Assembly: GCA_947624295.1 (NCBI GenBank)
Contig: CANQJV010000001.1
Location: forward strand, 1-64,000
Reading direction: 5' to 3'
DNA length: 64,000 nucleotides
From: an uncultured Ruminococcus sp.
Lineage (GTDB): Bacteria > Bacillota > Clostridia > Oscillospirales > Ruminococcaceae
Shown here: in pieces, positions 1 to 64,000 of the stretch
Layout: every line of letters begins with the position of its first letter
How positions within the stretch are numbered: the first letter of the stretch is position 1
Notes under the pieces: model-generated
Seen by the model: the letters and a program-made list of their open reading frames with translations, nothing else
Databases searched by the model: none
What the model was told of the DNA's origin: nothing
Program-made: the position numbers and the translations under genes

Positions 1-1652
1 TCATTGCCCGTGATACCCTCCTGACTGTCGCAGTCCGCATTTATTGCGCCCTGTTCGGTGAGTGCATAAGTATCGTGATTGCCTATGTGCTGAATAATCG
101 CAGCAGCATCAGCCATATTGACTTGACCGTCGCAGTTCGCATCGCCGAGGAGAACATCTGTTTTGTTTTCGTCCGTATTCGCTGAAGTTGTTGTATCAGT
201 CGGTTTTGCGGTAGTCGGGGAAGCAGTCGGCGTAGTTGCGGATTGTGACGTACCACCGCCGTAGTAATCACCCAGCGATATACCGTTACCCGATTGTCCG
301 AGACTGATTTTGTGGTCAAGACTTATGAATTTCCCGTTATCGTCCTGCCATAGTGACGGCTTGACAAATTCATATTTTTCCTCGTCCCATTTGCCGAAAT
401 TATCATACACAAGTCCGCCTGTATCGCCTGAATTTTCATTGAAACACCAGAAAGTATGGTGCATTCTGTTCTCAATCATATAGTCACGCAGGCAAGTCAT
501 CCATTTTCTGTTATCGCCTGTTGAATCGTGTTCCTCGTCAAGGAATCCGCCCCATTCACCCATTAACAGCGGTGAAATATTTTCCTCAACAAGGTAAGCC
601 CATGTATCATACCAGTAATCCTCAAGAAGTGTTTCTGTATTGAAATCTTTAGCAAACCACGACTGTTCCCACACAAGCGGACCGTAATCGTGCGGAGAGT
701 AAACAAGTTGACTCTGATATTCCCCTAAATCTATAGGATATTCTCTTGCTCCTCTGAAATTTGCACCCCACCATGCTCCATAGAAAGGTTGTTTGCTTTC
801 GTCGCCGTAATGCGCATAGTCAACGGACGGTGAATCCCATGTACTGCCTATTTCAAATTTCGGGTAGACTTCAATTCCCTCAACCATTATGAGAAGATTG
901 GGATTTTTTTCAAGTACAGCTGCCGCACAAGTTTCAGCAGCATATTTCCAGTTGTCAGGGTCTGTAGAATCGTCCCATTTCGCCATACCCTGCCCGTCAT
1001 TTTTACCGTGAGGCTCATTTTTCAGGTCAATTGCAATGACTGTATCATCATCTTTGTAGTAGTCTGCAAACCACGATAATGCCTCAATCCAGTCGTCCGT
1101 GCTGAAATTACTGTCGTACCATAACGGCACCTGATGACCGCTTGATGACGTTGATGCGCTATGAATATCAATCATAATCTTGATACCGTTTTCCCTGCAC
1201 CACTCAACAGCTTTATTCCATATATCAAAGCTGTACATTGGAGTACCGCCGACAATTCCCTCAACAGTAAGTTCAGGGTTTTCCCACTCGTTTATTTTTA
1301 TCATCGGGTCAGGTTCATTATTTTTCCATTGCAACAGGATTTCCGTTGACATTGGTACTCGGAGCAGGTTGAAACCGTGGTCTGCGATTTCGTTCAGGCA
1401 TTTGTGCATATTCTGCGACCACACTCCGTCAAATACCTGACTGCCGACGTTATAGCCGAACCAGTTACAGCCTGTAAGCCATACGGGATTGCCGTTCATA
1501 TCGACAATTTCAGCGTTTTCATTGACGTGGAGCCAGTCATCGTGGTACTCATCAGGTGATGCGTTTGTGATATTTTGCGGAAAATTGGCGGTCAATGACA
1601 AACTCAGGAGTACGGCAGAAGTAACAGCTGTTAATTTTTTCAATAAATTCAT
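1..1652 (-). CDS. GH5 (E1-like, subfamily 1) endoglucanase with C-terminal type I dockerin, truncated by window edge
   Basis: A secreted cellulase expected to cut internal beta-1,4-glucosidic bonds and to dock onto a cellulosomal scaffoldin. The ATG at 1652-1650 follows a GAGGG ribosome binding site, and 550 codons are visible before the window ends. Residues 1-31 form a signal peptide (KK then LTAVTSAVLLSLSL). The GH5 domain covers about 40-445, with the acid/base Glu213 in DLKNEPHG and the nucleophile Glu366 in LLMGEWGG. The HDYGP, GYNV and NSGDTGG stretches are as I remember them from Acidothermus E1-type GH5_1 enzymes. A Thr/Pro/Ser linker (about 465-500) leads to a dockerin from about 502. 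Its first calcium loop is DANCDGQVNMAD; the second repeat begins DCDSQEG and runs off the window, so the stop codon is not seen. No gene is visible beyond it on this side. Confidence 0.95.
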   Translation of the reverse strand, partial: MNLLKKLTAVTSAVLLSLSLTANFPQNITNASPDEYHDDWLHVNENAEIVDMNGNPVWLTGCNWFGYNVGSQVFDGVWSQNMHKCLNEIADHGFNLLRVPMSTEILLQWKNNEPDPMIKINEWENPELTVEGIVGGTPMYSFDIWNKAVEWCRENGIKIMIDIHSASTSSSGHQVPLWYDSNFSTDDWIEALSWFADYYKDDDTVIAIDLKNEPHGKNDGQGMAKWDDSTDPDNWKYAAETCAAAVLEKNPNLLIMVEGIEVYPKFEIGSTWDSPSVDYAHYGDESKQPFYGAWWGANFRGAREYPIDLGEYQSQLVYSPHDYGPLVWEQSWFAKDFNTETLLEDYWYDTWAYLVEENISPLLMGEWGGFLDEEHDSTGDNRKWMTCLRDYMIENRMHHTFWCFNENSGDTGGLVYDNFGKWDEEKYEFVKPSLWQDDNGKFISLDHKISLGQSGNGISLGDYYGGGTSQSATTPTASPTTAKPTDTTTSANTDENKTDVLLGDANCDGQVNMADAAAIIQHIGNHDTYALTEQGAINADCDSQEGITGN

Positions 1653-1783
1653 ACTTAATCCCTCGCTTTCAATTATATACTCTACGCTGTTGCAAAGTAT
1701 CCAAAGAATGCTGAACAGAAAATTCGGGTGAGGAAGATGACGGATTTTATGTCAGTATTACCGGATAGTTTGTAACAGCGGAG

Positions 1784-1814
1784 AGTATTAACAAATACAT
1801 AATTTGTTAATACT
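1784..1814. promoter_or_regulatory. 31-bp perfect palindrome at the GH5 transcription start (possible operator)
   Basis: AGTATTAACAAAT (1784-1796), 5-nt loop, ATTTGTTAATACT (1802-1814): 13 perfect pairs. It lies directly downstream of the -10 box and covers the expected start of transcription. That position suits a repressor operator or a 5' mRNA hairpin. Function is inferred from position only. Confidence 0.6.
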
Positions 1815-1815
1815 A

Positions 1816-1844
1816 ATTATAGCATACTCTCTGTAAATTTGCAA
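1816..1844 (-). promoter_or_regulatory. Promoter of the GH5/dockerin gene
   Basis: Read on the minus strand: TTGCAA (1844-1839), 17-nt spacer, TATAAT (1821-1816), with an extended -10 TGC. The start codon is about 155 nt downstream, so the mRNA has a long leader. Confidence 0.75.
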
Positions 1845-1932
1845 TAGTTTTGTTGAAATAAATATATAAAATATCTCAAAATAAATTGCCTGTTCTGCTT
1901 ATGAACTTTGTCAACATATTCCGCAAAAACAA

Positions 1933-2051
1933 ATGAGCCTCCTGTTGTGGAAGCTCATCTGCCATGATATAGGGATTATTGGGGATTTATAATTTAATGT
2001 TGGGGTAAACATTAAATTATCAAAAATAATGGACACCGGAATTTTTCCGGT
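1933..2051. other. Gene-free stretch with three hairpins between GH5 promoter and histidine kinase 3' end
   Basis: No open reading frame with a ribosome binding site was found. Three inverted repeats lie in a row. 1933-1958 pairs ATGAGC with GCTCAT. 1989-2020 is a perfect 13-bp stem (ATAATTTAATGTT with its complement) closed by loop GGGGTA. 2035-2051 is a 7-bp stem ACCGGAA with loop TTT, followed on the plus strand by an AT-rich run. They could be terminators, operators or parts of a small RNA; no clear promoter for an RNA was found. Confidence 0.4.
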
Positions 2052-2087
2052 CAATTATTATTATACACTAAAATTATGAACATTGTG

Positions 2088-2107
2088 TTAAAAAGACGGC
2101 TTTTTAA
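2088..2107. terminator. Rho-independent terminator after the histidine kinase
   Basis: TTAAAAAG (2088-2095), loop ACGG, CTTTTTAA (2100-2107): an 8-bp stem just beyond the kinase stop codon, with T-rich arms. The stem is AT-rich, so moderate strength at best. Confidence 0.5.
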
Positions 2108-2128
2108 GTGCAAAATATTCTCAACATT

Positions 2129-3589
2129 TTATTCATTATTTTGTACATTTCTTACATCTTTGCTGTCGATTTTGAACCAGAATACAGAACCTTTCCCGAT
2201 AACGCTTTTCACGCCGTAATCGTAATTGTGCAATTTAAGCACTGCCTTGACTATCGAAAGTCCCAGACCTGTACCCACAACTTCACGCTTATGATTTTCA
2301 GAACGGTAATATTTATCGAAAATCAGCTTGATTTTATCAGGTTCAATACCGTCGCCCGTGTCCTCAACTTCAACCACAATTCCGTCAAGGCGGTTGATTT
2401 GGCGTACAAATACCTGCTTATCCTCGCCCGTGTAATTTATTGCGTTGTTTATGAGATTATATATTACCTGTTCAATTTTCACGACATCGCAATATACAAT
2501 GCGTTCCTCGTCAGGCGTAAAATGTACGCTGTAGCCCATTTTTTCGGATATTCCCTTGAATCTGTCAATTATTTCACTTAATTTGGAACTGATTTCAAAT
2601 TCAACAGGTTCAATTTTCTGCCGTCCGCTTTCAAGTTTTGATAAATCAAGAATATCATTCACCATAAGCGAAAGTCTGTCAGTTTCGTTGATGATTATTT
2701 CAAGATGTTCGTTTCTTTTTACGGGATTATCGCCCGATAAATCACGTATCATTTCAGCGTACGCTTTAAGCATTGTCAACGGTGTGCGTAAATCGTGCGA
2801 AACATTCGCTATCAAGTCTCTCTGCATTGTATCTACTCTTGACAACTCGTTTTCGGCGTAAGTAAGCGTATCAGCAAGTTGTTTTGCCTCTAAATAGCCT
2901 CTGCCGTCAAATTTCGTGTTGAAATTCCCTTTAGCAAGACTTTCCGCACCTACTGTTATTCTGTCAATCGGCTGTGCAATACGTTTCGAAACAAAAAGCG
3001 ATACTATAAATGCAAAGAAAATCAGGATAAACGTTATCATTATAAGTTGTCGTTTGATTATATCGACTGTAGACCCTACCGGAACAAGTGCCGTATTTAT
3101 GAACAAATAGCCGTCAGGATTATTTTTATCGCCTAAAGCACACCCAAACAGCACCATTGAGTAATTATTATGCGGGTCAGGGACTTTCAGCCATATAGGC
3201 TCGTTATTATTGTCAATAATTTTCTTCTGATAATTGTATATACTTTTACCTTTACCGTGAATAAGGCAGTCAACAGATGCTTCTTCCGTGTAGAGTGACC
3301 TGCCGTATTTATCGACAACTTCTATACAAAGGTCGTTTTCAATTGCTATATTGTCAATTCTTTTATTAAATTCAGAATTGCTGTCAACTCCGAACGCACT
3401 TATAATTTCCTCAGATGCCTTGTCAACATCGTGGATTTTCGAGTTTGTATAGAATTTCTCAAGGAAAAGTATCTGACAAAGCCAGAATATCAGGAATACT
3501 ATTATCGTGTACCCCATAAAATACAGCCATATACTGAATTTCAGCGGAATATGGTTGAATGCGCTGATTATTTTTTTAATTTGCTTCAA
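2129..3589 (-). CDS. Membrane-bound sensor histidine kinase
   Basis: Sensor kinase of a two-component system, 486 residues, of the PhoR/ResE-like architecture. Two membrane segments (about 20-43 and 182-200) enclose a roughly 140-residue extracytoplasmic sensor domain that I cannot assign to a named fold. A HAMP linker follows (about 201-255), then the dimerisation domain with phospho-accepting His265 in NVSHDLRTPL. The ATPase domain has the N box (NLINNAINY), DTGDGIEP and GTGLGLSIV. It overlaps the upstream response regulator by 14 nt, so the two are translationally coupled and form a pair. The signal is unknown. Confidence 0.93.
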   Translation of the reverse strand: MKQIKKIISAFNHIPLKFSIWLYFMGYTIIVFLIFWLCQILFLEKFYTNSKIHDVDKASEEIISAFGVDSNSEFNKRIDNIAIENDLCIEVVDKYGRSLYTEEASVDCLIHGKGKSIYNYQKKIIDNNNEPIWLKVPDPHNNYSMVLFGCALGDKNNPDGYLFINTALVPVGSTVDIIKRQLIMITFILIFFAFIVSLFVSKRIAQPIDRITVGAESLAKGNFNTKFDGRGYLEAKQLADTLTYAENELSRVDTMQRDLIANVSHDLRTPLTMLKAYAEMIRDLSGDNPVKRNEHLEIIINETDRLSLMVNDILDLSKLESGRQKIEPVEFEISSKLSEIIDRFKGISEKMGYSVHFTPDEERIVYCDVVKIEQVIYNLINNAINYTGEDKQVFVRQINRLDGIVVEVEDTGDGIEPDKIKLIFDKYYRSENHKREVVGTGLGLSIVKAVLKLHNYDYGVKSVIGKGSVFWFKIDSKDVRNVQNNE

Positions 3590-4253
3590 ATTTATATCCC
3601 ATTCCTCTTAATGTAACAATAAATTTCCTGTATTCACCTAAACTGTTGCGGAGCATTTTTATATGCGTGTCAACAGTCCTGTCATCGCCGAAAAAGTCAT
3701 ATCCCCATACTTCCTCAAGCAGTTGGTCACGGGAAAGCGCAATATTCTTGTTGCGGACAAGGAAAAACAACAGGTCATATTCTTTCGGTGTCATTGAGGC
3801 TTTTTCGCCGTTCACATAGACTTCCCTGCCGGCAATATCGACTTCCAGCCCATCAAATGTATACTTATCCTGTTTCGGAATATCGGGGTTTGCCTGATTC
3901 CTCTTGATGACGACTTTCACTCTCGCCATGAGTTCCTTCGGTGAAAACGGTTTCACAACGTAATCATCAACACCTATCTCAAAACCGAATAATTTGTCGT
4001 ATTCCTCACCTCTTGCGGACAGCATTATAACAGGGATATTCTTTGATTTGCGGATTTCCTTGCAAGCCGAATACCCGTCAAGGCGTGGCATCATAACGTC
4101 CATAATAATCAAATCATAATCGTTTTCATGGCATAAGTTCACTGCCTCCATACCGTTGCCTGCCTCAGTTACGTCGTATCCCTCAAATTCAGCGTATTCA
4201 CGGACAACTTTCCTTATATTGACTTCATCATCTACTATTAAAATATGTGCCAT
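3576..4253 (-). CDS. OmpR/PhoB-family response regulator
   Basis: DNA-binding response regulator, 225 residues, partner of the overlapping histidine kinase. The receiver domain (1-120) has the acidic pair Asp8/Asp9, the phosphorylation site Asp52 in IIMDVMMP and Lys101 in VVKPFSP. The C-terminal winged helix (about 130-224) has the typical MTPKEYDLLFFLVRN and VDTHIKMLR stretches. A GGAGG ribosome binding site lies just upstream of the ATG. The gene is transcribed away from an EAL phosphodiesterase gene across a 316-nt spacer that contains direct repeats, so the phosphodiesterase is a plausible target; this is inference. Confidence 0.95.
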   Translation of the reverse strand: MAHILIVDDEVNIRKVVREYAEFEGYDVTEAGNGMEAVNLCHENDYDLIIMDVMMPRLDGYSACKEIRKSKNIPVIMLSARGEEYDKLFGFEIGVDDYVVKPFSPKELMARVKVVIKRNQANPDIPKQDKYTFDGLEVDIAGREVYVNGEKASMTPKEYDLLFFLVRNKNIALSRDQLLEEVWGYDFFGDDRTVDTHIKMLRNSLGEYRKFIVTLRGMGYKFEAN

Positions 4254-4284
4254 AGTTTTTTACCTCCATAATTTTTATTATTAT

Positions 4285-4313
4285 ATTATACCACGTAATT
4301 GTTAAGATTTCAA
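4285..4313 (-). promoter_or_regulatory. Promoter of the two-component operon
   Basis: Minus strand: TTGAAA (4313-4308), 17-nt spacer, TATAAT (4290-4285), with an extended -10 (GTGG before TATAAT). Confidence 0.75.
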
Positions 4314-4447
4314 GTACTATGTAAAATAATTATAAAGTAATAAATTAAACAAAATAACTTCAGGCTGTATGTAAAATAAACTCTTTATAATTTATGATAC
4401 AGCACAAAAGTGTATATTATGTGAAATTTTATTGTAAATTCATAATA

Positions 4448-4482
4448 AATTTATAAAAAATGTCGTGAATTTATAAAAAGTC
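4448..4482 (+). repeat. Direct repeat upstream of the phosphodiesterase promoter
   Basis: AATTTATAAAAA occurs at 4448-4459 and again at 4468-4479, a 20-bp period (about two helical turns), each followed shortly by GTC. The second copy ends 4 nt before the -35 box at 4484. The arrangement fits tandem binding of an OmpR-type dimer, but AT richness makes chance repetition possible. Confidence 0.45.
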
Positions 4483-4483
4483 A

Positions 4484-4512
4484 TTGACTTTTTAGTTAAT
4501 ATTTGCTATAAT
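4484..4512 (+). promoter_or_regulatory. Promoter of the EAL phosphodiesterase / pfk operon
   Basis: TTGACT (4484-4489), 17-nt spacer, TATAAT (4507-4512), extended -10 TGC. Transcription should begin near 4519, which places the GGAGG site and TTG start at 4570 in the mRNA with a normal leader. Confidence 0.85.
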
Positions 4513-4569
4513 ATATTTATTGAATGTTTGAATTTATTTCAAAGAAAAAATAGGGAGGAGGATTTACCT

Positions 4570-6786
4570 TTGAAGTATGGAAATGTTCTTCTGACAGCTC
4601 TCGTAATCTGCCTTTGCACTGCGCTTATTGTTGTCTTTGCCTTTTTTCGCCCCGAACAGGCTCTCATGATTGTTATTGTGTACCTCTCAACTATCATCGT
4701 AATGTCAATCCTTATGTACATTATTGAGAGAATCTATACAAAACATAAAACTTCTGTTGATACGGAGGACTTCGTTAAGGTTGCTGAAAATCTCGGTATT
4801 GAGTTCATTCTCTGGACTGATGACTACACTTTCATCAGTTTCAACAAGCGTCTGCGTGAAGAACTCGGTCTTAAAGACAATTTTGACCCAAAAGAGGCTC
4901 TCAAAACGGTTTTCGGTATCGACAGCCTGAACGCTGAAAGTATCAAGCCTATCACAAGTAATTTCGCTCATGAGGCTACTTTCAAAAATCCGTCCGGTAA
5001 AACAGTAAGCATTGCGTGGAGTACGTCCGTTGTCAAGAAAATCCAAAAGAAAAAAACTCTTTACGTGAGTACGGGGTTCAATCTCACCGAAATCAAAAAA
5101 ATGAAAACTAATCTTGCAAGCGCAAACGACTTTTTCAATGCGTCTATGGAACTTGCGGAAATCGGTGTGGTTATGAGTACTGACCGTAAAAAATATGCCG
5201 CTTCTTCTGAAACTGTACGTATGTTCGGGCTCAAAAGCAACAGCATTGACCTCGCATCTTTCCGTAATCTCGTTCACCCTAACGACCGTATGCAGCTCGA
5301 CAGTGCTATAAAATCGGCTAACGGTGAAACAAATGAGGTGAAAAACCTTGAGTTGAGAATACGTCCCGTTGACAAAACTACTTACCGCTGGTATTCTTTC
5401 CGTTACAAGTCAATCGGTGCTACTGATAATACTCTCCCGCTTTTCGGCGGTGCTATTATCGACATAACTGAAGAACGTGAAAAAGATATTCTTATTGAAC
5501 GTCTCGCCTATACCGATGAAGTCACGGAAATCGCCAACAGAAATAAATTTATGGAGATAGGGCGTGAAACTTACGAATGCTGTCGTCCGCTTGACTGTTC
5601 GTACTGGGTTCTTGTCTTTGATATTGACAGATTCCACATAATAAATGATACCTGCGGTTACAGCAACGGTAACTATATTCTTAAAAATTTTGCACATATC
5701 CTCTATAAGTACGTAACTCCGAGCGGTATCGCCGCAAGACTGAGCGGTGACAATTTCGCCCTGATACTGCGAAATTACGGTGATGATGAACTTCCCGTCC
5801 GTACCGCAAAATCTATTCAGGAGGAATTTGCTAAACTCGCTGTTGGTGAATTTAATTCAATCAGTTTAAGCTGTTCGGCAGGTTTCTCTAAAATGCCCGA
5901 TGACGGTAATTCTTTCCTCGATATACTCGAACACGCTGAATTTGCCCTTAAATCGGTCAACGGTCAGAACGGCACTATATGCGGTTACGAACCGAGTATG
6001 CACGACTCAATTATAGGCAACACTGAACTTGAAAAAGCTCTTGCTCTTGCTATCGACAACAACGAACTGCACCTTTTCTATCAGCCGAAAATTGACCTCA
6101 AAACTAATAAAATTATGGGCGTTGAAGCTCTTATCCGCTGGATTAAACCGGATGGCACTATAATTTCTCCTGCCGCATTCGTCCCAATTGCCGAAAGCTC
6201 TCACCTTATAGGCAAAATCAGCGAATTTGTACTGAATGAGGGCTGCCGGCAGAATATACTCTGGCAAAAAATGGGCTATCCTAATATTGTTATGTCAATT
6301 AACTTTACGTCAACAGACTTCTATCAGGCTGATTTGAAAGAAAAAGTCTTTGAGGCTCTCGCAAAATCAGGTCTTGACCCGAAATGGCTGGAAGTCGAAC
6401 TTACTGAATCACTCGCCCTGAGTGATATTGACTACGCCGTCTCGCAAATGAACAAATTACGTGAATTAGGCGTTAAACTTGCAATGGACGATTTCGGGAC
6501 AGGCTACTCCTCACTCAGCTACTTGCAAATTCTCCCTATTACTCTGCTTAAACTCGACCGCTCTTTTATCACTGACATTCAGCACGATAACATTGCTTTT
6601 GAAATAGTTTCGGCTGTTATCAGTATCGCAAAATCAAAGAAAATCAAGACGATTGCGGAAGGAATCGAAAACAAGGAACAAGAGGATATTCTGCGGAAAG
6701 CAGGTTGTGATTACGGTCAGGGCTACCTCTACGGTAAACCTATGCCTGCTGAACAACTTGAGGAACTTATGGAATCACTTTCATAA
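4570..6786 (+). CDS. Membrane-anchored PAS-GGDEF(degenerate)-EAL cyclic-di-GMP phosphodiesterase
   Basis: Predicted hydrolase of cyclic di-GMP, 738 residues from a TTG start at 4570. This start has GGGAGGAGG 8 nt upstream; an in-frame TTG at 4528 has no ribosome binding site. Two membrane helices (about residues 5-55) precede two PAS-like regions (about 75-170 and 190-305). In the GGDEF domain the active-site motif is SGDNF near residue 391, so cyclase activity is probably lost. The EAL domain is intact: GVEALIRW near 518, the DDFGTGYSS metal motif near 638 and LKLDRSF near 660. It shares an operon with phosphofructokinase, an unusual link between signalling and glycolysis. Divergent from a two-component pair. 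Confidence 0.92.
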   Translation: MKYGNVLLTALVICLCTALIVVFAFFRPEQALMIVIVYLSTIIVMSILMYIIERIYTKHKTSVDTEDFVKVAENLGIEFILWTDDYTFISFNKRLREELGLKDNFDPKEALKTVFGIDSLNAESIKPITSNFAHEATFKNPSGKTVSIAWSTSVVKKIQKKKTLYVSTGFNLTEIKKMKTNLASANDFFNASMELAEIGVVMSTDRKKYAASSETVRMFGLKSNSIDLASFRNLVHPNDRMQLDSAIKSANGETNEVKNLELRIRPVDKTTYRWYSFRYKSIGATDNTLPLFGGAIIDITEEREKDILIERLAYTDEVTEIANRNKFMEIGRETYECCRPLDCSYWVLVFDIDRFHIINDTCGYSNGNYILKNFAHILYKYVTPSGIAARLSGDNFALILRNYGDDELPVRTAKSIQEEFAKLAVGEFNSISLSCSAGFSKMPDDGNSFLDILEHAEFALKSVNGQNGTICGYEPSMHDSIIGNTELEKALALAIDNNELHLFYQPKIDLKTNKIMGVEALIRWIKPDGTIISPAAFVPIAESSHLIGKISEFVLNEGCRQNILWQKMGYPNIVMSINFTSTDFYQADLKEKVFEALAKSGLDPKWLEVELTESLALSDIDYAVSQMNKLRELGVKLAMDDFGTGYSSLSYLQILPITLLKLDRSFITDIQHDNIAFEIVSAVISIAKSKKIKTIAEGIENKEQEDILRKAGCDYGQGYLYGKPMPAEQLEELMESLS

Positions 6787-6821
6787 ATATATTTAACATA
6801 TTTCAACGGAGGTAAAAAATA

Positions 6822-7904
6822 ATGAAAAGAAGAATCGGTATTTTAACAAGCGGTGGAGATTGCCCCGGACTTAACGCAACTATAAGAGGTGTCGCAAAAG
6901 CCTGCTATGAGCGATTCGGCGAGGATAATGTCGAAATCGTCGGTATCTCAAACGGTTACTATGGTCTTATCAATAATCTTTGCAAGGATATGTCCCCGAG
7001 TGCCTTTTCAGGTATCCTCACTCAAGGCGGTACTATTTTCGGTACTAAACGCCAGCCGTTTAAGATGATGCAGGTCATAGGTGAGGATAACGTTGACAAA
7101 GTCAAAAATATGAAGGAAACTTACAAGAAACAGAAACTTGACTGCCTGCTTACTCTCGGCGGAAATGGTACTCACAAAACGTCAAAACTGCTGTCTGATG
7201 AGGGTCTGAACGTCATCGGTCTGCCGAAAACAATTGACAACGATATTTATGGTACTGATGTTACTTTCGGATTCCATACCGCTGTTGACATTGCTACCGA
7301 TGTAATTGACCGTCTGCATACTACCGCCGCAAGTCACAGCCGTATTCTTGTCTGCGAAATTATGGGCAATAAAGCAGGCTGGCTTACTCTCAATGCAGGT
7401 ATTGCAGGAGGTGCCGACATCATCATAATCCCCGAAATCCCGTACGATATAGAAAAAGTATGCGATGCTGTTATGGCGAGAAGTGCATCAGGTAAAACGT
7501 TCTCAATCCTTGCCGTTGCGGAGGGTGCTTTTGATGTGAATGAGGCTAAAATGAAGAAAAAAGAACGTGCTAAAAAACGTGCTGAAGCCGGAATTATCAC
7601 GGCTACAGGCAGAATCGCCGCACAAATCCAGACTAATACAGGTATTGAGGCTCGTGTGTGCGTACCGGGACATATGCTCCGTGGAGGTGCGCCGAGTGCT
7701 TACGACCGTATCCTGTCAACGCAATTCGGTGTACATGCTGCTTACCTCATTGCTCAGGAAAAATATGGCAGAACTGTTGCGAAAATCGGCAATAAGATTA
7801 CTTCCAACAAACTGGAGGATATTGCAGGAAAAACTAAGTTTGTTGATACTGATGACCACCTTGTTATCGCTGCTAAGGACATCGGAGTTTCGTTCGGCGA
7901 CTAA
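6822..7904 (+). CDS. pfkA: 6-phosphofructokinase, mixed-signature (group III-like)
   Basis: Phosphorylates fructose 6-phosphate to fructose 1,6-bisphosphate, 360 residues, GGAGG site upstream. The N-terminal phosphate loop is TSGGDCPGLN. The two positions that separate ATP from pyrophosphate enzymes disagree here: the GGDGS loop reads GGNGT, keeping the ATP-type glycine but replacing the Mg-binding Asp with Asn, while PKTIDND carries the lysine typical of pyrophosphate enzymes (ATP enzymes have PGTIDND). This combination is what I associate with the mixed-substrate group III enzymes, so the phosphate donor cannot be called from sequence. It lies 35 nt after the phosphodiesterase gene and is probably cotranscribed. 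Confidence 0.9.
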   Translation: MKRRIGILTSGGDCPGLNATIRGVAKACYERFGEDNVEIVGISNGYYGLINNLCKDMSPSAFSGILTQGGTIFGTKRQPFKMMQVIGEDNVDKVKNMKETYKKQKLDCLLTLGGNGTHKTSKLLSDEGLNVIGLPKTIDNDIYGTDVTFGFHTAVDIATDVIDRLHTTAASHSRILVCEIMGNKAGWLTLNAGIAGGADIIIIPEIPYDIEKVCDAVMARSASGKTFSILAVAEGAFDVNEAKMKKKERAKKRAEAGIITATGRIAAQIQTNTGIEARVCVPGHMLRGGAPSAYDRILSTQFGVHAAYLIAQEKYGRTVAKIGNKITSNKLEDIAGKTKFVDTDDHLVIAAKDIGVSFGD

Positions 7905-7965
7905 AGGCGACTAACTAAAAGAGAAATACAAAACAGAAAAATAGAAAATATGTTTATAAATAGAA

Positions 7966-7996
7966 AATCTCCCTCTGCAATCAGCAAAGGGAGATT
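7966..7996. terminator. Bidirectional terminator between pfk and gdhA
   Basis: AATCTCCCT (7966-7974) pairs with AGGGAGATT (7988-7996), followed on the plus strand by ATTTTTATTT and on the minus strand by TTTTCTATTT. It serves both convergent genes. Confidence 0.9.
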
Positions 7997-8017
7997 ATTT
8001 TTATTTGATTTAACTAA

Positions 8018-9400
<1,383 letters not shown>

Positions 9401-9420
9401 TTAAAGCAGTCTATGAAAAA

Positions 9421-9449
9421 ATTATATCACTACACGGAAAATTTTGCAA
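9421..9449 (-). promoter_or_regulatory. Promoter of gdhA
   Basis: Minus strand: TTGCAA (9449-9444), 17-nt spacer, TATAAT (9426-9421), extended -10 TGA. The leader contains a small hairpin (CTGCTT/AAGCAG, around 9400-9412). Confidence 0.8.
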
Positions 9450-9465
9450 TACCTGATGAAATATT

Positions 9466-9481
9466 TTGTAGTTTTCTACAA
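9466..9481 (-). terminator. Possible weak terminator after folC
   Basis: Six-bp hairpin TTGTAG/CTACAA with a 4-nt loop, just downstream of the folC stop and followed on the minus strand by AATATTT. Weak, and it also lies upstream of the gdhA promoter. Confidence 0.35.
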
Positions 9482-9491
9482 TTTTCAACAG

Positions 9492-10739
9492 TTATTTTTG
9501 GCAATTATTTAGATATTTGCTTGCAAGATAAAGTGAACCGCATATAACTACTATACCATTGTTTTCAAGTGCAAGTTCTGTTGCTTTTCCAACCGCAATA
9601 TCAAGCGAATGACATACTTCATTGAACGCACATTCCCCTGCAATTTCAGCTAATTTTTCAGCAGGCACGGCGTTAGGTGCAAAATCATCAACCGTAAACA
9701 TTTTTCCGGAATACCGTGCAATTGTATAAACTCCGTCCTCGTAATCTTTTGTATCAACCATTCCCATGACAGTATATATATTTTTATGCTCATCAACTGC
9801 ATAATTCCGCAGTATCACCGCAAGATTCTCTATTCCTTCAGAATTGTGACCTCCGTCCACGATAACAGGCGGATTGCCCTCGATATACTGACATCTTGCC
9901 TTAACTTGTGTAGTTTCTATGGATTTTCTTATATTTTCGTCCGAAATATTAAAGTTGTGTTTTCGGAGATATTCACACGATTCAATAGCCGTAACAGCAT
10001 TTGAAAATTGTCCTCGTCCGAGCATGGACGGCTTATAAAAATTCCCGTCATATCCGAAAATATCATCTTTAGCCTGAAATTTTTTCACCTTGATAAATTC
10101 TGCATTGACCTGACTTGCTTTTTTCCTGAAAATATTTCTGCAATTACATTCAGGAGCTACGACTACGGCAGAATTTTCTTTAATTATCCCCGCTTTCTGG
10201 ACGGCAATTTTTTCAACAGTATCGCCCAAAATGTCAGTATGGTCAAGCGAAATTGAAGTAATAACCGATACCAACGGAGGCGGTATGACATTTGTGCAGT
10301 CGAGAAGTCCGCCGATTCCTGCCTCAAATACAACAATATCGCAATTTTCACGTGCAAACCACAATAACGCTATCGCCATTGTTATTTCAAATTGTGAATA
10401 CGGCTGACTGTCAATTTTCCCCTTGATAAATTCACATATTTCACAAAATATTTCCTCGCCGATTTCCTCACTGTTTATACGGATTCTGTCCGTGTAATGC
10501 AGTACAAACGGTGATGTGAATTGCCCCGTCTTATATCCCGAATAAATCAGAGCATTAGAAATATATTCCACAACTGAACCTTTGCCGTTAGTACCTGCTA
10601 TATGTATGAATTTCAGGCGTTTTTCGGGATTCCCGACAAGTTTCATCAAGTTTTCAGCCCGTGATAAATCTTTCACGGGTTCGCCTGATTTGCTATATGA
10701 ATTGACAAATTCCATACATTCACTGAAATTCATCATCAA
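9492..10739 (-). CDS. folC: Folylpolyglutamate synthase / dihydrofolate synthase
   Basis: Mur-ligase-family enzyme that adds glutamate to dihydropteroate or folates using ATP, 415 residues. The P loop is HIAGTNGKGS near residue 50. The family stretches TSPFVLHYTDRI and EAGIGGLLDCTN follow, and the C-terminal domain has VDGGHNSEGI. The start codon overlaps the stop of the upstream SDR gene (TGATG), with an AGGAG site inside that gene, so it is translationally coupled. It is the last gene of the valS operon; valS-folC linkage is well known in Firmicutes. Confidence 0.95.
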   Translation of the reverse strand: MMMNFSECMEFVNSYSKSGEPVKDLSRAENLMKLVGNPEKRLKFIHIAGTNGKGSVVEYISNALIYSGYKTGQFTSPFVLHYTDRIRINSEEIGEEIFCEICEFIKGKIDSQPYSQFEITMAIALLWFARENCDIVVFEAGIGGLLDCTNVIPPPLVSVITSISLDHTDILGDTVEKIAVQKAGIIKENSAVVVAPECNCRNIFRKKASQVNAEFIKVKKFQAKDDIFGYDGNFYKPSMLGRGQFSNAVTAIESCEYLRKHNFNISDENIRKSIETTQVKARCQYIEGNPPVIVDGGHNSEGIENLAVILRNYAVDEHKNIYTVMGMVDTKDYEDGVYTIARYSGKMFTVDDFAPNAVPAEKLAEIAGECAFNEVCHSLDIAVGKATELALENNGIVVICGSLYLASKYLNNCQK

Positions 10740-11479
10740 AATACGCTCTCCTGCTTTTCAGCTTTTGCAACAGCATCTTCCAAAGTCATTCCCTTGAAAT
10801 CCTGCGCATTGAAATATCTGCCTGATTTCCCGTCGTTGACGAACGCTCCCACAAGTAGTCCCGGAATTGCAGTTTCAGGCTCAAAATAGGCATTTGCTCC
10901 GCCCATATCAGTCTTGCACCATGCAGGATTCGACAAACTGATTATAACACCGCTGTCACGGTAAGCATACGCCAAATCCCTTGTAACTTTGTCCAATGCG
11001 GCTTTGCTTGCGGAATACGGTCCCTGTTGAGGTTCAAGATTTATGTCGCTCGAAGTGTTGATTATCCTGCCGAATCCACGTTTTTTCATACCGTCCGCAA
11101 AGTGGTAGCAAATCATCATCGGGGCAATTGTATTCACTCTGAAACTCGTTTCGTATTCAGATACAGGCGTGTCAAGTATAGCTGACCTGTAAGTCGTCTG
11201 TAAACCTGCATTGTTGAATATTACGTCAATCTGCGTTCCCTTTTCATCAATTTCGGCAAGCATTTTCTCAAGTTGTCCCATATCTGACAATTCAGCCTCA
11301 ACAACATACGCCTGTACTCCTGAAGCACGTACTTCCTCAAGCACTTCCCTGCAATGTTCAGCTTTTCTTCCGTGCAAAACAAGATTACAGCCCTGTTCAG
11401 CCATTGCTGCTGCAATAAGTTTCCCCAGACCTCTGCTTGCGCCTGTAATCAGCACCCATTTGTTTTTTAAGTCTAACAT
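10736..11479 (-). CDS. Short-chain dehydrogenase/reductase (SDR)
   Basis: NAD(P)-dependent oxidoreductase of the classical SDR family, 247 residues. The Rossmann motif GASRGLGK lies at about 14-21, NNAG near 90, the catalytic serine in NTSSD and the catalytic Tyr/Lys pair in YSASK. The substrate cannot be deduced. It sits between a GNAT gene and folC in the valS-folC operon and overlaps folC by 4 nt. A pteridine or ketone reductase role would be guesswork. Confidence 0.88.
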   Translation of the reverse strand: MLDLKNKWVLITGASRGLGKLIAAAMAEQGCNLVLHGRKAEHCREVLEEVRASGVQAYVVEAELSDMGQLEKMLAEIDEKGTQIDVIFNNAGLQTTYRSAILDTPVSEYETSFRVNTIAPMMICYHFADGMKKRGFGRIINTSSDINLEPQQGPYSASKAALDKVTRDLAYAYRDSGVIISLSNPAWCKTDMGGANAYFEPETAIPGLLVGAFVNDGKSGRYFNAQDFKGMTLEDAVAKAEKQESVF

Positions 11480-11492
11480 ATTTACTCCTTAT

Positions 11493-12023
11493 CTATATAC
11501 GTTCTGTTTTCATTCGATATACTTTACACTTAAAAGTCTTACTTCCGTCAAATTTTGTATACTCAGAATAACTGTCAAAAACAAGTCCGCATTTTTCTAT
11601 AACTCGTCCCGAAGCAGGATTATCAACGGCGTGTTTGGCTACAAATTCATTTGCATTATGTTCAGCGATAACATATTCAATCATACGCTTTGAAGCCTCT
11701 GTTGCATAGCCGTTCCCCCAACAGTCATATCTCAGATTATACCCAAAAGACCAGACGTTTTCATCTGTCCTGAATCTGATACCGCCCGAACCGATAAGTT
11801 TCCCGTCTGATTTGCGGACAAATCCCCATGTATACTCATTTTCAAGATTTTCAAGTGATTTCAGCCATTCTTTTGTTATTTCAATATTTTTGTGACACGA
11901 ATAAACCATATATTCTGCAACTTTCTCGTCGCTTGTCCACTCAAATACAGATTCTGCATCTTTTAAGTCAAGGGGTCTGAGAATAAGCCGTTCTGTTTCA
12001 ATTATAGGTATCTCAAATATCAT
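11493..12023 (-). CDS. GNAT-family N-acetyltransferase (RimJ/RimL-like)
   Basis: Predicted acetyl-CoA-dependent N-acetyltransferase, 176 residues. The N terminus (IETERLILRPL) and the acetyl-CoA-binding stretch around CWGNGYATEASKRMIEYV are typical of the RimJ/RimL branch, which often acetylates ribosomal-protein or other protein N termini or small amines. The substrate is unknown. It sits 4 nt downstream of the MmcQ-like gene and 13 nt upstream of the SDR gene in the valS-folC operon. Confidence 0.85.
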   Translation of the reverse strand: MIFEIPIIETERLILRPLDLKDAESVFEWTSDEKVAEYMVYSCHKNIEITKEWLKSLENLENEYTWGFVRKSDGKLIGSGGIRFRTDENVWSFGYNLRYDCWGNGYATEASKRMIEYVIAEHNANEFVAKHAVDNPASGRVIEKCGLVFDSYSEYTKFDGSKTFKCKVYRMKTERI

Positions 12024-12027
12024 AAAA

Positions 12028-12390
12028 TCACCTGTTTACAATGTTATAGCTTTCGTCAATAATATTACACAAAATACCAGTTTCAACGCTCCCGTCAAGG
12101 ATTATCGAAATCCAGTTTTTCTTGTTCATATGGTACGCAGGAAAGCACCTGCCCTCACTGAGCAGGCACTCTCTTGTATCGGGATTGCATCTTAAGTTAA
12201 TTATATCAATTATATCAGTGGAATTGTTATCTCCCGGAAAAAATACGGATTTCCTCACACTCATAACAATTGCATACCATTTTTCGTTGAATTTGTTACG
12301 CAAAATAAATGTGTCGGGAGTTCTTTCCCATAAATATTCAGGTTCTGTTGAATATTTCCGCCTTGCATAAGAAATTATCTCCTCACGCAT
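12028..12390 (-). CDS. MmcQ/YjbR-family protein
   Basis: Small protein of 120 residues with a CyaY-like fold expected from the family. Family landmarks are the N-terminal region ending [19 protein letters not shown], the KWYAIVM strand and the C-terminal [16 protein letters not shown] stretch. Members are often labelled DNA-binding, but the physiological role is unknown. Its start overlaps the end of valS by 8 nt, so it is coupled to it. Confidence 0.82.
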
Positions 12391-15007
12391 TTTTGAACGC
12401 CTCTATTGACTGATTGATTTTCGCCATTTTCTCCTCTGCCGCCGTAAGTTTAGCCTTTTCAGCCTCTACCAGTTTTTCGGGAGCTTTCGCAATAAATCCC
12501 TGATTATTCAGCTTATTGCTCAGGAAATCAATATCTTTCTGTACTTTTGCCTTTTCCTTTTCAAGACGGGCGATTTCCTTATCTTTGTCAACAAGTTCGC
12601 TCATAGGAATGAATATTCTTGCGTTATCAGTCACGGCATTAGCGCAATTTTCGTGTGCAATTGTTCTGTCAGCCTCTACTGCCGATGCAGATGCAAGTTT
12701 CTCGAAAAATACAGCGCAATTCTTGTATAATTCAGGCTCATCTGTTTCAATGAGAAGTTTTGCTTTTACTGACGGCGGTACATTCATTTCGGTACGGGTA
12801 TTTCTCACCGCTCTGATTGCCGAAATTATCTTCTCAAACGATTTTTCTTCTGCCGTGTAGTCGATATTCTCATCAAAAACAGGGTAAGTTTCAAGTATAA
12901 TCATTGACTTACCGTTTGTGAGTACCTGCCATATTTCCTCCGTAATGAACGGCATAAACGGGTGCAGAAGTTTCAGCATTCCCTGCATTGCCCACACAAG
13001 TACAGCCTGCGCTTTTGATTTAGTTTCTCCTCCTGCCTGAATACGTGGCTTTGTGAGTTCAATATACCAATCGCAATATACGTCCCATATAAAATCATAA
13101 ATTTTTTGTGAGGCGATACCTAACTCATATTTCTCAAGATTCTCATTGACTTCTTTAGCAAGTCTGTTAAATTTGTTGACAAGCCATTTGTCCTCAAGTT
13201 CAGGTTCGGCAGGCAAGCCCGTAAATTCAAAATCTTCCGGCAGATTCATTATTATAAAACGTGATGCATTCCAGAGTTTATTGGCGAAATTCCTTGCTGA
13301 TTTGACTTTTTCGTCAATGTATCGCATATCATTTCCGGGAGAATTTCCCGTAGCAAGCATGAATCTCAATGCATCAGCACCGTATTCATTGATTACCTCA
13401 AGAGGGTCAATGCCGTTACCAAGCGATTTCGACATTTTACGACCTTGCGAATCACGCACAAGTCCGTGGATTAAAACAGTATCAAACGGTACTTTGCCCA
13501 TATTTTCAAGACCGCTGAACATCATTCTGATTACCCAGAAGAAAATTATATCATAACCTGTAACAAGCGTATTTGTAGGATAGAAATAGTCCAAATCCTG
13601 CGTTTTTTCGGGGAATCCCAATGTAGAAAAAGGCCATAGTGCTGAGCTGAACCACGTATCAAGCGTATCAGGGTCCTGACGCATCTGTTTACCGCATTTC
13701 GGGCAAACCGCTGTATCTTCCTTTGTGACAACCATTTCACCGCAATCATCGCAATAAAATGCAGGTATCTGATGTCCCCACCATATCTGCCTTGAAATAC
13801 ACCAGTCACGGATATTTTCAAGCCAATGGAAATATATTTTATCAAATCTTTCGGGAACAAATTTCGTATCGCCGTTCTTTACAGCTTCAATTGCAGGTTT
13901 TGCAAGCGGTTTCATTTTAACAAACCATTGTGTTGAAACTTTTGGTTCTACTGTAGTACCGCAGCGGTAACAAGTACCTACATTATGGCTGTATTCCTCG
14001 ATTTCAACAAGCGCACCTTCAGCCTGCAAATCCTCAACAATCGCCTTACGAGCCTCATATCTGTCCATTCCTGCGTATTTCGGGTAATCGTCAACAATTG
14101 TTGCATCATCGTTCATAACGTTGATTACAGGCAGATTATGACGAAGTCCTACTTCAAAGTCATTCGGGTCGTGTGCAGGAGTTATTTTCACAACGCCTGT
14201 ACCAAAATCCATTTCAACATAGTCATCGGCAACAATCGGGATTTCACGGTGAACAATCGGCAGAATTACAGTTTTTCCGACGAGTTCCCTGTAACGGTCA
14301 TCATTCGGGTTCACTGCAACAGCTGTATCGCCAAGGAGAGTTTCAGGACGTGTTGTTGCAAGTTCAAGATAATCATCAGTATCCTTGATTTTATAGCGGA
14401 TATGCCAGAAATGACCTGCCTGCTCCTCAAATGTAACCTCCGCATCTGAAAGCGATGTACGGCATTTAGGACACCAGTTTATTATGCGTTCGCCACGGTA
14501 AATCAAGCCTTTTTCGTAATATTTGACAAAGACTTCCTTGACAGCTTTCGAACAGCCCTCGTCCATTGTGAAACGTTCCCTTGACCAGTCGCACGATGAG
14601 CCGAGTTTACGGAGTTGCTCTGTAATACGTCCGCCGTATTGTTTTTTCCATTCCCACGCACGCTCCATAAATTTTTCTCTGCCTATGTCTTCTTTAGTAA
14701 TGCCCTCTTTGCGCATAGCCTCAACAATTTTCGCTTCCGTAGCTATGGCAGCGTGGTCTGTACCCGGTAACCACAACGCAGAATAGCCGTTCATTCGTTT
14801 CCAGCGGATAAGTATATCCTGCAATGTTTCATCAAGAGCGTGACCCATATGGAGTTGACCTGTAATATTGGGCGGAGGGATTACAATAGTATAAGGCGTT
14901 TTTTTCGGGTCAACTTCCGCACGGAAACAGCCTTTATTTTCCCACTCCGAATAAATTCTGTCCTCGAAATCTTTAGGATTATATGCTTTTGCAAGTTCTT
15001 TTGACAT
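12383..15007 (-). CDS. valS: Valyl-tRNA synthetase
   Basis: Class I aminoacyl-tRNA synthetase that charges tRNA-Val and edits misactivated threonine, 874 residues, the usual length. HIGH-type motif HMGH lies in [11 protein letters not shown] near residue 55; the KMSKS loop is [10 protein letters not shown] near 525. A central editing domain (about 190-330) includes the [15 protein letters not shown] stretch. The C terminus ends in the coiled-coil arm typical of ValRS. First gene of an operon with an MmcQ-like gene, GNAT, SDR and folC. The leader is only about 30 nt, so the T-box control common for valS in Firmicutes is absent here. Confidence 0.98.
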
Positions 15008-15045
15008 TTTATCTGCTCCTTAAATCAAATTTTTACATAAAATAT

Positions 15046-15074
15046 ATTATAACATATTTTCACATATATTGCAA
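15046..15074 (-). promoter_or_regulatory. Promoter of the valS-folC operon
   Basis: Minus strand: TTGCAA (15074-15069), 17-nt spacer, TATAAT (15051-15046), with an extended -10 (ATGT before TATAAT). Confidence 0.8.
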
Positions 15075-15117
15075 TAGTTTTACAAAATTTCAATATAAAA
15101 TATAATAATTAACTTGT

Positions 15118-15795
15118 TCAGCTGTTATTGTACATTTCTTTCAGCTTTGCAAGAGCTTTTTTCTCAATCCTCGATACATAGGAACGTGATATTTTCAGTT
15201 TCTTAGCGGTTTCACTCTGCGTGTGCGGTGATTCCGAATAAAGTCCGTATCTGTATATAATTATATCAAGTTCACGCTCGTCAAGGCATTCCCCGAGGAA
15301 TTTATACAGCTGCTCCGAACGAATGTTCAGTTCTACCTGCTCGTGAATGTCAAAACCGTCATCTATCATATCTATCAATGTCATTGTATTACCGTCCTTG
15401 TCAGTTTCAACAGGCTCGTTTATATAAATATCCCCTGCCGACTTCCGCAGAGCCCTGAAATTCATAAGTATCTCGTTTTCAATGCACCTGCTTGCATAAG
15501 TCGCAAATTTTGCGCCTTTGGTATAGTCAAAAGAAGATACAGCCTTGATAAGACCGATTGTGCCGATTGAAATAAGTTCGTCCTGCTGAGCTGATGACTG
15601 GGAATATTTCTTTGCAATATGTGCCACAAGACGGAGATTATGTTCAATAAGCCTGTTTCTTGCGGATTTGTCACCGTCTGCCATTTTCTCGAAACATCGT
15701 GTTTCTTCATCTTTCGGCAAAGGTTTCGGGAATACATACCCGTTATTGATATGGAGTACAAAAAACAGCAGATTTTTTAATATTTCGCTTAACAT
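15118..15795 (-). CDS. sigK: RNA polymerase sigma factor, sigma-K type (sporulation)
   Basis: Sigma-70-family factor of the SigE/SigK group, 225 residues, expected to direct late mother-cell transcription during sporulation. An N-terminal hydrophobic stretch (SEILKNLLFFVLHI) resembles the pro-sequence removed on activation. Region 2 follows (ARNRLIEHNLRLVAHIAKKY, GTIGLIKAVSSFDY, FATYASRCIENEILM), then region 4 with a helix-turn-helix (SETAKKLKISRSYVSRIEKKAL). The reading frame is continuous, with no skin element splitting it. No sporulation genes lie next to it, so whether the organism sporulates cannot be told from this window. Confidence 0.9.
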   Translation of the reverse strand: MLSEILKNLLFFVLHINNGYVFPKPLPKDEETRCFEKMADGDKSARNRLIEHNLRLVAHIAKKYSQSSAQQDELISIGTIGLIKAVSSFDYTKGAKFATYASRCIENEILMNFRALRKSAGDIYINEPVETDKDGNTMTLIDMIDDGFDIHEQVELNIRSEQLYKFLGECLDERELDIIIYRYGLYSESPHTQSETAKKLKISRSYVSRIEKKALAKLKEMYNNS

Positions 15796-15870
15796 ATATA
15801 TATCACCTCATCTTATTATATTGCATACAGCCTGAACAATATTATACTGAATTAAATTTTACCAAAACTA

Positions 15871-15899
15871 TTGCAATATAAGCGGAATCGTGGTATAAT
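15871..15899 (+). promoter_or_regulatory. Promoter of the orphan 115-residue gene
   Basis: TTGCAA (15871-15876), 17-nt spacer, TATAAT (15894-15899), extended -10 (GTGG before TATAAT). The start codon follows 36 nt after the -10 box with an AAGGAGG site. Confidence 0.78.
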
Positions 15900-15934
15900 T
15901 ATCTTGTAATATTACATAATGTAAGGAGGTAAAT

Positions 15935-16282
15935 ATGGGAATAGAGGAAATAAATAGCTACTTGAGAGAACAACTTTGGATGGATTTTGAAGCAACTAAA
16001 ATTGGAGCAAATATTTTAGAATTGCATGGTTATATAGATGAATCCTGTAATGACTGTATTTTAATTCGTTTTAGAGATGTTTACGCAGTGAATATTACTA
16101 CAAGGTTTTCGTATGAAGGGAAAGGCGATTTTATATCAATAATTGACGGTAATCGTGCGTATACACTTAATTCTGAATATGAAGTACCAATTGGAAATAG
16201 GATTTTTCGCCTTTTAAGGACAAACATACCTACAGAAATGTTTATAATTGCTAACAACATCGAATTGGAGGTAATCAAATAA
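15935..16282 (+). CDS. Hypothetical protein, 115 residues
   Basis: I do not recognise this protein. It is a small soluble product with no signal peptide or membrane segment, acidic N-terminal half, and alternating hydrophobic stretches (ILIRFRDVYAVNITTRF, IFRLLRTNIP) that suggest beta strands. It has its own strong promoter and a perfect AAGGAGG site 5 nt before the ATG, so it is very probably expressed. Codon use is more AT-rich than in its neighbours (ATA, TTA, AGA frequent), which hints at acquisition by transfer. It is followed by two structured hairpins and then ligA. Confidence 0.8.
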   Translation: MGIEEINSYLREQLWMDFEATKIGANILELHGYIDESCNDCILIRFRDVYAVNITTRFSYEGKGDFISIIDGNRAYTLNSEYEVPIGNRIFRLLRTNIPTEMFIIANNIELEVIK

Positions 16283-16414
16283 TCTATGATAAATAAATAT
16301 GAATAGATTGTTAATAAGTTTGTATTGTTGAAGTTAAATACGTGTGCGTCGCTAATATTTAGGGTACACAAGCGTACACTACCAACGTAAAATTTTTCTT
16401 TTTCAGATAAGTAA

Positions 16415-16496
16415 AAGGGGCGCACAAAAATGTTCACCCCTTAAAAAGCATGATATATAGCCATATTATTGGTTTCACAAAAATGTTAGACCAATA
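16415..16496 (+). other. Two tandem hairpins with the same apical loop, upstream of ligA
   Basis: Hairpin A (16415-16442) has outer stem AAGGGG/CCCCTT; hairpin B (16467-16496) has outer stem TATTGGT/ACCAATA. Both carry the identical 12-nt apex CACAAAAATGTT, which folds as ACA/TGT around AAAA below a C-T mismatch. The outer stems are unrelated in sequence yet both pair, which argues for a conserved RNA structure rather than simple duplication. The pair lies 42 nt before the ligA start codon, so it may belong to the ligA leader; the function is unknown. Confidence 0.5.
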
Positions 16497-16510
16497 TAAG
16501 CAAGATATGA

Positions 16511-18520
<2,010 letters not shown>

Positions 18521-18528
18521 AAAAATAA

Positions 18529-18557
18529 AAAAGTCGGAGCGTAAAACTCCGGCTTTT
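18529..18557. terminator. Terminator after ligA (also faces the zinc-ribbon gene)
   Basis: AAAAGTCGGAG (18529-18539), 7-nt loop, CTCCGGCTTTT (18547-18557): an 11-bp stem with one T-G wobble and T-rich 3' arm. The A-rich left arm gives a T run on the minus strand as well. Confidence 0.88.
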
Positions 18558-18584
18558 GTTTATATATTTGTTTATATATAATTG

Positions 18585-19232
18585 TCAATCCGTAAGCGGA
18601 ACACCGTGACCGTCAACGTTGATTTTACCTGTAAGAATAAAGATACCCTCAACAAGTCCCCATATTGCCATTCCTGCAACAAGAAATCCGCCAATGACAA
18701 TACAAGTCAGAATCCAGCCTAAAATCGTGAGTGAAAGCTGAACAATTGCCTTTGTTGTGTAGCCGAGATAGAAGTTATGTATGCCAAATTCACCGAGGAA
18801 TATACCGAGAAGTCCCGCAGCTATTTTAGATTTCTGAACATATCCGCCCGGAACACCCTGATTCTGAAACTGATTCATGTTAGGGTTCTGATACTGGTTC
18901 ATGTTTGGATTCTGATATTGGTTCATGTTGGGGTTCTGATACTGATTCTGATTCGGGTCAGGGTTCTGGTATGGGCTTGGAGCCTGATACTGATTCGGGT
19001 CTTGATACTGATTTTGATTCGGGTCAGGTTCAGTATTCACAACAGGCTGCTCATTTTTCTCTAAAACTACTGTATGAATAGGTTTACCGCAGGCAATACA
19101 TACATTTGAATCAGCTGAAGCCTGAGTTCCGCAGTCACCGCAGTAGTTTGCACCTTGTCCGACAGGTGTTCCGCAGTTTGTACAAACGTTATCTCCGGCA
19201 TTCAAAACGAGTCCGCAATTTTTACAATACAT
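18585..19232 (-). CDS. Double zinc-ribbon, Asn/Gln-rich repeat and TM2-domain membrane protein
   Basis: A 215-residue protein of unknown function in three parts. The N terminus has Cys pairs of zinc ribbons (CKNCG, CTNCG, CGDCG, CIACG). A low-complexity linker (about 70-130) carries an imperfect NQYQNPNM repeat encoded by 24-bp DNA repeats. The C terminus is a TM2 domain (KIAAGLLGIFLGEFGIHNFYLG followed by a second helix and VEGIFILTG), a two-helix module. Such proteins are common in Firmicutes but their role is not settled. Strong AAGGAGG site; own promoter upstream and terminator downstream. Confidence 0.88.
   Translation of the reverse strand: MYCKNCGLVLNAGDNVCTNCGTPVGQGANYCGDCGTQASADSNVCIACGKPIHTVVLEKNEQPVVNTEPDPNQNQYQDPNQYQAPSPYQNPDPNQNQYQNPNMNQYQNPNMNQYQNPNMNQFQNQGVPGGYVQKSKIAAGLLGIFLGEFGIHNFYLGYTTKAIVQLSLTILGWILTCIVIGGFLVAGMAIWGLVEGIFILTGKINVDGHGVPLTD
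18874..18945. repeat. Three 24-bp tandem repeats inside the zinc-ribbon/TM2 gene
   Basis: Three copies at 18874-18897, 18898-18921 and 18922-18945 encode the NQYQNPNM-type octapeptide on the minus strand; degenerate copies flank them. Copies differ at only a few positions, so slippage could vary the linker length. Confidence 0.85.
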
Positions 19233-19283
19233 AAAAAATCCTCCTTAAAGATAAAAAAGACAACAAATAAATTTGTTATTAAC

Positions 19284-19312
19284 ATTATATCATATATTTA
19301 TTAAAAAGTCAA
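19284..19312 (-). promoter_or_regulatory. Promoter of the zinc-ribbon/TM2 gene
   Basis: Minus strand: TTGACT (19312-19307), 17-nt spacer, TATAAT (19289-19284), extended -10 TGA. A short palindrome AACAAAT-AA-ATTTGTT lies downstream in the leader. Confidence 0.8.
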
Positions 19313-19349
19313 TATCTTGAAAAAATTTTTAAGTTTTTACTATTTACTG

Positions 19350-19378
19350 TTGACATAGAACGCTGAATATGATATAAT
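19350..19378 (+). promoter_or_regulatory. Promoter of the riboflavin operon
   Basis: TTGACA (19350-19355), 17-nt spacer, TATAAT (19373-19378), extended -10 TGA: a perfect consensus. Transcription should start near 19386, the left end of the fold-back element, about 160 nt before the FMN aptamer. Confidence 0.88.
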
Positions 19379-19385
19379 ATACACA

Positions 19386-19545
19386 TATAGTAACCCTACT
19401 TGGAAATCAAACAAGTTCACTGATAAAAATTTCCCATAGCTATGTTGTCGTCGTCACCGTGCGAAAGCACGCTTTCCTCCTCCGCCTTGCTATGAAAAAT
19501 TTTTATTAAGTTCCTTTTGTCCGATTCCCAAATAGGCTTACTATA
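19386..19545. mobile_element. MITE-like fold-back element in the riboflavin leader
   Basis: A 160-bp stretch with terminal inverted repeats. TATAGTAA (19386-19393) pairs with TTACTATA (19538-19545), and imperfect complementarity continues for about 55 nt per arm (19386-19440 with 19489-19545). An inner hairpin (CGTGC-GAAA-GCACG, about 19458-19471) caps it. No reading frame is present. The ends can be read as TA duplications around TAGTAA...TTACTA, which suits a non-autonomous element mobilised by a TA-targeting transposase such as the IS630/mariner group. It separates the operon promoter from the riboswitch. That it is mobile is inference; a second copy was not noticed in this window. Confidence 0.6.
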
Positions 19546-19547
19546 AA

Positions 19548-19657
19548 ATCTTCGAGGGCAGGGTGCAATTCCCTACCGACAGTTATAGTCTGTGAGCTTT
19601 TATGGCTGATTCTGCGAAATTCAGAAACCGACGGTTACAGTCCGGACGAAAGAAGAT
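19548..19657 (+). promoter_or_regulatory. FMN riboswitch (RFN element)
   Basis: The conserved RFN core is present: the closing stem ATCTTC (19548-19553) with GAAGAT (19652-19657), AGGGCAGGGTG, AATTCCCTACCGAC, GTCTGTGAGC, GAAACCGACGG and CAGTCCGGACGAAAGAAGA. It binds FMN and represses the downstream rib genes. AGTTATA (19581-19587) could pair with TATAACT (19664-19670) beyond the aptamer, a possible switching helix. The aptamer begins only 2 nt after the fold-back element. Confidence 0.97.
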
Positions 19658-19674
19658 ACTCAGTATAACTATGC

Positions 19675-19698
19675 CCCCGATTCTTCGGGGATTTTTTT
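19675..19698 (+). terminator. Riboswitch-controlled intrinsic terminator
   Basis: CCCCGA (19675-19680), loop TTCT, TCGGGG (19685-19690), then a run of seven T (19692-19698). Placed between aptamer and ribD, it is the expected output of FMN binding. Confidence 0.93.
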
Positions 19699-19726
19699 AT
19701 ATATTTATGTAAAAGAGGTGTTGCTT

Positions 19727-20839
19727 GTGATTCACGAGGAATATATGAAAAAAGCTCTTGAACTTGCTGAAAAAGGTATGGGTTTTGTCAATCCTAACCC
19801 TATGGTTGGTGCTGTAATCGTAAAAAACGGAGAAATTATAGGGCAGGGCTGGCATAAAAAATACGGTGATTTGCACGCTGAACGTGTTGCTTTTGCGGAC
19901 TGCGATGAAAACGCTGTTGACTGCAAAGGTGCTGATATGTACGTAACTCTTGAGCCGTGTTGCCATTACGGGAAAACTCCGCCTTGTACGGAGGCGATAA
20001 TACAGCACGGGATAAGCAGTGTATATATAGGTTCCCGTGACCCGAATCCGCTTGTTGCCGGAAAGGGAATTGAAATCCTGCGCAAGCACGGAATTGAAGT
20101 CACAACGGGAGTTTTACAGGACGAATGCGACAAATTAAACGAGATATTTTTCCGCTATATCACTACAGGCAAACCGTTTGTTACAATGAAGTACGCTATG
20201 ACTATGGACGGCAAAATTGCTTGTTATACAGGCGAATCAAGGTGGGTTACAGGGGAACAGTCCCGTATGAACGTCCAGAAAGAACGCCTGAAACATTCCG
20301 CAATTATGACAGGTATAGGCACGGTTCTTGCGGATAATCCCATGTTGACTTGCCGTCTCGAAAACAGCCGTAATCCTATAAGAATTATATGTGATACTCA
20401 CCTCCGTATTCCGCTTGACTGCAATATAGTACGGACTGCAAAAGAAGTCACCACAATTATAGCGACTTTCTCCCGTGACTTCGAAAAAAGACGTAAACTT
20501 GCGGAATTATCGTGCAATGTGCTTGTAATCAGCGAGAAAGACGGTCATATTGATTTAAGCGAACTTATGTGCGGATTAGCTAAGTTAGGGATTGATAGCG
20601 TACTGCTTGAGGGCGGTGCTGAACTCAACTGGTCTATGCTGAATGCAGGTCTTGTCAACAAAGTACAGGCTTATATTGCTCCGAAAATTTTCGGCGGTGT
20701 GAATGCTAAATCAGCAGTCGCAGGTATCGGGGTAGTTTCACCATCTGATGCGTTCAGGCTTACAGATACGGAAATTAAAATTATAGGCGATGATATTTTA
20801 CTCGAAAGCAGGTTGGAAAATGTTCACGGGGATTATTGA
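19727..20839 (+). CDS. ribD: Bifunctional riboflavin deaminase/reductase
   Basis: Deaminates and then reduces the pyrimidine intermediate in riboflavin synthesis, 370 residues. The zinc deaminase domain has HAERVAF and EPCCHYGKTPPC. The reductase domain has FVTMKYAMTMDGKIA, TGIGTVLADNPML and LLEGGAELN. I place the start at GTG 19727, which has AAGAGGTG 6 nt upstream and leads directly into the usual EEYMKKALELAEKG. In-frame GTG 19718 and TTG 19721 lie within or against that site. First gene of the FMN-riboswitch operon; its end overlaps ribE by 20 nt. Confidence 0.96.
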   Translation: MIHEEYMKKALELAEKGMGFVNPNPMVGAVIVKNGEIIGQGWHKKYGDLHAERVAFADCDENAVDCKGADMYVTLEPCCHYGKTPPCTEAIIQHGISSVYIGSRDPNPLVAGKGIEILRKHGIEVTTGVLQDECDKLNEIFFRYITTGKPFVTMKYAMTMDGKIACYTGESRWVTGEQSRMNVQKERLKHSAIMTGIGTVLADNPMLTCRLENSRNPIRIICDTHLRIPLDCNIVRTAKEVTTIIATFSRDFEKRRKLAELSCNVLVISEKDGHIDLSELMCGLAKLGIDSVLLEGGAELNWSMLNAGLVNKVQAYIAPKIFGGVNAKSAVAGIGVVSPSDAFRLTDTEIKIIGDDILLESRLENVHGDY

Positions 20840-21461
20840 GGAAATCGGTACAGTCAAGGAAATCCGCCGTAACGGTGACAAGTCATATATACGTATTCAG
20901 GCGGATAAAATTCTATCTGATGTCAACATAGGCGACAGTATAGCTGTAAACGGCGTATGCCTGACAGTGACAAGGCTGGACGGGAATATATTTCAAGCTG
21001 ACGTTATGAACGAAACTTTAAGCCGTTCATCTCTGGGGAATCTTCACACGGGCAGTTCTGTTAACCTCGAAAGAGCTATGCAGGCGAACGGACGTTTCGG
21101 AGGTCATATAGTGTCGGGGCATATTGACGGCACGGGGACTATAACAAATATCAGAAATGATGGTATTGCCGTATGGTACACGGTGAAAGCAAACGCCAAT
21201 ATTATGCGGTATATCGTCGAAAAAGGTTCAATAGCAATTGACGGTATAAGCCTTACGGTTGCAAAGACAAGCGAAAATGATTTCAGCGTGTCAGTGATTC
21301 CGCATACGTCAATGCAGACAATTTTATCGCTGAAAAAAGTTGGTGATGTTGTAAATCTGGAGAATGATATAATAGGTAAATATGTTGAAAAACTTATAAG
21401 CCCTGCAAAATCAGGAAGTAACATTGATAAAGCGTTTCTTATGGAAAGAGGATTTATATGA
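20820..21461 (+). CDS. ribE: Riboflavin synthase alpha subunit
   Basis: Dismutates two 6,7-dimethyl-8-ribityllumazine molecules to riboflavin, 213 residues. The hallmark N terminus MFTGIIEEIG begins at ATG 20820, inside the end of ribD; an upstream in-frame start at 20790 would add residues the family lacks. Two lumazine-binding half domains follow, each with a GDSIAVNGVCLTV or GSIAIDGISLTV stretch. Its stop overlaps the next gene by 4 nt, so the operon is tightly coupled. Confidence 0.96.
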   Translation: MFTGIIEEIGTVKEIRRNGDKSYIRIQADKILSDVNIGDSIAVNGVCLTVTRLDGNIFQADVMNETLSRSSLGNLHTGSSVNLERAMQANGRFGGHIVSGHIDGTGTITNIRNDGIAVWYTVKANANIMRYIVEKGSIAIDGISLTVAKTSENDFSVSVIPHTSMQTILSLKKVGDVVNLENDIIGKYVEKLISPAKSGSNIDKAFLMERGFI

Positions 21462-22192
21462 AAAAATTTTTAACTTTATTTTTGATTACGGGAATACTCA
21501 GCCTTTCATCATGCAGTCTGATAACTATCAACAATAATGGCAGTGATTCAAGTTCAGGCAGTTCATTGGCAGTTGAGAACAGCACTCCGCAACAGGAAAC
21601 TATTCCACAACAGAACAACAGTTCTCAACAGGACAATAGTTTGCAACAAGATAATACTTCACAACAAGAAACTACTCCGCAACAGAACAACAGTTCTCAA
21701 CAAGATAACATTTCTCAACAGGAAACTGCTCCGCAACAAAATTCCAACAGCAATAATCAGACAATTGATTTAACAAATATCCGTGAAATTGATATAGAAA
21801 TCGAAACAGGCAACTGCAACGTTACTATAGACGACTCCGCAAATGCCGTCGTTAATGCTGAAATCGCCGATTCTTCGGAGAATATCGCCCTTAAATGCGA
21901 TGTAAGGCGTGATACGCTCTATATTGAATTTGTCGATTCCGCAACAGGCAGGGAAATTGACGATACACGGCTCAGGAATATCGCTACAGACCTCGATATT
22001 TCAATGCCCGCAACTGTTAGTTACCTTGATGTTTCGGTTGACAGAGGAAATATTGCGCTTAATACAAACGGTACAAATTATGAGGAAAATTACTCCGATT
22101 ATGATGAGGGCGAACAGGAAAAAATGATAACAATAAATAACACCTGCAAAGCTGAATTATCAGCGGATTCAGGCGATATAACTATCAGCTGA
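21458..22192 (+). CDS. Lipoprotein with Gln/Asn repeats and DUF4097-like C-terminal domain
   Basis: A 244-residue predicted lipoprotein: signal peptide [19 protein letters not shown] with the lipobox cysteine at 19. Residues about 40-100 are low complexity, built from QQ(E/D)[12 protein letters not shown] units. The C-terminal part (about 105-244) has repeating strands with Asp/Gly turns ([39 protein letters not shown]). That pattern resembles the DUF4097 beta-helix family, though I am only moderately sure. It starts within the ribE stop (ATGA overlap) and precedes ribBA by 11 nt, so it is cotranscribed with riboflavin genes. No known riboflavin enzyme fits it; an exported flavin- or cofactor-related role is guesswork. 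Confidence 0.85.
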
Positions 22193-22203
22193 GGAGGAAC
22201 AAT

Positions 22204-23403
22204 ATGTTTGAATACAATACGGTTGAGGAGGCTCTCGAAGCTCTCCGCAACGGTGAAATTATACTTGTGACTGACGATGAGGACAGGGAAAATGAGGGCG
22301 ATATGATTTGTGCGGCGGAATTTGCAACTACTGAAAATGTGAATTTTATGGCTGTACACGCAAAAGGTCTGATATGTATGCCGATGAGTATTGAACTCTG
22401 CAACAAGTTACATCTTCCGCAAATGGTTGACTACAATACGGATAATCACTGTACGGCTTTCACGGTATCGATTGACCACGTAAAGACGACTACAGGCATA
22501 TCAGCGGAAGAACGTGGATTTACAGCACGTATGACTGTTGACGGCAACTCGAAGCCTGAAGATTTCCGCCGTCCGGGACATATGTTCCCTCTCACTGCAA
22601 AGAAAAACGGTGTTCTGGAGCGTGAGGGTCATACTGAGGCGACTGTTGACCTGATGAGACTTGCAGGTCTTGCGGAATGCGGACTATGCTGCGAAATAAT
22701 GCGTGATGACGGTACAATGATGAGGTCTGCCGAATTACAGGAAAAAGCCAAAGAATGGGGCTTGAAATTCATCACAATACAGGCGTTGAAAGAGTACAGG
22801 AAAATACACGAAACTTTTGTTGAATGTGTTGCAAATACTAAACTCCCGACGAAATACGGCGAATTTCGTGCAATGTGTTTCATAAACAGGCTGAACGGTG
22901 AACATCATGTTGCGCTTGTCAAGGGTGATATTGGTGACGGGGAAAATATTCTCTGCCGTGTGCATTCTGAATGCCTTACGGGTGATGCTTTCGGCTCTCT
23001 CAAGTGCGACTGCGGACAGCAATTCGCCTCGGCAATGACTCAAATCGAAAAAGAAGGCAGAGGTATATTGCTTTATATGAGGCAGGAAGGGCGTGGAATA
23101 GGGCTTGTCAATAAGCTCCGTGCATATGAGTTACAGGACGGCGGAATGGATACACTTGACGCAAATCTCGCACTCGGATTCCCTGCTGATATGCGTGAAT
23201 ACTACATCGGGGCGCAGATTCTGCGTGAACTCGGCTGTAAAACGCTCCGTCTGCTTACGAACAATCCCGATAAAGTCTATGGTTTAAGCGGATTCGGTCT
23301 TGAAATAAAAGAGCGTGTGCCGATTCAAATGGATGCTACTGCTTTTGATTTGTTTTATCTTAAAACAAAACGTGACAGAATGGGACATATTCTCAACTAT
23401 TAA
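22204..23403 (+). CDS. ribBA: Bifunctional 3,4-dihydroxy-2-butanone-4-phosphate synthase / GTP cyclohydrolase II
   Basis: Supplies both precursors of riboflavin, 399 residues. The N-terminal synthase domain (1-200) has the acidic metal motif [10 protein letters not shown], the RPGHMFPL loop and [12 protein letters not shown]. The C-terminal cyclohydrolase II domain (about 208-399) has [13 protein letters not shown], the zinc ligands LKCDCG and [19 protein letters not shown] site precedes the ATG. It lies between two non-biosynthetic genes of the operon. Confidence 0.97.
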
Positions 23404-23450
23404 ATAATTAAACAAAGGAGAATCTGAAAATTTTTCAGGAGGAAAAAATT

Positions 23451-23996
23451 ATGACCATTTTTGAAACGGTAACACTTATAATTTTCATCGTAATGGTGAT
23501 ACTCTGCGCTGCTCAGGTCGCTGAAATTATTGTATGGCATAAGAAAATCAAAAAATATAACAATAAGATTAAAATTCAGCACAAGAAAACAGGAAGTTAT
23601 TTCTGGATTTTCGTTGCTCTCGTGAATATCGGCGTTGAATCGTATATTTTCATTGATTCAGTCCCTACTTTCAACTACACTGCACGAACAAACGGCTATC
23701 TGTACATAATTCTTATGTGGACAGCTTTCCTTGTGTATACGTTTTTGCCTGTTATATTTATCCGCTGTCACTATATCACTCCCGACGGACTTATTGCGCC
23801 TGACGCAAAAGGCGATATGTACCCGAAAAATGACGTTGAATACAGAATAGACGGCAATAAACTCGAACTCCATTACAAAAAATTCAGCAGTGCGGTTGTA
23901 TACAAAATCGTCGAGAAAAAAGAAGAATTGGCTGATATACTCAGTCAAAACTATAAACTTTATGAAAAATCAAACAAAAAGGAGAAAAAATCATGA
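23451..23996 (+). CDS. Small membrane protein of unknown function in the riboflavin operon
   Basis: A 181-residue protein with three predicted membrane segments: near the N terminus ([16 protein letters not shown]), about 50-68 and about 83-103. A soluble C-terminal domain of strand-like segments follows ([28 protein letters not shown]), reminiscent of membrane-bound PH-like domains, and the tail is lysine-rich. A GGAGG site lies 9 nt upstream, and the last codons overlap ribH by 4 nt. Its conserved place in a riboflavin operon would suggest flavin handling or transport, but nothing in the sequence proves this. Confidence 0.82.
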
Positions 23997-24460
23997 AAAC
24001 TTATGAGGGAAATTTTATTCCAAAAGATGTCAGAATAGGCATTGTCGTTGCAAGGTTCAATGAATTTATCACAAGCAAATTGTTAAGCGGTGCTGTTGAT
24101 ACGCTAAAACGCCACGATGTTTCGGAGGATTCTATCGATATTGCGTGGGTTCCGGGAGCTTTTGAAATACCGCTTATTGCGCAGAAAATGGCTAAATCAG
24201 GCAAATATGATGCTGTAATCTGCCTCGGTGCTGTAATCAGGGGAAGTACTTCACATTACGAACTCGTGTGCAATGAATGCGCAAAAGGTATCGCTCAGGT
24301 ATCACTTAACACTGATACGCCTGTTATGTTCGGCGTAATCACTACCGAAAATATCGAACAGGCAATTGAACGTGCAGGTTCAAAGGCTGGCAACAAAGGC
24401 AGTGAATGCGCTGAAGGTGCTATCGAAATGATTAACCTTATCAGAGAAATCGAGGACTAA
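23993..24460 (+). CDS. ribH: 6,7-dimethyl-8-ribityllumazine synthase
   Basis: Condenses the pyrimidine diamine with dihydroxybutanone phosphate, 155 residues, full length. Diagnostic stretches are [17 protein letters not shown] and [14 protein letters not shown] with the catalytic histidine. Its GGAGAAAAA site lies in the end of the preceding gene. The stop codon shares one base with the start of the HAD gene (TAATG). Confidence 0.97.
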
Positions 24461-25116
24461 TGGCGAATATTATTTTTGATTACGACGGCACTATCCACGA
24501 ATCAATGAAAACCTATGCGCCTGCTTTCAGGAATACCTGCAAATATCTTGCTGATAACGGCTATATTACGGCGAAAAATTACACTGATAAGGAAATAAGC
24601 TACTGGCTTGGATTTAATTCAACCGATATGTGGAATGCTTTCCAACCCGATTTGAACCCCGAAATCCGTGAAAAAGCACGCATAATGCTTGGCGAGGATA
24701 TGGCGGAACGTGTTGAAAACGGCGAGGGTGCTTTATTCCCCAATGCCGAAAATGTGCTTGCTGAACTCAAAAATCAGGGTCATACGCTGATTTTCCTCAG
24801 TAACTGCCGTGTGCATTATATGGAACGCCATACAAGAGTTTTCAGTCTTGATAAATTTTTTGACTATTTCTATTGCTGCGAGGAGTACGGTTTTATCCCG
24901 AAATATCAGATATTCCGCCTGTTCAGCTTACAGCACAAAGGGCAATATATCGTCATCGGTGACAGATTCCACGATATCGAAACGGCTGTACAGAACGGCT
25001 TGAAATCAATCGGATGTGCTTACGGTTACTCAACAGACGGCGAACTTGATAAGGCTGATATTATAGTAAATGATATAACTGAAATACCGTCTGCCGTGAA
25101 AAAACTCCTTGACTGA
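24460..25116 (+). CDS. HAD-family phosphatase, candidate riboflavin-pathway phosphatase
   Basis: A 218-residue haloacid-dehalogenase hydrolase. Motif I is FDYDGTIHES with the nucleophile Asp, motif II is FLSNCR, motif III a lysine in FIPKYQIF and motif IV GDRFHDIE; an alpha-helical cap lies between. It is coupled to ribH by a TAATG overlap and is the last gene of the FMN-controlled operon. Riboflavin synthesis needs a phosphatase for the ribitylamino pyrimidine phosphate, a step filled by HAD enzymes in other bacteria and otherwise missing here. That makes it a good candidate for the step; this is inference from context. Confidence 0.9.
   Translation: MANIIFDYDGTIHESMKTYAPAFRNTCKYLADNGYITAKNYTDKEISYWLGFNSTDMWNAFQPDLNPEIREKARIMLGEDMAERVENGEGALFPNAENVLAELKNQGHTLIFLSNCRVHYMERHTRVFSLDKFFDYFYCCEEYGFIPKYQIFRLFSLQHKGQYIVIGDRFHDIETAVQNGLKSIGCAYGYSTDGELDKADIIVNDITEIPSAVKKLLD
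25085..25114 (+). repeat. Direct repeat, left copy (3' end of the HAD gene)
   Basis: 30 bp identical to 26003-26032. It covers the last ten codons of the HAD gene, and the similarity continues through the terminator that follows. The pair brackets the AT-rich membrane-protein gene. Confidence 0.9.
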
Positions 25117-25124
25117 ATATAATT

Positions 25125-25157
25125 AAACCGACTGCTGTTTTAACAGTCGGTTTTTTT
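25125..25157 (+). terminator. Terminator of the riboflavin operon
   Basis: AAACCGACTG (25125-25134), 9-nt loop, CAGTCGGTTT (25144-25153), T run to 25157. Confidence 0.93.
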
Positions 25158-25193
25158 CAGAAAATATTTGTAATCGGAAAGGAAAAATTAAAT

Positions 25194-25985
25194 ATGAAGT
25201 ACTTTATCTTAAACCACAAACGGCTTACTATAGGAATTATACTGTATATAGCTGTATTTATAGTCAGTAATTTTCTATCACCGTGGCAGGCAGATAATAT
25301 TACAATAAATGACTTTGTTGATGTTGATTCAACTAATATAGTAACAAATAAAATTCCTGTAAATATATTATTCTTTGGAATATATGAATTGAGCGAACTT
25401 CTGTTCTATTCAGATTCCCTTAAAGACGGAAACGGTTTTATATTTTTTATTTCCGCCTGCGCAATTTTTACATATATGTACCTTATCAAGAGAATTTTTA
25501 TAAATGAAGATTCAGATGATTTCCTTCCTGAAAAATTAACACTCGATTTTATATATGACAATATTTTTGCCTATATAGGTAGTTTAATTATTTATTATCT
25601 ATACAAACCTGTTAACTCATTTATTATCAATATTTTTGAGAACGAAAATTTTTTAATTAAAGGTCTTATTTCTCTCACTATATTAACACTAATTATAATT
25701 CCAGCAGTGCCAAATTTTATACAAATATTTACATATACTTTTGCAATAAAAAAAATAATAGAACTTCTTAATTATATGAATACTTCCATTGATTTAAATA
25801 TGATTTTAAAAACCATAATCATATTTTTAGTAGCAATAATACTTATTGTAATTTTAAATATTATACTAAACTTCGCATATGAAGCAATATTAGAATATCT
25901 TAAAGGAAAATATGATTATGATTTACCCATTTTAGAGTATATTGTGGGAGTTTTTACTTGGATAATTATAATAAAATTTTTATAA
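25194..25985 (+). CDS. AT-rich polytopic membrane protein of unknown function
   Basis: A 263-residue protein with about six predicted membrane segments (TIGIILYIAVFIVSNF near the N terminus; FIFFISACAIFTYMYLI; NIFAYIGSLIIYYLY; a pair around 155-190; and IIIFLVAIILIVILNIIL). I recognise no family. It is markedly more AT-rich than its neighbours (ATA, TTA and AAT codons dominate). It is bounded on both sides by near-identical copies of the HAD gene's 3' end plus terminator. That suggests it was inserted here as a cassette. The ribosome binding site GGAAAGGAAAA is moderate. No own promoter is evident. Confidence 0.8.
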   Translation: MKYFILNHKRLTIGIILYIAVFIVSNFLSPWQADNITINDFVDVDSTNIVTNKIPVNILFFGIYELSELLFYSDSLKDGNGFIFFISACAIFTYMYLIKRIFINEDSDDFLPEKLTLDFIYDNIFAYIGSLIIYYLYKPVNSFIINIFENENFLIKGLISLTILTLIIIPAVPNFIQIFTYTFAIKKIIELLNYMNTSIDLNMILKTIIIFLVAIILIVILNIILNFAYEAILEYLKGKYDYDLPILEYIVGVFTWIIIIKFL

Positions 25986-26002
25986 AAGACAATTTTAATA
26001 AT

Positions 26003-26032
26003 TACCGTCTGCCGTGAAAAAACTCCTTGACT
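26003..26032 (+). repeat. Direct repeat, right copy (displaced HAD 3' end)
   Basis: 30 bp identical to 25085-25114 but not attached to a HAD reading frame. It is followed by a second copy of the terminator with a slightly different loop. Confidence 0.9.
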
Positions 26033-26037
26033 AAAAT

Positions 26038-26068
26038 AAACCGACTGCTTTTCAACAGTCGGTTTTTT
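26038..26068. terminator. Second, duplicated terminator (bidirectional, also ends pyk)
   Basis: AAACCGACTG (26038-26047), 8-nt loop, CAGTCGGTTT (26056-26065), T run to 26069 on the plus strand. On the minus strand it is followed by ATTTTAG downstream of the pyk stop. Confidence 0.9.
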
Positions 26069-26071
26069 TGT

Positions 26072-27502
26072 TTATTCCGCACTTCCTATGCGTTCAACTT
26101 TCATGAGATTTGTTGTGCCTGAAATTCCGAGCGGAACACCTGCCGTAATTGCAACAAGGTCACCGTCCTCCACAAGTCTATGCGATTCAGCCTCATTCAC
26201 TGCTGCCGCAAAAAGTTCGTCTGTACTGTTCTTTTCGTCAATTATATAGGGTATAACGCCCCAACTCATATTCATTTGCCTGCAAACGACTTCACTCATA
26301 GTACAGCTTATTATCGGACAACTCGGACGGTATTTCGAAATAAGTCTTGCTGTCTGTCCGCCTAATGATACTGTAATTATAGCACTTGCATCAAGGTCGT
26401 GTGCTGTCGTAACAGTAGCATGTGCAATAGCTTCAGCGATACTGCCCTCAGGATTTGAACTTCTTTTCGCAAATCTTGACTTGTAATCAATGTTATTTTC
26501 AGTTGTTTCAGCGATAAGTGCCATTGTTTTCACCGCCTCAACAGGATAAGCTCCTGCCGCAGTTTCCCCTGAAAGCATAATTGCACTTGTTCCGTCGTAA
26601 ATCGCATTTGCAACGTCAGTAATTTCAGCTCGTGTAGGGCGAGGGTTAGTAATCATAGACTCAAGCATTTGAGTTGCTGTTACGACTTGTTTGCCGGCAT
26701 TGTAGCCTTTGTGAATAATCTGTTTCTGTATTGCGGGTATTTGTTCGAACGGAATTTCCACACCCATATCTCCACGGGCAATCATTATACCGTCTGCCGC
26801 CTCAAGAATTTCATCGATATTTTCAACACCGTCACTGTTCTCGATTTTCGCAATAATACGCACATCAAACCAGCCAAGGCTTTGTGTGAATTTACGGAGA
26901 TAATTTATATCAGCTGCTGACCGCACAAAACTTGCGGCTATGAAATCAAACCCCATTTTTGAGCCAAATTCCAAATCGTCCATATCTCTCTCACTAAGAT
27001 ACGGCATAGACAGCTTTACTCCGGGGACGTTTATGCCCTTATTATTTGAAAGTGTACCGCCGTGAATAACTCTGCATACTATATCAGTTTTCGTTACTTT
27101 TTCGGCGAGTAACTCGATAACTCCGTCGTTAATCAGTATTCTTGTGCCCATGCTGACATCTCTCGGCAGTTTCTTGAAACTGATACTGCCGATTTTTTCT
27201 GTACAGGGGACATCTTCCGTAGTAAGCGTATAAATGTCATTGTCGTGAATTTCAACAGGCTTATCGTCAACAAATTTACCTAAACGGATTTCAGGTCCTT
27301 TTGTATCAAGAAGTGTTGCAACAGGCAAATCAAGCTCTTTACGCAGTTTTTCGACTTCACGGAATCGTTTTTCGTGCGTTTCGTAGTCACCGTGCGAAAA
27401 ATTGAATCTTGCAACGTCCATACCCGCAAGCATAAGTTCACGCATAATATTTTCGTCGTCAGTCGCAGGTCCTATAGTGCAGACAATCTTTGTTTTTCTC
27501 AT
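26072..27502 (-). CDS. pyk: Pyruvate kinase
   Basis: Transfers phosphate from phosphoenolpyruvate to ADP, last step of glycolysis, 476 residues. Motifs: KIVCTIGPATDD at the N terminus, RFNFSHG, the substrate/metal region IIAKIENSDGVENIDEI, MIARGDMGVEIP, and the TQMLESMI and SGETAAGAYPVEAV stretches. The length shows the compact form without the extra C-terminal PEP-utiliser domain found in Bacillus. It lies downstream of the helicase gene on the same strand (15-nt gap) and may be cotranscribed with it. Confidence 0.97.
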   Translation of the reverse strand: MRKTKIVCTIGPATDDENIMRELMLAGMDVARFNFSHGDYETHEKRFREVEKLRKELDLPVATLLDTKGPEIRLGKFVDDKPVEIHDNDIYTLTTEDVPCTEKIGSISFKKLPRDVSMGTRILINDGVIELLAEKVTKTDIVCRVIHGGTLSNNKGINVPGVKLSMPYLSERDMDDLEFGSKMGFDFIAASFVRSAADINYLRKFTQSLGWFDVRIIAKIENSDGVENIDEILEAADGIMIARGDMGVEIPFEQIPAIQKQIIHKGYNAGKQVVTATQMLESMITNPRPTRAEITDVANAIYDGTSAIMLSGETAAGAYPVEAVKTMALIAETTENNIDYKSRFAKRSSNPEGSIAEAIAHATVTTAHDLDASAIITVSLGGQTARLISKYRPSCPIISCTMSEVVCRQMNMSWGVIPYIIDEKNSTDELFAAAVNEAESHRLVEDGDLVAITAGVPLGISGTTNLMKVERIGSAE

Positions 27503-27517
27503 AAAAAATCTCCTTAA

Positions 27518-29878
27518 TTAAATCTTTTTAGGCTTTGTGTAATTAGCCATAACTTTTTTAGTACCGACTTTATCGAACGCAATTTCAAGCATAAAATCAT
27601 TTGACATAGGAGTTACTGACAGAATAATTCCCTCGCCGAAAACTTTATGGAAAACTCTTTCTCCTGCTGTATAGGAGATAGTTTTTTCGATTTCAGCGGA
27701 AGTCACATGACGCTTGTTTCTTGCAAGCTGTTGTTGGAGTGAGGAAGAATGCACTTCTGTTACAGCATTGTCTTTTTCGGGAAGACTTATTCTGATAGCA
27801 GTGTTGTCTTGTTTCAAGATATTCTCCATACCGATTTCAGAAATAAACCTTGACTTCAGATTACGCTGAGTCTGCCCGAAAATCATACGTTTTCCTGCAC
27901 TTGTGATATAGAGTTGTTTTTTGGCACGTGTCACCGCAACATACGCAAGACGGCGTTCCTCCTCCATATCGTCGTCATTATAGAAAGAACGTGAACCGGG
28001 GAAAATACCGTCCTCAAGACCGATAAGGAAAACGTTTTCAAATTCAAGACCTTTTGCGGAATGAATAGTCATAAGCATTATTTTATCGTCACTGCCGTTA
28101 TCGCTGTCAGCCTCCGTATACAGTGCGATTTCTTCTAAAAAGCCGTTCAATGTGGGATTTTCGTTGTTACGGGTGTACTGTATCATTGAAGTTTTAAGTT
28201 CCTGAACGTTCTGTATTTTGGATTCTGCATTTTCCTGCATTTTCAGATACTCAAGATAACCTGTTTCTTTCAGCACAAAATCAAGCAGTTCATCAAGAGG
28301 AAGTTTGTCGGCTTTGTCAATAAGTTTCCCGAACATATCAGCCGCATTTTTTAATGCATTTACTTTTTTGGAAAGCGGTGAATATTCCTCGCAATTCAGC
28401 ATTACCTCATAAGGCGAAATTTTCAAGTCACGGCTTATGTCCTCAATGATTGCTATTGTAGATTCGCCTATATTTCGTTTCGGTTCATTTATAATGCGCC
28501 TGAATCTCAACATATCAAACGGATTATTGATAAACGCAAGATATGAAGTAATATCCTTTATTTCCTTGTGGTCGTAAAATCTCATTCCGCCGTAAATCAT
28601 ATACGGAATACCTGCACGTACTAAGGCACTTTCCACAATATTCGACTGCGCATTCATACGGTACAAAACTGCATTACGTCTGTATTTACCGTATTTTTCG
28701 TAATCAGCCTTTACATTTCTTATGATAAAATCAGCCTCGTCATTTTCGTCAACTGCTTTATACCAGATAACTTTGTTGCCGTTTTCGCCCGAAGTCCATA
28801 GTTTCTTAGGTTTCCTGCCCGTATTTTTGGAAATTATAGAATTTGCAGAATCAAGAATAGTCTTTGTAGAACGATAGTTCTGCTCAAGTCTTATCACCTT
28901 TGCGCCTGCAAACTGCTTTTCAAAACCGAGGATATTCTCAATATCAGCACCTCTGAACTTGTATATACTCTGGTCATCATCTCCCACTACACAAAGATTA
29001 TTGTGACCTGCCGAAAGAAGTGATACAAGTCTGAACTGCACGTGGTTAGTGTCCTGATACTCGTCAACCATTATGTACTTATAACGTGTACGGTATTTTT
29101 CAAGAATATCAGGGAATTTCTCAAAGATTTCGACTGTCTTGCAAAGTATATCGTCAAAATCAAGAGCATTTGCAGTCTGCATATGCTCCATATAAGAATT
29201 ATATATCCTTGCAATTGTCTTTTTACGGTAGTCGTTGCCTGCCCTCGAAATCATTTCAGCCGGAGAAATCATTTTGTCTTTTGCGGAACTTATTTCCGCA
29301 AGTACAGCCTTAGGTGCAAATTGCTTTTCTGAAACGTCAATTTCCTCCATAACATTTTTAACAAGACGGCGGCTGTCATCAGCATCATAAATTGTGAAGT
29401 CATTCCCGAAACCTATGTTCTCAATTTCCCGCCTAAGTATCCTTACACAAGCCGAATGAAATGTAGATGCGTTGATATTCTCAGCCTGTTCGCCCAACAT
29501 CACCGAAAGACGTTCTTTTAACTCATTTGCCGCCTTATTCGTGAAAGTTATAGCAAGAATATTCCACGGTTTAACGGGTTCGCAGGCAACGATTTCACGG
29601 AGAGTATCAAAATCATCTGTTTTTCCGCTTGCGTAATCTTTAAGGAAAACAAAATCTTCTTCCGTACCTATGCGGGATTCGTCAAAATAAGCGTTTCCGA
29701 ATTCAATCATATTCGCAATACGATTGACAATAACAGTAGTTTTTCCACTTCCTGCTCCGGCAAGAACAAGAACAGGTCCCTCAACAGTGAAAACAGCCTC
29801 CTGTTGCATTTCGTTCATACGGCTGAAATATTTTTTCAGTGCCATCCTTTTTGCCTCAAAATACGATTTGTTATTCAT
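27518..29878 (-). CDS. pcrA: ATP-dependent DNA helicase, UvrD/PcrA type
   Basis: Superfamily 1A 3'-5' helicase for repair and replication-conflict resolution, 786 residues. Motifs in order: Q motif region MNEMQQEAVF, Walker A LAGAGSGKTTVI, ITFTNKAA (Ia), VDEYQDTN (II), GDDDQSIYKFRGA (III), LEQNYRST (IV), TIHSAKGLEF (V) and AVTRAKKQL (VI). I start at ATG 29878, which has AGGTGGAG upstream; the ATG nine codons earlier has no ribosome binding site. Unlike B. subtilis pcrA it is not followed by ligA, which lies 9 kb away. Confidence 0.96.
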   Translation of the reverse strand: MNNKSYFEAKRMALKKYFSRMNEMQQEAVFTVEGPVLVLAGAGSGKTTVIVNRIANMIEFGNAYFDESRIGTEEDFVFLKDYASGKTDDFDTLREIVACEPVKPWNILAITFTNKAANELKERLSVMLGEQAENINASTFHSACVRILRREIENIGFGNDFTIYDADDSRRLVKNVMEEIDVSEKQFAPKAVLAEISSAKDKMISPAEMISRAGNDYRKKTIARIYNSYMEHMQTANALDFDDILCKTVEIFEKFPDILEKYRTRYKYIMVDEYQDTNHVQFRLVSLLSAGHNNLCVVGDDDQSIYKFRGADIENILGFEKQFAGAKVIRLEQNYRSTKTILDSANSIISKNTGRKPKKLWTSGENGNKVIWYKAVDENDEADFIIRNVKADYEKYGKYRRNAVLYRMNAQSNIVESALVRAGIPYMIYGGMRFYDHKEIKDITSYLAFINNPFDMLRFRRIINEPKRNIGESTIAIIEDISRDLKISPYEVMLNCEEYSPLSKKVNALKNAADMFGKLIDKADKLPLDELLDFVLKETGYLEYLKMQENAESKIQNVQELKTSMIQYTRNNENPTLNGFLEEIALYTEADSDNGSDDKIMLMTIHSAKGLEFENVFLIGLEDGIFPGSRSFYNDDDMEEERRLAYVAVTRAKKQLYITSAGKRMIFGQTQRNLKSRFISEIGMENILKQDNTAIRISLPEKDNAVTEVHSSSLQQQLARNKRHVTSAEIEKTISYTAGERVFHKVFGEGIILSVTPMSNDFMLEIAFDKVGTKKVMANYTKPKKI

Positions 29879-29941
29879 AAATAATCTTCTCCACCTCAAA
29901 TTCATTTTTTTACAAATCAGTTTCTAAAATCTCATAACTAT

Positions 29942-29970
29942 ATTATAACACATATCTGTTTATATTTCAA
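29942..29970 (-). promoter_or_regulatory. Promoter of pcrA
   Basis: Minus strand: TTGAAA (29970-29965), 17-nt spacer, TATAAT (29947-29942), extended -10 (GTGT before TATAAT). Confidence 0.75.
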
Positions 29971-30087
29971 GAGTTAAATAAAATAAATGTTATAATTATA
30001 TTTTACAGAACATTTTTTTGATTTTACAAAATTCCTGCATTGTTTTTTCATTAAATAAAAAATTTGTTGATTTTTAATATTTTTCTC

Positions 30088-30116
30088 TTGACTTAATTTA
30101 TTTTTTGGTGTATAAT
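30088..30116 (+). promoter_or_regulatory. Promoter of glgA
   Basis: TTGACT (30088-30093), 17-nt spacer, TATAAT (30111-30116). It supports the ATG at 30174 as the start, since earlier in-frame starts would lie at or before the transcript start. Confidence 0.8.
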
Positions 30117-30173
30117 ATAAATATGATATACTACTGCTGTATGAGCAGAATTTCTATTATAAGGAGAGATAGC

Positions 30174-31628
30174 ATGAAAAATATTTTATTTGCTGCTTCA
30201 GAATGTGTTCCCTTTGTCAAAACCGGCGGTCTTGCTGATGTTGTCGGTGCGCTCCCTCAGTACATCAACAAAGATGAGTTCGATGTGAGGGTAATTATCC
30301 CCTACTATACCTGCATTCCGCCTAAATTCAGAGATAACTTCAGGTACGTTACTCACTTCTACATGGACTACGGTCTCCGCCAGAACGGCGTTCACGTCGG
30401 TATCATGGAATACGAATACAACGGTATCAAGTTCTATTTCGTCGACAACGAATACTACTTCAAATGCGATACACCGTACTCCTCCGACCTCAAATGGGAC
30501 ATCGAACGCTTTACTTTCTTCTGTAAAGCTGTCCTTGCGATACTTCCTGTTGTGGGATTCCGCCCTGATATTATCCACTGTCACGACTGGCAATCAGCTC
30601 TTATCCCTGTATTCCTGCACTCAACTTTCGCAACAAATCCTTTCTACAGTTCAACAAAATCAATTATGACTATCCACAATCTCAAATTCCAAGGCGTATG
30701 GAATATTGATTCTTTCAAATATAACACTGCTCTGCCGGGATATATGTTCACTCCCGATAAGCTCGAGTTCAAAAAAGATGCCAATATGCTCAAAGGCGGT
30801 CTTGTTTACGCTGATTACATCACAACCGTTTCCGAAACTTACGCCGAGGAAATCAAATACCCGTTTTTCGGCGAACAGCTTGACGGTCTGCTCCGTGCAA
30901 GAAGTGCTTCCCTTAGAGGTATCGTCAACGGTATTGATTATAAAGTCTTTAACCCCGCTGACGACAAGCAGATTTTTGCAGAGTACAGCGTTAAGAACTT
31001 CAAAAAGAAAAAGGCTGAAAATAAAGCAAAACTTCAGGCTGAACTCGGTCTGCCCGTTGACGACAACAAGTATATGATTGGTATTATTTCCCGACTCACC
31101 GACCAGAAAGGTCTCGACCTCATCAACTGCGTTATGGAACGTATCTGCGACCCCAATACGCAATTTGTGGTTGTCGGAACAGGCGAACAAAGATACGAAG
31201 ATATGTTCAGGCACTATCAGTGGAAATATCCTGAGCGTGTTTCCGCAAATATCCTGTATTCCGATACACTCGCCCATAAACTCTATGCAGCTGCTGACGC
31301 AATGCTTATGCCGTCACTCTTTGAACCCTGCGGACTTACTCAACTCATCTCGCTCCGCTACGGTACTGTACCGATTGTCCGTGAAACAGGCGGTCTCAAA
31401 GATACAGTACAGCCCTATAACGAATTTGACGGTACAGGCACGGGATTCTCATTCAAGAATTACAATGCAGAGGAAATGCTTGGCGTAATCAACTACTCAA
31501 AGAGCGTATATTACGACCACCGTGCTGAATGGGACGAAATCGTGAAACGTGGTATGGAAGCCGATTTCTCGTGGAACAGCTCCGCACTTCAATACGAGGG
31601 TATGTACAGCTGGATGATTAACTGGTGA
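30174..31628 (+). CDS. glgA: Glycogen synthase (ADP-glucose type)
   Basis: GT5 glycosyltransferase that extends alpha-1,4-glucan from ADP-glucose, 484 residues, full length. The N terminus MKNILFAASECVPFVKTGGLADV holds the KTGGL sugar-nucleotide motif. HCHDWQS and MTIHNLKFQG follow, then the C-terminal domain with GIISRLTDQKGLDL and the catalytic stretch MPSLFEPCGLTQ. The start at 30174 has AAGGAG 7 nt upstream. No other glycogen genes are nearby. Confidence 0.96.
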   Translation: MKNILFAASECVPFVKTGGLADVVGALPQYINKDEFDVRVIIPYYTCIPPKFRDNFRYVTHFYMDYGLRQNGVHVGIMEYEYNGIKFYFVDNEYYFKCDTPYSSDLKWDIERFTFFCKAVLAILPVVGFRPDIIHCHDWQSALIPVFLHSTFATNPFYSSTKSIMTIHNLKFQGVWNIDSFKYNTALPGYMFTPDKLEFKKDANMLKGGLVYADYITTVSETYAEEIKYPFFGEQLDGLLRARSASLRGIVNGIDYKVFNPADDKQIFAEYSVKNFKKKKAENKAKLQAELGLPVDDNKYMIGIISRLTDQKGLDLINCVMERICDPNTQFVVVGTGEQRYEDMFRHYQWKYPERVSANILYSDTLAHKLYAAADAMLMPSLFEPCGLTQLISLRYGTVPIVRETGGLKDTVQPYNEFDGTGTGFSFKNYNAEEMLGVINYSKSVYYDHRAEWDEIVKRGMEADFSWNSSALQYEGMYSWMINW

Positions 31629-31711
31629 ACTGACGGTGCTGACAATGCGCCCGAAATAAAAAAAGATAAATCCTTTATCAACAAGTTACTCAGACTGATT
31701 AAGTTAAAACT

Positions 31712-32377
31712 ATGAACGGAATTATTATAAAAGGTGCAGTTTTTGACATGGACGGTCTTATGATTGATACCGAAAAACTCTACCTGAAATACTGGAAACA
31801 AGCAGCTGCTGATTTCGGCTATAAAATGGAAGATGAACATGTGTTCGCCATACGGAGCCTCGCAAGAAAGTACTCTATCCCGAAACTCAAAGGCTTTTTC
31901 GGAGAAGATTTCCCGACCGAAGAAGTCCGTGCAAGGCGTACCGAACTCATAAACGACCATGTTGAAAAGTACGGTTTCGAGGTGAAAAAGGGTCTTTTCG
32001 AACTCCTCAGCTACCTGAAATCAAACGGCATAAAGCTGGCTGTAGCTACTGCTACTCAACGTGACAGAACATTGCTCTACCTCAGCAAAATCAACGCCGT
32101 GAGCTATTTTGACGCAATAATTTGCGGTGATATGGTGACGAACGGTAAGCCTGAACCGGATATTTACATCACTGCCGCTGAAAAACTCGGTCTTGCTCCG
32201 CAGGAATGCGTTGCATATGAAGATTCACCTAACGGCATAAAATCGGCATATTCAGCAGGCTGTCACGCTATTATGATTCCCGATATGACTGAGCCTGATG
32301 ACGAAATTATCCCCTTAATCAGCGCAGTCTATGAAAGCCTTGATAAATCAATTAACTTTTTCGAAGGGAGAATCTAA
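31712..32377 (+). CDS. HAD-superfamily hydrolase, beta-phosphoglucomutase-like
   Basis: A 221-residue HAD enzyme. Motif I is FDMDGLMIDTE with the nucleophile Asp, the cap domain follows, TATQRDRT holds motif II, and GKPEPDIY and AYEDSPNGI carry the motif III lysine and motif IV acids. This arrangement is typical of the beta-phosphoglucomutase/phosphatase subgroup, so a sugar phosphate is the likely substrate; its position after glgA would suit that. No convincing ribosome binding site precedes the ATG. It overlaps the next gene by 1 nt (TAATG). Confidence 0.9.
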   Translation: MNGIIIKGAVFDMDGLMIDTEKLYLKYWKQAAADFGYKMEDEHVFAIRSLARKYSIPKLKGFFGEDFPTEEVRARRTELINDHVEKYGFEVKKGLFELLSYLKSNGIKLAVATATQRDRTLLYLSKINAVSYFDAIICGDMVTNGKPEPDIYITAAEKLGLAPQECVAYEDSPNGIKSAYSAGCHAIMIPDMTEPDDEIIPLISAVYESLDKSINFFEGRI

Positions 32378-32622
32378 TGCCAAGCGTATCGGAAATTTTT
32401 GAAATCCCGAAATTCTACTACTTCAAGTGCGGAAATGACTATTCGGGAAGTAAAGGCGATTTTTCGTATAAAATCAAATCAAATGACAAATTGACAGCTA
32501 TGACATGGCACGGTAAATTATGTTCAATGAAAGCCGAAATCGAAAATCAACAGGAATTTGAATGCACTCAAGAGGGCTTTGATTCCATGATAAAATGGCT
32601 CGAAGAAAAATGTTCTGAATAA
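32377..32622 (+). CDS. Hypothetical small protein, 81 residues
   Basis: I do not recognise a named family. The product is soluble, with a beta-like middle (KFYYFKCGNDY, KLTAMTWHGKLCSM) and an amphipathic C-terminal helix (FDSMIKWLEEKC). Its ATG shares a base with the stop of the preceding HAD gene, so it is translationally coupled to it. A strong terminator follows. Confidence 0.75.
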   Translation: MPSVSEIFEIPKFYYFKCGNDYSGSKGDFSYKIKSNDKLTAMTWHGKLCSMKAEIENQQEFECTQEGFDSMIKWLEEKCSE

Positions 32623-32640
32623 AAGAATAAATAAAAACAG

Positions 32641-32670
32641 CCCCGATGGAAATTACTTCATCGGGGTTTT
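32641..32670. terminator. Bidirectional terminator after the HAD pair and after the V-ATPase operon
   Basis: CCCCGATG (32641-32648), 10-nt loop, CATCGGGG (32659-32666), then TTTT. On the minus strand the stem is followed by CTGTTTTTATTT, ending ntpD. Confidence 0.92.
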
Positions 32671-32680
32671 GCTATATTAG

Positions 32681-33331
32681 TTATGTGAAATTGTGACTTT
32701 GTTTCAGCACCATATCCTTGACTTTCATCAGCGAAGTTGTGGTACTTCTTTCATTTTCGGACAATTTCATAGTAATATACCTGATAGTTTCCTGATAGTC
32801 AGGTATCATTATATGCTCTAAAGCGTTTACACGTCTGCGAGTTTTCTCTATTTCGTCCGCCATAAGCTGGCACGACTTTTCGATTTCAGCAAGACGTATC
32901 ATTTTCGGAAAAATCTCACTCAATGCATTTATAGCACCGTCCAAATCAACAGATGTGAACGCTGTACCGTAGGAATATATGTCATCTGTATCACCTGTAC
33001 GGTATTTCGGGCTGAATACGGGGATATATACGCTCATGACGTTTTTTTCGGACACTTCGAGTTCAACTTCCTGTTTCGGGAGCATAAGAGCAGTTTCAAG
33101 GACTTCCCTCTGCATTACAGAACCTGCAACAGCCATATATTTGTTAGCCTCAGCTATCCCCTGTTCAACTTCTGTACGGAGCTGTTTATTTTCCCTGATT
33201 AGATTCATAAACTGCCTCATAAGTTCGTCACGTTTATCTTTTAGCAGCTTATGACCTCTCTGAGCGGACGCAAGTTTTTTCTTAAGACTGCTCAACTCCA
33301 TTCGTGTGGGATTGACATTAAGCCTTGCCAA
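32681..33331 (-). CDS. ntpD: V-type ATPase subunit D (central stalk)
   Basis: Central rotor shaft of the V1 sector, 216 residues. It is largely long coiled coil, with the hallmark N terminus NVNPTRMELSSLKKKLASAQ and RGHKLLKDKRDEL and the C-terminal RRVNALEHIMIPDY stretch. Last gene of the nine-gene operon, 21 nt after ntpB, followed by a terminator. Confidence 0.95.
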   Translation of the reverse strand: MARLNVNPTRMELSSLKKKLASAQRGHKLLKDKRDELMRQFMNLIRENKQLRTEVEQGIAEANKYMAVAGSVMQREVLETALMLPKQEVELEVSEKNVMSVYIPVFSPKYRTGDTDDIYSYGTAFTSVDLDGAINALSEIFPKMIRLAEIEKSCQLMADEIEKTRRRVNALEHIMIPDYQETIRYITMKLSENERSTTTSLMKVKDMVLKQSHNFT

Positions 33332-33352
33332 TGGGATTCACCTCAATTCTGC

Positions 33353-34726
33353 TTATTGCTTATCATAGTACTGATTCAGGTATTCCTCACGTATACGCCT
33401 TAATTCACTGCGGGGCAAAAGCCTGAGAAGTTCCCAGCCGATAGAGAGAGTTTCCTCAATGCTCCTGTTATTCTCGAAACCCTGCGAAACATAACGTTTT
33501 TCAAATTCATCGGCGAATTTAGCGTAAAGCAGGTCAGTCGGCGTAAGAGCAGCCTCACCGAGTACAACCATAAGTTCCTTTGCATCTTTGCCACGGGCAT
33601 ACGCTGAAAACAGCTGATTCATCGTGTCGGAATGGTCCTCACGAGTTTTGCCCTTGCCTATACCTTTATCTTTAAGACGTGAAAGTGACGGTAAAACGTC
33701 AACAGGCGGATTTATACCTTTACGGAAAAGTTCACGGGAAAGAATAATCTGTCCCTCAGTGATATACCCTGTAAGGTCAGGAATCGGGTGAGTTTTGTCA
33801 TCTTCAGGCATTGTGAGTATCGGTATCATTGTGATACTGCCCTCTTTACCGTCCTGTCTGCCTGCACGTTCGTAAATAGAGGCGAGGTCAGTGTACATAT
33901 ATCCGGGGTAGCCACGTCTGCCGGGGACTTCCTTACGAGCCGCTGAAACTTCACGCAATGCATCAGCGTAGTTAGTAATATCAGTTAATATTACAAGCAC
34001 GTGCATACCCTTTTCGAAAGCAAGGTATTCTGCTGCTGTAAGTGCCATTTTAGGCGTTGCAAGACGTTCGATAGCCGAATCGTTTGCGAGGTTGACGAAA
34101 AGCACGGTTCTGTCAAGTGCGCCTGTTTCCTTGAAACTTTTTACAAAATATTCAGATTCCTCAAAAGTGATTCCCATAGCGGCGAATACTACAGCGAACT
34201 GTTCATTATCGCCCAATACCCTCGCCTGACGTGCGATTTGTGCGGCAAGTTGTGCATGAGGCAAGCCACTTGCTGAAAAAATAGGCAATTTCTGACCACG
34301 GACAAGCGTATTAAGACCGTCAATTGCGGAAACACCTGTCTGTATAAATTCCTGCGGATATTTTCTTGCGACGGGATTCATCGGCAGACCGTTTACGTCC
34401 ATACGCATTTCGGGGATTATTTCGGGGCCGTCATCTATAGGATTCCCCATACCGTCAAAAACTCTGCCGAGCATATCTTCCGACACGCCGAGTTCCATCT
34501 GATGACCCGTGAAAACTACCGCACTATCCTGTAAATTGATACCGGCGGAATTTTCAAAAAGCTGTACAAGCGCATTGTTACCGTTTATTTCAAGCACTCT
34601 GCAACGGCGTTTCTCACCGTTTTTAAGGCGTATATCGGCGAGTTCACCGTATGTGCAGTTCTCAACGCCCTTTACAAGCAGGAGAGGTCCTGCCGCTTCT
34701 TCAATAGTTCTGTATTCTCTCGGCAT
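33353..34726 (-). CDS. ntpB: V-type ATPase subunit B
   Basis: Non-catalytic nucleotide-site subunit of the V1 hexamer, 457 residues. It lacks a Walker A loop, as expected for B. Typical stretches are [58 protein letters not shown] and the C-terminal [13 protein letters not shown]. The ATG at 34726 has AAGGAG 8 nt upstream and is preferred over the GTG two codons earlier, which is too close to that site. Confidence 0.97.
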
Positions 34727-34728
34727 AA

Positions 34729-36489
34729 TCACATCTCCTTACACTTATCGAGTTCCGCTGAAATTTCTGTTGAAAGTCTGCTGTACTCATCATCTGTATT
34801 TTCTTCCGCAACATACTTGAAACGACCGATTTTCTCACGAACAGGCAGATTTGAAACTGTTTCGATGTCGGCACCTTTTGCGACTGCCTTTTCAGCCTCA
34901 TCGTGGAAATTCATTATCAGTTTCATCATATAAAGCTGTTTCTTAAGGCTTGTATACGTATCGATTTCGTGGAAAGCAAGCTGGTGCAGGAAATCCTCAC
35001 GAATTGAGCGAGCCGTTTCCATTTTGAGGCGGTCACCTGCTGAAAGTGCGTCCATTCCGACGAGTTTGACAATTTCCTTGAGTTCAGCCTCATCGTTGAG
35101 TATCGCCATAAATCTGCCTCTCAACGTCATCCAGTCAGCCGAAACGTTATTATTATACCAATCCGCAAGCGAATCCGCATAAAGTGAGTAGCTTGTAAGC
35201 CAGTTTATAGCAGGGAAATGACGCTGATAAGCGAGGTTTGCATCAAGTCCCCAGAAAACTTTGACTATACGCAAAGTAGCCTGCGAAACAGGTTCAGAAA
35301 TATCACCGCCCGGAGGAGATACCGCACCTATTACCGATAATGCGCCCTCTCTGCCCTCTTTACCTGTAGAAATAACTCGTCCTGCACGCTCATAGAATTG
35401 TGCCAGACGGCTTCCCAGATAAGCGGGATAACCTTCATCACCGGGCATTTCCTCAAGTCTGCCCGACATTTCACGCAAAGCCTCTGCCCAACGTGATGTA
35501 GAGTCAGCCATAAGCGCAACTGAATAGCCCATATCACGATAATATTCGGCAATTGTTATTCCCGTATATACTGAAGCCTCACGTGCGGCAACAGGCATAT
35601 CGGACGTATTTGCGATGAGGACTGTACGTTCCATAAGCGATTTACCTGTTTTCGGGTCAATAAGTTCAGGAAATTCGTTCAGAACGTCGGTCATTTCGTT
35701 TCCACGTTCACCGCAGCCTATATACACAATAATATCAGCCTCTGCCCATTTTGCGAGCTGATGTTGAGTAACAGTCTTACCGCTGCCGAACGGTCCGGGG
35801 ATTGCCGCAACACCGCCCTTTGCTATTGGGAACAGGCAGTCAACAACACGCTGACCCGTGACAAGAGGCATATCGGGCGAAAGTTTTTTAGAATACGGTC
35901 TGCCACGGCGTACAGCCCATTTCTGCATCATCGAAAGTTCTTTTTCGCCGTTACCCGTATCAATAACGCACACTGTTTCATCAACTGCAAATTCGCCCTC
36001 TTTAATTGATTTAACTTTTCCGTTTATTCCGTTCGGCACCATAATTTTATGGAGAACAATGTCTGTTTCGGGGACAGTTCCTATAACATCACCGCCCTCA
36101 ACATTGTCACCGACTTTCACTGTCGGCGTAAACAACCATTTTTTTTCACGCTCAAGCGAGGTTACTTCGACACCTCTTTCAAGGTTATTTCCGCATATTT
36201 TACGGATAGCCGAGAGAGGTCTCTGAATACCGTCGTAGATACTGCCGATAAGACCGGGACCGAGTTCAGCACTCATAGGTTCGCCTGTTGATTCAACTTC
36301 CTCACCCGTACCAAGTCCGGCAGTTTCTTCGTACACCTGTATAGATGCCCTGTCGCCGTGCATTTCAATGATTTCGCCGATAAGACGCTTTTTGCTTACA
36401 CGGACAACGTCAAACATATTTGAATCCCTCATACCCTCTGCTACAACAAGAGGTCCGGAGATTTTTACTATTTTTCCGATACTGCTCAA
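34729..36489 (-). CDS. ntpA: V-type ATPase catalytic subunit A
   Basis: Catalytic subunit, 586 residues. The P loop is [11 protein letters not shown] near residue 235, with the GER region [14 protein letters not shown], the A-type-specific insertion at about 110-190, and [27 protein letters not shown]. The start codon is TTG with AAGGAG 8 nt upstream; no ATG in frame fits. It sits 26 nt after ntpG and is separated from ntpB by 2 nt. Confidence 0.97.
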
Positions 36490-36515
36490 AATCGCATCTC
36501 CTTTGTTTATTTTAT

Positions 36516-36836
36516 TTAACTTAATATATCAGAACCGACAGCTTTTTCAACAGCCTCGTGAACTCCACGCATTCCGTCGCCCGTATTGCCCTCTATTGCA
36601 GGGATAAGCACGATTGACGGCAGTTTACGGCTCCTGTATTTTTTTATCGTATCGCTTACAAGTGCCGCTGCGGGTTCTGTAATGTAAATCACTCCAAATC
36701 CGTTTTCGGCGAGTCTGCTGATGAGTTTTGTAATTTTATCCGCATCTGTTTCGCAAAATACGGAAAGTCCAAGCGAAGCAAATCCCGATACACTCGCAGA
36801 ATCGCCTATTACAGCCGTTTTATATAAATCAGACAT
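36516..36836 (-). CDS. ntpG: V-type ATPase subunit F (E. hirae NtpG)
   Basis: Small stalk subunit, 106 residues, with the family pattern of a Rossmann-like fold: N-terminal [20 protein letters not shown], then [12 protein letters not shown] and a closing [11 protein letters not shown]. It binds the central shaft together with subunit D. Overlaps the end of the preceding subunit C gene by 8 nt. Confidence 0.92.
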
Positions 36837-37767
36837 AAAGTTTCCTCATTCTTTCCGTAATAGTTTCCCTGTCAGCACCCGATTCACGGCAAACCGTGAT
36901 AATACGCAGGTTTTTGACTTCAGCCTCTGTTGCAATGTAGTACGCTATAAGCGGTTCAGTGCCGAACGACTTCATTTTTGCCGTTTCAGCAAGTTCCATT
37001 ACAGCATCATCGCACCATTTCTCGAATTGTGCGGGTGAAGTCCTCAGCAATTCAGCTGTTTCCCTGTAAATCGTGCCGTCAAGGTAATTCAGCAGATTTT
37101 CTGTACCGCCGAGAGTTTCCCTCACAAGCGATTCTTTATCAAGTTCAGCACTTCCGCATATTGCATTTTCTATGAAATTCTTCTGTTTCTTCATTCTGCT
37201 TAACCTGTACGCTGTTTTTATATCAGCACATACCGTCACAAGTTGTGCATATTTCCGCATAAATTCACTGCCGAAATCAGCGGAGCTTTTCTGTATTGCG
37301 GAAAGAGTTGCCGTATCTATGAACGAGTCAACAAGTTGCCCGTCCGACGTATCAACAATAAGCCCGTAAGCCTTTTCAGCTGTATCCCTGATAAATTCAG
37401 GCAAAACATCGTATTCTTTCGCTGAAATTGCTTGTGTAAGGTGATTCAGGTCAAGATTTGTCGGGCGGATATAATATTTTTGAGGTTCTCTGCCTGAAAT
37501 CATTGCTTTCAGCGATACTTTCAGGTTATGGAAATCGTTCTTATACAACAGTATTTCAAGTTCCCTGCTGTCGGGCGCATACTCGTGTATCATTTCCCAC
37601 ACGTTCTCCACTGAACCCGTATTACCGCCTTTTTTAGCTGATATAAGCGACTCGATTTCAGCTGTTGACGAGGCGTTTATAAACTGTTCCATATCGCTTC
37701 TTGTGAGGAGAGTATTTTCCATAGCCTTTACGACTGCAACTGCATTTGCATATTTTGTAGTGTTCAT
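36829..37767 (-). CDS. ntpC: V-type ATPase subunit C (d-like)
   Basis: Rotor subunit that links the membrane ring to the central stalk, 312 residues, mostly alpha-helical. It has the family opening YANAVAVVKAMENTLLTRSDME and the closing EVKNLRIITVCRESGADRETI. Overlaps ntpE by 4 nt at its start and ntpG at its end. Confidence 0.92.
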   Translation of the reverse strand: MNTTKYANAVAVVKAMENTLLTRSDMEQFINASSTAEIESLISAKKGGNTGSVENVWEMIHEYAPDSRELEILLYKNDFHNLKVSLKAMISGREPQKYYIRPTNLDLNHLTQAISAKEYDVLPEFIRDTAEKAYGLIVDTSDGQLVDSFIDTATLSAIQKSSADFGSEFMRKYAQLVTVCADIKTAYRLSRMKKQKNFIENAICGSAELDKESLVRETLGGTENLLNYLDGTIYRETAELLRTSPAQFEKWCDDAVMELAETAKMKSFGTEPLIAYYIATEAEVKNLRIITVCRESGADRETITERMRKLYV

Positions 37768-38357
37768 TTTTTCACCTGCCCGAAAAGTTCCCTTGAAACA
37801 ATATCTCTCACGCTGTCACGTTCAGCCTCTATAATTGCACGGAAACTGCAATTTTCGGAGATAAGACCGTAAGTCAGTATAAAGCCGTTTTCTATATCAG
37901 CAGTTTCAGCGGAAATCTCAATATTCAGCTTTTTTGCGGTAGTTCTGAAGTCCTCCGTAACTCTTGACAAATCTTTTTTATTCAGCAAAAGCACGCCCTC
38001 ACCGGAATCAGAATCAGCTTTACGGGACAGAAGTTTACTAAGTACTGCAAAATACTCCTCATCAGGCAGATTATCGAGTTTGTCAATAATTTTTGCAATA
38101 ACATTGTCAATACATTTTACTTTATACGCAAGAGCTTTCCGTTTCATTTGTGCGTCAACTGAAGAAACGGCATTGTCGTAATCAAGAGCAAGCTGAATTT
38201 TTGCTTTTTTCAGGTATTCCTGATATTCCTTTGCAGCTTTTTCGTTGCCTTCGGTAATAATACCGTCCGCCTTTTTTTCGGCGGAAGATATTATTGTTTT
38301 TTCAGCTTGTTTCTGCTGCGAGGAAATTATGCTCAGGATATTCTCAATTCCTGCCAT
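37764..38357 (-). CDS. ntpE: V-type ATPase subunit E (peripheral stalk)
   Basis: Peripheral-stalk subunit, 197 residues, with a charged coiled-coil N-terminal half (QQKQAEKTIISSAEKKADGI) and a globular C terminus. I start at the ATG at 38357 (MAGIENIL), which has GGAGG 7 nt upstream; the longer frame to 38435 has no such signal and would overlap the proteolipid gene. Confidence 0.92.
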   Translation of the reverse strand: MAGIENILSIISSQQKQAEKTIISSAEKKADGIITEGNEKAAKEYQEYLKKAKIQLALDYDNAVSSVDAQMKRKALAYKVKCIDNVIAKIIDKLDNLPDEEYFAVLSKLLSRKADSDSGEGVLLLNKKDLSRVTEDFRTTAKKLNIEISAETADIENGFILTYGLISENCSFRAIIEAERDSVRDIVSRELFGQVKK

Positions 38358-38370
38358 TTCAGCACCTCCG

Positions 38371-40852
<2,482 letters not shown>

Positions 40853-40891
40853 AAATTTTATCACACTCCTTATCAAAGCTCCTTGTTTACG

Positions 40892-41203
40892 TCAGCTGAA
40901 AAATTCGTCTATAACAGCGTTCACTGCCTTATCAGCGTTATTTTCAGCCTGTTTGCGTATAACATCAAGTTTTTCCGCACAATTTTTCTCAGCATTTTCA
41001 GTATATTCCGCCAATTTACCGTTGTCGGACTTCCTGATTTTTTCCGCCTCAGCTTTAGCCTCAGCAAGTTTTTTCTGTACTGCCACAACTGCCTGTTGTT
41101 TAGCAGAACTGATAATATCCTCAGCTTTACGGCGAGCCTCAGCATTGAGTTTTTCTGCTGTCTGTTCAGCTGAAATAACTTTTTTGACTGCATCAGATGC
41201 CAT
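40892..41203 (-). CDS. ntpF: V-type ATPase subunit G/H (E. hirae NtpF)
   Basis: Peripheral-stalk partner of subunit E, 103 residues, almost entirely a charged Ala/Lys/Glu coiled coil (EARRKAEDIISSAKQQAVVA), ending in AVNAVIDEFFS. First gene of the operon, with a GAGGAGG site. Gene order F-I-K-E-C-G-A-B-D matches the E. hirae ntp operon. Confidence 0.88.
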   Translation of the reverse strand: MASDAVKKVISAEQTAEKLNAEARRKAEDIISSAKQQAVVAVQKKLAEAKAEAEKIRKSDNGKLAEYTENAEKNCAEKLDVIRKQAENNADKAVNAVIDEFFS

Positions 41204-41305
41204 TTTCCAACCTCCTCATATCAATTCGGAATAAGTCAAATAAATAAACAGAAAAAGAGCGTATCTCTACAGACAGCTCCCCCTTGATTTATTCCGTTGC
41301 TATAT

Positions 41306-41334
41306 ATTATAACATATTTATTATGATTTGTCAA
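41306..41334 (-). promoter_or_regulatory. Promoter of the V-ATPase operon
   Basis: Minus strand: TTGACA (41334-41329), 17-nt spacer, TATAAT (41311-41306), extended -10 (ATGT before TATAAT). A perfect consensus with about 95 nt of leader. Confidence 0.88.
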
Positions 41335-41374
41335 GAGATAAAAAAAATTTTTTTACCACAATATTATATTTTTG

Positions 41375-41403
41375 TTGAAAATAATACAAAAATGATGTAT
41401 AAT
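41375..41403 (+). promoter_or_regulatory. Promoter of cca-pflA
   Basis: TTGAAA (41375-41380), 17-nt spacer, TATAAT (41398-41403). The transcript should start near 41410, immediately before the AGGCGGTG ribosome binding site, which rules out the longer reading-frame start at 41284. Confidence 0.72.
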
Positions 41404-41424
41404 ATTATAAAGGCGGTGATGATA

Positions 41425-42780
41425 TTGAAATATAATATAGATGAAAAATGCCTGTATATCTTGAAAAAACTCGAATCAGCAGGATTCCGGGCGTATATAG
41501 TGGGCGGTTGTGTGCGTGATATGATTATGGGGCGTGAAATCAGCGACTTTGATATTACAACGGACGCTCTCCCCGAACAAATTGTTAAAACTTTTGCGGA
41601 CGAGAGAGTCATTCCTACAGGAATAAAGCACGGTACTGTTACAGTTATGTACTGCAATGAACCTTTTGAGATTACAACTTTCAGGATTGACGGCGAATAC
41701 AGCGATTCAAGGCGACCTGACAACGTTGAATTTACCACGTCTCTGCGTGAGGACTGCGCACGGCGTGATTTCACAATGAATGCGCTTGCTATGGACTGTA
41801 ACGGTGATATATATGACTATTTCGGCGGTATGGACGACGCAAAGAACCATATTATACGATGTGTAGGCGACCCTGAACAGCGTTTCACAGAAGATGCATT
41901 GCGGATTCTGCGTGCAATACGTTTTTCAGCAGTCCTCGGCTTTGAAATAGAACAGTCTACAGCGGAATCGGCATTGCAACTCCGTCAAAGGCTTGATTTT
42001 ATTTCGGCTGAACGCATAAGGACTGAACTCGTAAAGCTGATATGCGGTGAAAATTGCGTTGAAGTAATGCTGAAGTACCACGAAATCATAGAACAGATTA
42101 TCCCTGAATTAGGCAAATGTTTTAACTTCAGCCAGTATTCGCCCTATCATAAATACGATGTATACGGGCATATTATCCGTGCTGTAGGGAATGCGCCGTC
42201 CGATAACGAATTATTGCGGATTGCACTTCTTTTCCACGATATAGGCAAACCTGATACTTTCAGGCTTGATAAAAATGGCAGAGGTCACTTCAAAGGGCAC
42301 GCAGGCGCAAGTTCGGAAATTGCGTTGAAAATAATGAAACGGCTGAAATTCGATAACAAAACTATTGATACTGCCTGCACGCTCATTGCAATGCACGGTG
42401 ATAAATTTGATTTTGGCGGTGACGACAGGGAAAATATGCCTGTTAGCGAAATAAAACATATAATTTCAAAGATAGGTGCTGAAAATTTCTTTTTGCTTCT
42501 TGAATTGAAAAAAGCTGATAATTCCGCAAAAAATGACTTTGTACTTGACGAAAACAACATAATTGACAAAATCACTGAAACGGCGCATAGACTTGTTGCT
42601 GAAAACTGCTGTATGTCGCTGACGCAGCTTGCTGTAAACGGGAACGACCTGAAATCACTCGGATTCAGAGGGCATGAAATCGGCGAATGTCTGAACGGAC
42701 TTCTTGACAAAGTTATGGACGGCGAACTCGAAAACATTCACGGTGAACTGCTGAACTCAGCAAGGGAGATGATTTCATGA
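41425..42780 (+). CDS. cca: CCA tRNA nucleotidyltransferase / poly(A) polymerase family with HD domain
   Basis: Class II nucleotidyltransferase that adds or repairs the tRNA 3' CCA end, 451 residues. The head has GGCVRDMIMGREISDFDITTDA with the metal-binding DFD, then TIRID-like FRIDGEYSD and EDCARRDFTMNALA. RFTEDALRILRAIRF follows, and a C-terminal HD domain has LFHDIGKPDTF. I favour TTG 41425, which has AGGCGGTG 6 nt upstream; ATG 41419 is only 2 nt from that site but cannot be excluded. Ends in an ATGA overlap with pflA. Confidence 0.92.
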   Translation: MKYNIDEKCLYILKKLESAGFRAYIVGGCVRDMIMGREISDFDITTDALPEQIVKTFADERVIPTGIKHGTVTVMYCNEPFEITTFRIDGEYSDSRRPDNVEFTTSLREDCARRDFTMNALAMDCNGDIYDYFGGMDDAKNHIIRCVGDPEQRFTEDALRILRAIRFSAVLGFEIEQSTAESALQLRQRLDFISAERIRTELVKLICGENCVEVMLKYHEIIEQIIPELGKCFNFSQYSPYHKYDVYGHIIRAVGNAPSDNELLRIALLFHDIGKPDTFRLDKNGRGHFKGHAGASSEIALKIMKRLKFDNKTIDTACTLIAMHGDKFDFGGDDRENMPVSEIKHIISKIGAENFFLLLELKKADNSAKNDFVLDENNIIDKITETAHRLVAENCCMSLTQLAVNGNDLKSLGFRGHEIGECLNGLLDKVMDGELENIHGELLNSAREMIS

Positions 42781-43523
42781 AAGGATATATTCATTCAACA
42801 GAAAGTTTTGGTACAGTTGACGGTCCGGGCGTACGTTTTGTAATATTTTTTCAGGGTTGTCCAATACGATGCAAGTATTGCCATAATCCTGATACGTGGA
42901 ATTTCGGGGGAGGCACTGAAAAAACGGCTGATGAACTCATAAAAGAGTACGATTCATACAAGGAATTTCTCAAATCGGGCGGTATTACTGCAACAGGCGG
43001 TGAACCGCTTGCGCAGGCTGAATTTCTTGCGGAACTTTTTGCGCTTGCCAAATCAAAAAATATACATACTTGCCTTGATACTTCAGGCGCAGTCTACAAT
43101 CCTGATAATCACGGTGAAATTGACGAAGTCCTCAGATATACTGACCTTGTTATGCTTGATATAAAGCACATTGACAGCGATAAGCACAAATGGCTTACAG
43201 GCGTGGGGAACGAAAATATACTTGCTTTTGCGGAACATCTGAAAAATAAAAAAATCCCCGTCTGGATTCGTCACGTAGTAATCCCGAATATAAACGATTC
43301 ACAAGATGAACTTTTCAGGTTAGGCGAATTTATTGCACGTATTGACACTCTCAAGGCACTTGACGTTTTACCGTACCACGATATGGCGAAAATTAAATAT
43401 GAAAATTTAGGTATAAAATATCCCCTGCCCGATATTCCGCCTATGTCAAAAGAGGGCGCAATAAGAGCAAAGGATATTATAATGTCAGGCTTGAAATCAG
43501 GTCTTAAAAAGCAAAAGAATTAA
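42777..43523 (+). CDS. pflA: Pyruvate formate-lyase activating enzyme
   Basis: Radical SAM enzyme that installs the glycyl radical on pyruvate formate-lyase under anaerobic conditions, 248 residues. The N terminus ESFGTVDGPGVRFVIFFQGC leads to the cluster motif CPIRCKYCHNPDTW (CxxxCxxC). ITATGGEPL and the SAM-binding LDTSG follow, with the family ending GIKYPLPDIPP. No pyruvate formate-lyase gene is in the window. Its 3' end overlaps the convergent DUF1294 gene by 27 nt. Confidence 0.95.
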   Translation: MKGYIHSTESFGTVDGPGVRFVIFFQGCPIRCKYCHNPDTWNFGGGTEKTADELIKEYDSYKEFLKSGGITATGGEPLAQAEFLAELFALAKSKNIHTCLDTSGAVYNPDNHGEIDEVLRYTDLVMLDIKHIDSDKHKWLTGVGNENILAFAEHLKNKKIPVWIRHVVIPNINDSQDELFRLGEFIARIDTLKALDVLPYHDMAKIKYENLGIKYPLPDIPPMSKEGAIRAKDIIMSGLKSGLKKQKN

Positions 43524-43775
43524 CAAACCGATCTGCCACACAAGACCTATGAAATTCACAATCCAAAAATAATTATGTTTTGTTTTATGGTGGAAATACT
43601 TCATTCCTGCGATTGCTCCGACAGCTCCGCCGAAAAATCCCACACTTAATAAAGTTGATTCTTTTATCCGCCATTTATTTTTCTTAGCTTTTGATTTATC
43701 CGCACCGTATAAAACAAATGCTGTTATACTCATTGCAATCAGAAAAGCAATATAAAAAGTAATTATTTTACTCAT
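43497..43775 (-). CDS. DUF1294 family small membrane protein
   Basis: A 92-residue protein with an N-terminal membrane segment, the family motif YGADKSKAKKNKWRIKES, LLSVGFFGGAVGAIAGMKYFHHKTKH, and a second hydrophobic segment at the C terminus. Function unknown. It overlaps the end of the VWA gene by 4 nt, so it is probably the last gene of that operon, and it overlaps convergent pflA at its 3' end. No terminator separates the two. Confidence 0.9.
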   Translation of the reverse strand: MSKIITFYIAFLIAMSITAFVLYGADKSKAKKNKWRIKESTLLSVGFFGGAVGAIAGMKYFHHKTKHNYFWIVNFIGLVWQIGLLILLLFKT

Positions 43776-44941
43776 TTATTGTCCCTCATCATATCACTAA
43801 GCGACTGATGTTTCAAAGCTCTTGCAAGGAGTTCAGGTAATTTTTCAGGAGGACACGCAAAACACGGTATATCAAATTCAGCTATTTTTCGGGCAAGGCT
43901 CTCATCATAGCACGGCTTGCCTCTGTCCGAAATTGCAAGAAGTATGATTATATTCACTCCCGACGATTTCAATTCCGAAAGCCTGCGCAAAAGCCCGTTT
44001 CTGTTACCGCCTTCGTATAAATCGGTTACAATAAACATCGTTGTTTTGACAGGTTCTTCAACCAATCCCGTGCAATAGGCAACTGATTTTTCTATATCAG
44101 TACCTCCACCTAACTGTACACCGTACAGCAAATCAACAGGGTCTGTACAAAATTCAGTCAAATCATTTACTTTAGTATCAAATGCAATCACATGAGTTTT
44201 CAGAGAGTTCAGACTTGCAAGAATACACCCCATAACTGACGAATATATTGCTGATTCCCCCATAGAACCGCTCTGGTCTGTGTCGAGAATGACCGTCCTT
44301 GAAGCGGATTTGCTTGCACGTTCAAAGAAATAGAACTTTTCAGGCAGGATTGTTTTTAATTCAGGGCTGTAATTTTTCAGATTGCGCCTTACCGTCAGTC
44401 TGTAGTCAAGTGCTGAGGCGGACGGTATCGGGGAATGTTCCCGCTTATTCAATGCAGACGTGACTGAGCGTTTCAAATCGTCTGCAATACGTTTATTTAT
44501 ATCGTCAACAATTTTACGGATAAATTCCCTTGCATTGTCTTTTGCCTTTTTAGGTATCTGGTCTTTCAGCATCAAAAGCAATGCGCCTGTTGAAATATCC
44601 GGCTCAAGACCGTCAAGCATTTCGGGTTCAAACAGAAGTTGTTTGAGTCCCTTTTTTTCGATTGCATCACGCTGAATAACCTGTACTTCCATAGGTGCGA
44701 ACAAACTCCGCAAATCACCGAGCCATTTTGTCAGGTGCGGTGAACTTGCTCCGTGTCCGGCATTATTTGCGCTTGACGAATCACCGTCAGCACCGTAAAT
44801 TTGTGCCAGAGCGGAATCCATAAGCAATTCTTCAGCGGAAAGCGGGTCACAACCACCAATCGAATTGATTTTATTTTCCGCCGATTTACCGAGGATAAGC
44901 CTCCAACGTTTCAACTGCTGTTTACTATCAATATTTTCCAT
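43772..44941 (-). CDS. VWA-domain (CoxE-like) protein
   Basis: A 389-residue protein with a C-terminal von Willebrand A domain. The MIDAS metal site is intact: DTDQSGSMGES, then GGGTDIEKS, then VTDLYEGG. The N-terminal half is helical and charged and likely a partner-binding region. Proteins of this sort act with MoxR-type AAA+ ATPases, and a MoxR gene lies two genes upstream. It starts 3 nt after the DUF5682 gene. The molecular target is unknown. Confidence 0.88.
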   Translation of the reverse strand: MENIDSKQQLKRWRLILGKSAENKINSIGGCDPLSAEELLMDSALAQIYGADGDSSSANNAGHGASSPHLTKWLGDLRSLFAPMEVQVIQRDAIEKKGLKQLLFEPEMLDGLEPDISTGALLLMLKDQIPKKAKDNAREFIRKIVDDINKRIADDLKRSVTSALNKREHSPIPSASALDYRLTVRRNLKNYSPELKTILPEKFYFFERASKSASRTVILDTDQSGSMGESAIYSSVMGCILASLNSLKTHVIAFDTKVNDLTEFCTDPVDLLYGVQLGGGTDIEKSVAYCTGLVEEPVKTTMFIVTDLYEGGNRNGLLRRLSELKSSGVNIIILLAISDRGKPCYDESLARKIAEFDIPCFACPPEKLPELLARALKHQSLSDMMRDNK

Positions 44942-44944
44942 TTG

Positions 44945-47185
44945 TTAAATATCTCCAAAATCAAAGTCATCAAGCGAATCAATTGCTTCCTGTTCTTCTG
45001 CGGTCATATCAGCCATGACAAATTCACTCGCCTGTTCTGCCGAAATCCCAAGTACTTCGCCGATATTTTCAGCAATATCTGATTTTTCGGACGGTGAGAA
45101 ATCCCCGAAAGTACGTCTTAAACAAATCAGAACGGGCTTGAAATCGTCATCATCGAGTTCCGCAATAAATTCCGCAAGTTTTTCCCATACACTTATACGG
45201 CTTATGAGAGAACGTCTGTTCCGTTTACTCAAGCCCTCAAACCATAGCGCAGAATCAGCAGGCGGATTACCTTTTGACATACGCCTTGAAATGAGTTCGG
45301 AAAGTTTCACGGAGTCAATTTTGCCACGTTCCAGAAGTACAGCGCACGCAAACCCCGAAATAAGCGGATTTACTCTGTCATCGTCTGAAATTTCGCCAAG
45401 AAGTGCGATAAACCGCTCTGTATCAAGAAAATCGTGTGCCAGACAAGCGTCATTCACTCTTGCTATAGCCTTTATCAGTTCAGGGGCAGCGTTCGAATCG
45501 CATATAGATTCAGAAACAGCTTGCAGGCAAAACCGCAGGAAAAGTTGATTTACAAGAGGTTCAAGCGGTTCAGTATCAATCCGCCTGATATTCCCGAAAC
45601 GGATAATTCCTGAAAGCGTGTTTATAGTTTCAGCTGAATCGGTCACGGACGAACAGTCAACCGCAAGTTTCTGCACTGCACGTACAGCTGTTTTCACGCA
45701 GTCAGCAAGTCCGCACTCAAATGAATCCGATAAAACTTTGGCTGTTTCCGACAATTTTTCCGCTGTAAGCAACCTGTTATTAAGGCAAAATGCCGAAACA
45801 CTTTCAACAGTATCACCATTCAGCGATGATTCAACTATTTGTATTTCAGTTTCGGGAGACCAGCTTAAAATCCACTTTTCAGCCCATGTTGCGTTATCCT
45901 GCTGTCTGAACGTCTTTTCGCCGAAATTTATTCCGCATATTGCAAGCCTATGCAGGAAAAATGAACGATTGAGGTCTAAAAACGCTGATTTTTCGGACTT
46001 CACACGCAAATTCTCACGCAAATCAAGTTCAAGTTCCTCACCTTTCGCCTTACGGAATCTGTCAAGTTTCAATTCTTTTAACTGCCGTATGAAATCTTCC
46101 TGAACGGACGTACAGACAGTACCTTCGGGCAAACTGCCTATTTTCGTACCTATTTCGACATCAGCACACGCAAGCGATATTTCGCCGAAACTGCCGTGAC
46201 CCATACACGTAACTGCCGAATCACGCAAATCAGCCATTGACGGCATATTTCCGCCACGCATTGCACATAGAGTTTCCGCAAGACGTACGCTTTCAATGAC
46301 TTCAGCAGACGAGGCTGAAAAGCCGTTATCACGCTGATACAAGGCTATTCTCGAAAGATATTCAGTTTTTGCGTCCGTAAGCGTACCGTTCACCCTGTTC
46401 CGCCACAAAATCTCATAATAAGCAGGAGCTTTTGCGCCTGCTCCGTAACCTGAACGTGACGAAAGCCTGTAATATGAGTACGGCATAAGGGTAGCTTTTG
46501 TATCAGTTTTGTTTAATTTTTTAGTTAATTTCTCATCATCTTTTGTAAATTTTTTATCTTTAAGACCGTGAGTGTGGAATGCGCCCGTAATTACAGCAAC
46601 TGTCTTGTATTCCTGTTCGCTTTCGTGAATTATTTTCCGCATAAAAGCCTCACGCAGTTCATTATGCAAATCTTTTTCCGAAAATTCCCGCAGAGATTTG
46701 CCGTACTCCTCTACTGCCGAAATAAAATCGTCATAATTCAGGCAATGTTCGAAATTATATTCCCAGAAAGTATCGTTATCAAGCCCCGAAATTTCCTCAA
46801 GTTTTGCGTAAACGCTCTCGCCTTTTGAAGTGCTTTCCCCGTCCGAATCTTTTTTCTCATCTTTTTCGTCCTCATACAGCAGGCAAGTTGACGGCAAATC
46901 GCAGAATTTCACCGGGATATTATTCCTGTCTGCCCATAGCATTGCCCTGTATTCAGGGGAAAATTCAGCTAAAGGGTACATTATTGTACGCACGGGAGCT
47001 TCTGTTGTATACGCAAGTATAGCTGCCGGCATATCGGCTTTTATCGAACATAGTGACGGAATCAGGTCACTTAAATCATATGCGCCTTCAATCAGCACAA
47101 TATCGGGCTTGACTTTATCAAGAAACTGTTCAACGTAGAATCCGCACGCCGGTGAAAGATGTCTTACCCCGAAATATTCAGCCAT
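44945..47185 (-). CDS. DUF5682 family large protein
   Basis: A 746-residue protein I assign to DUF5682 from its start (YFGVRHLSPACG then VKPDIVLIEGAYD) and its genomic company. The first 250 residues have a pattern reminiscent of the TIKI/ChaN/EreA fold, including VAVITGAFHTHGL; the rest is alpha-helical. Activity is not known. I start at ATG 47185 (MAEYFGV), which shares one base with the MoxR stop (TAATG) and has AAGGAG upstream; a frame starting 7 codons earlier is possible. The C terminus is acidic. Confidence 0.85.
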   Translation of the reverse strand: MAEYFGVRHLSPACGFYVEQFLDKVKPDIVLIEGAYDLSDLIPSLCSIKADMPAAILAYTTEAPVRTIMYPLAEFSPEYRAMLWADRNNIPVKFCDLPSTCLLYEDEKDEKKDSDGESTSKGESVYAKLEEISGLDNDTFWEYNFEHCLNYDDFISAVEEYGKSLREFSEKDLHNELREAFMRKIIHESEQEYKTVAVITGAFHTHGLKDKKFTKDDEKLTKKLNKTDTKATLMPYSYYRLSSRSGYGAGAKAPAYYEILWRNRVNGTLTDAKTEYLSRIALYQRDNGFSASSAEVIESVRLAETLCAMRGGNMPSMADLRDSAVTCMGHGSFGEISLACADVEIGTKIGSLPEGTVCTSVQEDFIRQLKELKLDRFRKAKGEELELDLRENLRVKSEKSAFLDLNRSFFLHRLAICGINFGEKTFRQQDNATWAEKWILSWSPETEIQIVESSLNGDTVESVSAFCLNNRLLTAEKLSETAKVLSDSFECGLADCVKTAVRAVQKLAVDCSSVTDSAETINTLSGIIRFGNIRRIDTEPLEPLVNQLFLRFCLQAVSESICDSNAAPELIKAIARVNDACLAHDFLDTERFIALLGEISDDDRVNPLISGFACAVLLERGKIDSVKLSELISRRMSKGNPPADSALWFEGLSKRNRRSLISRISVWEKLAEFIAELDDDDFKPVLICLRRTFGDFSPSEKSDIAENIGEVLGISAEQASEFVMADMTAEEQEAIDSLDDFDFGDI

Positions 47186-48267
47186 TACTTGTTTATCTCC
47201 TTGCATTCTGCGTAAAGTGCGGAAAATCCCTTGCCTTTTTTCCTCATGACATTTTCAAGGTATTCAGTCCACACTGCCTTATCTTTTGTATCATCTTTTA
47301 CTATTGCGCCCTGCAAAGCGTTAGCGAGTTCAGTATCTGTCACTGTACCGTTACCGAAACTGCCTGCCAATGCCATTGAATTTACAAGGAGTGAAATTGC
47401 CTCCGCTGACGAAAGTACCCCTGTAGTCGGTTTCACTTTAGTTTTACCGTCAAGTGTCTGTCCTGAACGCAGTTCACGGAATACAGTAACAACTTTTTCG
47501 ACTGCCGAACGTTCGGGAAGTTTAGCGTTAAGTCCAAAATCTTTTGACAATTGGGCAACTCTTGTGTTGACAATTTCAATTTCAGTTTCCATATCGTCGG
47601 GAGTAGGAAGCACCACAATATTAAAACGCCTTTTCAATGCTGATGACATTTCATTTACGCCTTTATCACGGGTATTGGCTGTTGCAATTATTGAAAATCC
47701 CTTTTTAGCAGGTACTTCCTCACCAAGTTCAGGGATAGTTATTCTTTTTTCTGAAAGTATCGAAATCAAAGCGTCCTGTACTTCGCTTGCACACCGTGAA
47801 ATTTCCTCGATACGTGCAATAGAGCCACGTTCCATAGCTGTATATACGGGGCTTTTGACGAGCGACTCAAATGACGGACCTTTTGCAAGGAGCATTGCGT
47901 AATTCCAAGAATAGCGTATCTGTTCTTCTGTAGTACCTGCCGTACCCTGTATCACAAGCGATGAATCCCCGTTTATTGCGGCGGTGAGGTGTTCCGAAAG
48001 CCACGATTTAGCTGTACCGGGTTCGCCTATCAGGAGCAATGCACGGTCTGTAACAAGTGTAGCGATACATATTTCAACAACACGCTTATCGCCCATATAT
48101 TTCGGAGTAATTTCAGTTCTGCCCGATTTACCGCCCATTATATACGTCAGAACCGATTTGGGCGACATTTTCCAGCCTGTAGGAACGGGATTTTTTTCGT
48201 TTGCAATAAGTGCGTCAATCTCGTGTTGGAACTGCTTTTCAGCAGGTAATCTTAATATTTCACTCAT
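47185..48267 (-). CDS. MoxR-family AAA+ ATPase
   Basis: A 360-residue AAA+ ATPase. Walker A is GEPGTAKSWLSEH, the Walker B position reads ARIEEISRC (the usual Asp-Glu appears as Glu-Glu), sensor 1 is IATANTRDKGVNE and the arginine finger region ALKRRFN. MoxR ATPases usually work as chaperones with a VWA protein, present here two genes downstream. It is directly coupled to the DUF5682 gene by TAATG. The altered Walker B is worth noting but need not abolish hydrolysis. Confidence 0.92.
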   Translation of the reverse strand: MSEILRLPAEKQFQHEIDALIANEKNPVPTGWKMSPKSVLTYIMGGKSGRTEITPKYMGDKRVVEICIATLVTDRALLLIGEPGTAKSWLSEHLTAAINGDSSLVIQGTAGTTEEQIRYSWNYAMLLAKGPSFESLVKSPVYTAMERGSIARIEEISRCASEVQDALISILSEKRITIPELGEEVPAKKGFSIIATANTRDKGVNEMSSALKRRFNIVVLPTPDDMETEIEIVNTRVAQLSKDFGLNAKLPERSAVEKVVTVFRELRSGQTLDGKTKVKPTTGVLSSAEAISLLVNSMALAGSFGNGTVTDTELANALQGAIVKDDTKDKAVWTEYLENVMRKKGKGFSALYAECKEINK

Positions 48268-48309
48268 TTTACTTATCCTTTCAAATCATAAAATTATTTC
48301 ATCATATAT

Positions 48310-50169
48310 TCATATCCGTAATTCAGGCATAAATATTTCTAAATTATGTATCTGCTCTGAAAGAGTTTCTTTCTTTATTTTAGTTTTAGTGATTTTCAGA
48401 GATTTCAGCTTTTTGTAAAGTTTCGGGATAACAGTATCAATCATATCTTTCGGAATAGCTTTGCTGAAGTAGTAGTATGGAATCCTTGTGTCAAAATTCT
48501 CCAGTGAGAACATCACCCATTTTTCGAGCAAATCAGGATTTTCCCTGAAATACTGCGTATCGAACTCTACTATATACCCAAGCAGGCAGTAATTAGGGAA
48601 ATAATTCATACCTTCTCTGCAAAAGCCGATCATAAGCTGATATATTTTGTCCTTATCCCCAGCACATGGGTTATGGTGTGGGTTGCGGTACAAATTTTTA
48701 AGAGTCCCGGATGCAATTGTTATACAATAGTTTACATATTCATCGCCTCTGACAATATTCTTACTGTTTTGGAAAACTGAACGTTTCATAAGACGCAGCT
48801 TTAATATCGGCGTTTTCATATATGAAGTATCTGAAACAAATTCAAGTATTTTATGAATTTTACCGTCCGCTATCGGAATACCGTCTATTTTCAGGCTTTG
48901 GCAGGTAGTTGCACCTGATTCGTTGTAAAAGCTGCAATCTGCAACTCTTGCAGGCATAATGTAACATTTGCGGTTGTCATCATAATAGATACCCCTGAAA
49001 ACATTAAGCAGATTATAACGGTATTTCTCCGTAAGTTTGGGAAAATCAGTTATATCGAAACCTCTGTCCTCCGCAGTAATCATCAGAAGATACGGCATTG
49101 TAAACAAATCAGGTTTGTTTTTGTAGAGGTTTTCTATAAGTACACGATATTTTTCATCTTTATGCTTACCTATATTAACTAAAAGCATTTCGGCAACAGC
49201 TTTAGCAATTACCGCATCATACCCGGCAGCAATTTTCATCAGAATATCTTCAATTCCGGTTTTGTTTGCGAGCATACTTATTGCTGTATAGATGTCATAT
49301 CTATCGGAAATGCTTTTATCAGCAAGCATTTTTTCAGCGTAGTCAACTGCAAAATCAAGTGCGGTTTTGCTTTCTGAAATCGAAATCAGTTCAGCGTTTT
49401 TCTTCAGGAATCTCCCCGAAGTGATTTTATTGAGAACAAATTCAGATTCAGGCGTATCAAACGGTATCAGTGCCGTTGCAGCAGCATCTTTTATTTTAGC
49501 TTTCCCCGTCCTGTAAAGTTCAATGAGTTTTCCTGCGTTTGATTTGTCGTATCCGAGGCAGATTACAGCTGATTCCCTTACTGACGGCGGATTATCCTCA
49601 TTTTCGATGAGCGAAATATACCAGTCATTTTCCTCAGCCTTTGCGAGTTCGCCGATACACTGTACAATTTTACCGTTTTCTTTCGGGTTGCTCAAATCAA
49701 GGCGGTCTTTGAGTGCGGGTACTATATCACTTCCGAAATTCTGAGTAATATACTGTTTTGCGCCGTCAGCACGGTGAAGTTTCGAGGGCTTGAGGTATTC
49801 GTTTATAACACGAGGGTCTTTACTATGCAAATTATCATCTTTGAGAGCCGAATATCTTATATCGGACGGTTCACTGCTCCTGACGCCTGCAATTTCAGCC
49901 GTTTCGCTGTTATCCCTGAACACGCCCTGAGTAACGGCAAGCGCATCACATAATGCAATACAGTCCGCAAGAATCGGCGCAGGTTTGTCGCTCGTGAAAA
50001 GTTCATTGCACATCGTGTGGAGTTTAGCGAATACTTTATTTGCATTTGCAAGCGGTTCAAATTCTTCTACTGCACGTTTCAGGCGGAAATCCTCACCTAT
50101 TATATTACAGCCTGCTATTGCAGATGCACGGAGCCTTTCACGGAGCTGATAAAAAAGTGCTATATTCAT
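48310..50169 (-). CDS. HEAT-repeat-like protein of the SWIM/MoxR cluster
   Basis: A 619-residue, mainly alpha-helical protein. The segment at about 130-330 shows regularly spaced helical pairs with HEAT-like character (SVRESAVICLGYDKSNAGKL, KIKDAAATALIPF). The remainder is less regular, with an aromatic-rich C terminus. I cannot name a family with confidence; members of DUF5691 occupy this place in related clusters. It lies 29 nt after the SWIM gene and 42 nt before MoxR, on the same strand. Confidence 0.72.
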   Translation of the reverse strand: MNIALFYQLRERLRASAIAGCNIIGEDFRLKRAVEEFEPLANANKVFAKLHTMCNELFTSDKPAPILADCIALCDALAVTQGVFRDNSETAEIAGVRSSEPSDIRYSALKDDNLHSKDPRVINEYLKPSKLHRADGAKQYITQNFGSDIVPALKDRLDLSNPKENGKIVQCIGELAKAEENDWYISLIENEDNPPSVRESAVICLGYDKSNAGKLIELYRTGKAKIKDAAATALIPFDTPESEFVLNKITSGRFLKKNAELISISESKTALDFAVDYAEKMLADKSISDRYDIYTAISMLANKTGIEDILMKIAAGYDAVIAKAVAEMLLVNIGKHKDEKYRVLIENLYKNKPDLFTMPYLLMITAEDRGFDITDFPKLTEKYRYNLLNVFRGIYYDDNRKCYIMPARVADCSFYNESGATTCQSLKIDGIPIADGKIHKILEFVSDTSYMKTPILKLRLMKRSVFQNSKNIVRGDEYVNYCITIASGTLKNLYRNPHHNPCAGDKDKIYQLMIGFCREGMNYFPNYCLLGYIVEFDTQYFRENPDLLEKWVMFSLENFDTRIPYYYFSKAIPKDMIDTVIPKLYKKLKSLKITKTKIKKETLSEQIHNLEIFMPELRI

Positions 50170-50198
50170 TTTACGATATCTCCTTTAATTTAATTAAA

Positions 50199-51632
50199 TT
50201 AACAAAGTCTTATTATATTTTCAGGTGTTACGATTGCAAGCGGACAAAGATAAATTTTCCTGTCTGTAACTTCATAGAAAAATTCGCCCATAACTGCGCA
50301 ATTTTCACGGTTGTACTGCTCAGAACTTACAATTTTCAGCACGTCAATGACATCAGGGTAACAGATGTCTGATTTCAGAGTAATCGCTTCGTCGCCGAGT
50401 TTCAGCACACCGTGACCGTCATCAGCAAATTCAATGCTGTCATATTTTACAAGCATTCCCGCAAATCGGCTTGAAAGCGTGTTCTTGAGTTCGTTCTTAG
50501 CCTTTTTGACCGCATCAGTCAGGGAGTTTTCCGCAAATGATACAGCTTTTACAAAATCAGCCTGTACTTTATCACGAATATTAGCACTTTCCCAACGCAC
50601 ACGCCTGTTGAGACCTCCGGGGTAACGGCATAATTCAGGCACGCAGTACACTCCGAAAAACGAATCTTCTTCCTTGATGTAGTTCATTGCCCTGAACGGA
50701 CGTTTGTTTTCAGTTTTACATATTTCGCCGTCTGAGAGGTCAATCCAGTACGCCGTATCAATATACATATTATGTACACCGTCCTCAAGCACATTGAACG
50801 ATAACTGCATAATTTCGGAGTTCGGCTTGAAAAGCCCGATTTCTTTGAGTTGAGTGAGTTTCCAGACGTTACCCATAGCCTCGTAAAGAATACTGTCCTC
50901 GGGCATAATTTCACCGCTTTCAAGTTTGTTGTCAATATAGTCCATACTTTTGCGGACTGATACGGAAAGTTTCACGCACAAATCAGCAAAATCATTTAAC
51001 TGACTATCGTCAGGCTTTTCGGAGAGTTTCTGCGCAAGAGAAATTATTTCAAGCATTATCGCCTGCGGTTCGGGGAGATAGTAGTCGCCCAACTGCTTTG
51101 CAAGTGCCTGATATTGCGAACATGAGGCGTTATTTATAGAGGAAACACCTCTCGAAAGTATATCGTTCACGAAACTTTCCGCCAATTCAAGCCCTTCACG
51201 CTGTTTTTTGAGTTTCTTTGTAAGTGCTGATTTATTGGTCTTTTTAGGTTTAGGAGTCTCACCGCTTTCAGCCTTTTTCGCCTTATTCTCAATTTTCTTG
51301 CGTTTTGATGCTATATCTTCGGGGACTTCCTCAACTTCAAAATTTTTCCCTGCCAGCCAATCAAACATAAGCGCAAGGCTATGTTTACACGGGAATTGTC
51401 TGCTTGGGCAGGAACACCTGAAAACAGGCGTATCTCCTATGAAATCAGCCGATGTGTAGTAAGGTTTTGCGCCGCTGCCTTTGCATTCGCCGAAAATAAG
51501 CGTATCATCAGCAGTTTTTTTCAGAGCATAAAATCCGCCTGTACGGGAAATTTTCTTTGCATTCGTTACAGCATTGCTGTTAGGTGCGGAACTTACAACA
51601 AAATCTTCAGTTATATTTTTTATAGTTGCCAT
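50199..51632 (-). CDS. SWIM zinc-finger protein
   Basis: A 477-residue protein whose N-terminal 90 residues carry a SWIM zinc finger, FRCSCPSRQFPCKHSLAL (CxC...CxH). A Lys-rich linker (about 105-150) is followed by a long helical region. SWIM domains bind DNA or protein. It is the first gene of the SWIM / HEAT-like / MoxR / DUF5682 / VWA operon, with its own promoter and a GAAAGGATTAT site before the ATG. Confidence 0.88.
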   Translation of the reverse strand: MATIKNITEDFVVSSAPNSNAVTNAKKISRTGGFYALKKTADDTLIFGECKGSGAKPYYTSADFIGDTPVFRCSCPSRQFPCKHSLALMFDWLAGKNFEVEEVPEDIASKRKKIENKAKKAESGETPKPKKTNKSALTKKLKKQREGLELAESFVNDILSRGVSSINNASCSQYQALAKQLGDYYLPEPQAIMLEIISLAQKLSEKPDDSQLNDFADLCVKLSVSVRKSMDYIDNKLESGEIMPEDSILYEAMGNVWKLTQLKEIGLFKPNSEIMQLSFNVLEDGVHNMYIDTAYWIDLSDGEICKTENKRPFRAMNYIKEEDSFFGVYCVPELCRYPGGLNRRVRWESANIRDKVQADFVKAVSFAENSLTDAVKKAKNELKNTLSSRFAGMLVKYDSIEFADDGHGVLKLGDEAITLKSDICYPDVIDVLKIVSSEQYNRENCAVMGEFFYEVTDRKIYLCPLAIVTPENIIRLC

Positions 51633-51665
51633 TTATTATAATCCTTTCGTGGAAATGTTAACATT

Positions 51666-51694
51666 ATTTTAACATATTTTCATATTAAAGTCAA
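51666..51694 (-). promoter_or_regulatory. Promoter of the SWIM-MoxR-VWA operon
   Basis: Minus strand: TTGACT (51694-51689), 17-nt spacer, TAAAAT (51671-51666), extended -10 (ATGT before TAAAAT). Confidence 0.75.
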
Positions 51695-51749
51695 TAGTCT
51701 TTTGAAAAATTTCGTACAAATGTTCAGATATTTTTTGTTAAATACGCTA

Positions 51750-51778
51750 TTGACAAATAAAAGAAAATATATTATAAT
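51750..51778 (+). promoter_or_regulatory. Promoter of greA-lysS
   Basis: TTGACA (51750-51755), 17-nt spacer, TATAAT (51773-51778): perfect consensus without an extended -10. Confidence 0.9.
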
Positions 51779-51835
51779 TAAAATATGTTGCAATCTTATA
51801 TCTTAATTTAACTTAAAAAGGAGTGTTTCTTAATT

Positions 51836-52303
51836 ATGGGAAAACAAATGTCACGTTCAAACTATGAAAAGCTCGTTATTGAGCTTGATGACCTTAAAGT
51901 CAATAAACGAAAAGAAGTTTCCGAACGTCTTAAAGTAGCACGTTCCTACGGTGACCTCTCCGAAAACGCTGAATATGATGAGGCTAAAAACGAACAGGCT
52001 ATTCTTGAGGCGAAAATCGCTGAACTTCAGTACACTATCGACAACGCCGAAATTATTGAGGATTCAAATATCTCCGTTGATGAAGTAGGTATGGGTTCTA
52101 TCATTAAAATCAAAAGAGTAGGCTCTGAAAAAGTTGAAACTTTTAACATTGTCGGCACTAACCACGTCAACGTAAAAGAGGGTAAAATTTCGGACGAATC
52201 ACCTATCGGCAAGGCTGCTATGAAAAAGAAAGTCGGCGATATTTTCATCGTTGAGGCTCCGGCAGGCGAACTCCGTTTCGAATTGCTTGAAATCTCAAAA
52301 TAA
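51836..52303 (+). CDS. greA: Transcription elongation factor GreA
   Basis: Rescues backtracked RNA polymerase by stimulating transcript cleavage, 155 residues. The N-terminal coiled coil carries the acidic tip region (ARSYGDLSENAEYDEAKNEQ); the C-terminal FKBP-like domain ends in SPIGKAAMKKKVGD. AAGGAG site upstream. First gene of an operon with lysS, an arrangement common in Firmicutes. Confidence 0.97.
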   Translation: MGKQMSRSNYEKLVIELDDLKVNKRKEVSERLKVARSYGDLSENAEYDEAKNEQAILEAKIAELQYTIDNAEIIEDSNISVDEVGMGSIIKIKRVGSEKVETFNIVGTNHVNVKEGKISDESPIGKAAMKKKVGDIFIVEAPAGELRFELLEISK

Positions 52304-52334
52304 CAGATTTCCACGGAAAGGACGTTTTATTACA

Positions 52335-53939
52335 ATGAACAAGAATCAGATGAATGCTCCTGTTGATGAACAGGACATAAATATATTGAAAAAAGACCGC
52401 CTTGATAAACTTGCATCTCTCCGTGAAAACGGTTTTGACCCGTATCAGACTACAAAGTACGATGTTACAGGCAAGAATGCGGACTTAAAAGCTGAATACG
52501 AACGCAAAGAGGCTGAAATTACTTCTTTAGCAAACGGCGATGAGGAGAAAATCAAAGAGGGTCTTGAATCTCTCAAAGGCAATATCGTCCGCATTGCAGG
52601 ACGTATTATGAGTTGGCGTGATATGGGTAAAGCAAATTTCATTGACGTGCGTGACGCAACTGACCGTATGCAGGTCTATGTGCGTTCGAACGATGTAGGT
52701 GCCGAACTTTTCAAGGAATTTAAGAAAAAATGGGATATAGGCGATATTATCGGCGTTGAGGGATATGTTTTCAGGACTATGAAAGGCGAAATCTCTGTTC
52801 ACGCTCTGAAAATACAGCTCCTCTCGAAATCACTCCTACCGCTTCCCGAAAAATGGCACGGGCTCAAAGACCAGGATATGCGCTACCGTCAGCGTTATGT
52901 TGACCTGATTGTCAACCCTGAAGTAAAAGATACTTTCGTGAAAAGAAGCCGTATTATCCGTGAAGTAAGAAATTATCTCGATAATCTCGGCTACATAGAA
53001 GTTGATACGCCTGTACTCCATACCCTCGAAATAGGCGCAGCTGCAAGACCGTTTATCACTCACCACAATACTCTTGATATGGAAATGTACCTCCGCATTG
53101 AAACTGAACTCTACCTGAAAAGGCTTATAGTGGGCGGATTCGACAGAGTATATGAAGTAGGCCGTATTTTCAGGAATGAGGGCATGGATACTTCCCATAA
53201 CCCCGAATTTACTACGGTAGAAATGTATCAGGCTTATACTGATTACTTCGGTATGATGGATTTGATTGAAAATATGTACAGAACTATCGCCGAAAATGTA
53301 TGCGGTTCAGCTAAAATCACATATCAGGGCGTTGAAATTGATTTGGGTAAACCGTGGGAACGCCTTACAATGGCTGAGGCCGTAAAAAAATATGCTGGTG
53401 TTGACTATAACGACTGGGCTGACGATGAATCTGCACGTGCCTGCGCTAAAGAAAAAGGCGTTGAAGTTGAAGAGGGCACAAATGCTACTAAAGGTCACGT
53501 TCTTATCGCATTTTTCGATGCATTTGTTGAAGATAAACTCGTCCAGCCGACTATTATATACGACTATCCCGTTGAGAACTCACCTCTCGCTAAAAGAAAA
53601 CCCTCAGACCCTGCATTCACGGAACGTTTCGAGTATTTCATATATTGCCGTGAAATGGGTAACGCATTTTCCGAACTGAATGACCCGATTGACCAGAAAG
53701 AACGTTTTGTTAAGCAGGTTGAGGCGAAACGGGCTCAGGGCGCAAATGCAGAAGTTGATGAAGATTTCGTTACGGCTCTCGAATACGGATTACCGCCGAC
53801 AGGAGGTCTCGGATTCGGTCTTGACAGGCTTGTAATGCTTCTCACGGACAGCGCATCTATCAGGGACGTGCTTTTATTCCCGACAATGAAACCTATTCCC
53901 GTAAACAACGGCAGACAGCCTAAAGAAGATGAGGAATAA
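52335..53939 (+). CDS. lysS: Lysyl-tRNA synthetase, class II
   Basis: Charges tRNA-Lys, 534 residues. The N-terminal anticodon-binding OB fold (about 85-190) is followed by the class II core with motif 2 FRNEGMDTSHNPEFT and motif 3 GLGFGLDRLVML. The ATG at 52335 has GAAAGGACG upstream; the longer open frame from 52251 overlaps greA and is not needed. A short extra N-terminal stretch (about 35 residues before the first helix) is present. Confidence 0.97.
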   Translation: MNKNQMNAPVDEQDINILKKDRLDKLASLRENGFDPYQTTKYDVTGKNADLKAEYERKEAEITSLANGDEEKIKEGLESLKGNIVRIAGRIMSWRDMGKANFIDVRDATDRMQVYVRSNDVGAELFKEFKKKWDIGDIIGVEGYVFRTMKGEISVHALKIQLLSKSLLPLPEKWHGLKDQDMRYRQRYVDLIVNPEVKDTFVKRSRIIREVRNYLDNLGYIEVDTPVLHTLEIGAAARPFITHHNTLDMEMYLRIETELYLKRLIVGGFDRVYEVGRIFRNEGMDTSHNPEFTTVEMYQAYTDYFGMMDLIENMYRTIAENVCGSAKITYQGVEIDLGKPWERLTMAEAVKKYAGVDYNDWADDESARACAKEKGVEVEEGTNATKGHVLIAFFDAFVEDKLVQPTIIYDYPVENSPLAKRKPSDPAFTERFEYFIYCREMGNAFSELNDPIDQKERFVKQVEAKRAQGANAEVDEDFVTALEYGLPPTGGLGFGLDRLVMLLTDSASIRDVLLFPTMKPIPVNNGRQPKEDEE

Positions 53940-53942
53940 AAA

Positions 53943-54854
53943 TTGAACGGCAATCAGAACAGACAAGAACAAGAAAATACTGATGATAAACTCCATATAT
54001 CAAAAAGTATTTTTCAGGTGTCAAAAGAACAGCGTCAGAAAGCTGAACAGGAAGAACAGCTGAAACAGGCGGAACGTGAACGTATTCTTGCTGAAAAACA
54101 TCGCAGGGAACAAGAGGAACACGACAAACGGCTTGAGGCTGAACGCCTTGAACTTATCCGCCTGAAACAGGGCATAATTGAGGAAAGCGAAACTATTCAC
54201 GAGGAACACGAGGAAATTGCTGAACGTACTTTTTCCCAGAAAATAGGCGATTTCTTCTATTTCAACAAATGGTGGCTCGGTATAGCAACAGTTTTTGCGG
54301 TTATCGTAATTGCACTTATCATAAATATTGCAACTAAACCACGCCCTGACCTGATTGTGCTTGTAATTGGCGAAAATTATGCGCTTGGTGCAGAATCTCA
54401 ACTTGCTGAATATGTTGAAACTTTTACAGAAGATTTCAACGGCAACGGTGAAACACTTGTTTCGGTTTACTATATCCCGTACACCGGCAGTGAAAAAAAA
54501 GATTACGCAAGCGGTGCAGGTACAAATCTGACAACTGAACTTAATTCGGCAAACGGCGTTATCCTTATCGGAAATGAACTTGCCGGAAAAACTCTTTTTG
54601 ATGACTCTCTTGTCGATTTGTCTGAACTTTATCCCGATAATAAATATATAAACAAACAAAAATTTATGCTTAGTGAAACTGATTTCGCTGAAAAAACAGG
54701 ATTGCAGAAAAATCAGATTTCAGATGACTGGTTCTTATCAATACGCAGACCTAAAAAATTACTTTATGCCGACCTCGATGAAATGCAGGAAGTATATGAC
54801 AAGGATTTTGCCGTATTTGATTCAATAATAAAGGACCTTAGCGGAACGGAGTGA
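53943..54854 (+). CDS. Membrane protein with N-terminal charged coiled coil, function unknown
   Basis: A 303-residue protein starting at TTG 53943, 3 nt after lysS, with GAGGA upstream. Residues 20-90 form a highly charged Glu/Lys/Arg/Gln coiled coil. One membrane helix follows (IATVFAVIVIALIINIAT, about 115-133), then an outside domain of about 170 residues (PDLIVLVIGENYALG, SVYYIPY, NGVILIGNELAGKTLF). This topology, cytoplasmic coil and exported globular domain, fits an envelope or secretion role, but I do not recognise a family. It is 4 nt upstream of nadE. Confidence 0.8.
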   Translation: MNGNQNRQEQENTDDKLHISKSIFQVSKEQRQKAEQEEQLKQAERERILAEKHRREQEEHDKRLEAERLELIRLKQGIIEESETIHEEHEEIAERTFSQKIGDFFYFNKWWLGIATVFAVIVIALIINIATKPRPDLIVLVIGENYALGAESQLAEYVETFTEDFNGNGETLVSVYYIPYTGSEKKDYASGAGTNLTTELNSANGVILIGNELAGKTLFDDSLVDLSELYPDNKYINKQKFMLSETDFAEKTGLQKNQISDDWFLSIRRPKKLLYADLDEMQEVYDKDFAVFDSIIKDLSGTE

Positions 54855-54858
54855 TATT

Positions 54859-55614
54859 ATGTACAGGTTCAATACTGAAGAAACTACAAACGCACTCATT
54901 GAATGGGTGAAAAAATATTTCGAGGAAACTGCTGCCCCTGATACAAAGGCTGTTATCGGTATTTCGGGCGGAAAAGACAGTTCGGTTGCAGCTGCCATAT
55001 GCGTAAAGGCTCTCGGGAAAGACCGTGTTATCGGTGTTCTTATGCCTAAAGGCGAACAGTCGGATATAGATTGCAGTCAGCTCCTCGTCAATACTCTCGA
55101 TATAGAGAATTATACAGTAAATATCGGCGAAACAGTAAATTTTCTCACAAATGAGCTTGAAAAAAACATCACACTTTCCGGACAAGCTGTTATAAATACT
55201 CCCGCAAGAATCCGTATGGCTACTGTTTACGCTGTTGCTGCCTCCCTTAACGGGCGTGTTGTCAATACCTGTAACCTTTCGGAGGACTGGGTTGGTTACT
55301 CTACAAAATTCGGCGATTCAGCAGGTGATTTTTCACCGCTCTCAACTCTCACTGTTACAGAAGTACTGAAAATAGGCGATTTTATCGGCTTACCGTGTCA
55401 GCTTGTCCATAAAATCCCGATTGACGGGCTTTGCGGTAAAACGGATGAGGAAAATCTCGGATTCACTTACGCTGAACTTGACAGGTATATCCGTGGGGAA
55501 AATGATTTGTCTGATAAGCCTGAACTCAAGGACAAAATTGACAGAATGCACAAAAATAATCTCCATAAATTAGAGCTTATGCCACAATTCAAATCAGGTA
55601 TCCCGACTATATAA
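54859..55614 (+). CDS. nadE: NAD synthase, ammonia-dependent
   Basis: Amidates nicotinic acid adenine dinucleotide to NAD+ using ATP and ammonia, 251 residues. The PP-loop is GISGGKDSSVAAAI near residue 35, with TCNLSEDWVGYSTKFGD and the GLPCQLVHKIPIDGLCGKTDE stretch. There is no glutaminase domain, so free ammonia is the donor. GGAGTG site upstream; terminator directly downstream. Confidence 0.95.
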   Translation: MYRFNTEETTNALIEWVKKYFEETAAPDTKAVIGISGGKDSSVAAAICVKALGKDRVIGVLMPKGEQSDIDCSQLLVNTLDIENYTVNIGETVNFLTNELEKNITLSGQAVINTPARIRMATVYAVAASLNGRVVNTCNLSEDWVGYSTKFGDSAGDFSPLSTLTVTEVLKIGDFIGLPCQLVHKIPIDGLCGKTDEENLGFTYAELDRYIRGENDLSDKPELKDKIDRMHKNNLHKLELMPQFKSGIPTI

Positions 55615-55620
55615 AAGTAA

Positions 55621-55650
55621 AAAGACTGTACAATTTCCTGTACAGTCTTT
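55621..55650. terminator. Bidirectional terminator after nadE and after the small peptide unit
   Basis: AAAGACTGTACA (55621-55632), loop ATTTCC, TGTACAGTCTTT (55639-55650). Both arms end in T-rich sequence on their own strand (TTTTCC on plus, TTTTTACTTT on minus). Confidence 0.92.
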
Positions 55651-55662
55651 TCCGTTATTCAA

Positions 55663-55713
55663 TTATTTGCAGCACTTGAAAAGCTCGCATATAATCTGCC
55701 AGATATTGCACAT
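55663..55713 (-). CDS. Small peptide gene, 16 residues with four cysteines
   Basis: ATG at 55713-55711, stop TAA at 55665-55663, encoding MCNIWQIICELFKCCK. GGAGG (55727-55723) lies 9 nt upstream. The unit has its own promoter, a leader hairpin with a GAAA loop (55733-55754) and its own terminator, so expression is very likely. An overlapping frame starting at 55730 (24 residues, MEVHRYVQYL...) uses a weaker AAGGGA site. The four cysteines in 16 residues with hydrophobic spacing suggest a metal-binding, secreted or membrane-active peptide. The transcript could instead act as a small RNA. I do not recognise it. Confidence 0.6.
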   Translation of the reverse strand: MCNIWQIICELFKCCK

Positions 55714-55757
55714 ATCTATGTACCTCCATTTTGTTATTTCCCTTTCGGGATAACTAT

Positions 55758-55787
55758 ATTATATCACGGCATACTGCACAAAGTCAA
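55758..55787 (-). promoter_or_regulatory. Promoter of the small peptide unit
   Basis: Minus strand: TTGACT (55787-55782), 18-nt spacer, TATAAT (55763-55758), extended -10 TGA. It lies between the tspO stop codon and the peptide gene. Confidence 0.78.
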
Positions 55788-55807
55788 TGCAAAAATAATG
55801 GAATAAA

Positions 55808-56281
55808 TTATGGATTATTAAGGATTGCAGTGCCGATTGCAAGATAAGATGCAAAGATACTCCACATCAGATATGGAATATTGAGCAGTCCGGCAACTTT
55901 TTTTATTTTTGCGAATATGTACACCATAATTCCGACAAGAACTGCAAGTACTACAGCAACAACTGCTGCTATATCAAGCAGTCTGAAACGGAAAAAAATT
56001 ATACTCCACGAAAAATTTACCGCAAGCTGTACAGCATAGATTTTCAAGGCATTTCTACGCAGAGGATTTCTGTTCAGAAAAATCATATAGGCGGATATTC
56101 CCATAAGAGCATACAAAATAGCCCATACTACAGGAAATACGATTGCAGGCGGTGAAAAAGGCGGTCTTGCCACTTCAGAATAGAAGTCCCTGAAGTTCCC
56201 TGAAAGAAGTGCCGAAACTGCCCCGACAAGTTCCGTGGCAACAATAAAAATAAGCAAATCCGTAAGACTGAATTTTTTCAT
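55808..56281 (-). CDS. tspO: TspO/MBR family membrane protein
   Basis: Five-helix membrane protein of the tryptophan-rich sensory protein / peripheral benzodiazepine receptor family, 157 residues. Family landmarks are PPFSPPAIVFPVVWAILYALMG and NFSWSIIFFRFR. Members bind porphyrins or tetrapyrroles and influence stress responses. GGGGGAAATTTAC upstream of the ATG acts as ribosome binding site. No linked haem genes. Confidence 0.92.
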   Translation of the reverse strand: MKKFSLTDLLIFIVATELVGAVSALLSGNFRDFYSEVARPPFSPPAIVFPVVWAILYALMGISAYMIFLNRNPLRRNALKIYAVQLAVNFSWSIIFFRFRLLDIAAVVAVVLAVLVGIMVYIFAKIKKVAGLLNIPYLMWSIFASYLAIGTAILNNP

Positions 56282-56351
56282 GTAAATTTCCCCCTCTTTA
56301 TAATAATCTATGGGGAAATATCTGGAAATATGCCTATTCCCGGAAATATGT

Positions 56352-57014
56352 TTACTTCAATGGCGTTACATTATTGAACATGGCATAGAATTTCATGGGG
56401 ATATGCTTATCTATATGGCATTTCCCGAAAAACCACTTCTGATAATGGCAAGTTTTTATTATTTCCTCGAAAAGTGCGTGGACTTCTATGCGCTGGAATA
56501 CGTCTACTCCTAAGCAATCCTTGACTGATGCAGGCGGTTCGTGAGTGATTATGTAGTCAACTTCATTGTTACAGTAGTCAAGATTATGTATACCCTCCAT
56601 AATTTCGTCATTTGTAGGGTGTTCACGTTCCCACCAGTTCACATTTCTGCGGAAATCTATATCCTGACTATGTCCTCCGCCAAATGTGAAAATCCGCTTG
56701 TTTTCTATAGTATAGACCTGTCCACGCATAAGGTGTATTATATTCGGGGTGATTACTCTCGCCATACCGCCGTTCCATTTGCTTTCGGGGTACGATTCCA
56801 GTAAATCGAAATTTTCGTGACAGCCGTCAACAAAAGCTATAGTAAATCCGTATTCAGATAACTTTTTAAGCACAGCTTTCTCACGTTTTGAGCCGTCCCA
56901 TATAAAACCGAAATCACCACATATAATAAGGGTATCATTTTTACGGAGCTTTTTTATTTTAGGGTCTTTGAAACGTGTAATATCGCCGTGTGTATCTCCC
57001 GTGACGTAAATCAA
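56352..57014 (-). CDS. Calcineurin-like metallophosphoesterase
   Basis: A 220-residue metal-dependent phosphoesterase. The motif set is visible: GDTHGDITRF (metal ligands), CGDFGFIWDG, DGCHENFD in place of the usual GNHD/E, GGGHSQD and YIITHEPP. The substrate is unknown. AAGGAGGTG precedes the ATG, with a promoter of its own. Confidence 0.9.
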   Translation of the reverse strand: MIYVTGDTHGDITRFKDPKIKKLRKNDTLIICGDFGFIWDGSKREKAVLKKLSEYGFTIAFVDGCHENFDLLESYPESKWNGGMARVITPNIIHLMRGQVYTIENKRIFTFGGGHSQDIDFRRNVNWWEREHPTNDEIMEGIHNLDYCNNEVDYIITHEPPASVKDCLGVDVFQRIEVHALFEEIIKTCHYQKWFFGKCHIDKHIPMKFYAMFNNVTPLK

Positions 57015-57050
57015 AACAAATCACCTCCTTTATTATTTGTTATTATAACC

Positions 57051-57079
57051 ATTATACCACAATACTGTTGATATTTCAA
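57051..57079 (-). promoter_or_regulatory. Promoter of the metallophosphoesterase gene
   Basis: Minus strand: TTGAAA (57079-57074), 17-nt spacer, TATAAT (57056-57051), extended -10 (GTGG before TATAAT). Confidence 0.75.
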
Positions 57080-57115
57080 GTAAAATTTATTTCCTTGATT
57101 TTTTTCTGACCTGCC

Positions 57116-57144
57116 TTGACAAATATATAATTTTATAGTAAAAT
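57116..57144 (+). promoter_or_regulatory. Promoter of the CPBP protease gene
   Basis: TTGACA (57116-57121), 17-nt spacer, TAAAAT (57139-57144). Confidence 0.72.
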
Positions 57145-57175
57145 TATATATGTAAAATTTTGTGAGGAGAATATT

Positions 57176-58126
57176 ATGTTAAATCTTAAACCAAAAATGT
57201 TTGAGGAATCAAAAAAATCAACCGCTTCCGAAAATCTTATCGCCAATATAATCGCTTTTGCCGTTGTAATGCTGATTATTACGCTCGCTGAATCAATTAT
57301 CCCTGCTATGATGTCAAACAGCGAATTACAGCAGAGATTTCTCGAAGAGGGTCTTTTGGAAAACAGCGATTTCAACAAAATGATGCGTATTTCAACCGAA
57401 GTCAATATGAAACCGAAATATTTTATTGCAACGCTCTTGTGTACAGGGTTCGGCACGCTGATAAGTATGATATATTGCCGTTTTATTGAGGCTCGCTATC
57501 TTACTTCAATGGGTATGCGCAAAAAAAAGGCTGGTATACATTATTTGCAGGGGCTTGTTACAGGAATAGCACTTATGACCGCAATTGTCCTGCTTTCGGT
57601 AGTTTTCAGGATAAACAATATTGCTCTTTGCGCAAATATAAACTTTGGTCTTATCGGGCTTTATTGCATAGGATTTCTGATTCAGGGAATGAGTGAGGAA
57701 TTTATTTTCCGAGGCTATTTTATGAACACTCTCGGCGCAAATCATAGCCCTGTAATTGCTGTTTCCGTGAGTGCCACAGCTTTTTCGCTTATGCACATTC
57801 TGAATCCGGGATATAATTTCCTTGTGTTCATAAATCTTACGCTTTTCGGAGTATTCGCCTCTGTATATATGATTTATTTTGACGATATATGGGGAGTATG
57901 CGCAATACACTCTATCTGGAATTTCACTCAGGGGAATTTCTACGGCATAAGCGTGAGCGGTACGGGTAATTCGGAATCAGTTTTCAGGACAACAGCCGTC
58001 AGCAATTCAGTAATTCTCACCGGAGGAGATTTCGGAGCGGAGGGCAGTATCATCACAACTTTTGTACTCGCCATTGCTATTGCACTTGTGTTATATAAAT
58101 TAAGCAAACAAAAAACGGACAGCTGA
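57176..58126 (+). CDS. CPBP family intramembrane metalloprotease
   Basis: A 316-residue polytopic membrane protein of the CAAX-protease/bacteriocin-processing (Abi) family. The catalytic motifs are MSEEFIFRGYF (EExxxR), FSLMHILNP and CAIHSIWNF. About eight membrane helices. The substrate is unknown; no bacteriocin gene adjoins. Its stop codon lies inside the loop of the terminator hairpin. Confidence 0.93.
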   Translation: MLNLKPKMFEESKKSTASENLIANIIAFAVVMLIITLAESIIPAMMSNSELQQRFLEEGLLENSDFNKMMRISTEVNMKPKYFIATLLCTGFGTLISMIYCRFIEARYLTSMGMRKKKAGIHYLQGLVTGIALMTAIVLLSVVFRINNIALCANINFGLIGLYCIGFLIQGMSEEFIFRGYFMNTLGANHSPVIAVSVSATAFSLMHILNPGYNFLVFINLTLFGVFASVYMIYFDDIWGVCAIHSIWNFTQGNFYGISVSGTGNSESVFRTTAVSNSVILTGGDFGAEGSIITTFVLAIAIALVLYKLSKQKTDS

Positions 58127-58136
58127 TGTCCGTTTT
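58112..58136. terminator. Terminator overlapping the CPBP stop codon, bidirectional
   Basis: AAAACGGACA (58112-58121), loop GCTGA containing the stop TGA, TGTCCGTTTT (58127-58136), then TGTTTTATT. It also ends the convergent CNNM gene. Confidence 0.9.
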
Positions 58137-58139
58137 GTT

Positions 58140-59405
58140 TTATTCGTCTGTATCGCCTGAATTATCGGGGATTATCTCTATAAGCACCTTTACAACTTTA
58201 TTTTCGTTCACGTCAAGCGCAGTAAGGCGGAAAATACCTGATTCTATAGTTTCGGAAGATTCAGGGATATGCCCCATTACGTCAGTAACCCAACCTCCTA
58301 CCGTAGTATAGTCAGTATCAATAAAATCGGGGTCTATGTCTGAAATTTCAAGCAAATCGCTTATATTCGCATCGCCCATTACCTCGTATTTATTTTCGGC
58401 AATCCGCACAATATTTGTTATAATTTCGTCGTCCTCATCGTATATTTCGCCGACAAGTTCCTCGATTATATCCTCAAGAGTGATGATACCTTTAGTACCG
58501 CCGTACTGGTCAGTCACTACAGCAAGATGTACTTTAGCTTTCTGCATAAACTTCATTGCCTCGCTGATAAGGTTAGTATCAGCGATATGCGGTACTTCCT
58601 GAATAATTTCACGTATATCTTTTTTACCCTCAACAAGCATTTTGAAGAACGCCTTATTTGTGATAATACCAATGATATTGTCAAGGCTTTTCTCGAAAAC
58701 AGGCAGTCTGGAATACATTTCCTCGCTGAAGACCTCTTTTATTGTTTCAACCGTATCTGTAATTTCAACGCCTATGACTTTTACTCTCGGGATAAGTATT
58801 TCATTTACGGTAATTTCGTCAAAATCGAGTGCCGACTTCACAAGTTCGCTTTCCTGTTCCTCAATAACGCCTTCTTCTTCGATTTCGTCAATCATGTATT
58901 TCAGTTCATCTTCCGTGACGGTGGGAGCATCTCCGCCTTTGAAAATCGATGACATTTTGTTAAGTATGTATACGAACGGTTTAAGGATTACGACGAGTGC
59001 GGACAGAGGTAACGCAAATAACAGCGCAAGTTTTTCGGCATTTCGTTTAGCGTATGATTTCGGCAGTACTTCGCAGAAAATAAGCACGAGAATTGTCACA
59101 ACGGCAGTTGAAATTCCTGCACCGCTTGCCCCGAACCAATCCACGAAAATAAGCGTACTCACTGAAGAAGTCGCTATATTGACGATATTGTTGCCGATGA
59201 GGACGGCGGTAAGCACATCATCAAAACGGTTAGCGAGTTTCAAAGCTGTAGAGGCTTTTTTATTCCCCTGCGCCTCATAATTTTTCAGTCTCAGCTTATT
59301 TACGCTTGAATATGCTGTTTCGGTACTCGAAAAGAGTGCGGAGAATACCATCATCACGACAACGAGGGCGATTTTCCATATATTTGAATTATCTGAATTA
59401 TCCAT
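58140..59405 (-). CDS. CNNM / HlyC-CorC family membrane protein
   Basis: A 421-residue protein with an N-terminal DUF21 membrane domain (SALFSSTETAYSSVNKLRLK and IGNNIVNIATSSVS), two CBS domains (about 200-320, with LIPRVKVIGVEI and VAVVTDQYGGTKGIITLEDIIEELVGEIYDE) and a C-terminal CorC/HlyC domain (VGGWVTDVMG). Members are linked to Mg2+ or other divalent-cation export. Convergent with the CPBP gene; a tRNA gene lies upstream on the same strand. Confidence 0.93.
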   Translation of the reverse strand: MDNSDNSNIWKIALVVVMMVFSALFSSTETAYSSVNKLRLKNYEAQGNKKASTALKLANRFDDVLTAVLIGNNIVNIATSSVSTLIFVDWFGASGAGISTAVVTILVLIFCEVLPKSYAKRNAEKLALLFALPLSALVVILKPFVYILNKMSSIFKGGDAPTVTEDELKYMIDEIEEEGVIEEQESELVKSALDFDEITVNEILIPRVKVIGVEITDTVETIKEVFSEEMYSRLPVFEKSLDNIIGIITNKAFFKMLVEGKKDIREIIQEVPHIADTNLISEAMKFMQKAKVHLAVVTDQYGGTKGIITLEDIIEELVGEIYDEDDEIITNIVRIAENKYEVMGDANISDLLEISDIDPDFIDTDYTTVGGWVTDVMGHIPESSETIESGIFRLTALDVNENKVVKVLIEIIPDNSGDTDE

Positions 59406-59442
59406 AGTATACCTTTCTTATATTTTTATCTTTATCAGAAAA

Positions 59443-59479
59443 ACCGTGTAAACAGCTTTCCGTAAGCTGTCCACACGGT
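59443..59479 (-). terminator. Terminator of the tRNA-Pro gene
   Basis: Minus strand: a 16-bp stem with two G-T wobbles (59479-59464 with 59458-59443), loop ACGGA, followed by TTTTTCTG. It stops transcripts of the tRNA before the CNNM gene. Confidence 0.88.
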
Positions 59480-59486
59480 TTAGAGA

Positions 59487-59563
59487 TGGTCGAGGTGACA
59501 GGATTCGAACCTGCGGCCCCTACGTCCCGAACGTAGTACTCTACCAAACTGAGCCACACCTCG
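59487..59563 (-). tRNA. tRNA-Pro (anticodon CGG), CCA encoded
   Basis: A complete cloverleaf on the minus strand, 77 nt. Acceptor stem CGAGGTG/CACCTCG with the C1-G72 pair typical of bacterial tRNA-Pro; D arm GCTCAGTTTGGTAGAGT; anticodon arm CTACG-TTCGGGA-CGTAG with anticodon CGG; T arm with TTCGAAT; discriminator A and encoded CCA. It has its own promoter and terminator. Confidence 0.96.
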
Positions 59564-59575
59564 ATAACATAAATC

Positions 59576-59604
59576 ATTATACTACAAAAAATTGCATTTG
59601 TCAA
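59576..59604 (-). promoter_or_regulatory. Promoter of tRNA-Pro
   Basis: Minus strand: TTGACA (59604-59599), 17-nt spacer, TATAAT (59581-59576): perfect consensus. Confidence 0.88.
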
Positions 59605-59652
59605 TAGGAAAAATATATTTTACATATTTAACTTGAAAATATCAAAAAACTA

Positions 59653-59681
59653 TTGACAAATTGCAAAAATTATATTATAAT
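59653..59681 (+). promoter_or_regulatory. Promoter of the Na+/solute symporter gene
   Basis: TTGACA (59653-59658), 17-nt spacer, TATAAT (59676-59681): perfect consensus, divergent from the tRNA promoter. A near-repeat of GTTACAGTATAAT / GTTATAGTAA follows. Confidence 0.88.
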
Positions 59682-59750
59682 GTTACAGTATAATGTTATA
59701 GTAAAACTTTAATTCTCTAAAGTGAAAAATTCAAAAAGGAAGTGATTTTT

Positions 59751-61331
59751 ATGGGTTCAAAAGCCGCAACATTTATTATTCTTGCAATTTACGTCGCAAT
59801 TATGGTTGGAATCGGCTTCTACACCTCTAAACGCACGAAATCAACAAACGACTTTATGCTTGGCGGAAGAAACGTCGGCTCGTGGCTTACTGCTTTTTCC
59901 TACGGTACGACTTATTTTTCAGCAGTCGTGTTCATCGGTTACGCAGGGCAATTCGGCTGGAGCTACGGAGTATCAGCTACATGGGTCGGTATCGGTAACG
60001 CTGTTATCGGCAGTCTTATACCGTTTTTCCTGCTTGGCAGGCGCACACGTCTTATGACGAATCACCTCGGCGCAAAAACAATGCCTGAATTTTTCGAATA
60101 CAGATTCGATTCAAAAGCACTGAAAACTGCATCAGCACTTATCGTATTCATATTCTTAATACCGTACACCGCATCAGTTTATAACGGTCTGTCACGTCTT
60201 TTCGGAATGGTATTTGATTTAGGCGAACACGGCGGTACTGTAATCATACTGCTTATGGCTGTACTTTCGGCTATATATGTAACTCTCGGCGGTTACAAGG
60301 CTACTGCCCTGAACGATTTTTTTCAGGGGATTATAATGCTTATCGGCATAGCAACAGTTGTAATACTCACAGTACAGAAAAAGAACGGTTTTTCTGAAGC
60401 TGTTAACGCTCTCAACCTTATTTCCGACAAAAGTACCCCTGAAAATACACTTGGTTCACTTTTCGGACCTGACCCGCTTAATCTTTTCGGAGTTGTTCTG
60501 CTTACATCTCTCGGTACATGGGGACTTCCGCAAATGGTACAGAAATTCTACGCAATCAAAGATGAACAGGCTATTAAAAAAGGTGCTATAATCTCTACTT
60601 TCTTTGCACTTGTCGTTGCAGGCGGTTCTTATTTTATGGGCGGATTCGTGAGATTATACTGCACACTTGATGCAAATGAAACAGGTAAAACATTTATCGA
60701 AACTGCAAACGGCAAGCCTGTATATGATACAATGGTACCTGCGCTTATTCACGAAGCACTGCCGAATATGCTTATAGGGCTTATCGTCGTACTTGTACTT
60801 TCAGCCTCTTTGTCAACACTTTCATCACTCGTCCTGACATCAAGTTCAACATTGACAAATGATTTAATCAAACCTCGTGTAAAAGATTTCAACGACAAAA
60901 AGCAAATGATGACAATACGCATATTTATAGCTGTATTCCTCGTTATTTCAGTGATAATCGCCTGCAATAAAAATGCATCTATCTCAACGCTTATGTCGTA
61001 TTCGTGGGGTGCGTTATCAGGAGCATTCCTCGGACCATTCCTGTACGGGCTTTTCCTCAAGAAAGCATCTCCTGCATCTGTATGGGCGAGTCTTTGTACA
61101 GGTATCGGCATAACTTTAGTACATATGTTCTTGTTCAGTATGAATATTCCTACATTTGACGGTGTAAAGCAAGCTGTTATAAGTCTGAACTGCCCACTTA
61201 ATCTGCTTTCGCCTATAAATGCGGGCGCATTTGCTATGATAATTTCGCTGATTATCGTGCCTGTTGTGAGCAGTTTCACAAAATCGCCTGACGAAAAAGT
61301 TGTTGATAACGCTTTCAGCAGTCTAAAATAA
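59751..61331 (+). CDS. Sodium:solute symporter (SSS family)
   Basis: A 526-residue Na+-coupled uptake transporter with about 13 membrane helices. The family signature is present: TNDFMLGGRNVGSWLTAFSYG near the N terminus, YVTLGGYKATALNDFFQG and LSASLSTLSSLVLTSSS. The proline/pantothenate-type branch is likely, but the solute cannot be read from sequence. ATG 59751 has AAGGAAGTG upstream; the GTG three codons earlier lies inside that site. Confidence 0.93.
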   Translation: MGSKAATFIILAIYVAIMVGIGFYTSKRTKSTNDFMLGGRNVGSWLTAFSYGTTYFSAVVFIGYAGQFGWSYGVSATWVGIGNAVIGSLIPFFLLGRRTRLMTNHLGAKTMPEFFEYRFDSKALKTASALIVFIFLIPYTASVYNGLSRLFGMVFDLGEHGGTVIILLMAVLSAIYVTLGGYKATALNDFFQGIIMLIGIATVVILTVQKKNGFSEAVNALNLISDKSTPENTLGSLFGPDPLNLFGVVLLTSLGTWGLPQMVQKFYAIKDEQAIKKGAIISTFFALVVAGGSYFMGGFVRLYCTLDANETGKTFIETANGKPVYDTMVPALIHEALPNMLIGLIVVLVLSASLSTLSSLVLTSSSTLTNDLIKPRVKDFNDKKQMMTIRIFIAVFLVISVIIACNKNASISTLMSYSWGALSGAFLGPFLYGLFLKKASPASVWASLCTGIGITLVHMFLFSMNIPTFDGVKQAVISLNCPLNLLSPINAGAFAMIISLIIVPVVSSFTKSPDEKVVDNAFSSLK

Positions 61332-61385
61332 ATATTTTCACATCAAAAATATATCCGGAATATTCAACAGAAAGGATTTGATTCT

Positions 61386-61769
61386 ATGCAAAATGACAAC
61401 GGTTCTTTTCAGTGGGAAAAGAAAAAATTCAAATGGTATGTGTATGTACTCATTGCACTTGCATTAACACTGCTTGATACTGTAACATGCTTTGCCCTTG
61501 TAGTCGGAGCTTTAGCTTTTTATTTCGGAGGACATAGAGGTCTTGCATGGGCTCTTGTGGCTATAAATTTAGTTGCTCCTGATATGCTTCCCTTTGTAGA
61601 CGAGATTTTCGGAATAATTGCGGTTGCTATTCCTACGCTTATAACGTGGCATAAAACAAAAAATCTCAGAAAAACTGCTGAAACGGCAAGGCAGTCCAGA
61701 AATCAATACGAATCAGGAAAATCAGGCATTGCAGAACAGAATCCGTTTAATAACAACGGAAATACCTGA
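61386..61769 (+). CDS. Small membrane protein, function unknown
   Basis: A 127-residue protein with two or three membrane segments (VYVLIALALTLLDTVTCFALVVGALAFYFG and EIFGIIAVAIPTLIT), a charged N terminus and a hydrophilic Asn-rich tail. No family recognised. It follows the symporter by 54 nt with an AAAGGA site and may be cotranscribed with it. The 140 nt after it hold no gene or clear terminator. Confidence 0.78.
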   Translation: MQNDNGSFQWEKKKFKWYVYVLIALALTLLDTVTCFALVVGALAFYFGGHRGLAWALVAINLVAPDMLPFVDEIFGIIAVAIPTLITWHKTKNLRKTAETARQSRNQYESGKSGIAEQNPFNNNGNT

Positions 61770-61910
61770 TATTTTACGGAATAAATACTGTTGATGTGTA
61801 TTTCTCCACGGAAATAATTTTAACAAAAACTGTAAAATATATGCCTGAATCAGTTAATAAAAATAATCAACCTGCAAAATTGATTTTTGTGATTTTTTCC
61901 AAAAAAACTC

Positions 61911-61939
61911 TTGACTTTTTATAATAAACGTGATATAAT
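61911..61939 (+). promoter_or_regulatory. Promoter of the tandem RNA array
   Basis: TTGACT (61911-61916), 17-nt spacer, TATAAT (61934-61939), extended -10 TGA. The expected transcript start (about 61946) falls immediately before the first RNA unit at 61947. Confidence 0.88.
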
Positions 61940-61946
61940 ATACACA

Positions 61947-62046
61947 TGGCAGACGTTTCTGCGGTTTTTATGATAACTTCCTTTTATTCTATATGCTATA
62001 TGAAAATTATAAACCGTCAGAATGTGTGTTATCAGCTTGTCTGCTA
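61947..62046 (+). ncRNA. Tandem pseudoknotted RNA, unit 1
   Basis: P1: TGGCAGAC (61947-61954) with GTCTGCTA (62039-62046), one G-T wobble. P2: CGGTTT (61962-61967) with AAACCG (62011-62016), continued outward by TTCTG with CAGAA around a bulged T. Pseudoknot: GATAAC (61972-61977) with GTTATC (62028-62033). The core GATAACTTCCTTTTA is intact. I do not know an RNA family of this form. Confidence 0.8.
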
Positions 62047-62060
62047 TATTCAAAAAAAGA

Positions 62061-62161
62061 ACGGCAAACTTGTTTACAGCAGTTTCAGTAACCTCCTTAT
62101 AAAATGGTTTTCAATGTTTTTCATGTTGTCATGACTGTCTGTATGTATACTCGTTTGCCGT
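62061..62161 (+). ncRNA. Tandem pseudoknotted RNA, unit 2 (diverged core)
   Basis: P1: ACGGCAAAC (62061-62069) with GTTTGCCGT (62153-62161). P2: ACAGCAGT (62076-62083) with ACTG-T-CTGT (62134-62142), again with a bulged T. The core reads GTAACCTCCTTATA instead of the shared form, and the pseudoknot partner is GTATAC, which still pairs apart from a bulge. This is the most diverged unit. Confidence 0.7.
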
Positions 62162-62176
62162 CAAAATAAAAATATT

Positions 62177-62309
62177 TGGCAGACGTTTCTGCGGTCTTAA
62201 GCTGCTTTTTTATTAGGTTTATTTTATTATAGCTTGCCCGATAACTTCCTTTTAGGAGCTATACATAAAAAATTGACCGTCAGAATGTATGTTATCAGCC
62301 TGTCTGCCA
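62177..62309 (+). ncRNA. Tandem pseudoknotted RNA, unit 3
   Basis: P1: TGGCAGAC (62177-62184) with GTCTGCCA (62302-62309). P2: CGGTC (62192-62196) with GACCG (62275-62279), extended by TTCTG/CAGAA around a bulged T. Pseudoknot: GATAAC (62240-62245) with GTTATC (62291-62296). It has an insertion of about 35 nt between P2 and the core compared with unit 1. Confidence 0.8.
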
Positions 62310-62316
62310 TATAAAA

Positions 62317-62429
62317 ACGGCAAACGTATCCGTACAGCTTAACAGATAACTTCCTTTTACTTTAATAAGACTGAAAATCTTTATAATAAAAGTGCTGTAC
62401 AGACTGTATGTTATCGCACTGTTTGCCGT
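62317..62429 (+). ncRNA. Tandem pseudoknotted RNA, unit 4
   Basis: P1: ACGGCAAAC (62317-62325) with GTTTGCCGT (62421-62429). P2: GTACAGC (62332-62338) with GCTGTAC (62394-62400), unrelated in sequence to P2 of units 1 and 3 but perfectly paired. Pseudoknot: GATAAC (62345-62350) with GTTATC (62410-62415). Core intact. Confidence 0.8.
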
Positions 62430-62444
62430 AATAATGGAATCTTT

Positions 62445-62581
62445 AACAACGGCAAGCGTATCCGTATTGCTTAACAGATAACTTCCTTTTACTATTTTGA
62501 TCCACGCCGGAGTTGACTTTCGAGTCGCCGGTGCAAAAATCGCTGTATGGATTGTGTGTTATCGAACTGCTTGCCGTTGTT
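62445..62581 (+). ncRNA. Tandem pseudoknotted RNA, unit 5, with terminator-like closing stem
   Basis: P1 is extended to 13 bp: AACAACGGCAAGC (62445-62457) with GCTTGCCGTTGTT (62569-62581), and is followed by TTTT. P2: CCGTATTGC with GCTGTATGG, two wobbles and one mismatch. Pseudoknot: GATAAC (62477-62482) with GTTATC (62558-62563). Core intact. The variable inner arm holds a GC-rich hairpin with loop TTCG. The unit ends 24 nt before the downstream start codon and 11 nt before its GGAGGT site. Confidence 0.8.
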
Positions 62582-62605
62582 TTTTAATCTACGGAGGTGC
62601 ATATC

Positions 62606-64000
62606 ATGGAAAATAAAGTCGGCACACGCTTTGAGGAACTCCTTTTCTCTGAATTACGTCTCGTAAGCTACAGGGAATCAGACAAGGAACTTGACGAAAA
62701 TAATCTCATAAAAGCCGTGACAGTAAATGACGAACTCGTCAACATAGGCTATACACTTTCACCGAAAGATATTGTAAAATTAAGCCGCAGTGAAAATCTT
62801 GACGGTTTTTTTGAATATGTTAAAAGTCTTGTCGGAGAAGTCAAGGCGCACCCGTTATATCCCGATTTCCCGTCGCAAGTTATGAAATTAAGTGAAGCAC
62901 AATTCCGTTTCCACCAGATACTTCACTATATGTCAACTTACGGTATGGAGGAAATTATGGGCACTCCTGTTTCGAGAGGCTGGTTGCCTGAACCTGATGC
63001 ACCTGAGAAAACTAAAGAAGATGTAAAACTGCTTGAATCAAAAGTAATCGCACTTATCCCCGAAAACGAAATGTACATAAAAGCTGTATCAAAAGTCACC
63101 GGTAAATCAGAACGAATGACTGACAAAGAACTGCTTATTCTGAAACAAGCTGTAAGTTTCTGTACTCCCGAACAGCTTTCCGCAGTCCGTGTGCCTTTCA
63201 AGCAGAATCTCTTTGAACTTTTCTATTGTATTTTCGCAAACGAAAATCTTGACAGTGCAGGCAAAATAACTGCACTTAAATCGATATGTCAGCATACGGG
63301 CGATGTGTGGAAATGCATTGACTATACGCTGACAAGAAGTCACTATCATTTCAGGACTTCGCAGAAAAAAGTACTCGTGAAACTCCTTGAATCATATCCG
63401 GCGAAAGATTTCAGGGAAAATCTTGTTCTTTCGGACAAAAAAGCTGAGAGAATCAAGGTAATTCTGCCGTTTATCAGTTTTAACAGTTTCGCAGTGAATC
63501 CCGAACACAAAAAAGCTGTTGCTGATTTGAGGAACGGCGAACTTCGTTCATGGGCGAGTACTGCTGTTAAACTTATTAACTCAAATCCCGATGAGGCTAT
63601 TGATTTCATCGCAAAACGCCCCGGTGAACTTTTCCGTAAAATCAACTGGTTACTTAAAAAAGGCTGTTCAAAAGATAAACTTGAAAGCGCACTTGTTAAA
63701 AATGCTGACAAATTAAGTATACAGACTCTTGTTACGGTAATCAACAAATTCGGCGAAACTATAGGCAATTACAGCGGATTTGACCCGAATCAGCAATTCG
63801 AAAGCAAACCTGTTCGTTTTGATGATGATTTCGAGTACGGCGACGACTATACTGCGGAACAATTCAACAATTACAGGGAACAGGTTTCAAAGGAAATTGC
63901 CGAAAAAAATGAACGTGACCGCAAAAACAGGATTTCTTTCGAGGCAAAAAAAGCAGAAATAATTGAAACTCTTGACAGGGCGAAAAATATGTTCAGTATA
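62606..64000 (+). CDS. Large protein resembling the MXAN_6230/SCO0854 (Ter-associated) family, truncated by window edge
   Basis: ATG at 62606 with GGAGGT 7 nt upstream opens a frame of 465 codons with no stop before the window ends. The protein is alpha-helical, without signal peptide or membrane segment. A stretch containing GDVWKCIDYTLTRSHYHFR, then ELRSWASTAVKLINSNPDEA and AKRPGELFRKINWLL, recalls the RPGEL...LL pattern of MXAN_6230/SCO0854-type proteins found with tellurite-resistance (TerD/TerY) genes. The N-terminal RING finger of that family is not seen. From about residue 390 the sequence turns acidic, then a charged coiled coil. It is the only gene after the five-unit RNA array and may be controlled by it. 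Confidence 0.85.
   Translation, partial: MENKVGTRFEELLFSELRLVSYRESDKELDENNLIKAVTVNDELVNIGYTLSPKDIVKLSRSENLDGFFEYVKSLVGEVKAHPLYPDFPSQVMKLSEAQFRFHQILHYMSTYGMEEIMGTPVSRGWLPEPDAPEKTKEDVKLLESKVIALIPENEMYIKAVSKVTGKSERMTDKELLILKQAVSFCTPEQLSAVRVPFKQNLFELFYCIFANENLDSAGKITALKSICQHTGDVWKCIDYTLTRSHYHFRTSQKKVLVKLLESYPAKDFRENLVLSDKKAERIKVILPFISFNSFAVNPEHKKAVADLRNGELRSWASTAVKLINSNPDEAIDFIAKRPGELFRKINWLLKKGCSKDKLESALVKNADKLSIQTLVTVINKFGETIGNYSGFDPNQQFESKPVRFDDDFEYGDDYTAEQFNNYREQVSKEIAEKNERDRKNRISFEAKKAEIIETLDRAKNMFSI

Follow-up and report, generated by a model that had tools for sequence, protein, structure and literature searches.

A tandem array of structured RNA units beside the gene of a putative TerD-like protein in Ruminococcus, and related RNA in large phages

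Genes for Ro60 and its Y RNAs can sit in RNA repair operons controlled by RtcR. Pseudoknotted RNA repeats next to a gene for a protein are also the layout of type III toxin-antitoxin arrays, while OLE, GOLLD and ROOL are structured RNAs of bacteria and phages that are linked to a single protein or to tRNA regions of phages. PMC7790460 describes RtcR as controlling an RNA repair operon that comprises RtcB and RtcA, and PMC7824862 reports TROVE proteins in some jumbo phages, and also Ter systems. Here we analysed a stretch of 64,000 nucleotides from an uncultured Ruminococcus sp. (contig CANQJV010000001.1, positions 1 to 64,000; hereafter the window), near the end of which lies a tandem RNA array. 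Judged from sequence comparisons, the RNA travels with one little-studied, stress-type protein in gut bacteria, in relatives of Streptomyces and in very large phages; this suggests an RNA-protein machine of a new kind.

The array in the window and the protein encoded beside it

The original prediction described five tandem copies of an unrecognised pseudoknotted RNA, and the array was confirmed at that place: R1, a covariance model derived from four units of the window and three of one relative, returned five head-to-tail units on the + strand between positions 61946 and 62577 (Table 1). The promoter in front of them agrees with the consensus at 11 of 12 positions; a hairpin scan, in which long-range stems are not scored, returned no terminator at this array.

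Table 1. Features of the array and of the neighbouring gene (positions in the window)
Feature	Position	Strand	Remarks
Sigma-70-type promoter of the array, TTGACT-17 nt-TATAAT	61911..61939	+	ends 6 nt 5' of unit 1
RNA unit 1	61946..62047	+	R1 86.1 bits; P1 9/9 pairs; pseudoknot TGATAAC/GTTATCA
RNA unit 2, deviant core	62061..62161	+	R1 30.5 bits; P1 9/9 pairs; no core match
RNA unit 3, ~40 extra nt 5' of core	62176..62310	+	R1 51.8 bits; pseudoknot GATAAC/GTTATC
RNA unit 4	62317..62429	+	R1 91.5 bits; pseudoknot GATAAC/GTTATC
RNA unit 5, U tract after P1	62449..62577	+	R1 82.2 bits; GCTTGCCGT followed by TGTTTTTTAATC
U tract	62578..62585	+	with unit 5 P1, likely intrinsic terminator (read by eye); layout as in loci L008-L011
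GGAGG before the 732-aa ORF	62593-62597		
732-aa ORF, start	62606..64000	+	runs past the window to contig position 64804

The strands of the closing helix P1 change together in all five units, as had been claimed, being ATGGCAGAC/GTCTGCTAT in unit 1, ACGGCAAAC/GTTTGCCGT in units 2 and 4, TTGGCAGAC/GTCTGCCAT in unit 3 and ACGGCAAGC/GCTTGCCGT in unit 5. The second helix P2 and the GATAAC/GTTATC pseudoknot hold for units 1, 3, 4 and 5; unit 2, with the core GTAACCTCC and a distal GTATAC, retains P1, and P2 as judged by eye, and is without a clear 6-bp pseudoknot. The 15-mer GATAACTTCCTTTTA has four exact occurrences in the genome of the window, all within the array, and is absent in this exact form from the other 296 family genomes searched; as this search matched only the window's own copies, covariance models were required to find relatives. 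The core CUUCCUUUUA (window 61972-61986, and other cores) may resemble the anti-Shine-Dalgarno tail of 16S rRNA.

Rfam, a search of which had been proposed along with the prediction, agrees that the RNA is unrecognised. Rfam 15 at gathering thresholds returned for the whole window only an FMN riboswitch and tRNA, both outside the array, and at E up to 10 it gave only unrelated chance matches over the array; likewise, no match to the unit itself was obtained over locus L005 and 25 further loci. Matches across the window and all these loci were to the FMN riboswitch, tRNA, tRNA-Sec, tmRNA types and GOLLD, and an ordinary tRNA was located within the loop of one unit (L159:3424-3494). The FMN riboswitch of the window (RF00050) occupies positions 19544-19661 with 96.7 bits. 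Literature searches gave a comparable picture: no open-access paper naming SCO0854 or MXAN_6230 was found, nor any work combining Ruminococcus, riboswitch candidates, pseudoknot and tandem. Among the matches listed for TerD with TROVE, for TerD, RING, HEAT and noncoding RNA, and for permuted phage tRNA, this RNA was absent from titles and abstract openings, and it was absent as well among the matches listed for the core letters, huge phages, noncoding RNA, Y RNA and Ro60. The array units belong to an undescribed RNA family.

The 732-aa protein matches NCBIfam NF041916 (the MXAN_6230/SCO0854 RING family) with 62 bits (E 3.3e-17), as do all 12 homologs tested (best 4.5e-21), all of them far below the curated cut-off of 600 bits; on these profile scores the window protein is a distant MXAN_6230/SCO0854 relative and not an equivalog. 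Protein size across homologs is about 670-735 aa. Pfam gave no convincing domain in the 12 homologs, TerD (PF02342) included, although hhalign aligned the C-terminal part with TerD over 115 columns at 71% probability (E 3.7e-5), versus 22% for the whole protein in the profile-profile comparison; some relatives are annotated 'TerD family protein'. The N-terminal part is helical and HEAT-like as judged by eye only. Domain and profile searches detected no RNA-binding domain of a known kind in the protein, and neither profile searches of solved structures nor PADLOC returned a match. The genome of the window also carries a cluster with seven TerD-domain matches (G000:C19:12307-21729), separate from the array-linked protein.

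Covariation, position and transcription signals of the arrays in relatives

Compensating changes among the window units had been taken as evidence of selected RNA structure, and this reading is supported by the homologs, which covary both in a 24-unit alignment and in a fixed-register test of the pseudoknot. The alignment joins the five window units to 19 units from relatives; its fitting used P1 and P2 and left the pseudoknot aside. Over P1, P2 and pseudoknot together a standard pair occupies 93.8% of the cells, both sides are changed in 20 of 25 pairs, and none of 500 shuffles attained any of these measures. The pseudoknot test, which involved no fitting, set the six bases 5' of the core against the six that lie at a constant spacing from the P1 3' strand; its input was 66 model hits, from which two reverse-strand artefacts were removed to leave 64, and window unit 2, being coreless, to leave 63. 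At least 5 of 6 pairs formed in 61 of these 63 units with letters varying, compared with a mean of 40.7 and a maximum of 50 in 2000 shuffles, and other registers reached at most 7.

It is the other genera that supply the signal of this test: 37 of their 39 units reach 5 or more of the 6 pairs, compared with no more than 27 in the shuffles. Pseudoknot letters are near-invariant within the window's genus, where shuffles also attain the count of 24/24 and the sole excess is in the fraction paired (0.993 vs at most 0.979). Strand pairs include UAAC/GUUA, UGAC/GUCA, CAGC/GCUG, GGAC/GUCC and AAGC/GCUU. The core of the Ruminococcaceae form is N-U-M-C-U-U-U-U-R, and its units are mostly 80-140 nt long. 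P2 lies between the two strands, so that their pairing makes a pseudoknot. The pseudoknot characterises the Ruminococcaceae form; in the phage units folded, the equivalent helix is nested in P1.

The presence of the RNA was compared with that of the protein genome by genome. Among 396 family genomes, the protein profile A7 matches 15 and the RNA model R2 matches 13, and all 10 genomes with a strong R2 match (E below 1e-4) are among the 15 with the protein. Weak R2 matches in L065, L067 and L068 were discarded as false, since they lack the core and their genomes lack the protein. A further model, R3, found the RNA in 19 of 19 protein-bearing genomes of the window's family, a count that is not model-independent, R3 having been trained on units beside or with most of these genes; the RNA of genome G443 was outside the training set and lies on a contig other than that of the gene. 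Forty protein-less genomes of the same and neighbouring genera gave no match with either R3 or A7. In 345 genomes of the order, A7 matches only the window's genome and, weakly, G710, where a wider profile recognises a full homolog (E 1e-186) preceded by two phage-form cores at distances of 255 and 339 nt. Closer to the window, residues 1-465 of the 732-aa ORF match a sequence of 66% identity in a single further genome (60 genomes of the genus), with four RNA units 5' of it, and a protein-based scan of the genomes of 84,980 species returned five loci including this one, all of them from Ruminococcus and all five with units.

Relatives commonly carry the units in tandem (at least two were detected in 21 of 26 arrays mapped), and single-unit loci exist as well. 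Seven loci carry the array 5' of the protein gene (the window, L008, L009, L010, L011, L064 and L084), and 12 carry it 3' of the gene on the same strand (L012, L056, L057, L058, L061, L066, L085, L086, L087, L089, L091 and L118, the last being a viral contig). Arrays lie apart from the gene in L055 and L059, as does a single unit in L062, and those of L060 and L063 are on contigs other than that of the protein gene. In L012 the three units are flanked by the protein gene on one side and on the other by a gene named by eye as CPBP-like. In three genomes which also have the main array, RNA copies that look like leaders were seen between msmX-like ABC ATPase and M20-peptidase-like genes, both identified by eye (L035:6215-6494, L036:5748-6027 and L037:5915-6050).

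In 13 of 25 arrays the 70 nt 5' of unit 1 contain a sigma-70 match that agrees at 11 or more of 12 positions, versus 0.6% of a background of 1000 random 70-nt windows. At a score of at least 9 the figures are 19 of 25 versus 5%, and six arrays are without a match at 8 or more; a score of at least 10 was seen in 1 of 44 internal units. Among the arrays that follow the gene, 6 of the 11 scored reach at least 11 (L012, L057, L058, L061, L085 and L086), and 9 of 11 have a hairpin with a U tract, starting 10-14 nt past the last unit in six and inside it in three; the terminator scan found none in L056 and L089. These signals give many arrays the appearance of independent transcription units, often without a downstream gene to control.

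Taken with the structure, its covariation, the co-occurrence and the related RNA beside distant homologs (see below), which are the points that sequence supports, these signals make it probable, in our judgement, that the array RNA is a dedicated noncoding RNA partner of the neighbouring protein. The original prediction hinted instead at tandem riboswitches. Under that reading, or that of a tandem attenuator, P1 of the last unit and the U tract would form a ligand-set terminator controlling the downstream gene; the order of last-unit P1, T run and ORF in the window and four related arrays would fit, and so would the similar layout at the three msmX/M20-peptidase-like loci. However, the 5'-leader position, true of the seven gene-linked loci listed first, is false of the 12 others, in seven of which (L056, L057, L058, L061, L085, L086 and L087) the next gene past the array is on the opposite strand. 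A separate hairpin and U tract, moreover, follows 10-29 nt past the last unit in 11 of 25 arrays, in a scan run without a shuffled control. The leader model accounts neither for arrays 3' of the gene with a promoter and terminator of their own, nor for distant arrays, nor for the link of the RNA to one protein from genome to genome, all of which a dedicated RNA partner would explain; the array RNA is probably not a riboswitch, and we give this reading a low probability.

Autoregulation would have the protein bind units in its own and a few other mRNAs, acting on stability or translation, with no role for the RNA itself. Same-strand adjacency, co-occurrence and the extra copies near other genes agree with it, yet we hold it to be improbable: in the six arrays following the gene with a score of at least 11 the strong promoter is directly 5' of unit 1, so that these arrays need not belong to an mRNA, and the arrays of L055 and L059 are away from the gene. 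A type III toxin-antitoxin-like pair, in which the protein would be kept inactive by the pseudoknotted repeats beside its gene, is very unlikely, since despite the ToxIN-type order of promoter, tandem pseudoknotted repeats, terminator and ORF in the window, the protein has the size given above and has no Pfam or PADLOC match to a toxin family (ToxN/AbiQ, CptN or TenpN type), the units have the lengths given above, gene order is often reversed and single-unit loci occur.

Related RNA in phages, actinobacteria and other records

A search of IMG/VR with the protein profile gave 73 loci, with 31 contigs longer than 100 kb, the longest of 485 kb. Identities of these homologs are mostly 20-37%; that of L118 is 51%, and its contig bears three Ruminococcaceae-form units 3' of the protein gene. 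The gap upstream of the viral protein gene has a median of 208 nt versus 18 nt for other gaps (39 scored, 42 loci). Genes for tRNA account for part of the longer upstream gaps, and a related element was present in 16 of the 17 long gaps inspected, L174 holding tRNA-like sequence only. In layout the phage element comprises a helix closing on GG..CC, then GGCYAU, a second helix and UCCUUCUA.

The phage-form core TTCCTTCTA (UUCCUUCUA) was counted over 74 loci, namely 72 of the 73 IMG/VR loci, phage XacN1 and a Streptomyces plasmid. It has 147 copies on the gene strand versus 6 on the opposite one, with ~2.9 expected per strand; gene-strand copies are found in 61 of the 74 loci, and several of the 13 without one have a near variant. 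After removal of near-duplicate loci, 114 distinct phage-form units from 47 loci remained, and 61 of the 114 have a six-base partner of the strand 5' of the core, versus a mean of 10.2 and a maximum of 19 in swapped controls. A set widened with the actinobacterial, Variovorax and MT835874 loci had 149 distinct TTCCTTCT places, of which 29 without a GGCYAU-like motif were dropped to leave 120. P1 pairing is present in 96 of these 120 units (swapped mean 30.6, maximum 47); P1 and a plain five-base second helix occur together in 59, with diverse letter pairs, and not in the other 61. The four phage units that were folded have the second helix nested in P1 and no pseudoknot. We infer that the phage and Ruminococcaceae forms are related, since they share the core, a helix that ends at it, a closing helix, an arrangement in arrays and a homologous protein encoded nearby. 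R3 reaches the phage form weakly (L177, E 0.013).

The association also appeared when the RNA was searched independently of the protein. A 23-base pattern, which represents one subtype of the phage RNA, was run over all IMG/VR contigs and retrieved 15 of them, all 15 encoding the protein: 12 were already on the protein list and the other three encode it with E below 1e-100. A pattern with incorrect spacing matched one viral contig, L193, with a single core and no protein within the 12 kb examined.

Among named records we examined 12, eight out of 30 plasmid records and four phages, and observed units near the gene in 8. The five actinobacterial plasmids examined (three from Streptomyces, one each from Kitasatospora and Embleya, out of 17 actinobacterial records) have one unit each, 86-304 nt upstream. 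Phage MT835874 has four cores, two of them with a 10-bp helix, Xanthomonas phage XacN1 has three, and Variovorax has two located 0.4-0.5 kb downstream of the gene, beyond a small ORF. No unit was seen beside the gene in Deinococcus KNUC1210 and Niallia. For Embleya, Niallia and MT835874 we guessed the ends of the gene, these records being unannotated there. Two phages were not counted: Weasels2, with a TCCTTTTTA core and a 6-bp helix, and RcXuper, whose core, close to a tmRNA and to a permuted tRNA-like stretch, lacks the second helix. In this Rhodobacter phage (L217:745-1270) an Rfam permuted-tmRNA match is followed by a TCCTTCTA core and the permuted tRNA-like stretch. Two neighbourhoods may be recorded besides. 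Plasmid 2 of Variovorax sp. WDL1 (L213) carries the MXAN_6230/SCO0854-type gene, annotated 'RING finger family 4', close to rtcR, the two together occupying 1-414 and 1737-3965; rtcR, annotated as an RNA-repair activator, is ~1.3 kb from the gene on the opposite strand. A GOLLD RNA (L172:7711-8177) lies ~0.7 kb past the protein gene on a viral contig, with tRNA genes around it.

Five phage units (L122:114, L122:264, L159:2934, L183:7105 and L186:4696) have loops resembling a circularly permuted tRNA, the core being followed by the 3' half of a tRNA, a short loop and the 5' half, with complementary acceptor strands adjacent to each other. Rfam finds no tmRNA at these five loops. A tRNA test on doubled loops flagged 9 of 206 cores, and five were accepted on visibly complementary adjacent acceptor strands; the reading rests on these visible stems because the control of the automatic test was leaky, 15 random starts having passed out of fewer than 600 tried in tRNA-rich loci. 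Flagged loops in L131, L153 and L180 were dropped as being on the opposite strand or ordinary tRNAs, and that of L177 as unclear. To our knowledge permuted tRNAs, if expressed, would be highly unusual for phages.

A possible RNA-protein particle and its relation to known systems

Our working model of the dedicated RNA partner goes on to infer transcription itself, protein binding, stoichiometry and function. The five units would be transcribed from their own promoter as one independent noncoding RNA, in which each unit is a module: the closing P1 is joined by a second helix that passes directly into the constant loop (UUCCUUUUA in the window, UUCCUUCUA in phages), from which a variable domain hangs. 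Recognition of the hub of P1, helix and core would fall to the protein, and probably to its helical N-terminal part, and the repeated units may serve to load several protein copies or to present several variable domains. By analogy with Ro60 and Y RNA, the most likely work of such a particle would be RNA surveillance or repair, or a part in stress or phage conflict.

A more specific version, which we put forward tentatively and consider possible rather than likely, is a bacterial and phage ribonucleoprotein independent of Ro60, built of a constant hub (P1, helix and UUCCUUYUR loop), the HEAT-like/TerD-like protein and exchangeable RNA domains; the permuted tRNA of phages, opened at the anticodon loop, would suit a system that makes, repairs or shields tRNAs attacked in phage conflict. 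Should the pairing of RNA and protein be real, it would add a widespread noncoding RNA family and provide a partner and a testable function for a protein known here only as MXAN_6230/SCO0854. It would represent a second Ro60-like RNA-protein particle, or one without a counterpart, common to gut Firmicutes, relatives of Streptomyces and large phages.

Compared with OLE, GOLLD and ROOL, the array RNA is likewise a structured RNA of bacteria and phages, and GOLLD itself is present in one phage locus here (L172), but it consists of small repeated modules instead of one large RNA, and its unit has no Rfam match. As in the type III toxin-antitoxin arrays ToxI, CptI and TenpI, pseudoknotted RNA repeats adjoin a gene for a protein, from which a likely terminator separates them in the window; the protein is a different one, however, the units are larger, the order is not fixed and the phage units folded have no pseudoknot.

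The resemblance to Ro60 (Rsr) with Y RNA of the YrlA type extends to a presumably transcribed noncoding RNA encoded beside a protein gene, the rtcR RNA-repair neighbour in one Variovorax locus and the presence in jumbo phages, and may extend to tRNA-like modules in some of the RNAs (the five phage units). What sets the array system apart is its UUCCUUYUR core, its arrays, the putatively TerD-like C-terminus of its protein and a unit foreign to Rfam. None of 12 homologs matches the TROVE domain (PF05731) at E up to 1, and no TROVE genes were found in 235 genomes of the order; since no TROVE domain was found, the array system was not filed as a Ro60 system. By analogy, Ro60 with its Y RNAs would be the nearest working model for this RNA and its protein.
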